A stretch of DNA of 64,000 nucleotides from Bernardetia sp. ABR2-2B. GTDB lineage: Bacteria; Bacteroidota; Bacteroidia; Cytophagales; Bernardetiaceae. Position 1 is the first letter of the stretch. Each line of letters begins with the position of its first letter. This document shows positions 1 through 64,000 of this stretch, in pieces. The notes under the pieces were generated by a model that was not told the origin of the DNA, ran no database searches, and saw only the letters and a list, made by a program, of their open reading frames with translations. The position numbers were made by a program, and so were the translations under genes. The stretch spans positions 5,159,001 to 5,223,000 of the forward strand of contig NZ_CP147020.1 of the NCBI RefSeq assembly GCF_037126435.1. Direction: 5' to 3'.

Positions 1-3000
1 CCATGAAGATAAGATAAAATAAGCGCAGGGTCAGTTACTTTCTTTCCAAGAACGACATGGTTAAGCATATCACTTCCAATCATAGACATACACGCCCCTG
101 GAACGCCATGTCCTGTACAATCCACAGCAGCAATAAATGTCTTACCTTTCATGTGTGTGAACCAATAAAAATCTCCACTCACAACATCACGAGGAAGCCA
201 AAGAACAAAGGCTTCATCAAAAGAGTTTTTGATTTCGTTTATGGGTGGTAACATCGCACGTTGAATACGACTTGCATAATTTATACTTGATGTAATATTT
301 TTGTTCTGAGCATTGATTGCCTTACTCTGCTCTGCAATCTGTTGATATGATTTTGCATTTACGAGCGCAATTGCTGCATAAACAGCGACATTTCGGATAA
401 TATGTAGATGATTTTTATTATAACTACGTTTCTCAAAACTTTGAACTGTCAGAACACCTATTGTATCTTCTTTATAAATAATGGGTACATAAATAAGCGA
501 TTCTGGTATTTCGCCTTCTATGATTTCTATTTCGTGATTTGGAATGTAATTATTGTATTCTAACTCCAAATCATCAACCTTAAACTCAGCATTTTCATTG
601 AAACAATAAGAAGGTAAATTATCCTCACTTAAAGATGTATGATGAAAAGGTAATGTTTCTCCTTTTTCTTTTGCATTAATAAAATCAAGTCTATTTTCTT
701 CTTTATTGTGAATACCAATACTAAAAACAGAGGCATCTAAGAGTTCGTTTATAGATTCATAAACCATTTCAATAATCATTTCTACAGACAAATGAGAGGT
801 AATTTGCTTTCCTACATCACTCAAAAGGTTTACATTTTTGTAAGCTGTTTGTACTAACTTCTGTTGTTCTTCTAAGCGTTCGTTTTGTTGTAAAATTTCT
901 TCATTTTGTTGGTTTACTTCTTCATTTTTTTCCTTTAGCTGTGAAGTTCTTTGGTTTACTAAATTTTCCAATTGTTTACTCCGTAGCTCTATTGTCTTGA
1001 TTCTGTGTCTATAAAAACCTACTGAAGCTCCTAGTACAATCAGCCCACAAAGTGAAATAAACCACCAACTTCTCCAAAAAGGAGGCGACACACTTATTTT
1101 CAATGTTTTTTCTTCCCCCTCAATATTATCACTATTGATTACTTTTACTCTGAATGTATAATTTCCTGCTGGCAAATTGGTATAAGTAGCTTGTCTGATA
1201 GATTTGGTTTTGTTCCATTCCTTATCAAAACCTTCTAGTTTGTAGAGATAAGTATCATATTCAGGTTTATTGAAGTTGGGAGAGACAAACTCTAGAGTAA
1301 TTATTTTATCTTCGTAAGTAAGTTTGAGCTTTTCAAGGTTGTTGAGTGCTTTTGGCAATAGTACCCTTTCTTCTTTTTCTTGATTTACTTTTATTGCTTC
1401 TCCAAAAACTTTAAGTTTTGTCAAGATTACTTTACGGCTTTCTGTATTGGCTTTAATATTCTTAGGGTAAAAAGAGTTTAGTCCTTCTATACCTCCAAAA
1501 AACATTTCTCCATCTGCTGCTTTATAAAATGCTCCTGTATTAAACTCCAAACTTTGTAACCCATCTCTAGTATCATAGACAATTATTCGTCTGTCGTCAG
1601 GAATATCTTGGCTGTTTTTGTCATTTAGAAATTTGAAAAGACCTCTATTTGTACTAAACCAAAGGTTGTCCTCTTCATCTGCCAAAATTCCATAAATTGC
1701 ATAATTGGCTAGTTCATTTCTCTCCCCCCAATGCTCAAAAGTTTCGGTTTCTTTATTCATTTTATTAAGACCATTGGTTGTGCCTATCCATAAATTTCCT
1801 TTTGAGTCTTCTGTCATAGAATGAACTGTATTGCTACTGATAGAGGTAGTATCTTTTATATCAGAAGTATAAAAAACAAAATCTGTAGGTTGATTTTCTA
1901 TGTTTTTTACTACTTTAACAACTCCTTTATTGGTACTGAGCCAAAGTGTATTTTCAGCATCTTCATAAATATGCCAAATTTCAGTATCTTCTAAATATAC
2001 TTTTGCAGTATAACCTAATTTATTTTCGTTTGTGATAGGAGTAGGTATAAGCTGATAAATTCCTTCGAAACTGGCTAACCAAATGGTGTTTTTGGAATCT
2101 TGTAGAATATATAACAATGTAGTTTGTATAGAGGAAGAATCATTTTCATTGGGTAGAAGAGAGATAAATTCAGCCCCTTTTTCTTCTGAAAAGCTACTCA
2201 TTTTTGTAATGATAGAAGCCACAACAAACCAAAGCTCTCCACTTTTGGTTTGAGCAATCGAATAAGCTCCCTGTTCTGGGTAGTCTGTTTCTTTATTCCC
2301 TTTTAAGATATTATAGTAAGAAATTTGGTTAGTCGAAGTTGTATCTCTACTCCTATCTATCCTAGAAACGGCTTTATCTGTTCCCACCCAAACAATACCT
2401 TTATTATCTTTCAAGACAGTCCATATATTTTTATCTGCTAAAGAGTTTTTATTATTTTTTTCAGCTTTATATAATTGAAAACGACTTGCTAATGGATTGT
2501 GTTTTAGAAGCCCTGCATCTCTAGTTCCTATCCAAATTGTTCCATTTTTAGAAGGGTATAGAGCCTGTACCAATCCTATTTCAGAAACTGAAGTATAATA
2601 AGAAATGACAGCATCAGATTGAGGAAAAATACTGTAAAGTAAATCATCGGAAGTAGCCCATATTTCTCCCTCTTGAGTTTCGTTTATTTTATAAACTGAA
2701 TAAGCTTCATCATTAGGTAACAAAAAATGTTGAAAATTATTTTCAGAGGGCTGGTAAAGATTTATACAACTATATGTGCCTATCCAAACTCTATTTTTTT
2801 TATCTTGATAAATATCAGTAATTCTACGTCCAAAAACCTTTGAAGTATTTTCTACTGTCATAGTAGAGTAGTATAATTCCTTGGGTTTTCTATTAGTGTT
2901 CCAAACATTTATACCTTTTACTGTTCCTATCCAAAGCTGATTCTGATTATCGATAAGTAAACTCGTGATTTCATTATCTGCTAAAAGCAAACTATCTTTT

Positions 3001-3518
3001 TCTTGAGCAAAGTAGTTTGTGAAGGTTTCGTTTTTTATATCTAGCTTACTTAATCCTTTTGTAGTTCCCACCCAAATACATTCTTGATTTTTATCTTCTC
3101 TGATAGCCGTGATGTAATTATGAACAAGGGTATTTTGGTTTTTATCATCACTACGATAGGTCTTGAACTGATTGGTGTTTTTGTCATATACACACAGCCC
3201 ATTAACTGTTCCTATCCAAATTTTTCCTGTTGTATCTTCATATAGTCTTCTAATTTCATTGTCAGGAATGGTAGTCGAATCGCTACGAATATGCTTATAA
3301 ATCGTAAATTTCTGTCCATCATAACGATTCAGTCCATCATCAGTAGCAATCCATACAAAACCGTCTCTGTCTTCCAAAACATCATTAACTGTGCTTTGGG
3401 ACAAACCATTTTGAATATTAAAAGCCTCTACTTCTAATGTTTTGCTATTTGGTAGCTGTTGAGAAAAAGCAAAGTGAACAAGAAAAAAAAGAGTAATTGA
3501 AAAAAAACATCGCATCAT
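1..3518 (-). CDS. Two-component-type propeller sensor with GAF and PP2C/SpoIIE phosphatase output (3' end outside window)
   Basis: The frame is open from ATG at 3518 to the window edge, so about 1,172 residues are visible and the C-terminus is missing. An N-terminal signal peptide (MMRCFFSITLFFL) is followed by about 13 Reg_prop blades with recurring WIGT..GL motifs (for example WIATDDGL, WIGTVNGL), which would form periplasmic beta-propellers. A Y_Y_Y domain lies at about residues 730-800, a membrane helix at about 814-833, a coiled coil at 835-885, a GAF domain at about 890-1045, and then the start of a SpoIIE/PP2C phosphatase (AAVDCTGHGVPGA). Reg_prop/Y_Y_Y sensors normally end in a histidine kinase; here the output is a Ser/Thr phosphatase. 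It likely senses an extracellular ligand and dephosphorylates a cytoplasmic partner such as an anti-sigma antagonist (inference). The motif YASRIQRAMLP before the catalytic domain recurs in the phosphatase at 18760-20295. Confidence 0.9.
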   Translation of the reverse strand, partial: MMRCFFSITLFFLVHFAFSQQLPNSKTLEVEAFNIQNGLSQSTVNDVLEDRDGFVWIATDDGLNRYDGQKFTIYKHIRSDSTTIPDNEIRRLYEDTTGKIWIGTVNGLCVYDKNTNQFKTYRSDDKNQNTLVHNYITAIREDKNQECIWVGTTKGLSKLDIKNETFTNYFAQEKDSLLLADNEITSLLIDNQNQLWIGTVKGINVWNTNRKPKELYYSTMTVENTSKVFGRRITDIYQDKKNRVWIGTYSCINLYQPSENNFQHFLLPNDEAYSVYKINETQEGEIWATSDDLLYSIFPQSDAVISYYTSVSEIGLVQALYPSKNGTIWIGTRDAGLLKHNPLASRFQLYKAEKNNKNSLADKNIWTVLKDNKGIVWVGTDKAVSRIDRSRDTTSTNQISYYNILKGNKETDYPEQGAYSIAQTKSGELWFVVASIITKMSSFSEEKGAEFISLLPNENDSSSIQTTLLYILQDSKNTIWLASFEGIYQLIPTPITNENKLGYTAKVYLEDTEIWHIYEDAENTLWLSTNKGVVKVVKNIENQPTDFVFYTSDIKDTTSISSNTVHSMTEDSKGNLWIGTTNGLNKMNKETETFEHWGERNELANYAIYGILADEEDNLWFSTNRGLFKFLNDKNSQDIPDDRRIIVYDTRDGLQSLEFNTGAFYKAADGEMFFGGIEGLNSFYPKNIKANTESRKVILTKLKVFGEAIKVNQEKEERVLLPKALNNLEKLKLTYEDKIITLEFVSPNFNKPEYDTYLYKLEGFDKEWNKTKSIRQATYTNLPAGNYTFRVKVINSDNIEGEEKTLKISVSPPFWRSWWFISLCGLIVLGASVGFYRHRIKTIELRSKQLENLVNQRTSQLKEKNEEVNQQNEEILQQNERLEEQQKLVQTAYKNVNLLSDVGKQITSHLSVEMIIEMVYESINELLDASVFSIGIHNKEENRLDFINAKEKGETLPFHHTSLSEDNLPSYCFNENAEFKVDDLELEYNNYIPNHEIEIIEGEIPESLIYVPIIYKEDTIGVLTVQSFEKRSYNKNHLHIIRNVAVYAAIALVNAKSYQQIAEQSKAINAQNKNITSSINYASRIQRAMLPPINEIKNSFDEAFVLWLPRDVVSGDFYWFTHMKGKTFIAAVDCTGHGVPGACMSMIGSDMLNHVVLGKKVTDPALILSYLH

Positions 3519-3623
3519 ATAATTCTATTTCATAAATATCAAGACCTATAAATATAATCGTTTGTTTGTATGCGAACAAATTAATTTTTAGTAAATCTTA
3601 AAAAAATAGAATATAATTTTGAT

Positions 3624-4217
3624 TTAATTCATTTTCACTTCTTTTATATCCCTTAATTTTGCCTCTACCTCTTCCAAAACTTTCAAACGAACAGATAATT
3701 TTATTTGGCAAGTGTTGGTAAACTCTTGTTCTGCTATCTCTAAGTCATAATCCTTTATTAGTTTCATCACATCATTCATTCCCAAATACTCAAAGGAAAA
3801 AGAGACCGTTTCTGTGATGATTTTCTCTTCAATTTCTGCATTCTCTAAGGCTTCCCAAGTAGAAGTTTTATACGCATTTATGAGACCACTTACACCTAGT
3901 TTTGTTCCTCCGAAATACCTAATTACGATAACTAAAGTATCTGTAACATTAAAGGATTTTATCTGATTTAAAATAGGTGTTCCTGCTGAATGGTTGGGTT
4001 CTCCGTCGTCGTTGGCTCTCCAAAGCTCTCCGTCTTGTCCTAATTGGTAGGCATAACAATGATGACGAGCATCGTAGTATTTTTTTCTTATTTCTTCTAG
4101 TCGTTCTTTTACTTCCTCTTCTGTCTTGACCTGAAATGCAAAGGCTATAAACTTGCTTCCTTTTTCTTTGTATTCTCCTTCTGAAGGTTCTTTTATTGTT
4201 AAAAATGTGTCAATCAT
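3624..4217 (-). CDS. yigZ: YigZ/IMPACT family protein
   Basis: This 197-residue protein matches the UPF0029/IMPACT family in length (usually about 200) and motifs. The N-terminal half carries EGEYKEKGSKFIAF, DARHHCYAY and NDDGEPNHSAGTPIL, followed by VIVIRYFGGTKLG, the family hallmark. The C-terminal half (about 125-197) is the weaker DUF1949-like alpha/beta domain. The family is linked to translation control in eukaryotes; the bacterial role is not settled. ATG at 4217 gives MIDTFLTIKEP and a normal N-terminus. The gene stands alone, with 105 bases to the upstream end of the sensor gene and 162 bases to hutI, so it is probably transcribed by itself. Confidence 0.9.
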   Translation of the reverse strand: MIDTFLTIKEPSEGEYKEKGSKFIAFAFQVKTEEEVKERLEEIRKKYYDARHHCYAYQLGQDGELWRANDDGEPNHSAGTPILNQIKSFNVTDTLVIVIRYFGGTKLGVSGLINAYKTSTWEALENAEIEEKIITETVSFSFEYLGMNDVMKLIKDYDLEIAEQEFTNTCQIKLSVRLKVLEEVEAKLRDIKEVKMN

Positions 4218-4379
4218 TGAATAAAGTTAAGTTTTAGAAGTAAATACAAATACTATTAGGTAGGATTGGCGAGTGATTTATATGATCTTTATGATGAAAG
4301 GCAGGGTGAATGCGAATACTTTTTAAATACGAAAGTATGGAGAATGAAATTGCATTTTCATTCCACCAACTCCCATTTC

Positions 4380-5666
4380 CTAAACTCTATTTCCACCAAC
4401 AAAAACCTGTTCAATCAAATTACTACCAAATGAATAGGGAAGAAAAGCAAGTGAAGGTATTTTTTTTGTAAGAATCAAATTTGCATCTGTATTTTTACGA
4501 ATAACTCCATGTGTTTTTTCTAGCTCAATAGCATAAGCTGCATTTAATGTAGCTGCATTAATGACTTCCTCTGGTGTCATTTGCATATGAATACAGGAAA
4601 GTGAAAGCACAAAAGGCATATTTCCAGACGGAGAACTTCCTGGGTTGTAGTCTGTTGCCAATGAAACAGGCAGACCACTCTCAATCAGTTTTCTAGCAGG
4701 AGCATATTCCAAACGCAAGAAAAAAGCTGTACTTGGTAAAAGTGTTGGCATAGTTTGATTATTATTTTTAGCAGAATTAAGAAGAGAATTTATCTCGTCT
4801 TCTCCCATATGTTCTAGGTGGTCGACACTTCTTGCGCTATGTTTTACTCCTATTTGAACACCTCCAGAAGTATCTAATTCGTTGGCATGTAGTTTTGCTT
4901 TTAACCCATATTTTGTAGCTACATTTAATATTCTATCAGTTTCTTCTACCGTAAAAAATCCTCTATCGCAAAAAACATCACAATAATCGGCTAAGTTTTC
5001 ATCGGCTACTTGTGGAATCATCTCATTGACAAGCAAATCCATATAACTTTCTCTTGAAATTTCCTTTGGGAAAGCATGTGCGCCCAAAAAAGTAGCTTTT
5101 ATTTCTATTGGGGAAATTTCTTTTAACTTTTGGATTACTCGCAACATTTTCAACTCATCGTTTAAAGTAAGTCCGTAACCACTTTTTATTTCGGCTGCTC
5201 CTGTTCCAAACCCTATCATTTCTAAAAGTCTTTGATGAGCAGCTTCATATAACTCTTCTTCTGATGTTTGTTGTAGTTTTTTGGCAGAATTGAGTATTCC
5301 TCCTCCCCTTTTGGCTATTTCTTCGTAAGTCAAGCCATTTATTCGGTCTTCAAATTCTTTTTCACGGCTTCCTGCATAAACGATATGCGTATGAGAATCT
5401 ACGAAAGAAGGTAAGACAAATTTTCCTGAGGCATCTATTTTTTCTATCTCTGTATTATCTAGCCAAAATGCTTTCTGCTCATCGTTCATTTCCTGCATTT
5501 TGCCAAACTCCTTAATTTTCCCATTTTCTACAAAAAGAAAAGCATTTTCGATGCTTGGCAGTTCTTGCATTTGTTTTCCTGCACGAAACGAAGGTGTTTT
5601 TTGGCGTTGCTTTTCTACTTGAACTAATGATTTGATATTTAGGAATAAGGTTGATTTAGTTTTCAT
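4380..5666 (-). CDS. hutI: Imidazolonepropionase HutI
   Basis: This metal-dependent amidohydrolase of the histidine degradation pathway opens 4-imidazolone-5-propionate to N-formimino-L-glutamate in the cytoplasm. The 428 residues equal the usual family length. Metal-site motifs are intact: DSHTH (His92, His94), LHANE (His260, Glu263), VDHLEH (His283) and LATDYNPGS (Asp339). The GTGAAEIKSGYGL segment is characteristic of HutI. No other hut gene lies nearby, so the pathway must be scattered in this genome. A TAnnTTTG promoter box lies 43 bases upstream at 5709-5716. Confidence 0.95.
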   Translation of the reverse strand: MKTKSTLFLNIKSLVQVEKQRQKTPSFRAGKQMQELPSIENAFLFVENGKIKEFGKMQEMNDEQKAFWLDNTEIEKIDASGKFVLPSFVDSHTHIVYAGSREKEFEDRINGLTYEEIAKRGGGILNSAKKLQQTSEEELYEAAHQRLLEMIGFGTGAAEIKSGYGLTLNDELKMLRVIQKLKEISPIEIKATFLGAHAFPKEISRESYMDLLVNEMIPQVADENLADYCDVFCDRGFFTVEETDRILNVATKYGLKAKLHANELDTSGGVQIGVKHSARSVDHLEHMGEDEINSLLNSAKNNNQTMPTLLPSTAFFLRLEYAPARKLIESGLPVSLATDYNPGSSPSGNMPFVLSLSCIHMQMTPEEVINAATLNAAYAIELEKTHGVIRKNTDANLILTKKIPSLAFLPYSFGSNLIEQVFVGGNRV

Positions 5667-5708
5667 CGGATTGAATAGTCTTTGTATATCTATAATAAAT
5701 GATTAGTA

Positions 5709-5716
5709 CAAAAATA
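5709..5716 (-). promoter_or_regulatory. Candidate -7 box of hutI
   Basis: Reads TATTTTTG on the minus strand, a full match to the Bacteroidota TAnnTTTG -7 element, 43 bases before the hutI ATG. I see no good -33 TTTG at the expected distance. Confidence 0.45.
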
Positions 5717-5909
5717 CAAATCAAAAGGGAAAAAGCTATTCTATCTAGTTTAAGATTATACTCTAAGGTAATACTTTAGGTGTGAATATAACCTAGAATA
5801 CATCAAAAGAACAATAATTAAATTTAGGTTTAAATATTCTTTCAAGACCAATTTTGTACGAAATAGTACAGAAAAGGTTTATCAAACTCTATTAGTTAGA
5901 TTTTTTGGG

Positions 5910-8900
5910 TTACGATTCAATACAAGGTAAATTGACTGTAAAAATAGAACCTGCATATTCTTCACTTTCTAAATGAATTGTTCCTTTTAGTTTTTTGATA
6001 GCATTATGAACAATATATAACCCTAAACCACTTCCCTTAGCTTGTTCACTGGCACGAATAAACATATCAAAAATAGTAGCTTGATATTGCTTCGGAATAC
6101 CAATACCATTATCTAAAAATTCCATTTCAATTCCTGTTGCTGTATCTTTTACTGTAACCTGCACAAATGAGTTATCAAAAGAGCGTTTTGAATATTTAAT
6201 GCCATTTTCTATAAAATTCTGAATGATAGTATAAAGCAAACTCTCATCTGTAGAGAACTCCTTCTTGCAGTTTATATTTATTTTAAACTCTATGTTTTGG
6301 TAGTTTTCATAAAAAGAAAAAGTAGGGATAATATTATCAATAAGTTGCTTGAAATCAATTACTTTCATATTTAATTTTCCCTGCTTAATAGAAGATACTT
6401 TAGTCAAATCCTTAATTAGTTCGCTAAGTTTTTTGACAGAAGTTTCTATCATATTTGTATATTGTTGAACAGTTGTGTCTTCACTTTTTTCTATCCTGAA
6501 TAGATTTAGAACTCCTTCCACTGAGCTAATAGGACCTTTTAGGTCATGAGAAGCACGATAAAGTAACTGCTCCATTTCTTTATTGACAGAAACGATTTCA
6601 TTTTGAGCTATTTTGAGTGAGTTTACGTCTGCAACTGCCAAAATAGTACCTAAAGATTCTACTTGGTCAGCTTTTATAGGGTTACTGCTTATCCACGCCC
6701 AAAGACTATCTCCTGATTTTCTGCGCAACTGAAGTTCATATTGCTCTGGTTTTATTTTTATTCGATTTTGGATTGCAGCATGTGATTCAGTATCAATTTC
6801 TTTTGCAAAAAGGAGTTTATCAATTGTTTTTCCAATTAACTCACCTTGAACGTGTCCTAAAAGCTCCAAAACTCGCTCATTTACATATACAATTTCATCT
6901 TTACTATTCAAAACAATAATTCCTTCACGCATCGTATCAATGAGTGTTCTATATTTTTGTTCGCTCTGTTTTATCTTTCTCTCTGAGCGTTTGCGTTCAC
7001 TAATATCACGCATCACAACAGCAATAGAGGTCGCTTCATGGGTTTCATTTAGTTTTATAGGAAAAAAAGAAACAGCGACATCCAGCGGCATGTATTTCCT
7101 TCTATTAATTATTCGAAGTTCTGTTTCCCAAGATTCATTTCTAGGGAATTGAAAAACTTCCATTTTTATTTTTTCTTGTGAAGAACGAGTAAAATATTCT
7201 AAAATATTTGTACCTATTATTTTTTCTATTTTTTGATTTTTTATGGTAGTTTTGTCCTCTATACCTAAGAGTTCTTTACCTGCCTCATTTATGAATTTTA
7301 TGGTGCCATTTTTATTAGTCAAACCAATAAGTTCGTGGCTACTTCCAATGAGAGAGATGAGCCTCTGATTTTCTTCTTTTGCAATTTTCTCTTGTGTAAT
7401 ATCTCTAGCCACTCCCAAAAAGCCAGTTAGATTACCAAGGTTATCTACCTGTGGATTGATACGTTCTTCAAGCCATAAGTATTTTTTTTCTGTATGGTGC
7501 AAAATTTTGAAAGTACGTGAAACCTTGGTTTGTCTCAAAACTGCTTGTTGCATTGTTTCTATTACATGCCTTCTATCTTCAGGATGAATGACACGCATCC
7601 AAGGAATAAAACCTCTATCAAAAAAATCAAGAGGATAATTAAGAACAGACTGCAAGTGTTCACTCACAAAAGTAAGTTGGTATGTTCCTGTATTTGGGTT
7701 TATTCCAACAGCATACACAATCTCATCAATATTATTAAGCAGTTGTTTGTACTCTTGTTTATTTTTTACGATTGCTTCTTCATTTCGTTTTTGCTCCGTG
7801 ATATTTCTCACAATCATAAGTATTTCGCCTTGTGTACTAAGGTTCATCCGAGCTTCTAAATGAAGTAACTCATTACCACTTGTTAAATGGTTATATTGTA
7901 TTGACTGTGGTTTTTTTGTTGATAATGTTTTTTGAATAGTTTTTTCGACTTTGCCAGAAACCATTAATAAAAAAACATCTCCTATTTTCTTATTGATAGG
8001 ATTTTTAAGGTTATAAAAATCTTGTTGATCAGCTTTATAGTCTAAGATAGTTCCATCTTCGGCAAGTAAAAACATTTGGTCTGGAATGGTATCTAATAAA
8101 GCTTTATTTTTAGATTCGCTTTGCCTAAGCTGTTCTTGATTTTGTTTTGCTTTTGTTATATCTGAAGCAATGAGAGCAAAACCTGTAACTTCATCATCAG
8201 TGACCATAGGAGCAATTCTGATACTGAGCCACGTAGTACGAGATTTAGTAGCATAATTATAAAAAAGACTTTCAAAACGCCCTATATTTTTGCTTTCAAA
8301 AACCTCCTCAAATATTTTTTGTAATTTTCCTTTTTCATCAGACATAATTAGATCATAGACATTCCTACCCATCATTTCCGAAATAGAAGTTTCACTTGGA
8401 GTACGATTGATATACTGTATATTTCCATCTAAATCAACATGTAAAACATAGTCAGGTGCAAATTTGATAAGTGAACGCCATTTATCTTCATTCTGACGGC
8501 TTTTTGTAATGTCTGTAAACTGAAGTAAAAAATGTTTTTTATTATCAATTTGCATCATCTGAACAGCCATTTTGACCCAAAAGAATTTGCCTTCTTCTTT
8601 CCTTCTCATCTTCATCTCAAAGGTTCTTACAGTTCCTCTTCTACGTGTACGACTACGAATTTGAGACAAATCAGTAGTGCTTATTAAAAGATTAATAGAG
8701 TGATTCAGAATATTCTCTTTATCGTACTTAAAGGATTTTAAAAAGGTTTCGTTAGCTACTTGTATTTTATTATCTACTGCCGAAAAAATAAGAGTAGGTG
8801 AAGGCAAAAGTTCAGCACATTTATAAATTAATGCATCATTGGTAGAGTCAGAGGTAGAATCAATAGCTTTTTCATTAGGTTGCCCCAAATTAATTTGAGT

Positions 8901-9260
8901 AAGCATTCCTGCTGTTCCTATTAATTTATTGCCTTCTTTTAAGGCTGTAATTTGAAGTCGATAAAAATGGTCATCATGATTAACAATAGAATAAAAATCA
9001 CTTCCTAGAAAAACATCAGCATGAGCTTGAGCAGAAAAAATCCATTGATTATCTTCTTCTTCTAGTTCCCAAACTGTTTTTTTGATAATTCTTGAAATAT
9101 CTATTTCAAACTTATTTAATAAAGCACCAATAATATTTTCTACTACAAGCTCGGCATTCGTTTGCCAAACTAACACAGGCAGATGAGCCAACCAAGCAAA
9201 TTGGTTAGTAGTTAAGGTATCTGAATTTGTTGAAAGTGGATTGAATTTTGGACTTTCCAT
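5910..9260 (-). CDS. Soluble multi-PAS sensor histidine kinase
   Basis: The protein has 1,116 residues, no signal peptide and no membrane helix, so it senses inside the cell. About seven PAS domains in series (roughly 25-140, 150-265, 265-385, 385-500, 505-630, 640-760, 775-895) precede the kinase; the fifth is PAS_3-like (WMRVIHPEDRR). The HisKA dimerisation helix holds the phospho-acceptor in SHDLKGP (His905). The ATPase domain shows the N box IIQNFIENGIKY, the G1 box DNGIGIP and the G2 box GSGLGLYIV. The dimerisation sequence RASHDLKGP is common in Bacteroidota PAS kinases. No response regulator is encoded next to it, so the partner is elsewhere. The ligand or cofactor cannot be told from sequence. 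Confidence 0.92.
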   Translation of the reverse strand: MESPKFNPLSTNSDTLTTNQFAWLAHLPVLVWQTNAELVVENIIGALLNKFEIDISRIIKKTVWELEEEDNQWIFSAQAHADVFLGSDFYSIVNHDDHFYRLQITALKEGNKLIGTAGMLTQINLGQPNEKAIDSTSDSTNDALIYKCAELLPSPTLIFSAVDNKIQVANETFLKSFKYDKENILNHSINLLISTTDLSQIRSRTRRRGTVRTFEMKMRRKEEGKFFWVKMAVQMMQIDNKKHFLLQFTDITKSRQNEDKWRSLIKFAPDYVLHVDLDGNIQYINRTPSETSISEMMGRNVYDLIMSDEKGKLQKIFEEVFESKNIGRFESLFYNYATKSRTTWLSIRIAPMVTDDEVTGFALIASDITKAKQNQEQLRQSESKNKALLDTIPDQMFLLAEDGTILDYKADQQDFYNLKNPINKKIGDVFLLMVSGKVEKTIQKTLSTKKPQSIQYNHLTSGNELLHLEARMNLSTQGEILMIVRNITEQKRNEEAIVKNKQEYKQLLNNIDEIVYAVGINPNTGTYQLTFVSEHLQSVLNYPLDFFDRGFIPWMRVIHPEDRRHVIETMQQAVLRQTKVSRTFKILHHTEKKYLWLEERINPQVDNLGNLTGFLGVARDITQEKIAKEENQRLISLIGSSHELIGLTNKNGTIKFINEAGKELLGIEDKTTIKNQKIEKIIGTNILEYFTRSSQEKIKMEVFQFPRNESWETELRIINRRKYMPLDVAVSFFPIKLNETHEATSIAVVMRDISERKRSERKIKQSEQKYRTLIDTMREGIIVLNSKDEIVYVNERVLELLGHVQGELIGKTIDKLLFAKEIDTESHAAIQNRIKIKPEQYELQLRRKSGDSLWAWISSNPIKADQVESLGTILAVADVNSLKIAQNEIVSVNKEMEQLLYRASHDLKGPISSVEGVLNLFRIEKSEDTTVQQYTNMIETSVKKLSELIKDLTKVSSIKQGKLNMKVIDFKQLIDNIIPTFSFYENYQNIEFKININCKKEFSTDESLLYTIIQNFIENGIKYSKRSFDNSFVQVTVKDTATGIEMEFLDNGIGIPKQYQATIFDMFIRASEQAKGSGLGLYIVHNAIKKLKGTIHLESEEYAGSIFTVNLPCIES

Positions 9261-9487
9261 GTTTTAAATAATGCCTGTTCTAATAAATCTATTATCTCAT
9301 TATTTTTCTATACTTTCTCAATATAAAATATAGTTAGACAAAATACGTAATTTTTTTTAGTATTTTTATTTTTACAAATGTATAATGCTTTTTTTACCGA
9401 AAAAACTTAAACTTCATTTATTTTTTAAGCAAAAGATTAAGAGAGTAAATAAGGTAAGTTTCAATTCGAAATATAATTTTCACTAAT

Positions 9488-11878
9488 TTAAAACTTCAAT
9501 CTCATCTGAATACGAACATCATTTCTCAAGTCTCCATTAATTCGTTCTAATCCAGAGCCAATACTTTCTTGATTTCTGTATTTTGTATATGCCCATTTCG
9601 CCCAAATATCAATTTTCTTTCCTACCTTAAACTGAACCATATAAAAATTGCGAAAACCACGCCCGTAATAAGCTGGAATAAAAAAATAATACAAAACATC
9701 TTTTTCATAAACATACTGACGGTTTTCATAATCATCAGTATCAAAAAGCGCAAAACGAGTAGAAAAACGAACTTTACCAAAATCTAAATTAACATCTTGT
9801 ACAATTACATAACCCTGCGTAGGTGCTGCTTCGTGTTCGTAGGAACTAAACTGAACTCTAGCACGAAGTGAAACAATTTCTTCTGCTCTGTAATTACAAT
9901 TGAGTTGATAATTTCTTCGTGTATAAGGGGTAACTTTATTGAAGTTGGAGTTTGTGTTATTGTCTTCACTTCTAACATTTCTCTCTCTTACTTCTTGTCT
10001 AAACTGTCCGTAAAGTTGAATAGCACGAGAAGGACGATAGGTCAGACGAGCCAAATATTCGTGTCCACCTGAAGGCGCATCCACCAAAAAACGCATCCAC
10101 GGAAAACGAAAACGGTCGTAATAAGCAGCAAGTTGCCATTTTTTGGAAGGAGAGTATTTTATTCCCCAATAAAAACCTTGTTCATTTATCGGACGAGAAC
10201 CTTCTCCAAAAGCTGCTCCATAAAAGGTGTGAAAATCTCTGCCATAACTACGTGCCAATAAGGACATTTCTAATGGACGAGCGAGAGAAAGAATTACACC
10301 AGAAATAAGTCCCATTCCACCACTTTTCGAACGTGCAACCTCTCCAAAAAAACTCATATTTCGCCAAGCGTATGAATAATTCATACCAAAATTGTAATTA
10401 TTTTTTCCATTAAATTCAAAACGGTTATATAACCTGTCATTTCTTTGTAACGTTTTGTTATAAGAAGTATAAGAGAATGTTGCTCCTAACTCTAAGTTAT
10501 TTTGCTTGTCTTTATAGGTAATATTTCCACCTGCATCAGTGCGTATAAAATTATCTTTTTTCTCTATTTCGCTTGGTGTTCTGTGAAAGCCTGTTGCGAT
10601 AAGGGAGCTAATCAAATCTCCTTCTTGTCCATCATTTAATGTATCCAAAGCAAGACGACTTGCACCTCCATCTTCTCCTACTCTTGAATAATATCCTGTA
10701 ATATCAAATTGTCCTGTTGTGTAAGTTGCTGCTGCACCACGTTGAAAGCCAGTTTCCAAAACAGAAGTGTATGGTCGGATTCCTTGTGTACTTCGACGAA
10801 CCGTATTGATGGTTTCAGAGCCTTTTCCTGCTGCAAAACCTGCTCCCATTATCAACCCCTGCCCAAATGAAAGTTGATAATCTCCTAAGGCAAGTGTTTT
10901 GAATTTTCCTTGATTTTGTAAGACCACATGAGCTGAAAGAAAATCAAAACCATATCTTTTTGTTTCTCTATCCCAAATAAACTGTTCTCCTGCATCTTTT
11001 TCAAGCGTAAAACCAATACTAAAATCGTTGAGGTGTGAAATTCTCATACGTGTATAAACTCTGTCAGGTGACCCTACATAGCGAGTTGCACCTGTCGTAT
11101 CGCTAGTATAACCTCTCTGCTCTTCCAAAACTCGGCTATAACGAACCAAAAGTGTTTTGTTTTTTTCTGCCAAAATTCGTTGAAAAAGATTTCTTGTGTC
11201 TTGTTGAAGAGTGCTTTCTGTGATGGTAATAAATGGCAAAACTCTTTCAATAGTAATAGCGTCCCATGAAGGAATTGATTGAACCTCATAAATACTAAGT
11301 AGTTTTCCATATTTCTCTCTATGCTCCAAGAAGTCTTCAATTTGGCGTTCGGAAAGTAAAAATGTACTTATCAAATCATTTCTGTCAGCTCTGTTCAAAT
11401 CTAAAGGCTGAATGAAATATTGAAATAGAGACTCATATAAATCACTATAATCAACATCATCTTCTGGAACTGGAAAAAGCTCTTGTACCAAGACATCAAA
11501 ATCAGCCTTTTCAGAACTGTACCTTTTTGGGATGTCAAAATCTATAGGCTTATTTATTGGAGGTGTTGTGTTTATCGTTGTGTCGTTGGTAACCGTATTT
11601 ATATTGATTTGAGCAAAAACAGTATTTCCAAAAATATTAAAGAATAAGACCAGTAAAATAATTACGAAAAGAGCCACACGAATCCAAATTCCTAAAGAAA
11701 CTTTAGTAGATTGCTCTTCTTTATAGTCAGAAATGAATTGTTCATTATATCCATGAAATTTACTAAAATGGTCGTCTTGAAAACGCACTTTTTTTCTTTG
11801 TTCTGCTTGTCTTTCGCCTGAAATAGAATGGGGGGCAGAGCTTAAATCTTTGCGTGGTTGTCCTGCTTGTTCGCTCAT
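9488..11878 (-). CDS. Helix-hairpin-helix protein with outer-membrane beta-barrel
   Basis: I place the start at ATG 11878 (MSEQAGQPRKD), not the further upstream in-frame ATG at 11980, whose extra 34 residues are Cys/Phe-rich and unlike a protein N-terminus. The 796-residue product has an unusually long polar N-tail of about 65 residues, one hydrophobic segment (IWIRVALFVIILLVLFF) ending in VFAQ like a signal-peptide cleavage site, and then a ComEA-like helix-hairpin-helix region (PLDLNRADRNDLIS ... YGKLLSIYEVQ, about residues 155-225). The remaining 550 residues alternate in amphipathic strands rich in Arg, Tyr and Phe and end in RIQMRLKF, a typical barrel C-terminus ending in Phe. Helix-hairpin-helix folds usually touch DNA; in an outer-membrane protein this could mean DNA handling at the surface or simply protein contacts. 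Confidence 0.8.
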   Translation of the reverse strand: MSEQAGQPRKDLSSAPHSISGERQAEQRKKVRFQDDHFSKFHGYNEQFISDYKEEQSTKVSLGIWIRVALFVIILLVLFFNIFGNTVFAQININTVTNDTTINTTPPINKPIDFDIPKRYSSEKADFDVLVQELFPVPEDDVDYSDLYESLFQYFIQPLDLNRADRNDLISTFLLSERQIEDFLEHREKYGKLLSIYEVQSIPSWDAITIERVLPFITITESTLQQDTRNLFQRILAEKNKTLLVRYSRVLEEQRGYTSDTTGATRYVGSPDRVYTRMRISHLNDFSIGFTLEKDAGEQFIWDRETKRYGFDFLSAHVVLQNQGKFKTLALGDYQLSFGQGLIMGAGFAAGKGSETINTVRRSTQGIRPYTSVLETGFQRGAAATYTTGQFDITGYYSRVGEDGGASRLALDTLNDGQEGDLISSLIATGFHRTPSEIEKKDNFIRTDAGGNITYKDKQNNLELGATFSYTSYNKTLQRNDRLYNRFEFNGKNNYNFGMNYSYAWRNMSFFGEVARSKSGGMGLISGVILSLARPLEMSLLARSYGRDFHTFYGAAFGEGSRPINEQGFYWGIKYSPSKKWQLAAYYDRFRFPWMRFLVDAPSGGHEYLARLTYRPSRAIQLYGQFRQEVRERNVRSEDNNTNSNFNKVTPYTRRNYQLNCNYRAEEIVSLRARVQFSSYEHEAAPTQGYVIVQDVNLDFGKVRFSTRFALFDTDDYENRQYVYEKDVLYYFFIPAYYGRGFRNFYMVQFKVGKKIDIWAKWAYTKYRNQESIGSGLERINGDLRNDVRIQMRLKF

Positions 11879-12093
11879 TTTACGTCTAAAATTGAATCTA
11901 AAAACTATTACAAAATCTAAGATAGAATAAATTAAGCTATTTTTTAATAAAAAAACGCAACAACAGTCATTTTGAACCATTTTTATTAAATTCTTTTCAA
12001 ACTAACCTCAATGGAGTTTTTTACGTTCAAGGTTTTATATTTGGTTATTTCAACTAACGATTTATTTATTTTTTAATTCAACTTATATAAATT

Positions 12094-12351
12094 ATGGGAT
12101 TTTTTTGGTCAATTATTATCGGAATCTTGGCAGGTTTTATTGCTGGTAAGCTTATGCGTGGAAAAGGTTTGGGCTTGATTGTTAATTTAATTGTCGGAAT
12201 TATTGGTGCTTCTATTGGAGGTTGGATTTTTACAAAACTCAATATTATGGTAGAAGCAGGATTTGTAGGAAGCCTCATTACTTCAACAGTAGGAGCTGTA
12301 GTCTTACTTTTTGTAATAGGAATTTTTACTGGAGGGAATAGGAAAAGATAG
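12094..12351 (+). CDS. GlsB/YeaQ/YmgE family membrane protein
   Basis: This 85-residue, almost wholly hydrophobic protein has three membrane helices. The first turn MGFFWSIIIGILAGFIAGKL, the middle GASIGGWIF and the Gly zipper pattern match the transglycosylase-associated (Tag/GlsB) family, often linked to general stress. The length is normal. It is divergent from the HhH-barrel gene and ends just before a strong hairpin terminator. A reverse-strand frame over the same bases is a shadow. Confidence 0.85.
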   Translation: MGFFWSIIIGILAGFIAGKLMRGKGLGLIVNLIVGIIGASIGGWIFTKLNIMVEAGFVGSLITSTVGAVVLLFVIGIFTGGNRKR

Positions 12352-12380
12352 TTTGTGTCTTTTCTTATAAAATTTTTTCA

Positions 12381-12414
12381 AAAGCCTTTATAATTATTTA
12401 TGAAGGTTTTTTTT
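12381..12414 (+). terminator. Intrinsic terminator, copy 1 of a repeated hairpin
   Basis: CCTTTATAA pairs with TTATGAAGG around a short loop and is followed by eight T. The 30 bases from 12385 are identical to 13444-13473. Confidence 0.8.
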
Positions 12415-12443
12415 AAAACAAATATTTTTTTGCTATAAAACCT

Positions 12444-12451
12444 TACCTTTG
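12444..12451 (+). promoter_or_regulatory. -7 box that fixes the start of the downstream lipoprotein gene
   Basis: TACCTTTG matches TAnnTTTG exactly. It overlaps an in-frame TTG codon at 12449 that could be mistaken for a start, which places the true start downstream at ATG 12491, about 40 bases after the box. No clear -33 element at normal spacing. Confidence 0.65.
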
Positions 12452-12490
12452 CGAATTACTTTTTTTCAACCCACTTCAAAAGATTATTTT

Positions 12491-13417
12491 ATGCAAAAGC
12501 GCAATTATTTCATTCATCTAATTTTTATAGTATTTATTTCTTTATTTATATCAGCTTGTCAAGACATACAAGAGGAAGTTGAAGATGGAATAGACGAAAT
12601 AGACGACGAAACAGAATTTTCTTGCTTTACTACTCGTATCAATTACTATGATGAAAATGATGAACTGACAAGATATTCTAATAGAGCTTATACGCAGGAC
12701 AAAAAAATGCTTTATGATTCAACATTTAATGCTGATGATAATTCTGTAAGAACAGTTGAATCTTACACCTATGATGGAAGGTCTCTTGTAGTAAGAAATT
12801 ACAGAACTCGTAGTGGACAATTTGCTTTATTACATGAATATTTTTACGAAGAAGATAAACTTTTGAAAATAGTAGATTACGATATAGATAGAAATGTATT
12901 GGTAAATAGTATCCATATTTATACAGGAGAACTTCTGACAAAAATAGAATACTATAATGGCGATAACGAACCTACAGGTTTACTTATTAATGAGTATGAT
13001 GGTCAGAATATTATAAAGAGAACTTCTTATGGTGCTAATAATGAATTGATAAATTCGAGAAGGTATGAGTATCAGTCAAATGTTTTGGTCAAAGAAAGTC
13101 TATATGATGCTAATGAAGAATTGGTAAAGTATTATTTGATTAGTGACCAAAATAACACAATCACTAAACAAGCCTATGATGAAGAGGGAAATATTCTTTC
13201 AGAAAAAACAGTGCGGAGATATGATTCAAACAATAATACTATCTACTCTTTAAATCAATTTGAAGTTGGTAACTATTCAGAATCAAACTATACCATATCA
13301 TATAATGAATATGATTATATTATTGGTTTTGTTATTCAAACAACAAGATTTACTAATGGAACTATTCTTTTTCAAAGTTATACAAGAAGAGAGGATGTAA
13401 ATGTAGAGTGCTATTAA
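12491..13417 (+). CDS. Lipoprotein with repeated YD-like strands
   Basis: Start chosen at ATG 12491 (MQKRNYFIHL): it opens a clean lipoprotein signal peptide with lipobox ISAC (Cys23), while upstream in-frame codons run into the promoter. The mature part (about 285 residues) begins with an acidic stretch and then consists of short repeats with the pattern [YT]D..N.[IL]....Y built around YDENDEL, YDGRSL, YEYQSN, YDANEEL and YDEEGN, resembling the YD/RHS-type beta-strand repeats found in surface proteins. No catalytic motif. Likely an outer-membrane-anchored protein of unknown role. It sits alone between two copies of the same terminator. Confidence 0.8.
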   Translation: MQKRNYFIHLIFIVFISLFISACQDIQEEVEDGIDEIDDETEFSCFTTRINYYDENDELTRYSNRAYTQDKKMLYDSTFNADDNSVRTVESYTYDGRSLVVRNYRTRSGQFALLHEYFYEEDKLLKIVDYDIDRNVLVNSIHIYTGELLTKIEYYNGDNEPTGLLINEYDGQNIIKRTSYGANNELINSRRYEYQSNVLVKESLYDANEELVKYYLISDQNNTITKQAYDEEGNILSEKTVRRYDSNNNTIYSLNQFEVGNYSESNYTISYNEYDYIIGFVIQTTRFTNGTILFQSYTRREDVNVECY

Positions 13418-13440
13418 AATTAAAGTATAAATTTTCTCAA

Positions 13441-13473
13441 AAACCTTTATAATTATTTATGAAGGTTTTTTTT
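13441..13473 (+). terminator. Intrinsic terminator, copy 2 of the repeated hairpin
   Basis: Same stem, loop and T-run as the hairpin at 12385-12414, here directly after the lipoprotein gene. The two copies also share a similar AATTTTxTCAAAA lead-in. Confidence 0.8.
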
Positions 13474-13568
13474 ATTGATTTATCATTTTTTAAGAAAAAT
13501 AAAACGATAGGTTTATATAAATTGCCTATAATAATTTTCAAAAATTAATCATACCCACTTTATTCCCT

Positions 13569-16500
13569 ATGCAAAATTCTAAAAATCAGCTTCTTATAGC
13601 CTTTTTAGTTTTGTTTGTGTCTGTGTTCTCCTATCAGAAAACGTTTGCACAACAAACATTTTATACGAATGGCATTACAGATGAGCGCAACAATACTGTC
13701 TATGCTTTCACAAATGCTACCATTTATACAGATTATCAAACTAAGATTTCTGATGCTACCTTAGTTATTAAAGACGGCAAAATATTGGAAGTCGGAACAA
13801 GCGTAACTATTCCCAAAGGAGCAATAATTCAAGACCTCAAAGGAAAAATAATCTATCCTTCTTTTATTGATTTGTATTCTGATTATGGAATGCCAACTAT
13901 TGAAAAAACAAAAAGAGGAGCTTGGTGGCAACTGCAACTTAACCCCAAAACACCTTATGCTTTCGGCAACAATGAAGCCGTAAAAGCACATCATAAAGCA
14001 AGTGAAATGTTTAATCCAAAAGACAAATCAGCAGAAAAAGAAGCTGAAAGTTTGAGAAAGCTAGGTTTTGGAGCAACTCTTTCTAACCAGCAAGATGGAA
14101 TTGTGAGAGGAACTTCTGCGCTTGTGTTCTTAGGAAATGGAACAGCAAATGAGCAGCTTTACAAAATAGACGCAGCAGCAGGACTTTCTTTTAATAAAGG
14201 TTCTTCTTCACAATCTTATCCTACTTCTTTGATGGGTTCGATGGCACTTTTGCGCCAAACATACCTTGATGGAAAATGGTATTCAACAGGAGCAGGAAAA
14301 GACAAAAACCTTACTCTTTCTGCTTGGAACACACTACAAAACCTTCCTCAAATCTTCGAAGTTGATGATAAAATGAATGCGATTCGTGCTGATAGACTAG
14401 GTGATGAGTTTGGAAAACAATATATTTTTAAAGGAAGTGGCGACGAATACCAAGCCGTTGATTTAATCAAAAATACAAATGCTTCTTTTATTATTCCTCT
14501 AAATTTCCCAAATGCTTTTGATATAAATGATCCTTTAGATGCTCAATTTATTTCATTTACAGCTCTCAAACATTGGGAATATGCAGCCTCAAATGCAGCT
14601 ATTCTTGAAAAAGCAGGAGTTAATTTTGCTTTCACAACAGACGGACTAAAAGACAAGTCTAAGTTTTTGGAACATCTTAGAAAAGCAGTTGGTGCAGGTC
14701 TTTCCAAAACAGCAGCTCTAAAAGCTCTTACTTATACACCAGCCAATCTTATTGGAGAAGAAAATAATTTAGGAACTTTGAAAAAGGGTGCAATTGCTAA
14801 CTTTATTATCGCTTCTGGGGATTTTTTTTTATCAAAAACAAAAATACATCAAAACTGGGTAAAAGGTCAAAAAAATGAAATTGTTCCTTTTCCTAACTCT
14901 TCGTATGCAGGAATTTATGATTTGACGTTGGAAGAAGAAGGCAAACCAAAACTTTATAAGTTGGAAGTTTCGGGAGAAGAAGATAACTTGGATTATAAAA
15001 TCATTGATGGAAAAGATACACTGAAAGCAAAAGCAACCTATGAAAAAGGAATTTTTGCACTTCAATTTTCTCCTCAAAACCAAACAGAAGCTACTCGCCT
15101 TACAGGTTGGTACGATTCGGAAGGAAAATACTGGGAAGGCTCTACACGCACAGCAGGTGGTAAATGGATTTCGTGGAATGCCAAAAATTCAGATTCTAAC
15201 ATGAAAATTAATCAAGCAATTGGAGATGCACCAAAAGTAGATTCGACACTACAAGCCTTCAAACCAATTTTTCCATTTGCTCCTTATGCGTTTCAAACAC
15301 AACCAAAAGCTGAAACTGTTTTGATAAAAAATGCTACGGTTTGGACAAATGAAGCCGATGGTGAAGCAAAAGGAATACTGGAAAATACAGATGTTTTACT
15401 TGTTAATGGAAAAATAAGTAAAGTAGGAAAAAATCTTTCTGCACCAAAAGGAGCAAAAACAATTGATGGAACAGGAAAACACCTCACAAGTGGAATCATT
15501 GACGAACATTCTCATATCGCAATCTCTGGTGGTGTAAATGAAGGTGTGTATGCAAACAGTTCGGAAGTTAGGATTGGAGATGTTATCAATCCAGAAGATG
15601 TAAATATTTATCGTCATTTGGCTGGTGGCGTTGTGGCTCTACAACAGTTACATGGTTCTGCAAACCCAATTGGAGGGCAGTCTGCTGTGGTAAAATTACG
15701 TTGGGGAAAAACAGCCGAAGAAATGAAAATCAAAGGCGCACCAGAGCGAATCAAATTTGCATTGGGAGAGAATGTAAAACATTCGAATTGGGCAGAATAT
15801 AATCGTTTTCCACAATCAAGAATGGGAGTTGAGCAGTTTCTGACAGATGCGTTTACGAGAGCAAAAGAGTATGAAGCAGCCAAAAAAGCAAATCCAAACA
15901 CAACAAGAACAGATTTGCAAATGGAAACTCTTTTAGAAATCATTAATGGAGAACGTCTTATTTCTTGCCATTCTTATGTTGCTTCCGAAATTCTTTCTAC
16001 GATGCGTGTGGCTGAAAAATTCGGTTTTAAAGTAAATGTATTTACGCATATTTTGGAGGGCTATAAAGTTGCTCCTGAAATGGCGAAACACGGCGTTGCT
16101 GGTTCTACTTTTTCGGATTGGTGGGCATACAAATATGAGGTAAAAGATGCCATTCCATACAATGCAGCACTTATGAATCAAGCTGGAGTCCTGACTTCAA
16201 TTAATTCTGACGATGCCGAAATGGGTAGAAGACTAAACCAAGAGGCTGCCAAAACTGTAAAATATGGAGGTGTTTCTCCAGAAGAGGCGTGGAAGTTTGT
16301 TACTCTTAATCCTGCAAAAATGTTAGGGATTTCTGACCGAACAGGAAGTATCAAAGTAGGAAAAGATGCTGATGTTGTTTTATGGTCTGATAATCCTTTG
16401 TCAGTTTATGCAAAAGCTGAAAAAACATTTGTTGATGGTATTCTTTATTTCGACAGAGAAAATGATGAGAAATTACGTCAAGAATTAGCTGTTGAACGTG

Positions 16501-16637
16501 AGAGAATTATTCAAAAAATGATTTCAGCAAAAGAAGGTGGCGCAGCAACAACAGGAATAAAGTTTAGAAAGCAACATTTATGGGATTGTGAAGAAATAGA
16601 TTTTGATTATTGGAAAACTGTAAATGAAGGAAAGTAA
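13569..16637 (+). CDS. Secreted two-domain amidohydrolase
   Basis: The 1,022-residue protein carries a signal peptide (cleavage near FAQQ, residue 28) and two amidohydrolase-like units in tandem. The N-terminal unit (about 45-420) keeps the composite-sheet and the ending TPANLIG / GTLKKGAIANFIIA but has lost the HxH metal motif (PSFIDLYSDYG), so it is probably structural. The C-terminal unit (about 580-1000) is intact: DEHSH (His647, His649), SCHSY (His801), FTHILEG (His827) and NSDDAE (Asp881), followed by TLNPAKMLGI. This architecture is a recurrent secreted family in Bacteroidota; the substrate is unknown, with cyclic amides or peptides as possibilities. Likely periplasmic, since no T9SS domain is present. 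Confidence 0.88.
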   Translation: MQNSKNQLLIAFLVLFVSVFSYQKTFAQQTFYTNGITDERNNTVYAFTNATIYTDYQTKISDATLVIKDGKILEVGTSVTIPKGAIIQDLKGKIIYPSFIDLYSDYGMPTIEKTKRGAWWQLQLNPKTPYAFGNNEAVKAHHKASEMFNPKDKSAEKEAESLRKLGFGATLSNQQDGIVRGTSALVFLGNGTANEQLYKIDAAAGLSFNKGSSSQSYPTSLMGSMALLRQTYLDGKWYSTGAGKDKNLTLSAWNTLQNLPQIFEVDDKMNAIRADRLGDEFGKQYIFKGSGDEYQAVDLIKNTNASFIIPLNFPNAFDINDPLDAQFISFTALKHWEYAASNAAILEKAGVNFAFTTDGLKDKSKFLEHLRKAVGAGLSKTAALKALTYTPANLIGEENNLGTLKKGAIANFIIASGDFFLSKTKIHQNWVKGQKNEIVPFPNSSYAGIYDLTLEEEGKPKLYKLEVSGEEDNLDYKIIDGKDTLKAKATYEKGIFALQFSPQNQTEATRLTGWYDSEGKYWEGSTRTAGGKWISWNAKNSDSNMKINQAIGDAPKVDSTLQAFKPIFPFAPYAFQTQPKAETVLIKNATVWTNEADGEAKGILENTDVLLVNGKISKVGKNLSAPKGAKTIDGTGKHLTSGIIDEHSHIAISGGVNEGVYANSSEVRIGDVINPEDVNIYRHLAGGVVALQQLHGSANPIGGQSAVVKLRWGKTAEEMKIKGAPERIKFALGENVKHSNWAEYNRFPQSRMGVEQFLTDAFTRAKEYEAAKKANPNTTRTDLQMETLLEIINGERLISCHSYVASEILSTMRVAEKFGFKVNVFTHILEGYKVAPEMAKHGVAGSTFSDWWAYKYEVKDAIPYNAALMNQAGVLTSINSDDAEMGRRLNQEAAKTVKYGGVSPEEAWKFVTLNPAKMLGISDRTGSIKVGKDADVVLWSDNPLSVYAKAEKTFVDGILYFDRENDEKLRQELAVERERIIQKMISAKEGGAATTGIKFRKQHLWDCEEIDFDYWKTVNEGK

Positions 16638-16667
16638 TTTTTTATTTTCTAATTGAGATTTTTCCCA

Positions 16668-16700
16668 AAACCCTAAGAGTCTTTAAGACTCTTAGGGTTT
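16668..16700. repeat. Perfect 16-bp palindrome after the amidohydrolase gene
   Basis: AAACCCTAAGAGTCTT, one T, then its exact reverse complement. It lies 30 bases after the stop codon at 16637. It has no long T-run, so it is either a weak two-way terminator or a REP-like intergenic element. Confidence 0.75.
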
Positions 16701-16755
16701 AATAGTTTAAAAAAACAGAAATTAGTTTTTAGTAAACAAAATCATAAAAAAACAC

Positions 16756-16763
16756 TACCTTTG
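16756..16763 (+). promoter_or_regulatory. -7 box of the ABC-F gene
   Basis: TACCTTTG, a full TAnnTTTG match, 56 bases before the ATG. The same eight bases serve the lipoprotein gene at 12444. Confidence 0.6.
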
Positions 16764-16819
16764 CATCACAAAAAATAAGAAAGTAGTAAAGATAAAAAAC
16801 GAGTAAAAATATATATAAA

Positions 16820-18718
16820 ATGGCAGCAATTAACCTCATTTCGGGAGAACACCTTTCAAAAACGTATGGAGATAGATTCCTTTTCAATGATTTGAATTTT
16901 GGAATTTCCCAAGGTGAAAAAGTAGCTTTGGTAGGTAAAAATGGAGCAGGAAAATCTACGCTTTTGAAGATTTTAGCCAAAATAACGATGCCCGATAAAG
17001 GAGACGTTAGTTTGAGACAAGGTGTGAGAGTAGGTTATTTGGCTCAAGACCCAGATTTGCCTGAAAACAAAACGATTTGGGAAGCGATTGTACAGGCTGA
17101 TAGTCCAACTATCACAGCGATTCGTAATTACGAAAATGCCATTTTGCCTGAAAATATAGAGGATGCTGAGAGAATGGAAAAAGCAATGAACGAAATGGAA
17201 CGTTTGGATGCTTGGGCGTATGATGCTAAAATAAAAGAAATTACTTCAAAATTAGGTTTAGAAGATACACAAAAATCAATTGCACAACTTTCTGGTGGAC
17301 AGAAAAAGCGTGTTGCTCTTGCAAAACTACTTTTAGATGAGCCTGATTTGTGGCTTTTGGATGAGCCTACCAACCATTTGGATTTGGCAACTATCGAATG
17401 GCTAGAAAATTATTGGGCTTCTGCCAACACAACGTTACTGCTGATTACTCACGATAGATACTTTTTGGATAAAATTTGTAACCGTATTTTTGAGTTGGAT
17501 AACGGTCATATTTATCGTTACGAGGCAAATTATGGACAGTTCTTGGAGCTAAAGTCAGAAAGAGTTGCACAAGCACACACCGAGGCAGATAAGGCATACC
17601 AACACATGAAAAAGGAGTTGGACTGGATTAGAAGACAGCCAAAAGCACGAGGAACAAAGGCAAAATATAGAGTAGAAGCTTTTGAAGGAATAAAAGAAAA
17701 GGCTAGTAATCGTCCAGAGGGAAATAATATGGATATTCAATTTGGGTCAAAACGCCAAGGAAAGAAAATTATTGAACTTCACGATGTGAGTTTTGACTTT
17801 CAAAGTGATAGAGGAAGACAGAAAATTCTTGATAACTTTAATTATAAGTTTGTACGAGGAGAGCGAATAGGAATTATTGGTAAGAATGGAGCAGGAAAAT
17901 CTACTTTTCTTTCTCTTTTGACAGGTGCATTAGAGCCAACAAAAGGACATATTGAAAAAGGAGAAAATACTCATTTTGGTTATTATACGCAGATGCCACC
18001 TTCTTTTGATGATTCTATGCGAGTGATTGAAGTCATTCAACAGATTGGAGAAGTAGCAACAATTTCAGAAGAGAGTAAACATCAAGTTTCAGCTTCACAA
18101 CTTTTGACGCAATTTAATTTTCCACCAGCACAACAGTATAAAAATGTAGGTACACTTTCTGGAGGAGAAAAAAGACGTTTGCAGCTTTTACAGATTTTGA
18201 TAAAGATGCCTAACTTCTTAATTCTTGATGAGCCTACCAATGATTTGGATTTGCAAACGCTTTCTGTTTTGGAAGAATTTTTATCTAATTATGGAGGTTG
18301 CTTGATTTTGGTTTCTCATGATAGGTATTTCTTAGATAATTTAGTAGAACATCTTTTTGTGTTCGAAGGAGAAGGAGAAATTAGAGATTTTAATGGAAAT
18401 TATACTGATTATAGAGAAGAAGAAGCCGAAAAGCTCAAAGAGTCTCAAAATAAGCCTTCTAATAAAAATGCTCATTCGATTGCACCAGTAAAAACAAATA
18501 CTTCTAACAAACTAAGTTTCAAAGAAAAACAAGAACTTGAACAACTAGAGAAAGATATTGAAAAACTAACTAAACAGAAAGCAGAACTAGTTGCTCTTAT
18601 GAATAGTGGAGAAACAGATTATGACAAAATTTCGAAGTGGAGTTCTGAAATGGAAACTATTGTTGATTCACTTGATGAAAAGGAAATGCGTTGGTTGGAA
18701 CTCTCTGAAAGAGAATAG
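16820..18718 (+). CDS. uup: ABC-F family ATPase, Uup type
   Basis: The 632-residue protein has two ABC ATPase units and no membrane helix. Walker A motifs are GKNGAGKST at residues 39-47 and 354-362; signature motifs are LSGGQKKRVALAK (from 157) and LSGGEKRRLQLLQ; Walker B motifs are LLDEPTNHLD and ILDEPTNDLD. The linker between the units (RRQPKARGTKAKYR) is typical of ABC-F. The C-terminal 70 residues form a charged two-helix coiled coil (KQELEQLEKDIEKLTKQ), the mark of the Uup branch, which acts on ribosomes and on branched DNA. Start at ATG 16820 gives MAAINLISGEHLSK. It stands alone and converges with the next gene 41 bases away. Confidence 0.9.
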   Translation: MAAINLISGEHLSKTYGDRFLFNDLNFGISQGEKVALVGKNGAGKSTLLKILAKITMPDKGDVSLRQGVRVGYLAQDPDLPENKTIWEAIVQADSPTITAIRNYENAILPENIEDAERMEKAMNEMERLDAWAYDAKIKEITSKLGLEDTQKSIAQLSGGQKKRVALAKLLLDEPDLWLLDEPTNHLDLATIEWLENYWASANTTLLLITHDRYFLDKICNRIFELDNGHIYRYEANYGQFLELKSERVAQAHTEADKAYQHMKKELDWIRRQPKARGTKAKYRVEAFEGIKEKASNRPEGNNMDIQFGSKRQGKKIIELHDVSFDFQSDRGRQKILDNFNYKFVRGERIGIIGKNGAGKSTFLSLLTGALEPTKGHIEKGENTHFGYYTQMPPSFDDSMRVIEVIQQIGEVATISEESKHQVSASQLLTQFNFPPAQQYKNVGTLSGGEKRRLQLLQILIKMPNFLILDEPTNDLDLQTLSVLEEFLSNYGGCLILVSHDRYFLDNLVEHLFVFEGEGEIRDFNGNYTDYREEEAEKLKESQNKPSNKNAHSIAPVKTNTSNKLSFKEKQELEQLEKDIEKLTKQKAELVALMNSGETDYDKISKWSSEMETIVDSLDEKEMRWLELSERE

Positions 18719-18759
18719 AGATTTAAAAATCAATAGCTGAAAACCTAATTTGAGCAAGA

Positions 18760-20295
18760 CTATTTTTTGTTTATCATTTGGTCTATTTCCAATTGTTTTT
18801 GGATAACCTCATCGCTAATTTCATTATTTTCATATTCGCTTTCAAGTATTTGCTCTTCCAAACTTTTTGTTTTTTCTATTGATTTATTAGGGTCAATTTT
18901 GAACCCAAATACAATAACATCATCAGTTTGGTTTCTGAGGTTTCTCCATTTAAAAAGCGTTCTTTTCAAAATAAGACGCTGTTTTTTCATAGGTTGTTCT
19001 GATACTTCTAGTAATAACTTTCTTAGGTTTTTACTATAAAATTTTGTGTTATTTTCTCCTCCAAACTGATCTTGGTAGCCATCTGAATACATATAAAAAG
19101 TAGTTGGAACTCTAATATCTATCTGATGATTAGTAAAGTCTCTAGGCATAAACTTACGAGTAAATGTTTGTCCTATGCTCATTCTATTTCCTTTTATTAT
19201 TTTTATTTCATTGTTTTGAATGTAGATAAGAGGGTTTTTAGCACCTGCAAAAGAAAGTCGGTTTTGCTTATTATCTATCGTACAGATAGAAATATCCATT
19301 CCGTCTCTGACATCATCTCTACTAATAAATAATGTAGAAAAATAAGTTTGTAAAGCATCTAAAATAAGAGAAGGTTGAGTAATTCCTTTTTCTACAATTC
19401 CATTTAAAAGACTCTCTCCTATCATTGTAAGCATTGCCCCCGGAACGCCATGTCCTGTACAATCTCCCACAACTATTATTTTTTTATTGTTTGTCTCTTT
19501 ACACCAAAAAAAATCACCCGAAATAATATCTTTCGGACTATAAAAAACCATATAATTTTCATTTCCTAGAATTTGAGATAATTCTTTAGAGGAAGGAAGC
19601 ATAGCTTCCTGAATACGTAAAGCATACTTTATACTATCCATGGTATGCTTATTGGCTTTACTCAATTTTTCAGATTGTGTCGTTAGCTCTTCTGCTTGTT
19701 GAGAAAGTTCAGTGTTAGAAGCCATAAACTTTTTAGCTGACTCGCTTGCTACATAATTGAAGTATGCTGTAATAGTAACTACCATTACCCCAGCACTTAT
19801 CAAGTTCATTATTCCAAAAGTAAACATTCCTGTTTCAGAAATTTCTTGTATGGGTGCAAAATTAGAAGTATAAAAATAAAGACCTATATAAGAAATAAAA
19901 GCAATAATATTGGACACATACGATTTCTTACTAAAATTATTTGCCAAAAATGAAGTCATCATTGCCAAGAAAAGGTAGTAATGAAAGTTGGAATCCCAAC
20001 CTATAATGACAACTGCAAAAATAGCGTGTAAGATTATTTCTCCAATAGCAACGGTTAATAAAGTAGCACTATTAGAATCTATCTGCCTGTTTGCCATAAA
20101 AACAACAGCAAAAAGAAAGCAACTAGCAACATTAAAATAAGCCATTGAATAGACTCCAAAAATCAGAAAACAAACCAAAAATACTACATGAGCTGAAAAC
20201 CCAAGTATTCCGACCATAGTAAGGATAGCAAAATCTCGGTGCTTTTCAGGAGGTAAGTTTTCAGGAATTTGTAAAAATGGAACGGTATCTAACAT
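18760..20295 (-). CDS. Membrane PP2C/SpoIIE-type phosphatase
   Basis: The 511-residue protein has about six membrane helices in residues 22-190, a coiled coil (about 192-220) and a SpoIIE-like PP2C phosphatase domain (about 235-460). Metal-site motifs are visible: SGDFFW, VVGDCTGHGVPGAMLTMIG, and MYSDGYQDQFGG. The segment KYALRIQEAMLPSSKEL before the domain matches that of the sensor phosphatase at window start, so the two outputs are related while their sensors differ. The last 50 residues are acidic and Glu/Gln-rich. Role inferred: dephosphorylating a Ser/Thr-regulated switch protein in response to a membrane or redox cue. Confidence 0.9.
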   Translation of the reverse strand: MLDTVPFLQIPENLPPEKHRDFAILTMVGILGFSAHVVFLVCFLIFGVYSMAYFNVASCFLFAVVFMANRQIDSNSATLLTVAIGEIILHAIFAVVIIGWDSNFHYYLFLAMMTSFLANNFSKKSYVSNIIAFISYIGLYFYTSNFAPIQEISETGMFTFGIMNLISAGVMVVTITAYFNYVASESAKKFMASNTELSQQAEELTTQSEKLSKANKHTMDSIKYALRIQEAMLPSSKELSQILGNENYMVFYSPKDIISGDFFWCKETNNKKIIVVGDCTGHGVPGAMLTMIGESLLNGIVEKGITQPSLILDALQTYFSTLFISRDDVRDGMDISICTIDNKQNRLSFAGAKNPLIYIQNNEIKIIKGNRMSIGQTFTRKFMPRDFTNHQIDIRVPTTFYMYSDGYQDQFGGENNTKFYSKNLRKLLLEVSEQPMKKQRLILKRTLFKWRNLRNQTDDVIVFGFKIDPNKSIEKTKSLEEQILESEYENNEISDEVIQKQLEIDQMINKK

Positions 20296-20579
20296 ATCTA
20301 ACAGAGTTAAAAAAAATAACTATTTCTGTTTGCTTATAATCATACTTTCAATAAAGTTTAAAAATAGATTAGAAGGAAAAATAATAGAATAGTTGATTAG
20401 ATAACTAAACTATTTAGATATAGTTTTTTTTTATACAAAAAAATCAGATTAGTTAAACGGTAAGGCAATAATACTTTGACTTTTTTAGCAATTTAGTGCC
20501 ATAGCTTTCTACTGATGACATTAATTTTTTAAATCAATGCTTGGCTTTATATTGAAAAGTTGAAAAAACAAATACATTT

Positions 20580-21455
20580 TTACTTTGCTTCTCTTAATTT
20601 TTCTGCTTTTGCAACAGCTAAATTTCGTTTCTTTTGGATAGTAGCCGAAATTAGAATACTCATTTCATACAAAAACCAAATAGGAATACCGATTAAACAC
20701 TGACTAATTACATCTGGAGGAGTAATAAGGGCAGAAATAAATAAAATAACAATAATTGAATGTTTGCGATAGGCTTTCATTAATTCAGGCGTAACAATTC
20801 CCACTTGAGAAAGAAAAAACACAACAATAGGAAGTTGAAACATAAGTCCACAACCCAAAGTAAGCATTGCCACCGTAGTTACATAAGAAGAAATATCGAT
20901 TTCATTTAGAATTGTTGCATCAACTTGATAATTGGAAAGGAAGTTAATGGATAAAGGAGCAATCAAGAAATAGCCAAAAAAAACACCAATAGCAAATAAA
21001 AGAGATACAAAAAAAGTTGCTCCTCGTGCCGTATTTCGCTCTTCATTGTACAAAGCAGGTGCTACAAAACGCCAAATTTCCCAAAAAACATATGGAAAAG
21101 CACATATAAAACCAAAGGCAATTGAAGCTGCAATGTGCATCGTAAATTGTCCAGTCATGACACGATTTTGAAGAATAAAAGGCAAACTATCAATACAGGT
21201 AATACTAGACATTTTACAGAAAAACTGATAGGTCAGAAAATTAATTTTAGATGGTCCTAAAATAATCTTACCAAAAACAATATCCTTTGCTACAAAAGCA
21301 ACTACCGTAAAAACCAAAATAGCCAAAACTGCCCGAATGACATGCCAACGCAGTTCTTCCAAGTGATCTAAAACTCCCATTTCTTTTCCATTGTTAATAG
21401 TAGAAGGTAAAGAAGAGTTTTTGTTTTCTACTAAAACTGTTTCTGAATCGTTCAT
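20580..21455 (-). CDS. tatC: Sec-independent translocase subunit TatC
   Basis: TatC is the receptor of the twin-arginine pathway for folded proteins. The 291-residue product has six membrane helices and the family landmarks: MGVLDHLEELRWHV near residue 26 (recognition of the twin-arginine motif), FPYVFWEIWRFVAPALYNEER, and the late LITPPDVISQ. The N-terminal 25 residues are a polar extension. A ~30-residue insert between helices 1 and 2 (ILGPSKINFLTYQFFCKMSS) is a Bacteroidota feature. TatA/B are not encoded here. The window contains a likely Tat client, the amine oxidase at 43451-44788. Confidence 0.95.
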   Translation of the reverse strand: MNDSETVLVENKNSSLPSTINNGKEMGVLDHLEELRWHVIRAVLAILVFTVVAFVAKDIVFGKIILGPSKINFLTYQFFCKMSSITCIDSLPFILQNRVMTGQFTMHIAASIAFGFICAFPYVFWEIWRFVAPALYNEERNTARGATFFVSLLFAIGVFFGYFLIAPLSINFLSNYQVDATILNEIDISSYVTTVAMLTLGCGLMFQLPIVVFFLSQVGIVTPELMKAYRKHSIIVILFISALITPPDVISQCLIGIPIWFLYEMSILISATIQKKRNLAVAKAEKLREAK

Positions 21456-21501
21456 TGAAGGCTATCTTTATTCTTTTTTTAATAGTGCTGGTTTGTAAGT
21501 G

Positions 21502-21509
21502 CAAATATA
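21502..21509 (-). promoter_or_regulatory. Candidate -7 box of tatC
   Basis: TATATTTG on the minus strand fits TAnnTTTG and lies 46 bases before the tatC ATG. Confidence 0.4.
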
Positions 21510-21520
21510 CGCATTAAAAA

Positions 21521-21560
21521 AAATCCTTTTCTAATTCAATCATAAATTAGAAAAGGATTT
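21521..21560 (-). terminator. Intrinsic terminator of the Ser/Arg-rich lipoprotein gene
   Basis: AAATCCTTTTCTAATT pairs perfectly over 16 bases with its complement at 21545-21560, followed on the minus strand by a T-run. Confidence 0.85.
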
Positions 21561-21593
21561 AGTTATAAAAAATCTAAATACAGAGAATAGTAT

Positions 21594-22382
21594 TTATTTT
21601 CCACCTCCAGAAGAAGAACGAGAGCGAGAAGATGAACCACTACTTCTACTAGAGCGAGAAGATGAAGAACGAGTATAAGAGCCAGAGCTACTACGCCCTA
21701 CTTTACTAGCTACATTAGACTTGAATCTACTCTTTGAGTTCATAGAGTTTGAAGCAGCCGAACCTGTTCCATAAGCACGTTTTCCACCTGTAGTAGTTCC
21801 ATAATAAGGTCTTGAACCTCTATAATTGCGATTATAGTCATTGTATGAACTTCTATAAATAGGACGATTATTCATCATTCCAAACATAGAACTCATAAAA
21901 GCATACTGTCCATAGAATGCCCAAAAGCTGTTTCCACTACTGTTTGTTTGCCAAGAGCCATAACGTTTATTTCCTACATAGTTATTATAACCAGGAGGAG
22001 AGGGGATTTTTGAAACTTTACCGTCTTCATTTTTAGAAACAAGCTCCATTCCCATGTTATCTAAGTTTTTGTTAAATGTTTTTTCTGGAACGACAACCCA
22101 ACCAGAAAGAGAATCACGCACTATTTTTCCACCTGTTGTATCTTTTGCAGGTAATATAAATTTGTATTGGTGCTTATGAACATCACTACTAAATGTATTT
22201 TCTTCTAAGTCCATGTCATGTAAAATGACAGAATAGGTTTTGTATTTGCCCAAATCACGAGTATAATTATCGACTGGGTCTTTTACTACTTTGTCAGAAC
22301 TTCCTCCACAGGAAGTCAGAAACATAGATGAAAAAACTACTAAGAAAGCAGCAGAAAGATATTGAATATATTGAATTTTCAT
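21594..22382 (-). CDS. Lipoprotein with Ser/Arg-rich tail
   Basis: A lipoprotein signal peptide ends in the lipobox FLTSCGG (Cys25). Residues about 40-125 form a small folded region (YKTYSVILHDMDLEE ... SGWVVVPEKTFNKNLDNMG). A Tyr/Arg/Asn-rich segment follows (RPIYRSSYNDYNRNYRG), and the last 55 residues are almost only Ser, Arg and Gly. The same polar tail design occurs in proteins that neighbour DUF4178 genes, as here; the two genes are 82 bases apart on the same strand and probably cotranscribed. Function unknown; a surface or periplasmic protein with a disordered cationic tail. Confidence 0.8.
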   Translation of the reverse strand: MKIQYIQYLSAAFLVVFSSMFLTSCGGSSDKVVKDPVDNYTRDLGKYKTYSVILHDMDLEENTFSSDVHKHQYKFILPAKDTTGGKIVRDSLSGWVVVPEKTFNKNLDNMGMELVSKNEDGKVSKIPSPPGYNNYVGNKRYGSWQTNSSGNSFWAFYGQYAFMSSMFGMMNNRPIYRSSYNDYNRNYRGSRPYYGTTTGGKRAYGTGSAASNSMNSKSRFKSNVASKVGRSSSGSYTRSSSSRSSRSSGSSSRSRSSSGGGK

Positions 22383-22463
22383 TTTTTATTATATGGATTT
22401 AAAAATAATTAGATAAATTTTGGTAAATGTTAGTTTGAATTAGAGTTTCTTTTGAGAATGGAG

Positions 22464-23042
22464 TTATAAAGCAACAGGAGGCTCACTAGAAGGAAGGATA
22501 TTAGAAAACTCATACTCTTCTACATACTCTCCAATATATGCCTCAAAATCTCGTTCTCCAAACTGCTCTATTGAGATAGTTTTTTCTTCGTCATCATCAT
22601 AATAATCCCAAGTAATCATCTCTACAGATTCTTCACGCTTTGTAGTAGCCGTATTTCTGTAATATCCAGGGCTTTCATTATCACGATAATATTTTACGCC
22701 TTCATAAGTAATTGTCTTTGGAGGGCGTTCGTTCTCTGCAATTTGGTCGTCCAAATCTTCGCCTAATTTTATCAAACGAATTTTATTTGTCAGAGCAATT
22801 TCTAATTCGCCTTCATCTTCTAGGCTTAAATAAATTTCTTCATTTGCGCTACGCAACAAAAAAGAATAAGAAAATTCGTTATCCCCCCAATCATATTCAT
22901 ATTCTTCGGCTACTTCCCAAGTTTTTGCATCATATTCTAAGAAAAAACCAGCACGAATATCTGTAATTCTGATATTATTAGGGTCGTAATGAGGAGTTTT
23001 ATCTTCTTCTTTTTTCTTCTTTTTAAAAAATCCGAAAGGCAT
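22464..23042 (-). CDS. DUF4178 domain protein
   Basis: 192 residues, soluble, strongly acidic. After a basic start (MPFGFFKKKKKEEDK) comes a DUF4178-like domain: IRAGFFLEYDAKTWEV, EYDWGDNEFSYSFLLRS and LEDEGELEIALTNKIRL are typical, as is the later TITYEGVKYY and EMITWDYYDDDEEKTISIEQFGERDFEAYIG. The family is of unknown function. Placement directly upstream of the Ser/Arg-tailed lipoprotein suggests joint expression. Confidence 0.8.
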   Translation of the reverse strand: MPFGFFKKKKKEEDKTPHYDPNNIRITDIRAGFFLEYDAKTWEVAEEYEYDWGDNEFSYSFLLRSANEEIYLSLEDEGELEIALTNKIRLIKLGEDLDDQIAENERPPKTITYEGVKYYRDNESPGYYRNTATTKREESVEMITWDYYDDDEEKTISIEQFGERDFEAYIGEYVEEYEFSNILPSSEPPVAL

Positions 23043-23269
23043 ATAGTTAGTGATTGTATGGGTGGAAAAATTTCTATCTGACTATTTTTATTCTCTATGT
23101 ATTTAAAGAATAATTTCAAGTCAAGCTTTAAAAGTAATGATTTTAGTTTTATAAAACGTAAATCAGACTGATTTTGTTGAGAGAAATATTTTTCAAAAGG
23201 AAAATACATCAAATTACTACATCAATTATAAGTGATTTGATGTATCAAAGCAGTCGTCATTATTATTTC

Positions 23270-23968
23270 TTAGCTCTCTTTTTGTAATGCTACCATTTCG
23301 ACGAGTTTAGCAATTGTTTTTTGTATTCCTTCATTTATCTGACTGATACTTGCGTCCATCATATAACAAGGCGAAGAAACAATATTGTTGATGTCGTCAG
23401 AAATAAGTTCTGTTACAGTACACATTACAGGATTTGCGCCTGTTTTTGTCATTTCTACATTAATATCTGCAATTTGATAGGGTGATTTTTCGCTTGTTGT
23501 GCCAACTGTTAGTGTTGCTTCTATTCCAGTCCCTTCTAGTGCTTTTGCTACTGTGGTAGGCGACATACAAACGGCTGCAATGGGTTTGTTTAGTTTTACC
23601 ATTTCATTTACTAATCGTTTTACGTCTGTATTTATTTCTCCATTTGCTCCTTCAAATGCCCATTTTGTAAAATTTTTGGCTACTCCGAATCCCCCTGGCA
23701 TAACAAGTCCATCCATATCTTCAACACTTATTTCTGCTAAATCTTTTACGTTTCCTCTAGCAATACGTGCCGATTCTATCAAAACATTTCTTTTTTCATT
23801 CATCTGCTCTCCTGTCATGTGATTGATGACGTGATGCTGCTCTATATTTGGAGCGATACAAAAATAAGATGCACCTGCTTGTTCTAAAGCCAATAAAATC
23901 AAAACTGATTCCTGAATTTCTGCGCCATCATAAACGCCCGAACCTGATAACAAAACACCTATTTTCAT
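23270..23968 (-). CDS. elbB: ElbB-type DJ-1/PfpI superfamily protein
   Basis: The 232-residue protein matches ElbB (isoprenoid biosynthesis glyoxalase) in length and motifs: LLSGSGVYDGAEIQE at the N-terminus, VMPGGFGVAKN, and the nucleophile elbow AAVCMSP (Cys134), with SSPCYMM near the end. The family is reported to have weak glyoxalase activity and was linked to isoprenoid yield; its true substrate is unclear. ATG at 23968 gives MKIGVLLSGS. It is a single gene between a DUF4178 gene and a MITE-like element. Confidence 0.9.
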   Translation of the reverse strand: MKIGVLLSGSGVYDGAEIQESVLILLALEQAGASYFCIAPNIEQHHVINHMTGEQMNEKRNVLIESARIARGNVKDLAEISVEDMDGLVMPGGFGVAKNFTKWAFEGANGEINTDVKRLVNEMVKLNKPIAAVCMSPTTVAKALEGTGIEATLTVGTTSEKSPYQIADINVEMTKTGANPVMCTVTELISDDINNIVSSPCYMMDASISQINEGIQKTIAKLVEMVALQKES

Positions 23969-24009
23969 AACTACTTTTATTTTTTTTGTGGAAAATCTTT
24001 TTATATAGT

Positions 24010-24133
24010 TGTTTAAGAATAGGTGGGTATTTGTTGGTGTCGTTACGCTAAAACACCAACAAAGGTTAGGTTTTATCTCTTGTAGAATTGCATTTACAAA
24101 TGCATTTCTAAGAAAATCACAAATTCTTAAACA
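24010..24133. repeat. MITE-like element 2, 124 bp with inverted termini
   Basis: This fills most of the 330-base gap between elbB and the HupE gene. Ends TGTTTAAGAATAGGTG (24010-24025) and, inverted, TGTTTAAGAATTTGTG (24118-24133) match at 14 of 16 positions. Inside lie two more palindromes: GTTGGTGT with ACACCAAC (24033-24060) and a hairpin around ATGCATTTGTAAATGCA (24084-24109). There is no coding frame and no clear target-site duplication. Likely a non-autonomous transposon or its remnant. Confidence 0.6.
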
Positions 24134-24228
24134 GTATTTATAGTATTACTTCAAAAATATAAAAATCAGTTTGAATTAGAAAATATAAACGTATGCTCAG
24201 TAATGAGAATTTATAAAGAAACTGAAAA

Positions 24229-24261
24229 TTGATTTTTATATCAAAAAAAATAATAGTTTTG
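24229..24261 (+). promoter_or_regulatory. Promoter of the HupE/UreJ gene
   Basis: TTG at 24229-24231, 22 bases, then TAGTTTTG (TAnnTTTG) at 24254-24261; the ATG follows 37 bases later. Confidence 0.55.
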
Positions 24262-24298
24262 TATTATAAATCAATAACGTTAAATCTACTCACTAAAA

Positions 24299-24943
24299 AT
24301 GAACGAATTTTTTACTTTTATGGGAATGGGAATCGAACACATTCTACAATTTCCAGAGGGCTACGACCATTTACTTTTTATTTTAGCTTTGAGTGCTATT
24401 TATACTTTTTCAGAATGGAGAAAAGTTTTTTTATTAGTTACTGCTTTTACAGTTGGGCATTCTGTTACTCTGCTTTTGACAGTTTCTGATATTTCACCAA
24501 TTCCTAGTTCTGTGATTGAATGGCTTATTCCTTTGACAATTATTATCGTTTGTATCTTAAATTTTTTTACAAAGACAGAAGATAAATCAAAAAATATAGA
24601 TTTAGATATTTTAGACTTACCAAATAAAGATGAAAAAATAGTTTCATCAAAAATGATTCGTCGTTATAGTATTGCTCTGCTTTTTGGACTGATACACGGT
24701 TTGGGTTTTGCTAATTATTTACGTCAGATGTTACCTGACTCTTTATTTTCTCCTCTTTTAGGATTTAATGTTGGTTTGGAAATAGCTCAAATTTTAGTCG
24801 TTTTGGTAGGTTTAGCTATTGGTTTTGTAATGATGAAGTATCTTGACTTTACAAAAAATCGTTGGAAGTTAATTCTGTCTGCTATTGTTTTAGTTTTTGC
24901 TTTGCATCTTTTTGTGATGCAGACATTGGCTCTTTTTGAATAG
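24299..24943 (+). CDS. HupE/UreJ family membrane protein
   Basis: The 214-residue protein has about six membrane helices. Family motifs are GYDHLLFILAL (with the metal-ligand-like DH), VGHSVTLLL, FGLIHGLGFANYL and GFNVGLEIAQ. HupE/UreJ proteins are nickel/cobalt-type or small-solute permeases linked to hydrogenase and urease in other bacteria, but the short Bacteroidota branch has no known cargo and no hydrogenase or urease gene is near. A small stretch of acidic and Lys residues (KTEDKSKNIDLDI) forms the cytoplasmic loop between helices 3 and 4. Confidence 0.85.
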   Translation: MNEFFTFMGMGIEHILQFPEGYDHLLFILALSAIYTFSEWRKVFLLVTAFTVGHSVTLLLTVSDISPIPSSVIEWLIPLTIIIVCILNFFTKTEDKSKNIDLDILDLPNKDEKIVSSKMIRRYSIALLFGLIHGLGFANYLRQMLPDSLFSPLLGFNVGLEIAQILVVLVGLAIGFVMMKYLDFTKNRWKLILSAIVLVFALHLFVMQTLALFE

Positions 24944-24996
24944 AATGTCGTTAGATAGGATAACGGCAAAGTTTTATTAAATATACTCAATATTAT

Positions 24997-25258
24997 AACG
25001 TGAACTCGGTATTATATTTTTCAATTTTTACTCCTTTAGGAGTTCAATGTTGGTAGCAAATAAAGCAAAAAAGAAGCTCTTTACTCCTTTAGGAGTTGTA
25101 TATTTATTTCTCCATATCAAAGATTTATATGTAGTTCCTACGGAACAATTTGATTTTAATCTTTTATTTTCTACCAACATATAGTCCCGATGGAACAGAA
25201 TGCAGAAAATAGCGTGTAAATAGTTGATTTATAGCTTATTAAAACCCGAGTTCACGTT
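24997..25258. repeat. MITE-like element 1, 262 bp with 13-bp perfect terminal inverted repeats
   Basis: Ends are AACGTGAACTCGG (24997-25009) and its exact reverse complement (25246-25258). A second inverted pair, ATGTTGGTAG (25047-25056) and CTACCAACAT (25171-25180), is nested inside. Between them are short palindromes: ACTCCTTTAGGAGT twice (25030-25043 and 25083-25096), GTTCCTACGGAAC (25134-25146) and the related CCCGATGG (25187-25194). It contains no coding frame and fills most of the 396-base gap between the HupE gene and the DUF5723-like gene. Confidence 0.75.
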
Positions 25259-25339
25259 TTTCTACTACTGCCTTGAACTATTTGCAAAATTTAGCATAAA
25301 AAAGAATTCTATTTTTGTTCAGGCATAACAAAACTTTTC

Positions 25340-26938
25340 CTAGAACTTAAACCTTAGAAAACCAAGAGCAAAAGAAATATTATTTCCTCCATCTTCTATA
25401 TCCAAAATGAAAGAAGTAATATCTTGTGTACTAAACCCTGCTTCATAGTGTCCTCTTCGTGCGTGGTACGTTAAGCCAACAGGAATATTGATGTTAAAGT
25501 CTTGATTACCTCCCGTACTGACTCCAGAAGAAAGTGTTAGTAGTTTGCTCAAACGAAGATCTCCACCAATAGCATATAAATTACTTGCCAAACTACCAGG
25601 GGCATCTATATTAAGAGGTACAACTACGTCAAATCCTAAATGAGCCGTTTTGAAAAACTCATAGCTACCACCCAAACGCAACATAGCAGGAAGCTCATCG
25701 TCAAATTTTTCGCTACCTTCCCAAGATAAAGCTGAACCCTCTCCTCCTAACTGAAATGTTTCTGATGAATAGGTTATAAAATTGTAGTTATCAAAACCTC
25801 TTCCTTGCGTTTGCGCCAAAATTCCGTTTGTTATATTATAAACATTTCCTGTCCAAGACATTCTTCCATAATTTACAAGAGAAGCTCCTAAATATAAATT
25901 CCTTTTAATGACAATATTTAACCCAAAATCAATTCCATAGCCATTTCCTATGGGTTTGGGAGTAGCAAAACGAGCAAAACCTTTTTTAGGCTCATAACCT
26001 AGATTTGTAGGACTATCAATACTGAAACCTTCTACTGGAAAAGAGGGAGAAAGAGCAATTGTTTCGCCTATGAATACATTATTTCTAGCCTCTAAATCTA
26101 TAAGTGTAATACCACTAATATAACGAACGCCAATCCCTGCAAATACTTGTACATTATAACTATCTACTATTTTTGTTCCGTAAGCAAAATTATATTCTCG
26201 TGTCCAAAGCATCTGAACAGTAGAGTTATTCATAACTTCTCCATACGTTAATGATTCATTTTCTGGACGAAAACCAAAAACAACTTGGTCTCTTGTAGCT
26301 TGAGGCAAGTCAGAGCTATTGGCAATAGTTTGTCCATTTGATAACAAAAGATTTGTAAAGTAAGAAGCATTTTGTCCTAAAAATAAAATTTCACTAAGTG
26401 TAGAATTTGTTTTACTATAAAAATCCAGTCTATCACGAATGCTAAAAGCAAAACCACCAAGCTTTTCAGAGCTAAGATGAAGACCAAATAAGGTAGAGTT
26501 TATGGTAGTGGAAATAGAACCACTTGTCAAGTCTCTTGCTGCTTTTTCCTTTTGAGGATAAGTAAGTTGATAGTTATCTCCACTATTAAAAGTTTTTGGA
26601 AAATAACTTTTCAGAATCTGGTCAAATGTTATATTTTCTGTATAAAAGCCAATATTACCCTCCAGAAAGCCAAATGTAATTTTTGGGTCTCTAAAACTCT
26701 TACGAATAGCTAAGTTAGCAGGGTTTACTCCAATGGCTTGATAATCAGTAGCAAAAGTTGTGGCCACACCTCCCCTTCCTGTTACTCCATAAGAAGTTAA
26801 TTCTTGTGCAAAAAGTGTATTAGTTATCCAAAATGAAAGAGTAATAGTAAAAAATAGTATTTTTGGTATAACTATTTTTAATTTATTATTAACCATCAAA
26901 GTTTTAGAAAATCGTTGTAGTAGGAAAGTTGATTTCAT
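25340..26938 (-). CDS. DUF5723-like outer-membrane beta-barrel protein
   Basis: 532 residues if ATG 26938 is used; an internal Met at residue 15 (26896) gives a more usual signal peptide (MVNNKLKIVIPKILFF ... TLFAQ). The mature start YGVTGRGGVATTFATDYQAIGVNPANLA is the classic opening of FadL/PorV-like and DUF5723 barrels. Alternating strands follow to the end, and the last residue is Phe (GFLRFKF), as in outer-membrane proteins. A large loop region at about 220-300 holds Asn/Ser-rich sequence. Function unknown; transport or T9SS assembly partners are possible. A -7 box lies 57 bases upstream (26995-27002). Confidence 0.75.
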   Translation of the reverse strand: MKSTFLLQRFSKTLMVNNKLKIVIPKILFFTITLSFWITNTLFAQELTSYGVTGRGGVATTFATDYQAIGVNPANLAIRKSFRDPKITFGFLEGNIGFYTENITFDQILKSYFPKTFNSGDNYQLTYPQKEKAARDLTSGSISTTINSTLFGLHLSSEKLGGFAFSIRDRLDFYSKTNSTLSEILFLGQNASYFTNLLLSNGQTIANSSDLPQATRDQVVFGFRPENESLTYGEVMNNSTVQMLWTREYNFAYGTKIVDSYNVQVFAGIGVRYISGITLIDLEARNNVFIGETIALSPSFPVEGFSIDSPTNLGYEPKKGFARFATPKPIGNGYGIDFGLNIVIKRNLYLGASLVNYGRMSWTGNVYNITNGILAQTQGRGFDNYNFITYSSETFQLGGEGSALSWEGSEKFDDELPAMLRLGGSYEFFKTAHLGFDVVVPLNIDAPGSLASNLYAIGGDLRLSKLLTLSSGVSTGGNQDFNINIPVGLTYHARRGHYEAGFSTQDITSFILDIEDGGNNISFALGFLRFKF

Positions 26939-26994
26939 TTATTTATTGATTAACCTTTAACTAAAATCATAAATGCTGTATAAAGATTGATAGA

Positions 26995-27002
26995 CAAAAA
27001 TA
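26995..27002 (-). promoter_or_regulatory. Candidate -7 box of the DUF5723-like gene
   Basis: TATTTTTG on the minus strand, 57 bases upstream of ATG 26938, same sequence as the hutI box. Confidence 0.4.
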
Positions 27003-27171
27003 CAAATAAAAGATGTTAAGAAAAAGGATAGTATCTTGTTTTGTAATTAGTATCAAAAATTACTTAGATTCTTTCAAACAAACAACTTTATTGAGTTTTT
27101 AATTACGTATTTTAAAATAAAATATCATTTTATAATTATTAAATAGACTTATTCTTATTTCAGAACCACCT

Positions 27172-28374
27172 ATGAAAAATATTTATCACAGTATTGGACT
27201 CATGTCAGGAACTTCGTTAGATGGACTTGATATTGCACTTTGCCAGTTTGAAAATTATACAAAAAATGATTCCTCACTATGGAATTATGAGATTATCAAA
27301 ACAGGATTTGTAGAATATAATCAAAGTTGGAAACAAAAATTACAAAATGCTCATCTTTTATCAGCTTTAGAACTCAAAAAATTAGAAGCAGAATGGACAA
27401 ATTTTTTAGTAAAAGAAGTAAATAAATTTGTTTTACAAAGTAAAGAAAGTAGTAAGTTTAATTTTTCCCTAAAGTCAAATTTAGATTGCATTTCTTCGCA
27501 CGGACATACTATTTTTCACCAGCCTAATTCAAAAAAAGAAAAAAAACAAGAGATTGGTTTTACTTTTCAAATGGGAAATGGGGCAATGTTATCAGCTCAA
27601 ACAGGCTTTAAAGTCATTTGTGATTTTCGGCAAACTGATGTTGCTTTGGGTGGACAAGGCGCACCACTTGTTCCGATAGGCGATCAACTTCTTTTTTCTG
27701 ACTATGATTTTTGTCTGAATTTGGGGGGGATAGCAAATATTTCTTTTAATAAAGATAGTGCAGATAAAAACAATATAGATACTCGTTTTGCTTTTGATAT
27801 TTGTCCTTGTAATATGGTATTAAATTATTTATCTAATAAATTAGGTTTTGAGTATGATAAAGGAGGAAATTTATCCAAAGAAGGAAAAGTAAATAAAGAA
27901 TTACTTCAAAAATTAAATGATTTAGATTTTTATAAAGAAGATTATCCTAAATCTTTAGGTAGAGAATGGGTAGAAAAGTTTGTTTTTCCTTTATTAGAGT
28001 TAGAAAAATCAACAATTAAAGATTTATTACATACCTGTACATATCATTCAGCTTTTCAGATTGCAGAAAGTATAAAAAAAATTGAATCAGAGAGCTTCTC
28101 AAAATCAAAAAAGAAAGTATTAGTCACAGGAGGAGGAGCTTACAATGATTTGTTAATCAATTATTTGCAAGAGTTTTTACCAAATATCAATGTAGAAAAG
28201 GGGAGCAAAATGCTTATTTCCTATAAAGAAGCTCTAATTTTCGCTTTTTTGGGCATTTTAAGACTTAGAGGAGAAATCAATACATTAGCTTCCGTTACAG
28301 GAGCAACAAAAAATAGTTGTGGAGGAAGTATTTATTTAGCAGAGTCAGAATTTTCTATCTCTTCAGGATTATGA
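27172..28374 (+). CDS. anmK: Anhydro-N-acetylmuramic acid kinase AnmK
   Basis: AnmK opens and phosphorylates 1,6-anhydro-N-acetylmuramic acid released in peptidoglycan recycling, giving MurNAc-6-phosphate. The 400 residues are close to the usual 370-390. Motifs are intact: GLMSGTSLDGLDIALC, SSHGHTIFH, QGAPLVPIGDQLLF, LNLGGIANIS, FDICPCNMVLN and VTGGGAYNDLL. The C-terminal end overlaps 43 bases with a small gene on the other strand. No murQ or other recycling gene lies nearby. Confidence 0.95.
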   Translation: MKNIYHSIGLMSGTSLDGLDIALCQFENYTKNDSSLWNYEIIKTGFVEYNQSWKQKLQNAHLLSALELKKLEAEWTNFLVKEVNKFVLQSKESSKFNFSLKSNLDCISSHGHTIFHQPNSKKEKKQEIGFTFQMGNGAMLSAQTGFKVICDFRQTDVALGGQGAPLVPIGDQLLFSDYDFCLNLGGIANISFNKDSADKNNIDTRFAFDICPCNMVLNYLSNKLGFEYDKGGNLSKEGKVNKELLQKLNDLDFYKEDYPKSLGREWVEKFVFPLLELEKSTIKDLLHTCTYHSAFQIAESIKKIESESFSKSKKKVLVTGGGAYNDLLINYLQEFLPNINVEKGSKMLISYKEALIFAFLGILRLRGEINTLASVTGATKNSCGGSIYLAESEFSISSGL

Positions 28375-28574
28375 ATAACAGGTTGAGAAACTGTTTGAAT
28401 CATGTAATTTTCTTTATGATTATCTTCTGTACTAAAGAGTTCAGAGTAGTTTTCAGCTTCTTGCCTTTCTTGTATCTTCATAAAAAGAGCAAAAACAAAC
28501 AAAGGTAATATGATAAGAGCTGACCATTGCAAAGTTGTTAGTTTGAATTTTCTTTTACTACTAGAATGATTCAT
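28332..28574 (-). CDS. Small single-pass membrane protein
   Basis: 80 residues: a basic N-terminus (MNHSSSKRKFKLTT), one membrane helix (WSALIILPLFVFALFMKI, about 19-37) and an acidic tail (ENYSELFSTEDNHKEN). Codon choice and amino-acid mix look fully coding, unlike the two frames over the same bases. Its 3' end overlaps anmK by 43 bases in convergent orientation, which would give mutually antisense transcripts. No family recognised. Confidence 0.65.
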   Translation of the reverse strand: MNHSSSKRKFKLTTLQWSALIILPLFVFALFMKIQERQEAENYSELFSTEDNHKENYMIQTVSQPVIHNPEEIENSDSAK

Positions 28575-28984
28575 TATAATTATTTTTTTTGTTAGTTGTG
28601 TGTTTTGCTTTGATAATCAACAGTTTTAAAATATTTTTTTTTAAAGAAATAATCAAAAAAAATAAATTTCAAGCAAAATAGTAATTGACAAGATTAGTAT
28701 GTGTGGTAGGTTGTTAATACAAATGTAATGGTTTTATTTGAGAATAAAAATTACATTGTGTGTTTTTTTATGATTTTTCGGTAAGTCTGATTCCTTAGTT
28801 GATAAACAGGAAAGACAGAAACTCAGTAAAATAGATAATTCAAGTCAAGAATAAAATTTGTTTCGACTTTACTAAGATAAAAGTTTAATGAAAAACGGTA
28901 AAAAAGTCTTGCAGCAATTTGTGTAAAATCAACGTGATTAAAAGTAATGAATGTTTTTGTTTAATTTTAATCTATTGTAATTCT
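28575..28984. other. 410-base gap between divergent genes
   Basis: It should hold the promoters of both the small membrane protein (minus) and the MORN-like pseudogene (plus), but I see no full TAnnTTTG box. One hairpin is visible at 28724-28755 (TGTAATGGTTTTATT with AATAAAAATTACA). No reading frame of interest. Confidence 0.5.
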
Positions 28985-29908
28985 ATGAAAAAATACCTAC
29001 TTACTTCGTTTTCAATCTTACTATTTTTCTACTCACAAAATTCCTTTGCCCAAAACAAAAAAGAAAAGCAAGACACTACTAAAAATCAAAAACAACCTAT
29101 TCCAATAAAAGAATATTACGAAAGTGGGCAACTCAAAGTGGAAGGTTTTGTCAAAAATAATCGATACGATAGCACTTTTATTTCTTATTATGAAAATGGA
29201 CAGATAAAGGCACAGGGGAGTTTTAAAGATTGTGTTTTTGAAACAAATGCGATTAGAATTGAAGTTTTAGGGTTTGCATACTGTAATACAGGAAGTTTTT
29301 ATAAAAATAATGAATTAACAAAAATTTTAGATGGGAATAGAAATGGACAATGAAAATATTATTATGAGAATGGACAACTAAAAGCAAATGAAAATTATCT
29401 TTGTGGAAAGAGAATAGGCTTACAACTTGAATATTATTATTTTGGAAAATTAAAATGTAACACTTTTAATAGTGTAGAAGGTTCTATAGAAATTTATTAT
29501 TACGAAAATGGAAATGTAAAAAGTATGATTAAATATAGTACAGAATATGAACCTAATACAGAAAAGGATAGTACAGTTATCAAAATAAAAATAATAGAAA
29601 CCATAGAGTATTATGAAACAGGAGAACTAGAATATACATCTAGAGAAAGAAATGGAGATGAAGATGGAAAATGCTTTGAATACTGGAAGAATGGATTTGT
29701 TAAAATGAAAGAAGAATTTAAAAATGGGCTAGAGAATGGAACATTTGTAGATTACTATGAAAATGGAAATGTTGAATGGCAGGCAGAAATGAAAGATGGA
29801 GAATATCATGGAAAACAATATCATTGTAATCAAGAAGGAAAATTAATCAAAACAGAAACTTGGGAAGATGGAAAACTCATCAAAACAGAAATTCCCAAAC
29901 AAGAATAA
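28985..29908 (+). pseudogene. MORN/YwqK-like secreted repeat protein broken by one in-frame TGA
   Basis: A signal peptide (MKKYLLTSFSILLFFYSQNSFAQ, ATG 28985) is followed by repeats of the pattern YYENGQ[LI]K...F..., found eight or nine times (YYESGQLK, YYENGQIK, YYENGQLK, YYYENGNVK, YYETGELEY, YWKNGFVK, YYENGNVE). One TGA at 29351-29353 splits the frame; the reading frame is open on both sides with no shift, and the repeats continue. At this place the repeat NGQ.KYYYENG normally has Trp, and TGG to TGA is a single change. It is thus a recent nonsense mutation giving a 122-residue fragment, unless the stop is read through. The family includes proteins annotated as YwqK antitoxins, but this secreted form need not be one. 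A shared two-way terminator with clpC follows. Confidence 0.85.
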
Positions 29909-29925
29909 AATATCACCAAAACACA

Positions 29926-29965
29926 AAAAAATCCCTTCTCAAAATGAATTGAAAAGGGATTTTCT
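29926..29965. terminator. Two-way terminator between the MORN-like pseudogene and clpC
   Basis: AAAATCCCTTcTCAA pairs with TTGAaAAGGGATTTT; T-runs are present on both sides, so it can stop transcripts from both converging genes. Confidence 0.75.
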
Positions 29966-29989
29966 TAAAAACGAGAGTTCAAAAATCAC

Positions 29990-32527
29990 TTATTCCTCTG
30001 TCTTCTTTGTTTTTTGCTTTTTGATTTTGACAGTCAGTTCTGGTTCACCTTCTTTATGGTCTGCCATTAGCGTATCGCCTTCCTGTACTTCGCCTTTCAA
30101 AAGCTCTTCGGCAACTGGGTCTTCCAAATATTTTTGGATAGCTCGGTTGAGTGGTCTTGCTCCGTACTGCTTATCAAAACCTTTTTCTGATAAGAAGTCT
30201 TTTGCAGCTTCTGTTAGTTCAATGTCATATCCCAAAAGTTTAATTCTATGGAAAAGTTTATCCAATGAAATATCAATGATTTTGTGAATATGTTCTCTTT
30301 CAAGAGAATTAAAGACAATTACATCATCTAAGCGATTCAAAAACTCTGGAGAAAATGCTTTCTTTAGAGCTTTCTGAATAGTATTTTTCATCAAATCGCC
30401 ACTTATATCTTCTTTAGCTTGTGTAGAAAAACCTACACCTGCACCAAAGTCTTTGAGCTGACGAACTCCAATATTCGAAGTCATGATAATAATAGTATTT
30501 CTGAAATCTACTCTACGACCTAAGCCATCAGTAAGGATTCCATCATCAAGCACTTGTAATAAAATATTGAAAACATCTGGGTGTGCCTTCTCAATCTCAT
30601 CAAGCAAAATGACGCTATAAGGTTTACGACGAACTTTTTCAGTAAGCTGTCCACCTTCTTCATAACCTACATATCCCGGAGGCGCACCTACCAAACGAGA
30701 GATAGAGAATTTCTCCATATACTCACTCATATCGATACGAATAAGTGCATCTGGACGGTCAAAAAGATAAGTAGCCAATACTTTTGCAAGTTCTGTTTTA
30801 CCTACACCTGTTGGTCCTAAGAAAACAAAAGAACCGATTGGTTTATTTGGATCTTTCAATCCTACACGAGTACGCTGAATTGCTTTTGTAAGTTTGACAA
30901 CAGCTTGGTCTTGTCCGATAACCTTTCCTGTCAAGGCTTCTTTCATTCCCAAAATCTTTTGTCCTTCACTTTGTGTAACACGTTTTACAGGGATTCCTGT
31001 CATCATCGCAATTACTTCTCCGATATTATCTTCTGTAACTGGATAAGTTTGTTTGCGTGTTTCGTGTTCCCACTTATATTTTGCACGTTCTAATTTTTCA
31101 ATTAGGCGTTTTTCTTTATCTCTAAGTTGTGCAGCTTCTTCGTATTTTTGGCTTTTCACAACTTGATTTTTTTCTACTTTTACGTCTTCGATATCAGCTT
31201 CTAGTTTCGTAATTTCTTCTGGAACGTGAATATTATTAATATGCACTCTTGCACCAGCTTCATCCAAAACATCAATTGCTTTATCTGGCAAGAAACGGTC
31301 TGTAATATAACGCTCTGAAAGTGTTACACAAGCCTTAATTGCTTCTTCATCATACTTTACATGGTGATGAGATTCGTACTTGTCTTTAATATTATCTAAA
31401 ATTTGTACGGTTTCCTCTACATCAGTAGGTTCAATCATAACCATTTGAAAACGACGAGCTAATGCGCCATCTTTCTCAATATACTGACGATATTCGTCTA
31501 AAGTCGTTGCACCAATACATTGTATTTCGCCACGAGCAAGTGCTGGTTTGAACATGTTAGAGGCATCAAGAGAGCCTGATGCGCCACCTGCACCAACGAT
31601 TGTATGAAGCTCATCAATGAAAAGAATAATATCTCTATTTTTTTCAAGTTCGCTCATAACAGCTTTCATACGTTCTTCAAACTGTCCACGATATTTTGTA
31701 CCTGCAACAAGTGAAGCAAGGTCAAGCGTAACGACACGCTTACCAAATAAAATACGTGATACCTTGCGTTGCACTATCCTCAAGGCTAAACCTTCGGCGA
31801 TGGCAGTTTTACCAACCCCTGGTTCACCTATCAAAATAGGATTGTTTTTCTTACGACGAGAAAGAATTTGAGCTACACGCTCAATTTCTTTTTCACGCCC
31901 AATGATTGGGTCTAATTTGTCATCTTCGGCAAGTTTGGTAAGGTCTCTACCAAAGTTATCTAAAACAGGAGTACGTGATTTTTCGGTTGATTTTCCTTGA
32001 GATGAACTTCCTCCTCCAGAGGGTTCTCTTCCACCACCAAAAATACGTCCTTCATCATCATCATCTTCTGTTGCAGATGTGATGGGTTTGTCAGTGTGAT
32101 ATTGGAGCATTTCTTTTACTACTTCGTAGGTTATATTGAATTTTTCTAAAATATGTGTAGCAATGCTATCCTCATCTCTCAAGATAGATAAAAGCAAATG
32201 TTCTGTACCGATTAAGTCAGCTTTAAAAATTTTTGCTTCTAAATATGTTATTTTCAAGACTTTTTCAGCCTGACGAGTGAGAGGAATATTGGCTAGATTG
32301 CGAACATTATATGTTGCTGTTCCTTGTGAATGGCGTTCGATTTCGGCTTTGAGTTCTTCTACCGTAACACCCAATTTTTTTAAAATATTGATGGCACTTC
32401 CTTCTCCTTCTCGTATCATTCCGAGCAATAGATGTTCTGTACCTATATAATCATGTCCAAGCCTTAAAGCCTCTTCTCTAGCAAGAGAAATTACTTCTTT
32501 GACTCTATCTGAAAATTTGGCTTCCAT
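29990..32527 (-). CDS. clpC: ATP-dependent Clp protease ATPase ClpC
   Basis: The 845-residue Hsp100 unfoldase feeds substrates to ClpP. It has two Clp_N repeats (about 1-145), an acidic/Gly linker (150-185), AAA1 with GEPGVGKT (Walker A, 234-241) and [13 protein letters not shown] (Walker B), a UVR/middle domain ([16 protein letters not shown]) that separates ClpC from ClpA and is shorter than the ClpB coil, and AAA2 with GPTGVGKT and [14 protein letters not shown]. The C-terminal D2-small domain ([17 protein letters not shown]) is complete. A short Lys/Glu tail ends the protein. No mcsA/mcsB is nearby. Start at ATG 32527 is [12 protein letters not shown], standard for ClpC. Confidence 0.95.
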
Positions 32528-32821
32528 AAGCAGGTTGTATATTGATTTTGGTAAAATATATCTTCTTCATAATTGCTTTATATCTAATTTTTAAAGCAAC
32601 TATTTTGGTTTTTCTATTCTATAAATAAGCAAAAAATATCTGTTATTTACAACTTTAGAACGGTGTAAAGCAATAAAATGTTTAGTCTGTACTGCTTTAT
32701 AAACTACTTTAAACTTTAGATTCTAATTTTTCAATAGAATTAACTTATTGATTTACTTACTCTTACTCCTTTCTTTTACTTTTTGTAGAATTTTTTATGT
32801 GATAGATAATGACTTGCTCTT

Positions 32822-33490
32822 TTATAAAGATTTGATAAGGTTTAGAGCATTTGTACCCTCGTTAAAGAGTAAGTCTAAAATACTTAAGTTGTTTTCAAAA
32901 ATAGTGTTTTGTTTTTCTTCATTATCAGTTAGACTACCTTCATTTTCAAACTTGTTGCCAAAGGTTTGATAGTAAGGTTTATGTGAAAAAATGGCAGGTT
33001 TTTTTGGTGAAATAGTGTTTCGCTTATCTAATATTTCGTTACTGGGTTCTTTTTCAAAACTTTCTGTTGTTTGTAAAGGGATAGAAGTACGTAGTAATTT
33101 CTGACAGATAGTCAGTAGTTTGTAATTAAATTCCCATAAGAGAGCAGGAGGATTTTCATAAATTGGTTCTAAAAAATCAGCATAATGAATAAAAAAAGGA
33201 CTTTTTCCATAAGCTGATTTTATACTTTGCCAGTGCTGACGATTCCAATCTGTTTTATAATCAATCTTTACTTCTGTAATGAGCGTCTTCTGACTTCCTT
33301 TCTGAACAGGAACAGTCAAAGCTAGTTTTCCATTTGCCCCTAAAATATAAGTACGGTTTCGGTAGCTTTGTTTATTAAAATTTTCGTGGGCTTCTAAAAT
33401 TACTTCTTTTCCTAAATTATGAGCTTCTAAGATAGTTTTCCAATAATCTAAACAAGGGAGATGATGAAGTTCTATGAGTATATTTTGCAT
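32822..33490 (-). CDS. WbqC-like family protein
   Basis: I choose ATG 33490 (MQNILIELHHLPCLDYW) because WbqC proteins start at this strand; two Met codons upstream (33532, 33508) add a basic 14-residue tail. The 222-residue product is of family length. Recognisable parts are the start motif, YRNRTYILGANGKLALTVPV, DWNRQHWQSIKSAYGKSPFF and YENPPALLWEFNYKLL. The family is a predicted acetyltransferase or glycosyl-related enzyme of unsettled role. The last 70 residues are less conserved. In many Bacteroidota it lies by the signal peptidase gene lepB; that neighbour is absent here. Confidence 0.85.
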   Translation of the reverse strand: MQNILIELHHLPCLDYWKTILEAHNLGKEVILEAHENFNKQSYRNRTYILGANGKLALTVPVQKGSQKTLITEVKIDYKTDWNRQHWQSIKSAYGKSPFFIHYADFLEPIYENPPALLWEFNYKLLTICQKLLRTSIPLQTTESFEKEPSNEILDKRNTISPKKPAIFSHKPYYQTFGNKFENEGSLTDNEEKQNTIFENNLSILDLLFNEGTNALNLIKSL

Positions 33491-33617
33491 TCTTTTTTGA
33501 TTTTTCATTTTGATAGATTTGTAAAAATACAAATAAACAGTAGAATGCTAAATACATAATTTCAAACTTGCAGAGCCTAGTTAAAGTTAGACAAATAATA
33601 TTTATATAAATAAATTG

Positions 33618-34487
33618 TTAATCAATTCTAAAACTTTTATGCACATCATAATCACTAAAAATCATAAACGTATTATTTTCATTCTTGATTTTTTTTGATG
33701 TCCTTTTTGATAAATAAACCCAAAAAATCTCTTTTAAATCAATATCTTCAAACCATTGAGAAGTCATTATAAAATTTCCATTGTCTGTTTGGCAAGTAGT
33801 TCTCACAATTCTTTTCATTGTTCCTTTTGGAGTCCAAGTTTTACCTAAACTAATATCACTAAATTCATTAGTATTTTTTAGTACATAGTTTAGAGGTTTA
33901 TTAAATCTCATCGTAATTAATACTTGCCCTTTGTATTCTTTATCTTTATTCCAAGTCATGATTATATTCTTACCTTTTTTTAGTTTTGTTGGCTCATAAT
34001 AATTTTCTTTTGAAACGTTTTCTTTGTCTATTTTAAAATTTATACTTACTTTTTTGGGCAAGTAAAGTTGTGTAGAGATGCTATCAATATTTTCTTTCTT
34101 ATTACCATTCAAACTTACTCGAATAGTCTTTCCCCAATACTCATCAAAATCAGGTTTATTCCCCCCAAACCCTAAATGTCCGTATCCATTCATTTTTTTC
34201 TTGAACTCCAAATCATTTACAAACCAAGAACCTCCATCAAGGTCTTTAACTATATTGTTTTCTATTTTATAGATACCTCCACTTGCTCTATTAATGTTAT
34301 CTCCTATTCCATACAAATCAACACTATACAAGCCAAAATATCCAGTACAGTCATCACACCGAGGAGAATCCATAATCATCTCATTACAATCAAGAGTTTT
34401 GTCAGTATCATTTTTTTTAGATTGAAAAAAACAGCTTGATATTGTAGTAGTAATTAATAGAAAAATACACGTTTTTAAAAAATTCAT
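33618..34487 (-). CDS. Hypothetical lipoprotein
   Basis: The 289-residue product has a signal peptide and lipobox TISSC (Cys19). The mature region is hydrophilic, with Cys pairs PRCDDC near residues 43-46 and one Cys in RTTCQTDNG. Beta-rich; the segment GYFGLYSVDLYGIGDN resembles surface lipoproteins from Bacteroidota but I recognise no family. AT content and codon use look slightly more AT-rich than neighbours. No partner gene is evident, since wbqC ends 85 bases further along on the same strand. Confidence 0.7.
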   Translation of the reverse strand: MNFLKTCIFLLITTTISSCFFQSKKNDTDKTLDCNEMIMDSPRCDDCTGYFGLYSVDLYGIGDNINRASGGIYKIENNIVKDLDGGSWFVNDLEFKKKMNGYGHLGFGGNKPDFDEYWGKTIRVSLNGNKKENIDSISTQLYLPKKVSINFKIDKENVSKENYYEPTKLKKGKNIIMTWNKDKEYKGQVLITMRFNKPLNYVLKNTNEFSDISLGKTWTPKGTMKRIVRTTCQTDNGNFIMTSQWFEDIDLKEIFWVYLSKRTSKKIKNENNTFMIFSDYDVHKSFRID

Positions 34488-34541
34488 TTTTATTTTTTTT
34501 TTAAGTATTAAAATTAATCTCTAGCTGTCGCTCAAAGATTG

Positions 34542-34562
34542 CCGTCACTTGGCTTTGCCGAT
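34542..34562 (-). repeat. Partial copy (E) of the GGCAAAGCC hairpin repeat
   Basis: On the minus strand it reads ATCGGCAAAGCCAAGTGACGG, matching the core of the repeats at 44803-44893. It overlaps the end of the possible small gene at 34545-34670. Confidence 0.4.
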
Positions 34563-34670
34563 ATATTGATAAGAATCTTTTTGATAAAGACCATTGTAAT
34601 ACTGACTGGTAAAAAAAGAAGCTGAACACAAAGCGATTATGGCAAAGAGTGAAATAACATAAGTTTTCAT
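34545..34670 (-). CDS. Possible small secreted peptide
   Basis: A 41-residue frame lies in the 407-base gap between the lipoprotein and the PorT-like gene. It starts at ATG 34670 (MKTYVISLFAIIALCSASFF) with a signal-peptide-like stretch, followed by TSQYYNGLYQKDSYQYIGKAK and a TGA stop. The N-terminus begins like nearby secreted proteins, but the frame is short and its end lies in a repeat. No relatives recognised. Confidence 0.35.
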   Translation of the reverse strand: MKTYVISLFAIIALCSASFFTSQYYNGLYQKDSYQYIGKAK

Positions 34671-34810
34671 AAAACAAAATTTATAGAGTGATAGTCTTCC
34701 TCCGTGGAAGTATTTATACTATAATCTGAGAAAGAGGTTAAAACGGATATGAAACTTCTATTTTTCTTAAAAAAAAATGAAAATACTTTTGTTAGCGAAT
34801 AATAGACATA

Positions 34811-34858
34811 AAAAACTCTTCAAAAAATATCAATCATTGATATTTTTGAAGAGTTTTT
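34811..34858 (-). terminator. Long hairpin terminator of the PorT-like gene
   Basis: AAAAACTCTTCAAAAA.TATCAAT pairs with ATTGATA.TTTTTGAAGAGTTTTT in a stem of over 20 bases, 36 bases after the stop codon. Confidence 0.8.
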
Positions 34859-34894
34859 AATTATTTTACTCTTGTTTTCCTAATTTAAAATTTC

Positions 34895-35572
34895 TTAGTT
34901 TAATGGAAAAGTAAGACCTAAGTTTACAGATAAAACGCCATTACGAGCAGTAACATTATCACTATCATAAATATTAGAAAGACCTAAGTTATAACGAACA
35001 TCAGGTACTAACCACATTCTTTCTCCTACTCTTATATGAAGACCAGCACCAAATGCAGCACCAAAATCAGTACCTTTAAATGTATTATCTGGATAATCTT
35101 CATAATCACCACTTCCTGATTTAGCTTGTGAATTAAGTAAAAATCCTAAATAAGGACCTGCGAATAGTTCTGGACGGATGTTCATTTCAGAACTACCCAT
35201 ATAATAATTAAAAAGAAGAGTAGTACGAAGGTAATCTAATTTTACTGTAGCATCATCAGTAGTTATATCTATTCCACCTACATTTAGAGTGCTACCTTCA
35301 TTGACAGCACCTTGAGAAGAGTAATCAACCTCAAAAGAAAGACCAACACTTTCAGCAACACTATAATTTAGCAAAGCTCCAATATTGAATGCTGTCCTGT
35401 TAGAAGCATCTTTTACATCTTCACCTCTAAAATTAGCTAAATTTACTCCACCTTTAATACCAAATGAAGTTGTAGATTGTGCATAAGAAGAAAAGCTGAT
35501 TGAAAAACTAATAGTTGCCACAAGAAGAAGGGCAAAGAAAAACTTAGAAAATGATTTATTGATTGTTTTCAT
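34895..35572 (-). CDS. PorT-like outer-membrane beta-barrel protein
   Basis: 225 residues with a signal peptide (cleavage after SYAQ, about residue 31). The mature start SFGIKGGVNLANFRGED and the repeated amphipathic strands match the 8-strand barrels of the PorT/OMP_b-brl_2 group. The C-terminal strand GVLSVNLGLTFPLN is typical. Function unknown; members include T9SS components and small adhesins, but the family is too broad to choose. It stands alone, bounded by its own long terminator. Confidence 0.8.
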   Translation of the reverse strand: MKTINKSFSKFFFALLLVATISFSISFSSYAQSTTSFGIKGGVNLANFRGEDVKDASNRTAFNIGALLNYSVAESVGLSFEVDYSSQGAVNEGSTLNVGGIDITTDDATVKLDYLRTTLLFNYYMGSSEMNIRPELFAGPYLGFLLNSQAKSGSGDYEDYPDNTFKGTDFGAAFGAGLHIRVGERMWLVPDVRYNLGLSNIYDSDNVTARNGVLSVNLGLTFPLN

Positions 35573-35700
35573 AAAAATAAAGTTTAAAAAGTTGAATAAA
35601 AAAAAATGATTCAGTTATAAGAACGGCTATAGAGTATTTTTGTTTTAATTATTGAATAATGAAAATTGGATTTTGATGATTTTGTTACCTATCTATATAA

Positions 35701-35739
35701 AAAAACACACTCTATTTATAAAAAATAAAGTGTGTTTTT
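35701..35739 (-). terminator. Terminator of the subtilase gene
   Basis: AAAAACACACT.TATTT pairs with AAATA.AGTGTGTTTTT, with a T-run following on the minus strand, 18 bases after the stop codon. Confidence 0.8.
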
Positions 35740-35756
35740 AGAAAATAAAGCAAGAG

Positions 35757-38693
35757 TTATTTGATAATTAATGTCTTTGTTCCTACTGTTGTTCCATTAT
35801 TGAATCTCAAGATATACTGTCCTGCTGGAAGAATATCTACCTTTAAAGTAGTTTGTTCTTTTGTAAGAGTAGTTTTGAGAATTTGTTGCCCCAAGATATT
35901 TAAGAGTGTAAACTCAATAGGCTTATTACTATTCAAAGCACTAACATCTATATTTATATCATTAGATGCAGGGTTAGGAAATACACGAATAGCTCTTGAG
36001 AGTTCATTTTCATATTCAATACCTACTGGTTGTGGTTCTTGTACTGCAATAGAAGGCGTATAAAGCTCATTTGCTTTTATGATAGCTTCTTCAATAACAG
36101 TATCGTTATCTCCTGCTGCTAATACGAAAGCAATAACAATTCTTTCTCCCACAGGAATTGTATAAGGACCTGCTGAAATAGTTGCACTTACATCTGTTCC
36201 TGTCGAAACACCAATACTTGTATTAGAAGTACCTAATAAAGATCTTCTTTTTTCTTGGTCTGTAAATCCATCATATACACCATAAGGAGTTCCTACAAAG
36301 TCTGGGTCATTAGATATGAGTGAGTATCTTCCAGCAGTGGAAAATAAGTCTAAAACTCCTACTCCCACACGAGGTATATTTGGATCTTTTGCAGAAATAA
36401 TTGTAGCATTTAGGTTGTCTTTCCAAATAGCTTGATTATTGCCAGACTCCTCTCCTCCTCCAATATCCCAGTCTCCATACAGACCAGCATAAAAGTTACT
36501 AATATCTTGACTTGTCATATTTTGAAAAACATATTCAACTACTATAAAGTCTTCAGCACCTTCTACATTCCAAAGTTGTAGGCTTTGAGTTGTATTTATT
36601 GAAAGCCTTGAACCTGCTGCACCACTATCATTAAATGTTGTCTGCCATACTGATTTTTCAGGCTCATTTTCATCTGGTGGTAAAGCCACAATTGGAGTAA
36701 TCACTCTGAAGTCTTCATCATAAATATCATCAATAGAGCGTACTGTATTTGATAACTTAGTGTCCGAACTAAACATTAAGCCTAATTCATAAAGCATTTC
36801 TGTATTCTTATACAAAAATCCATTTCCAACAGTTATTTTTTCATGTCTTCCAATTGTACCTTTACTGTCTACTGATGTAGTAATATTATTTTCATCAAGA
36901 GTAATAAAAGCAGGGTTTACAACAAAAGAAGCAAATTCTTGTGCCTCATATCCATCTTGAGTATAAGTGATACGTAGAGTAACCACTCCAAAGTTTTCTA
37001 ATGTGGGACTAACCTGTACTCTTATTTGGTCTTGTGTAGTGATAGACTGGTTTGTATTCATTACACCTTCATAAATGATATCTCCTTCTAGTATAGATGA
37101 GTTAGCATCAATAGATTCAATTTTAATTTGAAAGTCTGACTCACTGGCAGCCAAATAACTAAAGAAACTTGCATTAAAGACTGCAACATCTCCAGCATAA
37201 GGAATTTTTCCATCTTCTGCTCTTACTAAATCAAATTCTTTCATACGTACAGCCACAGGAAATTCTGTTAAGGCACGTAGCATATTCATACGACCTCGTC
37301 CTACTTTTCCGTTATATTGTGGTTCAAACCTATCGTCCAGTGGGTCAGATGTAATACGCATAAGTTCTCCTATCTGAACAGGAGTAAGTTCTGGACGGTG
37401 CGACCAAACGAGTGCAGCTGCTCCTGCCACAATAGGAGCTGAAAAAGAAGTACCTGAGGTAGCTCCATATTCTCCATTATTTGCATCACTATGAGCAGTT
37501 GTATAAATATCACTACCAGGAGAAAGAATATCTACACTATAATCATAATTAGTAAAACTTGATATTTCATCTCTTGCAGTAGTAGAACCAACTGAAAGAA
37601 CACCATCATAGCTAGCTGGAAATTGAGCTAAGTTTTGACCATCATTACCTGCAGCTACAATAATTAAACAACCGTAATCTTCAATGGCACTTTTGACAAT
37701 AGCTGCTCCAATTTGACTAGGAAAAGCTCCACCCCAAGAACAATTTATAATTTTTACACCTGTTTCCATCATATATACAATTCCTGAATATCCATCATAA
37801 ATGCTCAGAGTTTGTGGTACGTCATCTGGAGAATGTTTAGTGTTGACTAACTTAACATTGAACCCTGTACCTGCAATGCCCAAGTTGTTGTCAGTAGCTG
37901 CTGCTGCACAACCTGCCACCGAAATACCATGATCTACTCCAGCTCTAGGAAGTTGAGGATCATTATCTTGGACTAACTGAAAGTTATCAGGAATAGTTGC
38001 ACCTGCAAAATCCCATCCATAATGGTTATCAATATAACCATCATTGTCATTGTCTATTCCATCAATAGGATCATTTTGGTTATAATATACTTTATCTTTT
38101 AGGTCTGGATGATTAAAGTCAAAACCAGAATCAACAATACCTACTAAAACAGTAGAGTCTCCCTTCGTAATATCCCAAGCCTCATAAGCTCTAATTCTAG
38201 ACAAATACTGCTGTTCAGCAATATCTGTATCATTAGGAATATAGTACATTTTATTAGCAGGAACTGGTTCGGCTATCTCTACCATACCTGTAGCTATCAA
38301 TTCATCAATTAAGCTAAAAACATCTACGCTTTCGTCTAAGTTTAACTGATAAATAAGAGAAATATCTACCCCAGAAATATTTTTATTTGCTTGAGTTTTG
38401 GTAAGTTTTCTTCTATGTTCTGTTTTTGGAAATACTTGTTTTACATAGTTAGTTGATGTACGGTTTATAAGTCTAGATAAAGGATTGCTACTCTGAAAAG
38501 CATTTCGGTATTCTGGTTTTAGTGTAAACCAAACACGACCTGCTTCAATGTCTTTTTCTGTAATTCCTTTTGGAAGTTTGTAATTTGATTTGCTAGGGAA
38601 CTGTGCTTGTGCTGTTTGGATAAATAAGTTCGATGAGAACATAAATAAACCAATTAAGCAAAATGCAGCATAAGAAGTTATGGTAGTACGCAT
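35757..38693 (-). CDS. T9SS-secreted subtilisin-like peptidase (S8)
   Basis: The 978-residue protein has a signal peptide (TAQAQF, about residue 30), an N-terminal prodomain (40-165), and an S8 catalytic domain: GIVDSGFD (Asp188), DHGISVAG (His255), AAGNDG (oxyanion Asn350) and GTSFSAP (Ser416). A Ca-like Asp-rich loop DGIDNDNDGYIDNHYG sits after Asp188. Then come about 400 residues of beta-sandwich modules and a C-terminal type A sorting domain of about 80 residues (VFPNPASNDINIDVS ... PAGQYILRFNNGT ... KTLIIK), which targets it to the type IX system and the cell surface or medium. Likely a degradative extracellular protease. Confidence 0.93.
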   Translation of the reverse strand: MRTTITSYAAFCLIGLFMFSSNLFIQTAQAQFPSKSNYKLPKGITEKDIEAGRVWFTLKPEYRNAFQSSNPLSRLINRTSTNYVKQVFPKTEHRRKLTKTQANKNISGVDISLIYQLNLDESVDVFSLIDELIATGMVEIAEPVPANKMYYIPNDTDIAEQQYLSRIRAYEAWDITKGDSTVLVGIVDSGFDFNHPDLKDKVYYNQNDPIDGIDNDNDGYIDNHYGWDFAGATIPDNFQLVQDNDPQLPRAGVDHGISVAGCAAAATDNNLGIAGTGFNVKLVNTKHSPDDVPQTLSIYDGYSGIVYMMETGVKIINCSWGGAFPSQIGAAIVKSAIEDYGCLIIVAAGNDGQNLAQFPASYDGVLSVGSTTARDEISSFTNYDYSVDILSPGSDIYTTAHSDANNGEYGATSGTSFSAPIVAGAAALVWSHRPELTPVQIGELMRITSDPLDDRFEPQYNGKVGRGRMNMLRALTEFPVAVRMKEFDLVRAEDGKIPYAGDVAVFNASFFSYLAASESDFQIKIESIDANSSILEGDIIYEGVMNTNQSITTQDQIRVQVSPTLENFGVVTLRITYTQDGYEAQEFASFVVNPAFITLDENNITTSVDSKGTIGRHEKITVGNGFLYKNTEMLYELGLMFSSDTKLSNTVRSIDDIYDEDFRVITPIVALPPDENEPEKSVWQTTFNDSGAAGSRLSINTTQSLQLWNVEGAEDFIVVEYVFQNMTSQDISNFYAGLYGDWDIGGGEESGNNQAIWKDNLNATIISAKDPNIPRVGVGVLDLFSTAGRYSLISNDPDFVGTPYGVYDGFTDQEKRRSLLGTSNTSIGVSTGTDVSATISAGPYTIPVGERIVIAFVLAAGDNDTVIEEAIIKANELYTPSIAVQEPQPVGIEYENELSRAIRVFPNPASNDINIDVSALNSNKPIEFTLLNILGQQILKTTLTKEQTTLKVDILPAGQYILRFNNGTTVGTKTLIIK

Positions 38694-38727
38694 TATATAT
38701 TTTTTATGGTTTGAGTAAAAGATATTA

Positions 38728-38735
38728 CAAATATA
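38728..38735 (-). promoter_or_regulatory. -7 box of the subtilase gene
   Basis: TATATTTG on the minus strand, a full TAnnTTTG match 34 bases before the ATG. Confidence 0.5.
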
Positions 38736-38920
38736 TTAAGTTTGGAACATTAATAATAAAACAATTTGAATTTTTTGAAGATAAAATTAAATTATCAATA
38801 TTTTTTCAGAACATCAACTTTTATTCTAATAAATAATTATAAAAATGATTTTTTAGAAACTAATTTATTTTTCAGACCTTTGAAGACTTTTATTATTTTG
38901 CTTGATACAATAAATTACCA

Positions 38921-40552
38921 ATGGATAAAAATAAATCTAGCCGTTCTCTTCTTTCTTTTCACTCTTTTTGGACTCCTTCACGTACCCTCAAAATTGCACT
39001 CTTTGCAACAGGACTTTCAGGAATTGTAGCAGAGTATATTTTATCTACCTTAGCAACTTATTTTCTAGGCGATTCTGTCAAACAGTTTACACTTATTGTT
39101 TCGGTAATGCTTTTTTCTATGGGTTTGGGAAGTAGATTAAGCCAATTTTTTAAGAAAAACCTTATCGAACTCTTTATTGCTTGTGAGCTTATTTTGTCTT
39201 TGCTCGTATCTTTTTGTTCGCTTCTTACCTACGGAATTGCTTCTGTAAGTGAGTGGATAGGAATTGTAATCTATACATTAAGTATTTTGATAGGTCTTTT
39301 AATTGGTTTTGAGATTCCTTTAGTAACTCGTATCAATGAAAATTATGAAGAGCTGCGTTTTAATATTTCCTCTGTCATGGAAAAGGATTATTATGGTTCT
39401 TTAGCTGGAGGATTATTTTTTGCCTTTATTGGACTAGAATATATTGGTCTTACTTATATGCCTTTTATTCTTGGAATAATTAATTTTTTAGTTGGCATCT
39501 TGGTTCTTTTTACTTTAAAACCTCTTTTTGAAGGAAATTGGCAGCGCAATCTCAAAGGAATAAGTCTGCTCACTTTTGGAATAATTATTTTTGGAGTAGT
39601 AACTGCAAAACCAATTGTTCGTTACGGAGAACAGAAGCGTTATACAGATAAAATAGTCTATGAAGAGCAAAGTCGTTATCAAAAAATAGTCATGACACAA
39701 TATAAAAATGATTATTGGCTCTATCTTAATTCTCACCTTCAATTCAGTACCTTTGATGAATGGCTTTATCACGAACCACTTGTACATCCAGTAATGCAAC
39801 TTGCTACACAATCAACGACTAAAAATAATACAGAGTATAGGAAGGAAGGCAAAATTGATGTTCTGATTCTAGGAGGTGGAGATGGATGCGCTGCAAGAGA
39901 AGTATTAAAATATGATAATATCAACAGCATAACACTTGTAGATTTAGACCCTTCCATGACAAGACTAGGAAAAGAAAATCCTATCATCAAGAAAGTAAAT
40001 CAAAACTCATTGAATAACGAGCGTGTAAGAGTTTATAATAACGATGCTTTTACCTTTTTGGCTGATAGTATGGTTTTTTATGATGTAATGATTGTTGATT
40101 TTCCAGACCCAAAAACGATTGAAGTAAATCGTCTTTATACATTAGAATTTTATCAACTTTGCTATCAACACCTACGTCCACAAGGAATTTTTGTTACACA
40201 AGCAGGAAGTCCCTATTATGCAGCAAAGGCATTTGATTGTATCGACAAAACAATGCAAACAGCAGGGTTTGAAACACTTCCTATGCACAATCAAGTTTTG
40301 ACGATGGGAGAATGGGGGTGGGTTGTTGGAAATAAATCTCTGAAAAGCCAAGACTTGAAAAGTGCTATGCAAAACCTTCAAATAAAAAATATAAAAACAA
40401 AGTGGCTCAATCAAGATGCGATGCTACAAATTACTTCGTTTGGCAAAAAATGGAAAAGCAATGAAATTCAGTATGATGAATTAGAAGTAAATACAATTCA
40501 TAATCCTGTTTTGTATCGTTATTATCACGACGGAAATTGGTATGTTTATTAA
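38921..40552 (+). CDS. speE: Membrane-anchored spermidine synthase-like aminopropyltransferase
   Basis: The 543-residue protein joins an N-terminal membrane region of about seven helices (30-215) to a C-terminal spermidine synthase domain (about 220-520). The latter shows LILGGGDGCAAREVLKY (binding of decarboxylated SAM), LVDLDPSMTRLGKENP, NNDAFTFL and the catalytic segment IVDFPDPKTIEVNRLYTLEFY (the soluble enzymes have DSTDP here). It would move an aminopropyl group to a diamine such as putrescine. Fusions of this type occur in many Bacteroidota. Start at ATG 38921. It is followed by a MATE exporter after 81 bases. Confidence 0.9.
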   Translation: MDKNKSSRSLLSFHSFWTPSRTLKIALFATGLSGIVAEYILSTLATYFLGDSVKQFTLIVSVMLFSMGLGSRLSQFFKKNLIELFIACELILSLLVSFCSLLTYGIASVSEWIGIVIYTLSILIGLLIGFEIPLVTRINENYEELRFNISSVMEKDYYGSLAGGLFFAFIGLEYIGLTYMPFILGIINFLVGILVLFTLKPLFEGNWQRNLKGISLLTFGIIIFGVVTAKPIVRYGEQKRYTDKIVYEEQSRYQKIVMTQYKNDYWLYLNSHLQFSTFDEWLYHEPLVHPVMQLATQSTTKNNTEYRKEGKIDVLILGGGDGCAAREVLKYDNINSITLVDLDPSMTRLGKENPIIKKVNQNSLNNERVRVYNNDAFTFLADSMVFYDVMIVDFPDPKTIEVNRLYTLEFYQLCYQHLRPQGIFVTQAGSPYYAAKAFDCIDKTMQTAGFETLPMHNQVLTMGEWGWVVGNKSLKSQDLKSAMQNLQIKNIKTKWLNQDAMLQITSFGKKWKSNEIQYDELEVNTIHNPVLYRYYHDGNWYVY

Positions 40553-40633
40553 AATCTTTTTGAACTGAATAAATCACAGCAATTTTTTAATCACTATACC
40601 AAAGCAACAACCAACAATAACACTACTTTATCT

Positions 40634-41977
40634 ATGAAAAACTACCTTTTCTACTTCAAAAAACACATTCGTTTGTCTTCGCCAATTATTCTAGGACAAA
40701 TTACGACAGTTCTGATTGCACTTTCAGATACGATTATGGTAGGGAATTACGATACGGTTGCACTTGCCTCAGCAGCTTTTGCAAATAGTGCTATTTTTAC
40801 ATTTGCTACCTTCGGAATTGGTCTTACTTATGGTCTGAAACCTCCTGTTGCAAATGCCTACGCTGCTCAAAACTTTTCTCTTTGTGCCAAATATTTGCAA
40901 AACGGAATGGTACTTTACGCCCTTGTAAGTACACTGATGTGGTTAGGATTTGAACTGGCAATTCCATTTTTGGATTATCTTGACCAGCCTCCTTCAGTTG
41001 TTATTTTAGCAATTCCCTATTATCGTTTGGTAGCTCTTTCTATTATTCCTTGGTTTTTATTTTTGGCTTTGCAGCAGTTTTCAGAAGCTCTCACAAAGAC
41101 AAAAGTTCCGATGAATGTCAATATTCTTTCCTGTGTTGTCAATATTGTGCTTAATTATTTACTCATTTTTGGCAAATTTGGTTTTCCCGAATTAGGTCTG
41201 GTGGGCGCAGGAGTAGCAACACTTGTATCTCGTATTTTGATGCTGGTCGTAATGCTAATTATCTTTTTTTGGTTGCCCTTTTTTAGACAGTTTATTGATT
41301 TTACGTTTTCCTTATCTGTTTTTTCGAAAGAAATTTTCAAGAAATTATTGAATATCGGAGTGCCTATCGGTATGCAAATGGCTTTCGAAAGTGGTGCATT
41401 CGGAGTGGCTGCAATTATGGCAGGTTGGATTAGTAAAGAAGCCTTAGCTGCACATCAAATTGCACTCAACATTGCTTTTACCACCTTTATGGTAGCTGTT
41501 GGTCTTTCACAAGGAACAACTGTTGCCATTGCTAATTTAGTAGGAAAAAACAATCTTTCAGAAATCAAAATCACAGCTAGAAGTGCTGTCTATTTGATTA
41601 TCATTTTTATGGCAGTTATGGCAGGATTAATATTTTTATTTAATGACCAAATTCCACTTTGGTATATCAACGAAGCCGAACCAAATGCAGCACAAATTGT
41701 AGAAATAACGATGCAACTTCTGATTATTGTAGCCGTTTTTCAGCTTACAGATGGAATACAAGTAGTTTCGGCAGGAAATCTTAGAGGCTTAGAAGATATT
41801 AAAGTCCCGACAGCTATTAGTCTTTTTTCCTACTGGATAATCGGAATTGGTGGTGGGTATCTACTTGCTTTTCCTTTGGGAATGGGGGTACATGGTGTTT
41901 GGTGGGGATTGTGTCTAGGACTTATTACGTCTTCTATTCTACTTACTTGGCGTTTTGAGCAAAAGAAATTCAAATAA
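40634..41977 (+). CDS. MATE family efflux transporter
   Basis: 447 residues with twelve membrane helices, the normal MATE size. Landmarks include PIILGQITTVLIALSDTIMVG near the N-terminus, ANAYAAQNF, and the second-half equivalents GVPIGMQMAFESGAF and LSQGTTVAIANLVG. It exchanges a cytoplasmic compound for Na+ or H+. Substrate unknown; the upstream spermidine-synthase-like gene makes polyamine export a reasonable guess, but MATE proteins usually export cationic drugs and dyes too. Confidence 0.92.
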   Translation: MKNYLFYFKKHIRLSSPIILGQITTVLIALSDTIMVGNYDTVALASAAFANSAIFTFATFGIGLTYGLKPPVANAYAAQNFSLCAKYLQNGMVLYALVSTLMWLGFELAIPFLDYLDQPPSVVILAIPYYRLVALSIIPWFLFLALQQFSEALTKTKVPMNVNILSCVVNIVLNYLLIFGKFGFPELGLVGAGVATLVSRILMLVVMLIIFFWLPFFRQFIDFTFSLSVFSKEIFKKLLNIGVPIGMQMAFESGAFGVAAIMAGWISKEALAAHQIALNIAFTTFMVAVGLSQGTTVAIANLVGKNNLSEIKITARSAVYLIIIFMAVMAGLIFLFNDQIPLWYINEAEPNAAQIVEITMQLLIIVAVFQLTDGIQVVSAGNLRGLEDIKVPTAISLFSYWIIGIGGGYLLAFPLGMGVHGVWWGLCLGLITSSILLTWRFEQKKFK

Positions 41978-42065
41978 AAAAGTTTTTTTTGTTTGTGGCT
42001 AAACCTTTTCATTTTCTAAGTATCTAATAGGAAAAACAGACCACTTACAATTAATTACTTATTCA

Positions 42066-43250
42066 ATGAAAAAAATAAAATTTAGAATTTCTATCATCTT
42101 ATTATTTCTTTTTTCTTTAGGAATGTATTCTTGTTCTGAAAGTGAAAAAATAGACCCACAACTCCAAAACGAAATATTAAACCTACCAAACGAATTATTT
42201 AATTATTCAAATATTACTTTTCCATCTCATTTTTCTACATCTGATTTACAAGTAGGAGGACAGAATTCAACTCTAAATGAGGATAATACACCTACTACAA
42301 ATCAAATTACGGATGCAGGTGCAACGCTTGGAAGAGTTTTGTTTTATGATAAAAATCTAAGTAAAAATGGAAGAGTTGCTTGTGCTTCTTGTCATGTACA
42401 AGATAAAGGGTTTTCAGACCCAAAAATTTTGAGTAAAGGATTTGATGGAGGTGATACTCGTAGGCATTCGATGGGACTTACAAATGCTCTTTTTTATAGA
42501 AAAGGAACATTTTTTTGGGACGAAAGAGCAGCTACCTTAGAAGAGCAGGTTTTATTACCTATTCAAGATGAGGTAGAAATGGGGCTTACTTTGGATACAC
42601 TTGTTGCAAGAATAGAAGCAACAGATTATTACGAACCTCTTTTTAAAGATGCTTTTGGAGATAAAACAGTTACGACAGATAGAATTTCGAAATCACTAGC
42701 ACAGTTTGTTAGAAGTTTGGTAAGTTATGAGAGTAAATATGATATTGGAAGAGCTGCAACAAATCGTTCGATAGATAATTTTAGTAATTTTACAGAAGAA
42801 GAAAATTTAGGAAAAATGCTATTCTTAAATCCTCCTCCTTTGGGTGGTCTAGGTTGTGTAGCCTGTCATGGAACAGAAGCATTTATTACTCCTCTACAAT
42901 CTACAAATAATGGATTAGATGCAGAATCTACAACTGATTTAGGAGTCTATGAGTCAACAGGAAATCAAGCTGATATTGGAGCTTTCAAAACACCTTCTTT
43001 GAGAAACGTTGCGTTGCGTGCGCCTTATATGCACGACGGACGTTTTGCTACCTTAGAAGAAGTAGTTGAGCATTACAACTCTGGAGTACAGGCACACCCT
43101 AATTTAGGGAGAATATTAAAAGATTCAGAAGGAAACCCAAGAAGAATGAATCTTTCACAAGAAGAAAAAGATGCGTTAGTTGTCTTTCTAAAAACCTTGA
43201 CAGATAATGAAATGATAACAGACGAAAAGTTTAGTAATCCTTTTAGATAA
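42066..43250 (+). CDS. Di-heme cytochrome c peroxidase-like lipoprotein
   Basis: 394 residues. A lipoprotein signal ends at Cys23 (GMYSC, an unusual lipobox). Two c-type heme sites are present: CASCH (Cys106, Cys109, His110) and CVACH (Cys264, Cys267, His268). Between and after them are the typical LGRVLFYDKNLSKNGR, FFWDERAATLEEQVLLPI, RNVALRAPYMHDGRFATLEE and VVFLKTLTD. This is the cytochrome c peroxidase/MauG family, here anchored to a membrane and facing the periplasm, where it reduces hydrogen peroxide or modifies a partner protein. The next gene is a periplasmic flavin amine oxidase, an enzyme type that makes hydrogen peroxide. Confidence 0.9.
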   Translation: MKKIKFRISIILLFLFSLGMYSCSESEKIDPQLQNEILNLPNELFNYSNITFPSHFSTSDLQVGGQNSTLNEDNTPTTNQITDAGATLGRVLFYDKNLSKNGRVACASCHVQDKGFSDPKILSKGFDGGDTRRHSMGLTNALFYRKGTFFWDERAATLEEQVLLPIQDEVEMGLTLDTLVARIEATDYYEPLFKDAFGDKTVTTDRISKSLAQFVRSLVSYESKYDIGRAATNRSIDNFSNFTEEENLGKMLFLNPPPLGGLGCVACHGTEAFITPLQSTNNGLDAESTTDLGVYESTGNQADIGAFKTPSLRNVALRAPYMHDGRFATLEEVVEHYNSGVQAHPNLGRILKDSEGNPRRMNLSQEEKDALVVFLKTLTDNEMITDEKFSNPFR

Positions 43251-43283
43251 AAAAATATTTTAAGGAATCTTGAATCCTATAAA

Positions 43284-43322
43284 GAAAATCTAGTTATTTA
43301 TCAGAAATGACTAGATTTTTTC
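43284..43322 (+). terminator. Terminator after the di-heme peroxidase gene
   Basis: AAAATCTAGTTATTT pairs with AAATGACTAGATTTTTT; 33 bases after the stop codon. It would limit read-through into the amine oxidase gene. Confidence 0.7.
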
Positions 43323-43450
43323 TGTTGTCTATATAATGTCTATATAGTTTTTTTGTAAAGTCTGTTTAAAAGCTCGTTCTTAGATTCACTATCTCAAGGT
43401 AGGAATCTAGCTTTCAAGCCGTTACTTTACAGTTTTCAAATTTTACACTT

Positions 43451-44788
43451 ATGGACAGACGAAATTTTTTAAAACAATCTGCTTTAGTTTCTTTAGGAGG
43501 AATGCTTCTGCCTTCTATTTTTTTATCTTCTTGCAGCGAAGATACACTCTTTGATGAAACAGATTATGACGGAAAGGTTACCATTATTGGAGCAGGTGCA
43601 GCAGGACTTTATGCAGCCTATGTTTTGAAATCAAAAGGAATTGATTTTGAGATTTTAGAAGCAAGTAATAAATATGGTGGGCGTGTCGGAAAACTAGATA
43701 CGTTTGCTAATTTTCCGATTGACCTAGGAGCGCAATGGATGCACGGAACAAATACTATTTTGGGAGATATTGCAGTAAAATCAAAAACAAAAATTACAGT
43801 TGATGAATCAGAAGCTGTTTATTGGTTTCAAAATGAGCTTGTAGAGTCTTTGCCAAAAGATATTGATATTTTTAGTGGCGAAGATTTACCAGATGTTTCG
43901 TATCAAGAATATGCGACTCAAAAAGGCTTTGGAGAAGAATATAAATATATTGTAGAAAATATCGCAGGTGACCAAGGAGCAGCAGCAGCAAGACTTTCGG
44001 CAAAATACAATGGAATTGATGAAGAAAAACTCAATTCGGGCGATGATGATTTGAAGTTTGAAGAAACCTTTTTTGATTTTATTGATAGAGAAATTGCTGT
44101 TCATGTAAAAGATAAAATTCAGTTAAATATCATTGTCAAAAAAATTGATTATTCTTCTGATAAAATATCGATTACAGATAGCAATAATAGTGTTTATACG
44201 ACTGATAAAGTAATTATTACTGTTCCTATTACCATTTTGAAAGACGGAGATATTGAGTTTTCTCCAGCTTTACCGAGCGCACAAACGGCAGCATTTAATA
44301 AAATTGGAATGGATGCAGGAATGAAAGTATTTATGAAATTTAGCTCAAGATTTTATGAACAAAATATCATTGGTGGAGAAGTCTGTGCAGCTTACGCAGA
44401 TGATAGCGTCGGAAAATCAGCCAATGATAACGTACTTTTAGGTTTTGTAATGGGAGTACAAGCCGAAGAACTGACAGCTTTAGGAAGTGATGAAGCAATT
44501 GTAAGCGCACTTTTGGCAGAACTAGACACGATGTACGAAGGACAAGCAACAGCAAATTTTGTGGATGCTCACGTTGAAAATTGGACGACAAATCCGTTTG
44601 TGAAAGGAGCATATTCGTATAGCAGCGTAGGAATAGGAGACGCACGAAAAGAAGCAGCCAAACCAGTAAACGATAAATTATTTTTTGCAGGGGAAGCGAT
44701 GGCAGTAACAGGTTATCAATCTGTGCAAGGTGCAGTAGAAACAGGTTACAGAGAAGTAATCAATCTTTTAAATACGGTCAAAAAATAA
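43451..44788 (+). CDS. Tat-exported flavin amine oxidase
   Basis: 445 residues. The N-terminus MDRRNFLKQSALVSLGG is a twin-arginine signal (Arg3, Arg4) that ends in a lipobox-like LSSC (Cys28), so a folded, FAD-loaded lipoprotein is likely. FAD-binding motif VTIIGAGAAGLYAA (Gly47-Gly52 region) is followed by GGRVGKL and DLGAQWMHG, as in monoamine and polyamine oxidases, and the C-terminal AGEAMAVTGYQSVQGAVETGYREV closes the flavin site. It oxidises an amine to an aldehyde, ammonia or amine, and hydrogen peroxide. TatC is encoded at 20580-21455. Confidence 0.88.
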   Translation: MDRRNFLKQSALVSLGGMLLPSIFLSSCSEDTLFDETDYDGKVTIIGAGAAGLYAAYVLKSKGIDFEILEASNKYGGRVGKLDTFANFPIDLGAQWMHGTNTILGDIAVKSKTKITVDESEAVYWFQNELVESLPKDIDIFSGEDLPDVSYQEYATQKGFGEEYKYIVENIAGDQGAAAARLSAKYNGIDEEKLNSGDDDLKFEETFFDFIDREIAVHVKDKIQLNIIVKKIDYSSDKISITDSNNSVYTTDKVIITVPITILKDGDIEFSPALPSAQTAAFNKIGMDAGMKVFMKFSSRFYEQNIIGGEVCAAYADDSVGKSANDNVLLGFVMGVQAEELTALGSDEAIVSALLAELDTMYEGQATANFVDAHVENWTTNPFVKGAYSYSSVGIGDARKEAAKPVNDKLFFAGEAMAVTGYQSVQGAVETGYREVINLLNTVKK

Positions 44789-44802
44789 ATTTTTGTTTTA
44801 AT

Positions 44803-44830
44803 CCTCGTTGACGGCAAAGCCTCAACGACG
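44803..44830 (+). repeat. Hairpin repeat copy B (CCTCGTTGACGGCAAAGCC...)
   Basis: Stem CGTTGA/TCAACG closes on GGC-AAA-GCC. It pairs in orientation against copy A, 34 bases on. Confidence 0.65.
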
Positions 44831-44864
44831 ATTTGCTTTACTCTACTTTTAAATCTTTTTCTAA

Positions 44865-44893
44865 CCGTCAACAAGGCTTTGCCATCGTTGAGG
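44865..44893 (-). repeat. Hairpin repeat copy A
   Basis: On the minus strand CCTCAACGATGGCAAAGCC TTGTTGACGG. Outer stem bases differ from copy B but pair with each other (CAACG/TGTTG), while GGCAAAGCC is kept. Confidence 0.65.
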
Positions 44894-44906
44894 TAAAAAT
44901 AATTAT

Positions 44907-45593
44907 ATGAAAAATAAATTTGTCTTTTTCTGTTTTTCTATCTTTTTGATAGGATTTTTTTCTTTCTTTTTAGTACACAAATCAACAGCACAGCAGCTTC
45001 GTTTTGGTGTAACTTATACCTATTTGTATTCAAAATTATTGAATCAAAATATTCAAACTTATAATTTTAGTCGTCCATTTTTGGAAAAAAAACAGCCTTT
45101 GCTTTCTCATGGTTTTAATCTTTCTGTGTCGTATCTTTTTGGCTCTTCTTCTGATTTTTCTCACGGTATAGGTTTGTCTTATTCTCGTTTTGGAAGTAGC
45201 GCAGAAAATGAAGGCTTGAACTCTACTTTCAATCAAAACTTTGCCAAATTAGGCTATATTCTTCATTATCAGAAAGATGAAAATCCTTTTTATACAGAAT
45301 TACACATTTCTGTTATTGGTGGAATGTTGGGAAGACAAATCAATGATGAAACCTTTGAATTTGATGGAGAAACAGCACGAGCTTATGGAGTTGGGGGACA
45401 TATAGGCATAAGAACAGGCTATGAATTTACGCTTAGTGATAAATTATTTTTATCTCCTTTTATAGACGTTGGTTATGCTCCTTATTTTTATTCGCCAAAT
45501 ACAGAAAGTATTCTTAATCAAACAACAGAATTAATTAGTGAAGAACAGCCTTCTCTATTTAATACTTCTTTTGGAATTATGTTGCGTAGATAA
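44907..45593 (+). CDS. Outer-membrane beta-barrel protein
   Basis: 228 residues with a signal peptide (cleavage after STAQ, about residue 29). The mature part begins QLRFGVTYTYLYSKLLNQN and alternates short amphipathic strands (LSYSRFGS, ELHISVIGG, GHIGIRTGYEF, FIDVGYAPYF), a small barrel of the porin/OmpA-like type, ending SFGIMLRR. No family can be named. It may be cotranscribed with the amine oxidase, though a pair of hairpin repeats lies between them. Confidence 0.65.
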   Translation: MKNKFVFFCFSIFLIGFFSFFLVHKSTAQQLRFGVTYTYLYSKLLNQNIQTYNFSRPFLEKKQPLLSHGFNLSVSYLFGSSSDFSHGIGLSYSRFGSSAENEGLNSTFNQNFAKLGYILHYQKDENPFYTELHISVIGGMLGRQINDETFEFDGETARAYGVGGHIGIRTGYEFTLSDKLFLSPFIDVGYAPYFYSPNTESILNQTTELISEEQPSLFNTSFGIMLRR

Positions 45594-45605
45594 TTTTCTA
45601 TTTGG

Positions 45606-45634
45606 CCTCGTTTACGGCGAAGTCTCCACGACGG
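45606..45634 (+). repeat. Hairpin repeat copy C
   Basis: CCTCGTTTACGGCGAAGTCTCCACGACGG, a diverged relative of copies A and B, placed right after the barrel gene. Confidence 0.5.
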
Positions 45635-45643
45635 TTTAATTGT

Positions 45644-45678
45644 AACTGAAAGTCTATTTTTAGACTTTCAGTTTTTTA
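45644..45678 (+). terminator. Terminator after the barrel gene
   Basis: AACTGAAAGTCTA pairs perfectly with TAGACTTTCAGTT (45661-45673), followed by TTTT. Confidence 0.8.
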
Positions 45679-45730
45679 TTTTTAAATAATAACTAAGTAT
45701 TTAGTTGAACGGCTTGTTTTTTTAGTTTTA
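45672..45730 (+). repeat. 59-bp direct repeat, left copy (R1)
   Basis: 52 of 59 bases equal 48445-48503. It contains a perfect AACTAA-N4-TTAGTT site and a CTTG -33-like element, but the position matching the -7 box has CGTTTTTG in place of TATGTTTG, so the promoter part appears dead. Confidence 0.8.
45691..45706. promoter_or_regulatory. Orphan BlaI-like operator
   Basis: AACTAA-GTAT-TTAGTT with perfect 6-bp arms, the same pattern as the two sites at the blaI-like promoter. Confidence 0.5.
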
Positions 45731-45785
45731 AACCTTCGTTTTTGATTTCTTTTGTCGATTCCAAGTCAATGTTCTTTTAAATAAT

Positions 45786-46667
45786 TTATTTTTCAAAAAG
45801 CTCTTGAATAGTTTTATCTTCTATGATTTCTCTAATTGCATTTTGCTTTTCAAATTTACTTTTAAAAGGCTGTTCAGAATAAAGTTCTCTATATTTTTCA
45901 TCAATAAAATTTTCTATTTGGTTTGAAAAAGGTTCAATAAAATCTTTGAAATTACCTTCTTCTTGAAGATTAAAACTTAACTTTCCTTTCTGTAAAATGC
46001 CATTTTCTAAAGCAAATTTAGTTTGTTTTCTACAACGACAGGGATTATTTTTATTGACTAAGCCACATTTATTGTTCAAAAAATTATGTAAATCTTTTTT
46101 GGCTCTACTTAATTTTATCCGAAAATTACCTGTACTGACATTCAATAATTCAGCTCCTAAGTTGTGGTCAGCCTGAAAAACTTCTCCCAAAATATAAACT
46201 AAACGCTGTTCTCTACTCAAACAGAGTAGCATTCCTGCCATACATTGTAATTTCATTTCTTGGATATACTCTGAATATTCCTCCTGTTCTAGCTCGTTCA
46301 TATCTGATTCTCTTTCGATAGCATTTTCAAGTGTTTTTTCAAAAAAGTCAAAAGAGGAAACCATCTTTTCTTTCTTTGTTTTTTGAGTTTGTAAAAAGTG
46401 ATTAAAAGTAATTCGATAAATCCACGTTCTGAAATTACTTTCTCTTTTGAATTTTGATAAATTAGTAATTACTTTAACCAATACCTCTTGTGTAATATCC
46501 CACGCATCGTTTGGGTCATGTACCATTTTCCATGCAACATTGTAAATATAAATTTGATGCCTTTTTATGAGTTGATTAAGGGCTTTTTTATTTCCTGCAA
46601 TGCTTTGGTCAAGAAGCTCGTTATCTGTTTGGTCAGAATAGTTTTGAAGTTGAAAAGGATTTTCCAT
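45786..46667 (-). CDS. ECF-like sigma factor with Cys-rich insert
   Basis: 293 residues, longer than the usual 170-200 of ECF sigma factors. Region 2 is clear (NQLIKRHQIYIYNVAWKMV ... DAWDITQEVLVKVITNLSKF ... SNFRTWIYRITFNHFLQ, about residues 30-93). Region 4 (about 145-195) has REQRLVYILGEVFQADHNLGAELLNVSTGNFRIKLSRAKKDL. A Cys cluster follows, CGLVNKNNPCRCRKQ (Cys201, Cys210, Cys212), then about 80 residues of C-terminal extension (DFIEPFSNQIENF ... QPFKSKFEKQ). No anti-sigma factor is seen beside it; the extra domain may replace it. Nearby genes carry the shared two-part promoter described under 47768 and 48360, so this sigma factor is the prime candidate to read it. Confidence 0.88.
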   Translation of the reverse strand: MENPFQLQNYSDQTDNELLDQSIAGNKKALNQLIKRHQIYIYNVAWKMVHDPNDAWDITQEVLVKVITNLSKFKRESNFRTWIYRITFNHFLQTQKTKKEKMVSSFDFFEKTLENAIERESDMNELEQEEYSEYIQEMKLQCMAGMLLCLSREQRLVYILGEVFQADHNLGAELLNVSTGNFRIKLSRAKKDLHNFLNNKCGLVNKNNPCRCRKQTKFALENGILQKGKLSFNLQEEGNFKDFIEPFSNQIENFIDEKYRELYSEQPFKSKFEKQNAIREIIEDKTIQELFEK

Positions 46668-46690
46668 CGTATCTGTATGTATGTTATAAT

Positions 46691-46728
46691 AAAACTCTAA
46701 GAAAAATATTTTTTTCTTAGAGTTTTTA
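46691..46728 (-). terminator. Terminator between the SRPBCC gene and the sigma factor gene
   Basis: AAAACTCTAAGAAAAA pairs with TTTTTCTTAGAGTTTT. It separates the upstream unit from the sigma factor gene, whose ATG lies 24 bases further on. Confidence 0.7.
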
Positions 46729-46752
46729 AAAATTTTGATTTGAAAGTATGAC

Positions 46753-47292
46753 TTAGCTTTTAGAAGTAGTAATGTTTATGTTAGTTAGCATTTCAGTAAT
46801 AGCTGCATTCATAAAACCTGCTAACTTTTCTTTACTCATATTTGGGTTTTCTACATAATCGTAGCTTGTCGTCCAAACAATTAAAGATTGAGTTTTGCCT
46901 AAAGGAATTACTCTAAATGAGTTGTCCATATTCTTCACAGGAATTGAACCTTCTGTAAGGGCATAACGATAATACATTTCTTTTTTATTGAAGTGTGTTA
47001 CTTTCTCTTTGTAGAAGCTTTTTTGGTCTGGCGAAGTACAGGTTCTTTCACAACCTTCTCCAATTTTGCCCTTTATCTTTACACTATGTAGAAAGTTAGG
47101 TGTAAGCTCTGCCAAATTATCAAATTGAGCCACTACTTTCCAAGTTTCTTTTGCCGAAGCATCTACTACTTGTGTTTTTACCAAAACTGGGTTAGGATAT
47201 TCATTTTTTGGATTTTTTTGTTGAAATCCGAAACTAAATAAAAAGAATGAAAGAACTAAAAAGACGATTGATTTTTGAACTGAAAAATTCAT
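46753..47292 (-). CDS. Exported SRPBCC family protein
   Basis: 179 residues with an N-terminal signal or anchor (KSIVFLVLSFFLFSFGFQ). The mature domain is a START-like SRPBCC fold: VVDASAKETWKVVAQFDNLAELTPNF at the first helix-loop, GCERTCTSPDQ, EKVTHFNKKEMYYRYALTEG and a C-terminal helix. SRPBCC folds bind small hydrophobic ligands in a deep cavity. It is paralogous to 47809-48318: both show RTC[ST]S and [VI]T.F..K.M.Y.Y. It is probably cotranscribed with the NTF2-like gene 63 bases upstream. Confidence 0.8.
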   Translation of the reverse strand: MNFSVQKSIVFLVLSFFLFSFGFQQKNPKNEYPNPVLVKTQVVDASAKETWKVVAQFDNLAELTPNFLHSVKIKGKIGEGCERTCTSPDQKSFYKEKVTHFNKKEMYYRYALTEGSIPVKNMDNSFRVIPLGKTQSLIVWTTSYDYVENPNMSKEKLAGFMNAAITEMLTNINITTSKS

Positions 47293-47355
47293 AGTTTTAC
47301 TATTTTTTTAATGAAATAATTGAATTGAATAAGAAGAAATTGCTAAAAGTAAGAA

Positions 47356-47712
47356 TCAATAAAAGAACTGTTCGCTCACAATTTTATCATCTTCTACTTT
47401 ATAAATGACGAGTTCGGATAATTGCATTCTGTTTCCATCTTGTAGTGTAGCATCAAAGCTCATTCCTAGAGAAATATAATTTCCTGCTACAATTATCTTT
47501 TCATCTATTTCTCGCTTGTGTAGTTCTTTGATATTTCCACCAAACATTTTTGCTTTTTCTTTTACTTGTTCTATACCTTTTGCGTGAGACATAGGAGGAA
47601 AATTAGGCTCAATAGATTCTATAGAATCTGAAAAAAGAGTATTATGAATTGTATCCATATCCATAGCGATAATCGCTGTATGAAGTTTTTGAGCAATTTG
47701 ATTGACTGACAT
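47356..47712 (-). CDS. NTF2-like/SnoaL-fold protein
   Basis: 118 residues, the usual size for a cone-shaped NTF2-like fold: an N-terminal helical pair (VNQIAQKLHTAIIAMDMDTIHNTLFSDS), SHAKGIEQVKEKAKMF, and a C-terminal curved sheet (GNRMQLSELVIYKVEDDKIVSEQFFY). Such proteins bind or isomerise small lipids or act as steroid-isomerase-like enzymes; no catalytic residue set is evident here. The upstream 32-bp promoter motif (47768-47799) lies 55 bases before the ATG. Confidence 0.75.
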   Translation of the reverse strand: MSVNQIAQKLHTAIIAMDMDTIHNTLFSDSIESIEPNFPPMSHAKGIEQVKEKAKMFGGNIKELHKREIDEKIIVAGNYISLGMSFDATLQDGNRMQLSELVIYKVEDDKIVSEQFFY

Positions 47713-47767
47713 AATTTTTGAAGTTTAAATTTTTTAATTAAAATGAAATAGTTTGTGTTCTCACAAC

Positions 47768-47799
47768 TTAGAGTAAGAAATAAGTAAGGTGTTACAACT
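47768..47799 (-). promoter_or_regulatory. ECF-type promoter of the NTF2-SRPBCC unit (copy 2 of shared motif)
   Basis: On the minus strand AGTTGTAACAC, 8 bases, TTTCTTACTCTAA. It matches the site at 48360-48391 in 11/11 (left part) and 12/13 (right part), with equal spacing; only the spacer differs. The TGTAAC core resembles the AAC-containing -35 elements of ECF sigma factors. Confidence 0.65.
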
Positions 47800-47808
47800 T
47801 CTACCTTT

Positions 47809-48318
47809 TTATTTTTTCTTCGCTTTTTGTTTGTTCCACTTTTCTACTGATTTTATTTTGCGAGGATGTGGGTTTCCTGTTTCTACATAGTATTTGAGGT
47901 CTTCCATAAGTAGGGTTGTGTCTTTATTCATTTTAGGCTTTATCATCCAGCCCATCAAAAGTCCCATAACTGGATTCATTTTCATCTTTAAGTTCATTGT
48001 AACTAAAGAAGTATTTTCTCCTTTTGATTTGACATTCCAAACATTCCCCCCTTCCTTAAACATAGCAGACAAACCATCTGCTTTATAGGCGTACTGCATG
48101 TTTTTCTCATCAAATTCAGTAATCATTTCTTGCACATCTCCGTAAGAAGAACTACAAGTGCGCCCTGCTACTTTTCCAGCATGGTCTTTCCTTGCTGCTG
48201 ATTCTGGTATTATAGTCGCCCACTTTCCAACATTCTCATAATCATTAGCAAGAATGTTCCAAACTTCCTTAGCAGAAGCATTTATTTCTATTTGTTTTTG
48301 AATTGCAATATTTGACAT
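47809..48318 (-). CDS. Cytoplasmic SRPBCC family protein
   Basis: 169 residues, no signal peptide. SRPBCC fold: IEINASAKEVWNILANDYENVGKWATI, GRTCSSSYGD, MITEFDEKNMQYAYKADG, NVWNVKSKGENTSLVTMNLKMKMNP and the helix LMGWMIKPKMNKDTTLLMEDL, which places a family-typical C-terminal helix. The last 15 residues are basic. Ligand unknown. It is paralogous to the exported protein at 46753-47292. A 32-bp ECF-type promoter motif lies 41 bases before the ATG. Confidence 0.82.
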   Translation of the reverse strand: MSNIAIQKQIEINASAKEVWNILANDYENVGKWATIIPESAARKDHAGKVAGRTCSSSYGDVQEMITEFDEKNMQYAYKADGLSAMFKEGGNVWNVKSKGENTSLVTMNLKMKMNPVMGLLMGWMIKPKMNKDTTLLMEDLKYYVETGNPHPRKIKSVEKWNKQKAKKK

Positions 48319-48359
48319 AATTATTTTTGATTTAAAGGTTTTCTAAAACGATTTACCCT

Positions 48360-48391
48360 TTAGAGCAAGAAAATATCTATGTGTTACAACT
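48360..48391 (-). promoter_or_regulatory. ECF-type promoter of the SRPBCC gene (copy 1 of shared motif)
   Basis: On the minus strand AGTTGTAACAC, 8 bases, TTTCTTGCTCTAA. The gene starts 41 bases later. See the site at 47768-47799. Confidence 0.65.
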
Positions 48392-48444
48392 CAATTTGAT
48401 TTTTTTCTAAAAAAAGATAGAATCAGTCACTTTAATGGATAGTA

Positions 48445-48503
48445 TTTTTTATTTTTAAACAATAACTAAAGATATAGTTGAATAACTTGTTTTTTTAGTT
48501 TTA
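48445..48503 (+). repeat. 59-bp direct repeat, right copy (R2)
   Basis: 88% identical to 45672-45730 in the same orientation. This copy is part of a working promoter: it holds the upstream AACTAA-type site and the -33 element of the blaI-like gene. Confidence 0.8.
48464..48479. promoter_or_regulatory. Candidate BlaI operator, upstream site
   Basis: AACTAA-AGAT-ATAGTT: arms match in 5 of 6 positions. It lies just upstream of the -33 element. Confidence 0.5.
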
Positions 48504-48517
48504 TTGCTGTATGTTTG
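48488..48517 (+). promoter_or_regulatory. Promoter of the blaI-like gene
   Basis: TTG at 48488-48490, 19 bases, TATGTTTG at 48510-48517, a standard -33/-7 pair; the leader to ATG 48595 is about 70 bases. Confidence 0.7.
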
Positions 48518-48521
48518 TATC

Positions 48522-48537
48522 AACTAAATAGTTAGTT
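48522..48537. promoter_or_regulatory. Candidate BlaI operator at the transcript start
   Basis: AACTAA-ATAG-TTAGTT with perfect 6-bp arms, overlapping the expected transcription start, where repressor binding would block initiation. Confidence 0.55.
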
Positions 48538-48594
48538 AGTAAGCTAATTTAATTTCTAATTCCCCATACCTAATTCCCATTTCCTAAAAAAATT

Positions 48595-48972
48595 ATGCAA
48601 GAACTCACAAAAGCCGAAGAAAAAATTATGCAACTTCTTTGGGATGCCGAAAAAGCATTTGTAAAAGAATTAATTGAAAAAATTGAAGGTAAAAAGCCAA
48701 GTTATACCACCGTTTCGACGATTATCAGAATATTAGAAACTAAAAAGTTTGTCGGACACAAAGCCTACGGAAATACGCATCAGTATTTTCCATTGATAAG
48801 TAGAGAAGAATATGCAAAATTTGCTACTAGAAGCGTACTAGATAGGTATTTTGATGGTTCGTTCAAAAAGCTAGTTTCATTTTTTGCAAAAAAAGAAGAA
48901 ATAGATATTGACGAGCTAGATGACATCATGAAAATGATGGAAAAAGAAGAGAAGAAAAATGATAAAAAGTGA
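48595..48972 (+). CDS. BlaI/MecI/CopY family repressor
   Basis: 125 residues, the family norm. The N-terminal winged helix reads LTKAEEKIMQLLWDAEKAFVKELIEKI, KPSYTTVSTIIRILETKKFVGHKAYG; the C-terminal helices for dimerisation follow (LVSFFAKKEEIDIDELDDI). It would bind the paired AACTAA-N4-TTAGTT sites at its own promoter and be cut by the M56 protease encoded 47 bases downstream. Confidence 0.92.
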   Translation: MQELTKAEEKIMQLLWDAEKAFVKELIEKIEGKKPSYTTVSTIIRILETKKFVGHKAYGNTHQYFPLISREEYAKFATRSVLDRYFDGSFKKLVSFFAKKEEIDIDELDDIMKMMEKEEKKNDKK

Positions 48973-49019
48973 TTGAATTTAATTAATCACTAATCACTTA
49001 CCATTAATCACCATTAAAA

Positions 49020-50606
49020 ATGAAACTCCTTTTTTTTGATTATTTATTGCAATGTAGCCTGTTTTTGGTCTTGCTTTATATTCCTTATTTTCTGTTTTTA
49101 AAAAATGAAACTTTCTTTAATCTGAATAGAAAATACTTGGTTACTGCGTTGTTACTGACGCTTATTTTACCTTTTTTTCCACTCAATATTTCTAGTTTTT
49201 TTGAAATATTCTTTCAAAAATCTACTGCTGTAACCGTTCCCGAAATTGATATTTTTCTGTTTTATGGAGATGCAATCAATAACGCCACAACAGAAACCAC
49301 CAAAAGTGTTTTTTCAGAGCCTTCTACTTGGATTTTTCTAATTTATACTCTAGGAATTACAGTTATTTTTATTAGAATTTTGTTAGGCTTATCAATGATT
49401 TTGAAATTATATTTCAGAGGACAAAAAACTCAAAAAAAGCATTTTATACTCATAGAAACCAAATCAGAAACCGAACCTTTTTCTTTCTTTAATTGGGTTT
49501 TTATTTCTGCTACTAATGATTTTTCAGAGTCAGAACAAACTGAAATTATTGCTCACGAAAAGGCACATGTCAGACAAAAACACGCCTTAGATTTGCTCTT
49601 GATTGAGTTTTTGGGGCTTCTATTGTGGTTCAACCCTCTTATTTATTTCTATAAAAAGGCATTGAGAGATACACACGAATATTTAGCTGACAAAGAAACC
49701 ATCACTCATTTTTCTAATAAAAAACAGTATCTCAACTTACTTATCAATCAACATTTTGTGGGTAGAAACCTGCCTTTTGTTACCAAATTTCATCACTATT
49801 CATTACTTAAAAAACGTGTTATTATGATTACTAAATCGCCTTCTCGTGGGATTGCAAAGCTCAAAATTATGTTTGCCGTTCCTGCTCTTTTCTTGTGTGT
49901 TTTTATGACCAGTTGTTTGAAAGAATATGTTGAAATTTCGGAGCGTTCAGAAGTTTCTAGCAATGACTTTGCAGGGGCTTTTCCTAAAGATTATGAAATA
50001 GGAAAGTCGTATAAAATTCGTTCTACAACTACTATGGAATTGGATTTAGAAAAAAATAATGATTATATGTTACGTCTGTTTCCTGCTGAAGATTTTGAAG
50101 GTGTAGAAATCAAAATGTTTGATGAAAAAGGAGAACAAATCGTAACAAATTATATAGAAAAAATGGATAAGTATTTTAGAGGTTTTACTTTCCGAAATAC
50201 CACAACTACAAAATATAGACTAGAAATTACAGTTCCTGATGGAAAAAAGAATACTTCTTTAGCTATGGCTTCTCGTAAGTTTGAAGAAAGTGAAATTGTG
50301 AAACCAAAAAAAGATAAAGAAGGCTATACAAAAGTAAAAACGTATAGCTTAGATAAAACTGATGCCAAATCTTATGAATATACAGTTATTTTTTCGGAAG
50401 GCACAGAGTACAAAGTATCTTTAGGGGATAAGAATATGAAATTTCAATTAGTCAATGAAGCAAGGGATAAAGTTTTGGTGGAATTTACCTCTACTGAAAA
50501 CGAAAAATACAAGACTTTCAAAATTGATGAAACAGCAGTTTATTACCTTAAAATGGAAAAAGAAGATACAGAAACCAAAAATGCTGAATTGTCTTTCAAA
50601 CGATAA
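49020..50606 (+). CDS. M56 (BlaR1-type) membrane metalloprotease
   Basis: 528 residues. Four to five membrane helices surround the zinc site HEKAHVRQKH (His179, Glu180, His183) with the downstream ligand region DTHEYLADKE. A final helix (KIMFAVPALFLCVFMTSC) leads to a 220-residue outer domain (about 300-528) with no penicillin-binding motif; it looks beta-rich (YKIRSTTTMELDLEKN, FRGFTFRNTTTTKYRLE). In this Bacteroidota variant the outer part replaces the beta-lactam sensor of BlaR1, so the inducer is unknown. The protease should cleave the BlaI-like repressor. Confidence 0.9.
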   Translation: MKLLFFDYLLQCSLFLVLLYIPYFLFLKNETFFNLNRKYLVTALLLTLILPFFPLNISSFFEIFFQKSTAVTVPEIDIFLFYGDAINNATTETTKSVFSEPSTWIFLIYTLGITVIFIRILLGLSMILKLYFRGQKTQKKHFILIETKSETEPFSFFNWVFISATNDFSESEQTEIIAHEKAHVRQKHALDLLLIEFLGLLLWFNPLIYFYKKALRDTHEYLADKETITHFSNKKQYLNLLINQHFVGRNLPFVTKFHHYSLLKKRVIMITKSPSRGIAKLKIMFAVPALFLCVFMTSCLKEYVEISERSEVSSNDFAGAFPKDYEIGKSYKIRSTTTMELDLEKNNDYMLRLFPAEDFEGVEIKMFDEKGEQIVTNYIEKMDKYFRGFTFRNTTTTKYRLEITVPDGKKNTSLAMASRKFEESEIVKPKKDKEGYTKVKTYSLDKTDAKSYEYTVIFSEGTEYKVSLGDKNMKFQLVNEARDKVLVEFTSTENEKYKTFKIDETAVYYLKMEKEDTETKNAELSFKR

Positions 50607-50652
50607 ATTAAAAATTTGTGTCCTAAAAAACACAAGTTATTTAAGGGGAATG

Positions 50653-50686
50653 AAAAAAGTCTAAGCAGTTTTGTTTAGGCTTTTTT
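50653..50686 (+). terminator. Terminator after the M56 gene
   Basis: AAAAAAGTCTAA pairs with TTTAGGCTTTTTT with one G-T wobble. Confidence 0.6.
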
Positions 50687-50723
50687 ACCAAAAAAAAATA
50701 TAAACTCTAAATTTACAACAAAA

Positions 50724-51026
50724 ATGAAAATGTTTTTTGTCTTCGTGTTTTTTTTATTTTTCTGTTGCACTACAAAAGTAGTGGCACAATTCACAAAAAT
50801 TTCAAAGGAAGAAATAGAAAAAATGAAAGCCGATGGAATTAATATCTTAGATTCGGCAGGGAAAATATACCTTCGTCCAAAACCAAACTATGTACCTCCC
50901 AAAAAACCAAAGCCTCAAAAAATTACAGATACCAAAGATGATAATAACAAACAAAAAGAAGCCTGTGAGTGTCTGAAATTGATATATACAGTTTCTTTTA
51001 ATGGCTATTTTTTAGGTTGTTTCTAA
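50724..51026 (+). CDS. Small secreted Lys/Pro-rich protein
   Basis: 100 residues with a signal peptide (MKMFFVFVFFLFFCC ... KVVAQ). Mature part is short and polar: TKISKEEIEKMKADGINIL, then KPNYVPPKKPKPQKITDTKDD and a Cys pair in EACECLKL near the C-terminus, with a last Cys in FLGCF. No family recognised. It sits between the M56 gene and the S41/thioredoxin-like gene in the same orientation. Confidence 0.55.
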   Translation: MKMFFVFVFFLFFCCTTKVVAQFTKISKEEIEKMKADGINILDSAGKIYLRPKPNYVPPKKPKPQKITDTKDDNNKQKEACECLKLIYTVSFNGYFLGCF

Positions 51027-51038
51027 TTTTTAAAGATA

Positions 51039-51069
51039 CCTCAACGACAGCTTTATGTCTCATTGACGG
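51039..51069 (+). repeat. Hairpin repeat copy D
   Basis: CCTCAACGACA-GCTTTA-TGTCTCATTGACGG: ends match copy A, the loop differs but GACA/TGTC still pairs. Confidence 0.5.
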
Positions 51070-51087
51070 TTTACACATACATTTTTC

Positions 51088-53283
51088 ATGAAAATTATTC
51101 TTACTCTATTACTTCTTTTCAGTTTTTCGTTTTCTGCTTTTTCTCAAACGCCTCATATAGATTCTAGGGATTTAGAGGAAATTCAAGAAAAACTGGATTT
51201 GTATCTGGAATATTATCCTGATTCTGCTCAAAAAATTGCTTTAAGAAAAAAGATAGAATCGTTTTTTGAAACAGAAAAACAACTTTCTAGAAGTAATGCC
51301 ATGGAGTTTGTAGAAAAGTTAAATCAAGAACTCAAAAAGGAAAATGAATTATTCGAATTTAGTTACAAACATACAAGTCTTCTTTCCTTATACAGCACAA
51401 AACACCATTTTGTAAGAGCTGCAAAATATGATTCTTTAGATGAAAAAAGCAAAATCTATTCAAAAAAATGGATAAAGAATTATGAAATAAAAAATGGTAG
51501 AAGTGAGTTTCCTTATACTTCTGAATATTACAAAAAAGGCTTTTTCTCTTTTCTAAGAAAAAAAGACAAGTACATAAATACTGCTGTGTTGAGAGAAAAA
51601 ATGAGAAAAGCAGCTCTTATTTCTCAAAACTATGGTATTGCGAATCAAGAAATACAAGAGGGAAATATTCGCTATCTAAAACTGACCGAATGGCTTTTTG
51701 ATAAAGATATAGAAAAAACAAAGTCGCTTGTCAATTTTATAAAAGAAGGTAATGCGCTTGTTTTGGATTTGAGAAATGTAAAATATGGGAATCTTGAAAG
51801 CATAGCTACACTTTTACATGTTTTTTCAGAAGAAAATAATAAACTAATAAATGAGAAACAGTATGCTTTTGGAAATTATCAAACAGCACAAAATCAAATA
51901 TTACCTATAACACTTCCTACAAAAGAAAGTAATGGAAAGGAAGGAAAAAAGTTTGCTAAAGCCATCAAAAAACTATCAAGAATTGATTCAAACCTTCCTA
52001 TTTACATTCTAACAAACAAAAATACAGCAGGATTGACTAATTTTTTTATTCATTTTCTTCAAAAAAAGCGTCCCAAAACGACTTTTGTAGTTGGTCAGCC
52101 TACTTCTGAAAACTGGCAACTTACCAAAGAATGTGATATTTATTCGACAATGCCTTTCATTGTGCCTTTTGCAACATTAAGAAATACGACAAACGAAAAA
52201 TTCAATTATTCTATTTTGCCTACTTTTTATTCTCAAAATCCAAAAGAAACAGCATTTTTAAAAGCCTTTCAAAATTTTAAAGAAGAGTATCAATATCCAG
52301 AAAGCAAAGATATAATGGAATACGTCCAGACGTATTTTGAAGCTGACCAAACAAAACTAAATGATAGTATTACCTCAACTGATTTTCTACAAAAATATAC
52401 AGGAAAATATGAAAATGAAAAAATTGTTTTGATTGATAAAACCAGTAAAAAGTTACTTCTGATTCATTATAATGATACAATTTCTTTGAAACAGATAAAT
52501 GAGAATACATTTATGCCTAAGAATTTTTATCAAAACAAACAAGCAACAAAAAATGACTTTTTTTATATGAATATGAATGTTCAGCCTGTTTTTTATAATT
52601 TTTCCTTAGACAAGCAAAACGAGAATAAAGAGAAGAGCTATAAAATGAACATCAAATATTCAGATAAAACTAGAATTAGCTACGATTTTGAAGAAGAAAT
52701 AGAAAATTCTTTTTTTGATAAAAATAAAATAGAAGTAACTCAACCTAAAGTCAAAACAAATATTGGAAAAAGTATCATGGCTGATGAAAATTTAGATTCT
52801 CTTCGTCAGATTTTTGCTAAACTTGATTTTAAGGAACGCACTCGCCTTTTCAAAACTTATACGCTCAACAATCCTGCACAAGATTTTGAAGTAGAAACCA
52901 TTACTGGCGATAAATATATGCTTTCTGATTTGGCAGGAAAAGTTATTGTTATCAATTATTGGTTTATTGGTCGTGCGCCTTGTTTGCAAGAAATGCCACA
53001 ACTCAATAAATTAGCAGAAGAATATGCAGGTAAAGGAGTGATTTTTTTGGCTGTTTCAAGAATGGATACTAAAAAGCAAATTGAAAAATTCTTACAGAAA
53101 AAGCAGTTTTATTATGATATAATGGCAGATTCTAAAATTTTGACTGAAAACTATTTCATTCCTCTTTTTCCAACCAATATAATTATTGACAGAACAGGAA
53201 CTGTTATTTTTGGAGAAATTGGCTACAAAGAAAGCATCTATGAAGAAATGAAAAGGGCTTTGAATAGTTTGATTGTAGAGTAA
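51088..53283 (+). CDS. Degenerate S41-like protease fused to a thioredoxin-like domain lacking its first Cys
   Basis: 731 residues with a signal peptide (FSAFSQ, about residue 20). The first half resembles the S41/tail-specific protease fold: GNIRYLKLTEWLFD, NALVLDLRNVKYGN (about 224) and IYILTNKNTAGLTNFF (about 308-322), where active members carry a nucleophilic Ser; here no Ser is in place. A middle beta domain (about 420-540) follows. The C-terminus (590-731) is a TlpA/ResA-like thioredoxin: FEVETITGDKYMLSDLAGKVIVINYWFIG, then Arg629-Ala-Pro-Cys632 where CxPC is expected, and LFPTNIIIDRTG (cis-Pro). TGT to CGT at 52972 is one base change. It may act as a binding or sensing protein. It is the last gene of the BlaI/M56 cluster. 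Confidence 0.75.
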   Translation: MKIILTLLLLFSFSFSAFSQTPHIDSRDLEEIQEKLDLYLEYYPDSAQKIALRKKIESFFETEKQLSRSNAMEFVEKLNQELKKENELFEFSYKHTSLLSLYSTKHHFVRAAKYDSLDEKSKIYSKKWIKNYEIKNGRSEFPYTSEYYKKGFFSFLRKKDKYINTAVLREKMRKAALISQNYGIANQEIQEGNIRYLKLTEWLFDKDIEKTKSLVNFIKEGNALVLDLRNVKYGNLESIATLLHVFSEENNKLINEKQYAFGNYQTAQNQILPITLPTKESNGKEGKKFAKAIKKLSRIDSNLPIYILTNKNTAGLTNFFIHFLQKKRPKTTFVVGQPTSENWQLTKECDIYSTMPFIVPFATLRNTTNEKFNYSILPTFYSQNPKETAFLKAFQNFKEEYQYPESKDIMEYVQTYFEADQTKLNDSITSTDFLQKYTGKYENEKIVLIDKTSKKLLLIHYNDTISLKQINENTFMPKNFYQNKQATKNDFFYMNMNVQPVFYNFSLDKQNENKEKSYKMNIKYSDKTRISYDFEEEIENSFFDKNKIEVTQPKVKTNIGKSIMADENLDSLRQIFAKLDFKERTRLFKTYTLNNPAQDFEVETITGDKYMLSDLAGKVIVINYWFIGRAPCLQEMPQLNKLAEEYAGKGVIFLAVSRMDTKKQIEKFLQKKQFYYDIMADSKILTENYFIPLFPTNIIIDRTGTVIFGEIGYKESIYEEMKRALNSLIVE

Positions 53284-53425
53284 TTTTGTATATTGTTTAG
53301 AAAACAAATCAAAGATTGGAGCAGTATCTACATTTTTTGTGCTTCAAGTTATATTTAAGATTCAGATAGTCAAGAGGTAATTTTAGCAAGATGTTTTAAA
53401 ATATAATTATGTGATAGGTTTTGTC

Positions 53426-53457
53426 TTTGATATGAGTAATGAAAATATTTATATTTG
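53426..53457 (+). promoter_or_regulatory. Promoter of the T9SS beta-helix gene
   Basis: TTTG (53426-53429), 20 bases, TATATTTG (53450-53457): both Bacteroidota promoter elements at proper spacing. Confidence 0.65.
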
Positions 53458-53473
53458 AATTACACAATTACGT

Positions 53474-53491
53474 CTATTAATTCGTTAATAG
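53474..53491 (+). other. Leader hairpin with UUCG tetraloop
   Basis: CTATTAA-TTCG-TTAATAG, a 7-bp stem with a very stable loop type. It lies about 10 bases after the expected transcription start and 38 bases before the ATG; it may protect the 5' end of the message. Confidence 0.5.
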
Positions 53492-53529
53492 TAATAGAAT
53501 CATTATTCAAGTAATACAATACACAAACT

Positions 53530-56500
53530 ATGAAAACCATAAAATTTTACTTTTTTTTAGTCATTATATATATATGTTATGTAAGCAGCGTTTTTTCTCA
53601 AAATATTTCCTTGACTGCCACTACTGGAACTCCAACTGCTGGATATGTAGATTTTACTGCTGCCTTTAATGCCATTAATGCAGGAACTCACGGAGGTATA
53701 GTTACCTTAACAGTAAATAATGGATTCAATGAAAACGGAGCAACTCTAAATGCTCCTCCAGCTGTGGGAACGCCTTATACAAGCGTACGTATTCAAGTGA
53801 ATTTACTATTATTTACAGATGCAATAGTGCGAGGGAATGGAAATAATCCTATCTTGATTTTTGACGGAGCAAAAAATGTAACTATTGACGGAGGTGTAGC
53901 AGGAACTAGGCGTTTAGTAATAGTAAACACTAAAAATACGGGTTCTACAACCAACGCCATTGCTTTACAAATAAGTAATGATGCACAAAATATAGATATT
54001 CAGAATACTAAATTTGCATCTGGAGTACAGGCTATTTCAAGAGGAACTATCTCATTTATTTCTGGAAGTATAGCAGATTTACATACTGTCTTGATTAGAG
54101 ACTGTGAAATTTATGATGCTAATAGCACAACTGTAGGAGGAGGTTTTCCTTCAAGAGCTATTGTAGCAGTAAATGGTGGAAACAGAAATATAAGAAATGT
54201 AAATATTGCTACTAATCTTATTTATAATTATCATTCTTCATCAAATGCTGTAGGGTATGCCAATTCAGATGGTGCGACAGGTATTTTTTTATTTGATGAT
54301 GCTCACTCTTGGACAATAGAAAATAATCGTATTTTTCAGAATGCTACACGCTCTTATAATTATAATACTACAACATCTGCTGTTCGTTTAGGAACAGGTT
54401 ATGGACATATTATACAAAATAATACTATTGGTTATGGTAGTTCTTTTTCTACTGGAAACTATACAATATCTTCTACTACTCGTGAGTTACGTTTTGTAGG
54501 AATTTGGTTATATAATCAATCTACAACAGATTCTACAAATATTACAGGAAATACGATTCGTAATTTTGATTTTACTACTGATAGCAATAAAAATGGAGAA
54601 ATTAGTTCAAATCCGAGAGGTGTTTGGTGTGGCATTACAGTTAGTAACCCAACAAATGAAACAACTGCACAAACTGGTAGAATAGGAATAAATAATAATA
54701 CAATAGGCGACCCAATAGATAATACTGCACCTTATTCTATCCAAACAAATAACTTTCAAAGTGGAGGTGAAGTTGTAGGAGTTTATGTTACGCATCAAGG
54801 AAATTATATGAGCATTGATAATAACACCTTGGCAAGTGTGGCTACTTTTACAAACAACAATAGTCATACGTCCTATATTTTCGGAATTGATGCAAGAGGC
54901 AATGGAGATAAAAATATAAGGGGAAATATATTACAATATTTATACGCAGGAAATACAAGTGATAATAATAACAGTGGCTCACATGTAGATGCTATGTTGG
55001 TTTTTGGTAGTGGTACACACTCTATAGCTAACAATAATTTTTTGGATATAACCTCACATGGAACAGGTAGTTTTTATGTAAGTGGAGTGCTGTATGCTCT
55101 ACAAGGAAGGAATATTATTCTAGGAAATCAAATCCGAAATATTGAATCAAAAGGAAGAGGAATTACATCAACAGACCCAACATTTGCTTATGGTTTTGCA
55201 GGGCGTTCGGCTACCTTATTTGGTATGCGTGTAGCAGGTACTGGAGAGCAAATAGTTGGCGTAAATATTATTTCAAATCTACGTGGAAATATTAGAGCAA
55301 ATGTAGCAGCAGCAGACTTAGGAGTTGCCGCCATAGGCTTGGGAGATAATAATACAGTAGGAAGAGCCTTCGGAAATAGAATTTATGATATTCAGCTCAA
55401 TCAAGGTATTGCTACTTCCCTAAGTACAAGTGGAGTAGCTGGAATGGTTGTAAATAATGCTGTTAGTCAGTGGGATGTCTATAATAATATGGTTTCATTA
55501 GCTCCTCCAAATAATGTAGCCGTTTTAGGTATTGCTAGTGATGGAGTAAATAATGTATCACGATTTTTATTCAATAGTGTTTATATTGGTGGTGGAACAG
55601 CTAGTGGTTCGGAAGCTTCTGGTTGTTTGTATCGTGCAAGTAATAGCACGATTACGATGCGTAATAATTTGCTTTTTAATGAACGTATAGCAGGTGGAGT
55701 GGCAAACTTTTGTTTGCTTTTTCGTTCGAACGGAGGAAGCATAACTAACGATTACAATACCTACCTACCAAGAAGCACAACAAGTATGGTGGCTTTACTT
55801 CAAGCAGGAGGTACTCCAGCAGCAGGAGATTTTTGTCCTAATTTAGCAGCCTTAAAAGCCAAAAATGTAAATTTTGATAGATTTAGTTGGTCGCACCAAC
55901 AAGCAAGTACACCAACAGCTACTGATTTATTTGTAAATCCAACACTAGGAGATTTACATATTAACACAACAAATCAAGCAGCTTGGTATTCTAGTGGAAA
56001 AGGAGAACAAAATGCACTAGCTTTTGAAGATATAGATAGAGACAGTCGTTCGACGACTGTTTTTACAGGAACAACAGATATTGGCGCAGATGAATTTGAC
56101 CTTGATAGAGATGCAAACCCAGCTCCACAAGCAGTACAGACAGGAACAATAGGCGCAGGAAATACAACAACTTACACTTGGGCAGACAAAAAAATAGGAG
56201 AGATAACATGGGGAGCAGGTGGAACACTACCAACTTCTATGAATTTTCGTTATTTTTCTGGTGAAACTCCTCCTAGCTCAAATTTCTTGAATGCAGAATT
56301 TCAAGATGGTTTTTGGCTCGTAGAACCACAAACAGGCTCTTTTAGTGGAACTGATTATACCGTACAATTTGATTTTGGTCCTCATGAAACAGGCACGGTA
56401 GCTGCTCCTTCTGCTAATATTATTCTGACAAAAAGAGATGGAGGTTGGGAGTTTTATAATCATTCTAATACACTTACGCCTTTGCGTTCTACTCGTGATT

Positions 56501-57135
56501 ATGTAAGTTCTCCAAAAACGATGACCGTACCAGGACTAACTACTTTCTCTGACTTTACACTTACATCAGAGGTATTTCCTCTGCCTGTTGAGTGGCTTTC
56601 TTTTGATGGAAAATTAATAAATAATAAAGAAATAAAACTAGATTGGAGTACAATATCTGAAACAAATCATAGTCATTTTGAAGTAGAAAGAATGAATACT
56701 TCTACTAAAGAATTTATGAAGCTAGGAAGCATTTATGAGCCAAATTCAAAAGATAACTTTAAGAAGAAATATAATTTTGTAGATAACGAGCCACAAGTAG
56801 GGAATAATTATTATCGCATTAAGCAGATAGATGAAGGTAATATTGATTATTCTTACTCAAATATTGTGGAGGTAAGTTATGAAATTTCTGCTGAAACTAT
56901 TTTTATCTCACCTAATCCAGTTTCTAAAAATAGAATACAAGTAAATATTCCTCAATTAGAGAGCAATCAAGGAGCTTATTTAGAGGTTTATGATGCAATA
57001 GGTAGAAAATATCTTTCTAAAGAGTTAGTTGATACAAAAACAGATATTATACTTCCTCAACTACGAAAAGGTATTTATATAATAGTTATTCAAATGAATC
57101 AAAAGCGAGTTAGCAGAAAAATAATAGTAGAGTAA
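53530..57135 (+). CDS. T9SS-secreted right-handed beta-helix protein
   Basis: 1,201 residues with a signal peptide (SVFSQ, about residue 24). Residues about 30-880 form a long Asn/Thr/Gly-rich parallel beta-helix: repeated N..I..N.I and GN.I.N patterns (IQNNTIGYG, ITGNTIRNF, GINNNTIGDP, SIDNNTLASV, ANNNFLDI). An N-terminal lead VTLTVNNGFNE opens the helix. Residues about 900-1020 form a separate sandwich (AGNTTTYTWADKKIGEITW). The C-terminus has VEWLSFDGKLINNKEIKLDW, a fibronectin-like stretch common before the tail, and a type A sorting domain (ISPNPVSKNRIQVNIP ... KGIYIIVIQMNQKRVSRKIIVE). Likely a large surface adhesin or polysaccharide-binding protein; no lyase catalytic residues could be assigned. 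Confidence 0.88.
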   Translation: MKTIKFYFFLVIIYICYVSSVFSQNISLTATTGTPTAGYVDFTAAFNAINAGTHGGIVTLTVNNGFNENGATLNAPPAVGTPYTSVRIQVNLLLFTDAIVRGNGNNPILIFDGAKNVTIDGGVAGTRRLVIVNTKNTGSTTNAIALQISNDAQNIDIQNTKFASGVQAISRGTISFISGSIADLHTVLIRDCEIYDANSTTVGGGFPSRAIVAVNGGNRNIRNVNIATNLIYNYHSSSNAVGYANSDGATGIFLFDDAHSWTIENNRIFQNATRSYNYNTTTSAVRLGTGYGHIIQNNTIGYGSSFSTGNYTISSTTRELRFVGIWLYNQSTTDSTNITGNTIRNFDFTTDSNKNGEISSNPRGVWCGITVSNPTNETTAQTGRIGINNNTIGDPIDNTAPYSIQTNNFQSGGEVVGVYVTHQGNYMSIDNNTLASVATFTNNNSHTSYIFGIDARGNGDKNIRGNILQYLYAGNTSDNNNSGSHVDAMLVFGSGTHSIANNNFLDITSHGTGSFYVSGVLYALQGRNIILGNQIRNIESKGRGITSTDPTFAYGFAGRSATLFGMRVAGTGEQIVGVNIISNLRGNIRANVAAADLGVAAIGLGDNNTVGRAFGNRIYDIQLNQGIATSLSTSGVAGMVVNNAVSQWDVYNNMVSLAPPNNVAVLGIASDGVNNVSRFLFNSVYIGGGTASGSEASGCLYRASNSTITMRNNLLFNERIAGGVANFCLLFRSNGGSITNDYNTYLPRSTTSMVALLQAGGTPAAGDFCPNLAALKAKNVNFDRFSWSHQQASTPTATDLFVNPTLGDLHINTTNQAAWYSSGKGEQNALAFEDIDRDSRSTTVFTGTTDIGADEFDLDRDANPAPQAVQTGTIGAGNTTTYTWADKKIGEITWGAGGTLPTSMNFRYFSGETPPSSNFLNAEFQDGFWLVEPQTGSFSGTDYTVQFDFGPHETGTVAAPSANIILTKRDGGWEFYNHSNTLTPLRSTRDYVSSPKTMTVPGLTTFSDFTLTSEVFPLPVEWLSFDGKLINNKEIKLDWSTISETNHSHFEVERMNTSTKEFMKLGSIYEPNSKDNFKKKYNFVDNEPQVGNNYYRIKQIDEGNIDYSYSNIVEVSYEISAETIFISPNPVSKNRIQVNIPQLESNQGAYLEVYDAIGRKYLSKELVDTKTDIILPQLRKGIYIIVIQMNQKRVSRKIIVE

Positions 57136-57150
57136 TTATATTACAGAAGC

Positions 57151-57187
57151 AAAAACTCCTTTATTTAATCAAATAAAGGAGTTTTTT
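57151..57187 (+). terminator. Terminator of the beta-helix gene
   Basis: AAAAACTCCTTTATTT pairs with AAATAAAGGAGTTTTTT, a strong hairpin with T-run, 16 bases after the stop codon. Confidence 0.85.
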
Positions 57188-57413
57188 AACCTATTTCAAC
57201 TCGTAATTGCTCTATTTATCAAATTGCATAAATGAGTTTTTTATGTATTTATAGAATTAATTTTTTAGTAAAAATACAGCTTTTGAGTGTGGTAAGCAAG
57301 AAGAGAGTTTTTTGATTAAATTTTGGTTTGTATAATTCAAATTACTTTCCTCTTGATTTTTAAAAACTTGTTTTTGAATTTACAAACTAGAATGAGATTA
57401 GCTTGTTTAGAAA

Positions 57414-57980
57414 CTAAAAATAAGATTTTTTATACATTACTTTAGTTACCATTCCTTTTTCCAAATAGATTATCAATTCGTAGTTATTAAATGTTGAGTA
57501 TGATAAAATATCTATTATATTGGTGTCTTGAGATGTATATTTTTCATCTGAATCTCCTAGTTTTGCTATTACTTCTTTTTTGGTCAATCCTATTAATTCT
57601 TCATTTTTTAATAAGGTAATTACCATGTTATCATTTTTATATGCTGATTTATTCCATTCTTTACTATCAAAAGGAGTATGATAATTGAGTTTTTCTATTG
57701 ATTTGTAGGTGAAAACACAAAGCACTATAAAAGGAAGAATATTGAGTGAAACAGCTAAATGTTGTTTATTTCTTCTCCAGTGTTTCAATCCTAATGTTAG
57801 AGAAAACATAAAAACTAGACTGGCAATAAGCGTAGGAATTATTTGTTTTACTCCACTCATTTTCCATTCTTGAGCTTCAGGAAAAGTAGAAGTAAAGAAG
57901 AAAGTAACTAGCAAGGTAACAGCAGTTGTGATACTGCTTATTACTATTCCCCAAAAGCAATCTATTATTTTTTTTACCAT
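57414..57980 (-). CDS. Membrane protein with BamE-like C-terminal domain
   Basis: 188 residues: three membrane helices (IVISSITTAVTLLVTFFF, IPTLIASLVFMFSLTLGL, LAVSLNILPFIVLCVFTY) in residues 10-92, then a soluble domain with LIGLTKKEVIAKLGDSDEKY, the helix-turn signature of BamE/SmpA-like or small outer-membrane-assembly folds, and strands NYELIIYLEKGMVTKVMYK. No named family. It stands alone, divergent in expression from the beta-helix gene and 39 bases from uvrA. Confidence 0.65.
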   Translation of the reverse strand: MVKKIIDCFWGIVISSITTAVTLLVTFFFTSTFPEAQEWKMSGVKQIIPTLIASLVFMFSLTLGLKHWRRNKQHLAVSLNILPFIVLCVFTYKSIEKLNYHTPFDSKEWNKSAYKNDNMVITLLKNEELIGLTKKEVIAKLGDSDEKYTSQDTNIIDILSYSTFNNYELIIYLEKGMVTKVMYKKSYF

Positions 57981-58019
57981 AAATTTAAAAACATTGAGAA
58001 CTGTCTGATACTTAAAAAC

Positions 58020-60959
58020 CTACTTCAACTCCTCTCTCAAAAACTTAGCTGTATAACTTTTTTTGTTTTTAGCTACTTTTTCAGGCGTTCCTTCTACCAA
58101 AATCTGTCCACCTGCTGCGCCTCCTTCCATACCTAAATCAATAATCCAATCAGCCATTTTGATGACATCTAAATTGTGTTCAATGACCAAAACAGTATTT
58201 CCTTTTCCTACTAGCTTATTCAAAACATCTAGCAAAAACTGAACGTCTTTAAAGTGCAAACCTGTTGTTGGCTCATCAAGAATATAGAATGTTTTTCCTG
58301 TATCTTTTTTCGATAGTTCACTAGAAAGCTTTACACGTTGTGCCTCTCCACCTGAAAGCGTTGTGGCGTGTTGTCCTAAAGTAATATAACCCAAACCAAC
58401 ATCATTGAGTGTTTTGATTCTACGTAAAATATTAGGTTGGTTAGCAAAAAACTCCGAAGCTTCTTCTACACTCATCTCCAATACATCAGCAATAGATTTT
58501 CCTTTGAAGCGAATTTCTAAGGTTTCTCTATTGTAGCGTTTTCCTTTACACATCGGACATTCTACATGAACGTCTGGTAAAAAGTCCATTTCTATAAGTT
58601 TTCTTCCTGCGCCTTCGCACTCTTCGCAACGTCCACCTTTTACATTAAACGAAAAACGACCAGGTTTGTAACCTCTTACTTTTGCTTCTGGAAGCTGCGT
58701 AAATAATGCACGAATATCCGTAAAAACACCTGTATAAGTAGCAGGATTCGAACGAGGAGTACGACCAATAGGCGATTGATCGACTTCAATAACCTTATCA
58801 ATATTCTTTAATCCTTCAATTTCTTTATAGTCTAAAGGCGTTTTGACACCTCTATAAATATGTTTGTTCAGAATTGGATAAAGCGTGTCATGAATCAATG
58901 TAGATTTCCCAGAACCCGAAACGCCTGTAACACAAATCATTTTTCCGAGTGGAAAATGTGCCGTTACATTTCTCAAATTATTTCCTGTTGCACCTTTTAA
59001 AATGAGCTCTTTATCATTTCCTTTTCTACGCTCTGTCGGTACTTCAATCTTTTTTTGTTCATTAAGATATTGCGCTGTTGTGCTGTCTCCTTTCAAAAAT
59101 TCGGTTGGCGTTCCTGCTTCTACAACTCTTCCTCCGTGTCTTCCTGCACCTGGTCCTATGTCTATTAGATAATCGGCTGCCAACATCATATCTTTATCGT
59201 GTTCTACAACAATTACTGTATTTCCCAAATCACGCAAATCTTGCAATGCCTTAATCAATTTTACATTATCTCTTGAATGAAGTCCGATACTTGGCTCGTC
59301 CAAAATATACAACACTCCGACAAGCTGTGTTCCGATTTGTGTAGCCAAACGAATACGTTGCGCTTCTCCACCAGATAAGGTTCTGACAGGTCGGTCAAGG
59401 GTCAGATAATCTAAACCAACATCAAGTAAAAATCCGATTCTTTTTCTAATTTCTTTCAAAATTTCGGCAGCAATAATATTTTGTCTATCCTCTAAACGGC
59501 TTTCAATATCTTCAAAAAATTCTCCTAACTGACCAATATCTTTTTGTGCTAATTCTGAGATATTTTTTTCTGCAATCTTGAAATATAATGATTCTTTTTT
59601 TAGTCTTGCTCCTTCACAAGTTGGACAAATTTTTACAGTCAGATAATCACGTAAATTAGATTGTTTTTTGGATTTTCCACTATCTAGCTGATAGGTTTCC
59701 AAATAATCAATCACACCTTCAAATTCGCTATTCCAAGTACGGTCAGAAGATTTGGCTTTTACTTTTACAATTTCTTTTGAACCATAAAGAATTTTTTTCT
59801 GAATTTTCTTATCAATATCTTTCCAAACTGTCGTAATATTTACCTTTTGACTTTTCATAAAGGCAGCTAATTTTTTAAAAAAATACGTATCACGGTATTC
59901 TCCTAAGGGCGCAATCGCTCCACGACTAATACTGATAGTTTCATCTGGAATAATAGATTCTTCGGTAAGCTGTTCTATTTTGCCCAAACCATTACAGGTC
60001 TGACACATTCCGTAAGGCGAATTAAACGAAAAAATATTTGGTGCTGGTTCATCGTACGCAATTCCTGTAGTGGGACACATCAAAAAACGAGAGAAAAAAC
60101 GAGCTTCCTTATTTTTATTATCGTTGTCATGTTCTTGTACCATCACAATTCCGTTTCCGACCTTCATAGCTGTTTTCAAAGATGCCATAATACGCTTTTC
60201 ATCATCTCTTGAAACGATTATTCTATCAATGACAACCTCAATATCGTGCGTTTTGTAACGGTCGGTTTGCATCTTTGGAACTAAATCCATTATCTCCCCA
60301 TCAATTCTGACTTTTGTATAACCACTTTTGCGAAGTTGTACAAAAAGCTCTCTATAATGTCCTTTACGTCCTTTTACAACTGGCGCAAGAAGTACCAATT
60401 TTTTATCTTTATACTCTTCAAAAATTATCTCTGAAATCTGTTCTTCTGTTTGGCGAATCATTCTTTCGCCCGTATTATACGAATAAGCAATACCTGCACG
60501 AGCATACAAAAGACGCATAAAATCGTAAATTTCTGTCGTCGTTCCAACTGTTGAGCGTGGATTTTTAGAAGTCGTTTTTTGTTCGATACTAATAACTGGA
60601 CTAAGACCATTGATTTTATCTACATCTGGACGCTCCAAATTTCCCAAAAAAGAACGTGCATACGCCGAAAAACTCTCCATATAACGACGCTGCCCTTCTG
60701 CATAAATGGTATCAAAGGCAAGCGATGACTTTCCACTTCCACTAATCCCAGTAATGACGATAAGCTGCTCACGAGGAAAAGAAATATCAATATCTTTCAA
60801 ATTATGCTCTCTCGCTCCAAAAATTTCTATAAAATCAGTTGTGTTGGGATGATTTCCATTCGAATGAATAGAATCTACAACTGTTTTAGTTTGTTCTGTT
60901 TTGCTTTTCGTTTGCTTTGTTGTCTTACTTTTGGTTTTTTGGGGAGTAGCTGATGCCAT
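58020..60959 (-). CDS. uvrA: Excinuclease ABC subunit A (UvrA)
   Basis: UvrA recognises bulky DNA damage in nucleotide excision repair. The 979-residue protein has a 45-residue Lys/Thr-rich N-tail (ATPQKTKSKTTKQTKSK) absent from most homologues, then ABC unit I with GISGSGKSS and GQRRYMES, zinc-finger CPTTG ... CQTCNGLG, CPTCEGARL, signature TLSGGEAQRIRLATQIG and Walker B LYILDEPSIGLHSRD; ABC unit II with GVSGSGKST, zinc finger CEECEGAGRK ... CPMCKG, second signature TLSGGEAQRVKLSSELS and FYILDEPTTGLHFKD. A -7 box lies at 61007-61014. No uvrB/uvrC nearby. Confidence 0.96.
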   Translation of the reverse strand: MASATPQKTKSKTTKQTKSKTEQTKTVVDSIHSNGNHPNTTDFIEIFGAREHNLKDIDISFPREQLIVITGISGSGKSSLAFDTIYAEGQRRYMESFSAYARSFLGNLERPDVDKINGLSPVISIEQKTTSKNPRSTVGTTTEIYDFMRLLYARAGIAYSYNTGERMIRQTEEQISEIIFEEYKDKKLVLLAPVVKGRKGHYRELFVQLRKSGYTKVRIDGEIMDLVPKMQTDRYKTHDIEVVIDRIIVSRDDEKRIMASLKTAMKVGNGIVMVQEHDNDNKNKEARFFSRFLMCPTTGIAYDEPAPNIFSFNSPYGMCQTCNGLGKIEQLTEESIIPDETISISRGAIAPLGEYRDTYFFKKLAAFMKSQKVNITTVWKDIDKKIQKKILYGSKEIVKVKAKSSDRTWNSEFEGVIDYLETYQLDSGKSKKQSNLRDYLTVKICPTCEGARLKKESLYFKIAEKNISELAQKDIGQLGEFFEDIESRLEDRQNIIAAEILKEIRKRIGFLLDVGLDYLTLDRPVRTLSGGEAQRIRLATQIGTQLVGVLYILDEPSIGLHSRDNVKLIKALQDLRDLGNTVIVVEHDKDMMLAADYLIDIGPGAGRHGGRVVEAGTPTEFLKGDSTTAQYLNEQKKIEVPTERRKGNDKELILKGATGNNLRNVTAHFPLGKMICVTGVSGSGKSTLIHDTLYPILNKHIYRGVKTPLDYKEIEGLKNIDKVIEVDQSPIGRTPRSNPATYTGVFTDIRALFTQLPEAKVRGYKPGRFSFNVKGGRCEECEGAGRKLIEMDFLPDVHVECPMCKGKRYNRETLEIRFKGKSIADVLEMSVEEASEFFANQPNILRRIKTLNDVGLGYITLGQHATTLSGGEAQRVKLSSELSKKDTGKTFYILDEPTTGLHFKDVQFLLDVLNKLVGKGNTVLVIEHNLDVIKMADWIIDLGMEGGAAGGQILVEGTPEKVAKNKKSYTAKFLREELK

Positions 60960-61006
60960 AATTATATTCTAGGGAAGTAAATTTCTATATTATTTTTTAT
61001 GCTAAA

Positions 61007-61014
61007 CAAAGGTA
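61007..61014 (-). promoter_or_regulatory. -7 box of uvrA
   Basis: TACCTTTG on the minus strand, 47 bases before the ATG; same eight bases as at 12444 and 16756. Confidence 0.55.
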
Positions 61015-61068
61015 ACAAATTTATAGCCTTTTGGTTAGAATTTTAGCAAGATTTGAATACATTATAAG

Positions 61069-62343
61069 CTACTCTTCCATATAAACAACTTCAAAATTAC
61101 GATTAATATACCCCATTTTCTTTTTATTTGTGGTTTCATCTATTTGTTTAATGGCTGCTAATTCTCCATAAAAAGGAGAAATATAATCATACTCTTTATC
61201 AATAAACTTTCTTTTTACAACATCAAAAACTTTCCACTTACCATTTTCTGATACAGCAATATATTTTTCGGATAGAATACTCTCAACACCTTTAAAACTT
61301 CCTTTCAAAATTATTTCTCCTTCGAAATTAATGATAGAATAGATGTTGAAATCTGAATATTTTAAAGTAATTAACTTTTGGTTAGGAATAATATGAACTC
61401 TGTGATAATAAAGAATGTAACTGTTAGCAGTAGTAGATTTGAGTATAATTTCATTTTTATCATTTATTAAAGCTGGTTCTGGTATTACTACCCCCATAAA
61501 TTCGGACATAAGTTTGTATGTACAGAGAGCATATCGTTCTTTACCAATTTGTTCAAATCCTTGATTATCATATGATAATATTTCACTTGAGATTTCTTCT
61601 GTTACATTTCCATCTTTATCTATATAAAGATATTTACTAGCTCTTATGCTATAAGAAGGACTATCAGTTTCATTGAGGTTGTATAAAGCATCCTCTGTTT
61701 TATAGATAAGAAGGGTATCAAAATTTTCGTTAGGAGAACTGATTTCTTCTGGTTTAGCATCTATTATATAATCACCTCTATAATTGAATATATAAATTTT
61801 GCCTTTTGAATGAATAAAGTAGCTGTTTTTCAATGGATTAACATGACCTTTTATTGTCGTTTTTTTTACTTTATCGGTAGAATCAAGATGAAAAATTTCA
61901 TGGAATCCATCTTCTAATTCTTTAGCCACCCATTTATTATATATATAATATCCTCCAGCACAACACTGTTCTGGTTTGTTTTCTAAACAGTAACTGTCAA
62001 TAATTTTACCCTTTTTATCAAAAAGGTAATAGCAGGAATCGTTGATAACAGGCAAATAATATTCTTCATTAGAAGAGTGAAGATAATCATATACTATTGG
62101 AATAATGACTTCATTATTTTTATTTATGAATCCATATTTACCATTTTGTTCAACGGTAGCTAGTCCATTTCCATTCTCTTTGAAATAAGAAGCTTGATCA
62201 TATTGAGGTTCAATAATAAATGTTCCTGTTTTATCTATAAAACCATGTTTTCCATTTTTTATGGCTGGATATAACAGGCTATCTTGAGCAAATGAAGTAG
62301 AAAGTGTTAGTAGAAGAGCAGAAATAAAAAATAGTAGTTTCAT
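61069..62343 (-). CDS. WG-repeat (KWG) secreted protein
   Basis: 424 residues with a signal peptide (TSFAQ, about residue 20). The first 90 residues show the WG repeat: KNGKHGFIDKTGTFIIEPQYD, QNGKYGFINKNNEVIIPIVYD. Repeats continue in weaker form in the middle (YLYIDKDGNV) and return at the end (ENGKWKVFDVVKRKFIDKEYD, KKKMGYINRNFEVVYME). WG proteins are beta-rich and surface-exposed in Bacteroidota; function unknown. A Cys pair QCCAGG is at about residue 127. Likely periplasmic or outer-membrane-associated. Confidence 0.8.
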   Translation of the reverse strand: MKLLFFISALLLTLSTSFAQDSLLYPAIKNGKHGFIDKTGTFIIEPQYDQASYFKENGNGLATVEQNGKYGFINKNNEVIIPIVYDYLHSSNEEYYLPVINDSCYYLFDKKGKIIDSYCLENKPEQCCAGGYYIYNKWVAKELEDGFHEIFHLDSTDKVKKTTIKGHVNPLKNSYFIHSKGKIYIFNYRGDYIIDAKPEEISSPNENFDTLLIYKTEDALYNLNETDSPSYSIRASKYLYIDKDGNVTEEISSEILSYDNQGFEQIGKERYALCTYKLMSEFMGVVIPEPALINDKNEIILKSTTANSYILYYHRVHIIPNQKLITLKYSDFNIYSIINFEGEIILKGSFKGVESILSEKYIAVSENGKWKVFDVVKRKFIDKEYDYISPFYGELAAIKQIDETTNKKKMGYINRNFEVVYMEE

Positions 62344-62443
62344 AGCAAAAATATAAGGGCGAGTTAAGCTAATTTATAAAATAGAATGGTTTTTTGAGTA
62401 GAAAGTAACAAAATTAATTGTCATATTTGTAGATTGAGAACTC

Positions 62444-62451
62444 TATATTTG
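62444..62451 (+). promoter_or_regulatory. -7 box of the membrane-tailed hypothetical gene
   Basis: TATATTTG fits TAnnTTTG, 62 bases before the ATG; a TTG lies 23 bases upstream at 62418-62420. Confidence 0.45.
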
Positions 62452-62513
62452 TAGTGTTTGACGGAAGTATTTAGGTTTGTAAAACGTAATTGTAGAAATA
62501 AATATGCAGAATT

Positions 62514-63170
62514 ATGAAATTACTTGAAGAAGATTTTACTGGAAATGATAAAGATATAGTTGCTAATTTTGAACGAAAGAAAACAATAATTCTAAGAAAA
62601 CTAGAAGCAGTAAAAGATAAGGAAACACTTGTAAATTCTTTGCTGAAAATTAGTAAGCCCTTATCAAGTCAATCTAAATGGTATATAATTGCTACGGATA
62701 TTTTTACGATTTATGAAAATAAAATACTGAATCAGAAAGATAATTCTTCTTCACAATTTCATCCGATGGCAAAACAAAATGTATCTCAAAATGAAATATC
62801 CAATTATAAATCTAGTTTTCCAATAGAAGAACAGCAGCTTATAAATATATTCTTTAGAGCTTGTATGGAAGCCAAAAGAGAGAAAGTAGCTAAAAAATTA
62901 GTGCAATTATCAGAAGAAAATGGCTTTGCGATAGAAGATGAGAAAGGGTATAAAGCTAAATTTTTAAAGAAGAAAAAAATGACTAAACAAGATATTAAGC
63001 ATTATGTGTTTGCTTTAGCCATTGCTATCTTTGTTATTTCTGCATTATATCTACTAGATTTAGATGAAGAGGTAAGAGACAAATGGGTAAATTACTCGTT
63101 ATTGGGGTTGGCTTTTGTAGAATTAGGATTGGCTTTATATATAAGATATAAGTCGCAGTTTTTTGACTAA
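62514..63170 (+). CDS. Hypothetical protein with C-terminal membrane hairpin
   Basis: 218 residues. No signal peptide; a helical N-terminal half (VANFERKKTIILRKLEAVKDKETL, LIKISKPLSSQSKWYIIATDIF) rich in Lys, a polar middle (SSSQFHPMAKQNVSQNE), a second helical region (FFRACMEAKREKVAKKLVQLSEENG), and two membrane helices (HYVFALAIAIFVISALYLL, YSLLGLAFVELGLALYI) at the C-terminus. The whole soluble part would lie in the cytoplasm. No family recognised. The start codon ATG 62514 is the first in frame after the -7 box. Confidence 0.6.
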   Translation: MKLLEEDFTGNDKDIVANFERKKTIILRKLEAVKDKETLVNSLLKISKPLSSQSKWYIIATDIFTIYENKILNQKDNSSSQFHPMAKQNVSQNEISNYKSSFPIEEQQLINIFFRACMEAKREKVAKKLVQLSEENGFAIEDEKGYKAKFLKKKKMTKQDIKHYVFALAIAIFVISALYLLDLDEEVRDKWVNYSLLGLAFVELGLALYIRYKSQFFD

Positions 63171-63178
63171 ATCATTAT

Positions 63179-63186
63179 TACTTTTG
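63179..63186 (+). promoter_or_regulatory. -7 box of the GTP-cyclohydrolase-II-like gene
   Basis: TACTTTTG matches TAnnTTTG, 20 bases before the ATG, just after the previous stop codon. Confidence 0.55.
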
Positions 63187-63206
63187 CGTATTTTAAAAAT
63201 AAAATT

Positions 63207-63719
63207 ATGATTGTAAAACTAGCTGAAGGAACTTTGAAAACAAAGTTTGGCGAATTTAAAGAAGTTCTCTATTATGATGGACAAAAAGAATCTATTGCTT
63301 TTATGATGGGAGAAATTGAAAATGAAGAAGATGTACTTTGTAGAGTGCATTCTTCTTGTATTTTTGGTCATTACTTTAATAGTATTGAATGTGATTGTCA
63401 AGAGCAAATGGATATTTCTCAAGAGCTTATCCAAAAAGCAGGAAAAGGAATTATTATCTTATTAGAACAGGAAGGGAAAGGAAATGGACATTTTGCACTT
63501 TTGAATAGTGTAAAGCACAAAAGAGAAGGAGTAAAACAAGCTGATGCGTATCAAGCTGTTGGTTTCGAAGCCGACGCAAGAAATTTTAATAGTGCAGCCA
63601 AAATTTTGAAAGATTTAAACGTAAAATCTATCAGAATGCTTACAGGAAATGTAAATAAAATCAAAACACTCACTCAATTTGGAATAGAAGTGAGTGGAAT
63701 ACAAGATGTAATTTTATAA
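63207..63719 (+). CDS. Divergent GTP cyclohydrolase II-like protein
   Basis: 170 residues, shorter than the ~195 of RibA. The zinc site is kept: LCRVHSSCIFGHYFNSIECDCQEQM (the three Cys of the RibA HSEC...C.C motif). Later motifs are altered: EQEGKGNGHFALL for the usual RQEGRNIGL, GFEADARNF for GFAADERDF (Asp and Arg kept), and TGNVNKIKTL for TNNPKKVE. The Tyr that follows the GLLNKIRAY block in E. coli RibA (Tyr105) has no equivalent here. It may act on GTP or a related nucleotide with changed outcome; a RibB partner is not present. The downstream gene starts 3 bases after the stop. Confidence 0.7.
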   Translation: MIVKLAEGTLKTKFGEFKEVLYYDGQKESIAFMMGEIENEEDVLCRVHSSCIFGHYFNSIECDCQEQMDISQELIQKAGKGIIILLEQEGKGNGHFALLNSVKHKREGVKQADAYQAVGFEADARNFNSAAKILKDLNVKSIRMLTGNVNKIKTLTQFGIEVSGIQDVIL

Positions 63720-63722
63720 AAA

Positions 63723-64000
63723 ATGCTAAAGAAGATTTTCAATAACCGAAAAAATCAAAAGTGGATATTCTCTTCACTACTTTTAGTTTCAATTGGACTA
63801 TACTTTTTTGGTGTTTTAGACCCTAACCAAGTTATTTTATCTGTTGCTTCAGAAGGCACTCCTCCTACTAGATTTGATATTGCTTTTGGAACATTTAAGA
63901 TAAACCAAAAAATGCCAGATTCATTAAAAGATATTGATTACAATGATTGTTGTGTAGATGCAATCAATGAAAATAATTTTTATGAGGGTGGAGAGTTTGC
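63723..64000 (+). CDS. Membrane-anchored protein, 5' part only (runs off the window)
   Basis: ATG at 63723 opens a frame continuing past the window end. It begins MLKKIFNNRKNQKWIFSSLL with a basic N-terminus and a membrane helix (WIFSSLLLVSIGLYFFGVL), then a soluble part (FDIAFGTFKINQKMPDSL ... YNDCCVDAINENNFY) with an adjacent Cys pair. The spacing of 3 bases after the preceding stop codon suggests a shared transcript. Too little is visible to name it. Confidence 0.6.
   Translation, partial: MLKKIFNNRKNQKWIFSSLLLVSIGLYFFGVLDPNQVILSVASEGTPPTRFDIAFGTFKINQKMPDSLKDIDYNDCCVDAINENNFYEGGEF

Follow-up and report, generated by a model that had tools for sequence, protein, structure and literature searches.

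A cysteine-bearing ECF sigma factor of Bernardetia and its predicted promoters before SRPBCC and SnoaL-like genes

The ECF41 sigma factors (Ecf41Bli, Ecf41Rsp and SigJ) are described, in the available parts of their report, as having no anti-sigma factor, carrying a C-terminal extension on the sigma itself and acting on a local operon of small enzyme-like targets, oxidoreductases among them, to which the sigma gene itself often belongs (PMC3426412). The sigma factor family that we describe here resembles them in each of these respects; according to the same parts of that report, the ECF41 -35 element, TGTCACA, is equal to the C-variant of our family, and its distance to the -10 block is the same 16 bases (PMC3426412). 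CorE and CorE2 (formerly ECF44, now ECF238) are, in the portions of the literature at hand, metal-responsive sigma factors with a Cys-rich domain, and share with our family the lack of an anti-sigma factor, a small regulon and a Cys-bearing C-terminal extension ending in C-x7/8-C-x-C (PMC3107203, PMC8999054).

The locus lies in a window of 64,000 nucleotides, the whole stretch analysed (Bernardetia sp. ABR2-2B, contig NZ_CP147020.1, positions 5,159,001-5,223,000, assembly GCF_037126435.1), within a genome of 5,376,891 bases (5.38 Mb, completeness 99.5%). As the first-pass annotation had it, the genes are an ECF sigma factor, two SRPBCC proteins, one of them signal-bearing, and an NTF2-like protein, all on the minus strand (Table 1). 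P0002 begins with a signal-like stretch, judged by eye from the sequence, and P0004 has none; as paralogues encoded about 0.5 kb apart, the two share 29% identity over 103 residues. The AF2 model of P0004 reached a pLDDT of 91.7, and Bet v 1, PYL and START proteins of bacteria are among its top Foldseek matches. The hairpin between P0002 and the sigma gene (-17 kcal/mol, z -5.66 by RNA folding) is a possible attenuating terminator that was missed by a terminator scan demanding G+C. That scan ran at background (1 hit versus 1.2 expected), as did a sigma70-type promoter scan (14 versus 13.2), and Rfam returned nothing at gathering score over 45000-49000.

Table 1. Genes, predicted promoters and other elements of the sigma locus, in window coordinates.
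Feature	Position	Strand	Basis
P0001, ECF sigma factor, 293 aa	45786-46667	minus	PF04542, TIGR02937
Region 4 recognition-helix codons, residues 183-188 (R-I-K-L-S-R)	46104-46121	minus	alignment to sigmaE
16-bp AU-rich hairpin between P0002 and sigma genes	46691-46726	minus	RNA fold
P0002, SRPBCC (Polyketide_cyc2), 179 aa	46753-47292	minus	PF10604 46.3 bits, cut-off 27.4
P0003, NTF2/SnoaL-like, 118 aa	47356-47712	minus	PF20409 SnoaL_5 94.8 bits, full length
Predicted sigma promoter 2, before P0003-P0002	47768-47799	minus	motif and comparative searches
Promoter 2, -35 block AGTTGTAACAC	47789-47799	minus	
Promoter 2, -10 block TTTCTTACTCTAA	47768-47780	minus	
P0004, SRPBCC (Polyketide_cyc2), 169 aa	47809-48318	minus	PF10604 54.7 bits
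Predicted sigma promoter 1, before P0004	48360-48391	minus	motif and comparative searches
Promoter 1, -35 block AGTTGTAACAC	48381-48391	minus	
Promoter 1, -10 block TTTCTTGCTCTAA	48360-48372	minus	
BlaI-family repressor gene, with M56 partner	48595-48972	divergent	

Two sites 592 bases apart, both on the minus strand, had been reported to share one motif, and we found both in place with no mismatch to AGTTGTAACAC-N8-TTTCTTRCTCTAA. They agree at 23 of 24 block positions and at 25 of 32 over their full length, six of the seven differences falling in the spacer, which confirms the earlier observation that blocks match while spacers diverge. The ATG follows 73 bases (P0004) and 87 bases (P0003) after the 5' end of the respective site, and the chance expectation of the motif with up to three mismatches is 0.01 per window (100 shuffles). 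The genome scan for the full motif that had been proposed as a check returned, at up to three mismatches, only the two window sites, and TTGTAACAC-N14..18-TCTAA without mismatch likewise has no third copy in the whole genome. At up to three mismatches, the 19-letter core gave two exact and 17 weaker matches genome-wide, the reversed control also giving 17; the one weaker match inspected, at 462869 (two mismatches), is intragenic and antisense. Unlike several of its relatives, the sigma gene has no copy of the motif of its own. The regulon in the Bernardetia genome is probably just two transcription units, P0004 and P0003-P0002.

We then compared loci of homologous sigma factors with 36 loci of other ECF sigmas, mostly of more distant lineages, as controls. 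Five doubtful loci (L074, L076, L082, L084 and L085) were excluded from family and controls alike in site and neighbour counts, a locus with a split sigma (L024) was excluded from family counts, and one with a broken sigma frame (L078) was kept for those counts and excluded from residue analysis. The window-lettered pattern matched at 10 of the 47 other family loci, giving 13 sites, with none on the opposite strand, none in the 36 controls and a mean of 0.02 in Markov resamples. A widened pattern, TGT[A/C]ACA-N-TC[T/C/A]AA, tuned on the same loci in which it was counted, matched at 29 of the 48 family loci, giving 41 sites, with two on the opposite strand and again none in the 36 controls. Among the 37 sites that have the spacing of the window's pair, TC[TAC]AA in the -10 block is preceded by A (24 sites), by G (11) or by C (two), the last being the window's own pair. 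At distant loci the blocks also stand upstream of other genes, SDR among them, and in L045 sites precede the sigma, P0004-like and P0003-like genes; no site was recognised for six of the 47 aligned members of the family, three of which start less than 300 bases from a contig end. Four controls, namely L087 (a Firmicutes MAG) and L089-L091 (Acetobacterium), proved to carry Cys tails too, with TGTAACC-type sites and V at the position of residue 184; these sites do not match TGT[AC]ACA, and an earlier, shorter pattern, TGTAAC-N-TCTA[AT], had matched them as well as L121, an ECF locus outside the family with TGTAACC and T at that position.

The -35 bases vary with the recognition helix of the sigma. 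The base at -33 could be labelled in 41 of 47 aligned members, window included (28 by a strict site, three by TTTACA and ten by a looser TGTNACA, for which the search could return TGTNACA only), and in all 41 it follows residue 184: I or V with A, Q or K with C, and M with T. Some family sigmas are closely related to one another, so the 41 loci amount to fewer independent cases; parsimony on a tree of the 38 A/C loci requires five changes of the -33 base. Column 184 is the sole one of 293 that separates the -33 classes, and K188 occurs in exactly the three loci with T in place of the -35 G. The window fits this strong covariation: its sigma has I184, and base 4 of TGTAAC is A, not C or T. At one locus (L056), we took TGTCACA as the site and set aside a TGTTACA lying 16 bases upstream of a start. 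We fetched ten more loci, of which nine had readable sigmas: six strict sites and one loose site all matched the residue-184 prediction, and the other two loci had no site within 1.5 kb. There is redundancy among these, with L125, one of the six, having the same protein as L046, and L128 and L129 being 82% identical. Once the offset of a tag is allowed for, residues 183-188 align with R171-S172-R173-I174-F175-R176 of E. coli sigmaE, in which S172, F175 and R176 contact -35 bases, as stated in the available text (PMC6713349); S172 is described there as touching -34, whereas family residue 184 tracks -33 (PMC6713349).

The four-gene set, which had been suggested for a search of related genomes, recurs complete in Polaribacter and a Cytophagales MAG (L045 and L052). 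Neighbours resembling P0002, P0003 or P0004 occur at 15 of 47 family loci versus none of the 36 controls, an absence that is partly phylogenetic given the distance of most controls. Within the window's own taxonomic family, just one of ten other members searched (G002) has a homologue, 48% identical and with other neighbours. Relatives of P0004 matched in seven of 395 genomes of the class, its own included, and no sigma relative was found in the flanks examined at the six other loci. No published description of a sigma with an SRPBCC/NTF2 set was found in the literature searched; the 2021 ECF reclassification lay outside that search, and the family may already be numbered there with a predicted promoter.

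The sigma protein consists of region 2 (residues 33-92), region 4 (141-193) and a C-terminal extension of about 95 residues with CGLVNKNNPCRC. It matches the profiles of ECF (group 4) sigmas (PF04542, 46.7 bits; TIGR02937, 71.5 bits versus a cut-off of 42.9), with region 4 scoring 22.2 bits against PF08281, under the cut-off of 25.7. Five cysteines, arranged as C142-x6-C149 at region 4 and C201-x8-C210-x-C212 after it, occur without exception across the 47 aligned sigmas of the family and in 9/9 readable newly fetched ones. As to the trigger, for which the first pass had put forward membrane or redox stress as possible, this invariance makes a signal acting through thiols or metal plausible. 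For the extension, the AF2 model (blocks of 56-75 pLDDT, pTM 0.51) is too weak for Cys geometry, and the best Foldseek matches of the sigma are to the sigma part of other ECFs. No anti-sigma partner was recognised near the sigma gene, nor was any present among 25 of the 28 Pfam families found for 50 chosen neighbours.

The conservation of the unit and the covariation of helix and -35 bases support the first-pass proposal that the neighbouring sigma reads the motif and drives both SRPBCC genes and the NTF2-like gene. Judged from sequence comparison, the Cys-bearing sigma very probably reads the promoter in front of P0004 and P0003-P0002, and sigma and promoter signal appear to have evolved together. 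We consider it highly likely that the locus is a self-contained ECF sigma regulon in which a sigma with a putative Cys switch acts on TTGTAACAC-N16-TCTAA promoters to yield SRPBCC and SnoaL products. The switch would probably be metal- or thiol-based and made up of the three tail cysteines together with the two at the start of region 4, and the active sigma would bring RNA polymerase to the two predicted promoters. The products are small pocket-shaped proteins of SRPBCC/Bet v 1 and SnoaL/NTF2 folds, and only one of the three starts with a signal-like stretch. The sigma gene may be transcribed by polymerase that reads through the hairpin. In the weakest step of the proposal, the most likely role of the products would be to bind or modify a compound that is hydrophobic or aromatic and possibly electrophilic, and the appearance of that compound would activate the sigma. 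More tentatively, and short of calling it probable, we suggest that such loci across phyla are one-protein ECF switches that sense a metal or thiol-reactive compound directly through the five cysteines, choose promoters by a -35 code (I/V for A, Q/K for C and M for T at 184; R188 for G and K188 for T) and, with SRPBCC and SnoaL proteins that bind hydrophobic ligands, mount a small response for detoxification or for the handling of lipids or aromatics.

Other readings of the two sites fit these data less well. That they are the operator of the divergent BlaI-family repressor rather than a sigma promoter is very unlikely even though the BlaI gene starts at a distance of 204 bases from site 1: the layout of the sites is that of -35 and -10 elements and not a dyad, the motif covaries with a sigma helix, and we rejected this reading on the absence of any BlaI-like protein among 326 neighbour ORFs of the 47 family loci (phmmer, E 1e-3). 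We give almost no credence to a functionless relic of duplication of an SRPBCC gene with its upstream region; P0002 and P0004 are nearby paralogues, but the agreement of blocks across differing spacers, the position of the second site before the NTF2 gene instead of an SRPBCC gene, and the recurrence of the blocks at distant loci before other genes already contradict it. Promoters of different ECF sigmas can overlap, the genome held 27 ECF candidates at first look, and the local sigma has no motif copy, all of which would fit an ECF promoter read mainly by another sigma with the local one redundant. However, both of the only full sites in the genome adjoin the local sigma, the covariation is with residues 184 and 188 of its own family, and the sigma, target and promoter unit recurs in distant genomes, so we regard this as improbable.

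The regulon could also be real with the C-terminal cysteines purely structural, holding constitutive zinc, and activity set either by how the sigma gene is transcribed or by an anti-sigma factor encoded at a distance. The absolute invariance of the cysteines, as expected of a structural site, and the hairpin before the sigma gene favour this reading, which we hold to be a doubtful but serious possibility; the lack of an anti-sigma among 25 of the 28 Pfam families of the chosen neighbours speaks against it, as does the extension in place of an anti-sigma, which recalls ECF41 and CorE as far as the available descriptions go. On the preferred reading of a Cys switch, the locus is a complete testable unit of one sigma, its private predicted promoter and its targets, and the invariance of the cysteines suggests that the sigma senses its signal directly, with no anti-sigma. 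The covariation of two helix residues with -35 bases gives a simple code by which the promoter choice of ECF sigmas could be predicted and tested, and SRPBCC and SnoaL proteins, usually annotated by fold only, are placed in a shared regulatory setting from which their ligand might be found.

ECF41 sigmas are marked by the strings WLPEP, NPDKL and DGGGR, all absent from the window sigma. They have a SnoaL domain fused to the sigma at its C-terminus, whereas the window sigma has its Cys extension and no SnoaL match at E 0.01. CorE differs in turn, with C181-x2-C184-x7-C192-x-C194 in a 38-residue tail according to the accessible text (PMC3107203, PMC8999054); the window sigma has three tail cysteines in about 95 residues and departs from that four-Cys pattern. 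The CXC that those sources place in the sigma2-sigma4 linker of CorE is replaced here by C142-x6-C149; according to the available text, about 85% of ECF238 also lack CXC (PMC8999054). The window targets differ from the copper genes described there for CorE. ECF287 and ECF288 likewise have a Cys-rich C-terminal extension, a likeness by description in the available part of the same source (PMC8999054). ECF248, considered through its model organism, was dropped on its described glycosyltransferase neighbours. The available text on EcfF and EcfQ, considered for a TGTAAC match, does not contain that match and does not deal with the Cys family; TGTCAC is absent from the text of the Flavobacterium psychrophilum start-site paper, in which motif logos are figures. 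The closest known system is ECF41. In the available parts of its description, its targets are COE genes, while those of the Cys family are, among chosen neighbours, mainly SRPBCC and free-standing SnoaL proteins; its -10 element is CGTC (PMC3426412), compared with TC[TAC]AA after A, G or C, and the -35 element of the Cys family varies (A, C or T with residue 184). Against TGTCACA-n16-CGTC as given there, the window promoter differs in base 4 and the -10 and is equal in spacing and TGT-ACA, and family relatives with Q or K at 184 carry TGTCACA itself.

A first-pass annotation had placed two putative 32-base promoter sites, conserved in 23 of 24 block positions and with differing spacers, before minus-strand genes near an ECF sigma gene. 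Both sites were found as written, on the minus strand and upstream of both named transcription units; their 24 block positions differ at 1, while the spacer differs at 6 of 8. The motif with up to three mismatches is expected 0.01 times per shuffle of the window, so two copies there are not expected by chance. The genome scan proposed as a check (5.38 Mb, four contigs) gave no third copy of the full motif at up to three mismatches, making it unique to these two sites at the level of sequence, and no further match to TTGTAACAC-N14..18-TCTAA was found in the whole genome. A 19-letter core at the correct spacing, with up to three mismatches, matched the two sites at 0 mismatches and 17 weaker places genome-wide, versus 17 matches for the reversed core used as a control. 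The one of these 17 weaker matches that was inspected, the most similar to the family motif (462869), lies within a gene on the opposite strand.

Features of the proposed regulon and its surroundings, with the genes P0004, P0003, P0002 and P0001 (sigma) in order of transcription
Feature	Position in window	Strand	Description
Divergent pair	48595-50606		Adjoins regulon; BlaI-type repressor (PF03965) and M56 peptidase membrane protein (PF05569)
Site before P0004	48360-48391	-	Predicted sigma promoter
P0004	47809-48318	-	SRPBCC, 169 aa
Site before P0003-P0002	47768-47799	-	Predicted sigma promoter
P0003	47356-47712	-	SnoaL_5/NTF2-like, 118 aa
P0002	46753-47292	-	SRPBCC, signal-like N-terminus, 179 aa
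Hairpin	46691-46726		AU-rich, 16 bp, between P0002 and sigma gene, z -5.66
P0001	45786-46667	-	Sigma, 293 aa

PF10604 has four matches in the genome at E 0.001, three of them above the cut-off, and two are P0004 and P0002. The structure of P0004, predicted confidently (pLDDT 91.7), has Bet v 1, PYL-type and bacterial START proteins among its top PDB matches. The products of the two units may handle a hydrophobic or reactive compound. P0001 consists of ECF regions 2 and 4 followed by about 95 residues, for which no PDB sequence match was found, the best stretches stopping by profile position 194. The hairpin possibly sets the amount of read-through into the sigma gene.

The sigma factor is patchily distributed. 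In a sample of 98 genomes spanning genus to order, 10 (own included) hold a relative at E 1e-20 or better, as does 1 of 10 other genomes of its own family; a phylum sample of 395 genomes gave 11 (own included) at E 1e-40. From a scan of named genome contigs we took the best 80 of 576 sigma relatives and nine others (the window and L016-L023), and sorted these 89 loci into 48 family members, defined by an in-frame CG-x-C-x-C signature with L078 added, 36 other-ECF controls and 5 set aside. Record titles of the family members among the matches listed are largely Bacteroidota; others include Chloroflexi, Ignavibacteria, Spirochaetes, Desulfobacteraceae, Phycisphaerales and Nitrospinota MAGs, and binning errors are possible. 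Five cysteines (142, 149, 201, 210 and 212) are invariant in 47/47 aligned members among the matches listed, window included, and probably form a sensing site. One family sigma (L024, in G062) is split across two reading frames and apparently broken, with an intact copy elsewhere in the same genome (L019). ECFs with a different cysteine tail (MRC...CKC) occur in Acetobacterium and a Firmicutes MAG (L087, L089, L090, L091); these have V at the position of 184 and, about 709 bases past the start of the sigma match, TGTAACCTTT-N-GTATCTAA ahead of a 143-aa gene, and are perhaps a sister family.

The predicted promoter is conserved together with the sigma factor. A pattern lettered from the window's two sites alone gave 13 sites in 10 of the 47 other family loci, with 0/36 control loci and none on the opposite strand (matches listed). 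Upstream regions read by eye contained TGTCACAC and TC[TAC]AA variants, and a pattern widened accordingly gave 41 same-strand sites in 29/48 family loci, against 2 on the opposite strand and 0/36 controls (matches listed); these counts are descriptive, as the widening was fitted to these very loci. In the 37 sites of common spacing, the -35 block has A (26) or C (11) at base 4 and C (32) or G (5) after ACA, TC is followed by T (22), C (8) or A (7), and G stands three bases before TC in 28; the remaining block positions are fixed by the search pattern.

The four-gene set, which the annotation had proposed looking for in related genomes, recurs: L045 (Polaribacter aestuariivivens) and L052 (a Cytophagales MAG) carry an uninterrupted run of the sigma gene with P0004-, P0003- and P0002-like genes. 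In L058 the sigma gene is accompanied by P0004-like and P0002-like genes, and L050 and L053 have an extra SRPBCC where P0003 would be. In L045, sites precede the sigma, P0004-like and P0003-like genes; its target layout is that of the window, where the sigma gene comes last and has no site. At least one P0002-, P0003- or P0004-like neighbour occurs in 15/47 family loci versus 0/36 controls (matches listed). Among 50 neighbour proteins (37 of 39 listed, two of L081 about 3 kb off being dropped, plus 13 added by hand), Pfam families included Polyketide_cyc2 (21), SDR (5), YgaP-like TM (4), SnoaL_2 (3), ydhR (3), SnoaL_5 (2), DUF4440 (2) and ABM (2), counts that overlap and reflect the hand choice. 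By eye, an inverted repeat directly precedes the site of the P0004-like gene in L042, L045, L050 and L053. In five loci (L019, L021, L023, L024, L070) a recurring 190-230-aa protein with a common VK[KRA]PWYA lies upstream of the sigma gene and has its own TGTAACAC site. P0003-like and P0004-like genes are also direct neighbours in another family (G301; L026:908-2010), where the flanks searched contain no P0001 relative.

No description of this gene set turned up in the literature searched. Rewiring of ECF specificity has reportedly been published, so there is no methodological novelty in matching helix residues to promoter bases as such. Base 4 (the -33 base) covaries in sequence with residue 184 of the region 4 recognition helix: in 28 loci labelled by this base, column 184 alone separates A from C fully. 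In loci lacking a strict site, a TGTNACA search within 110 bases of gene starts found TGTCACA in ten, all with Q or K at 184, bringing agreement to 38/38 loci (strict and looser); of 293 columns 184 is the sole perfect one, with 187 second. Parsimony on a FastTree tree required five base changes, compared to a mean of 12.7 for shuffled labels, which never fell below 6 in 1000. Methionine occupies 184 in three loci, L043, L049 and L017, the last from the genus of the window; lysine replaces arginine at 188 in these three alone. L043 has TTTACA-type sites by eye, and L017 and L049 were then found to carry them too (in L017, one lies 164 bases from the sigma start and a second 44 bases ahead of the following gene). 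All 41 labelled loci thus fit the code, six aligned members being unlabelled, with fewer than 41 independent cases because L017 and L049 are 80% identical and several further pairs exceed 75%. A fixed-rule test on ten loci new in the 395-genome sample had nine readable sigmas, of which six with strict sites and one with a loose site were as predicted and two had no site; L125 duplicates L046 and so is not independent, and identity is 78% between L127 and L056 and 82% between L128 and L129.

In the published sigmaE and SigW structures, the bases contacted by S172, F175 and R176 include those at -34, -33 and -35 (PMC6713349). The covarying residues align to these three and are thus the expected base readers, although the base that covaries with 184 is adjacent to that described for S172. 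We infer that the window sigma drives the two transcription units. An ECF41 sigma controls a local operon from TGTCACA-n16-CGTC without an anti-sigma and is regulated by a C-terminal extension (PMC3426412). The present family has the same logic but a cysteine extension, which brings it conceptually closer to CorE (PMC3107203, PMC8999054). It has no SnoaL domain, a defining feature of ECF41, and differs from CorE in cysteine pattern, with no CXC; we therefore class the family with the stand-alone ECF sigmas, as a variant of that paradigm, and assign it to neither ECF41 nor CorE.
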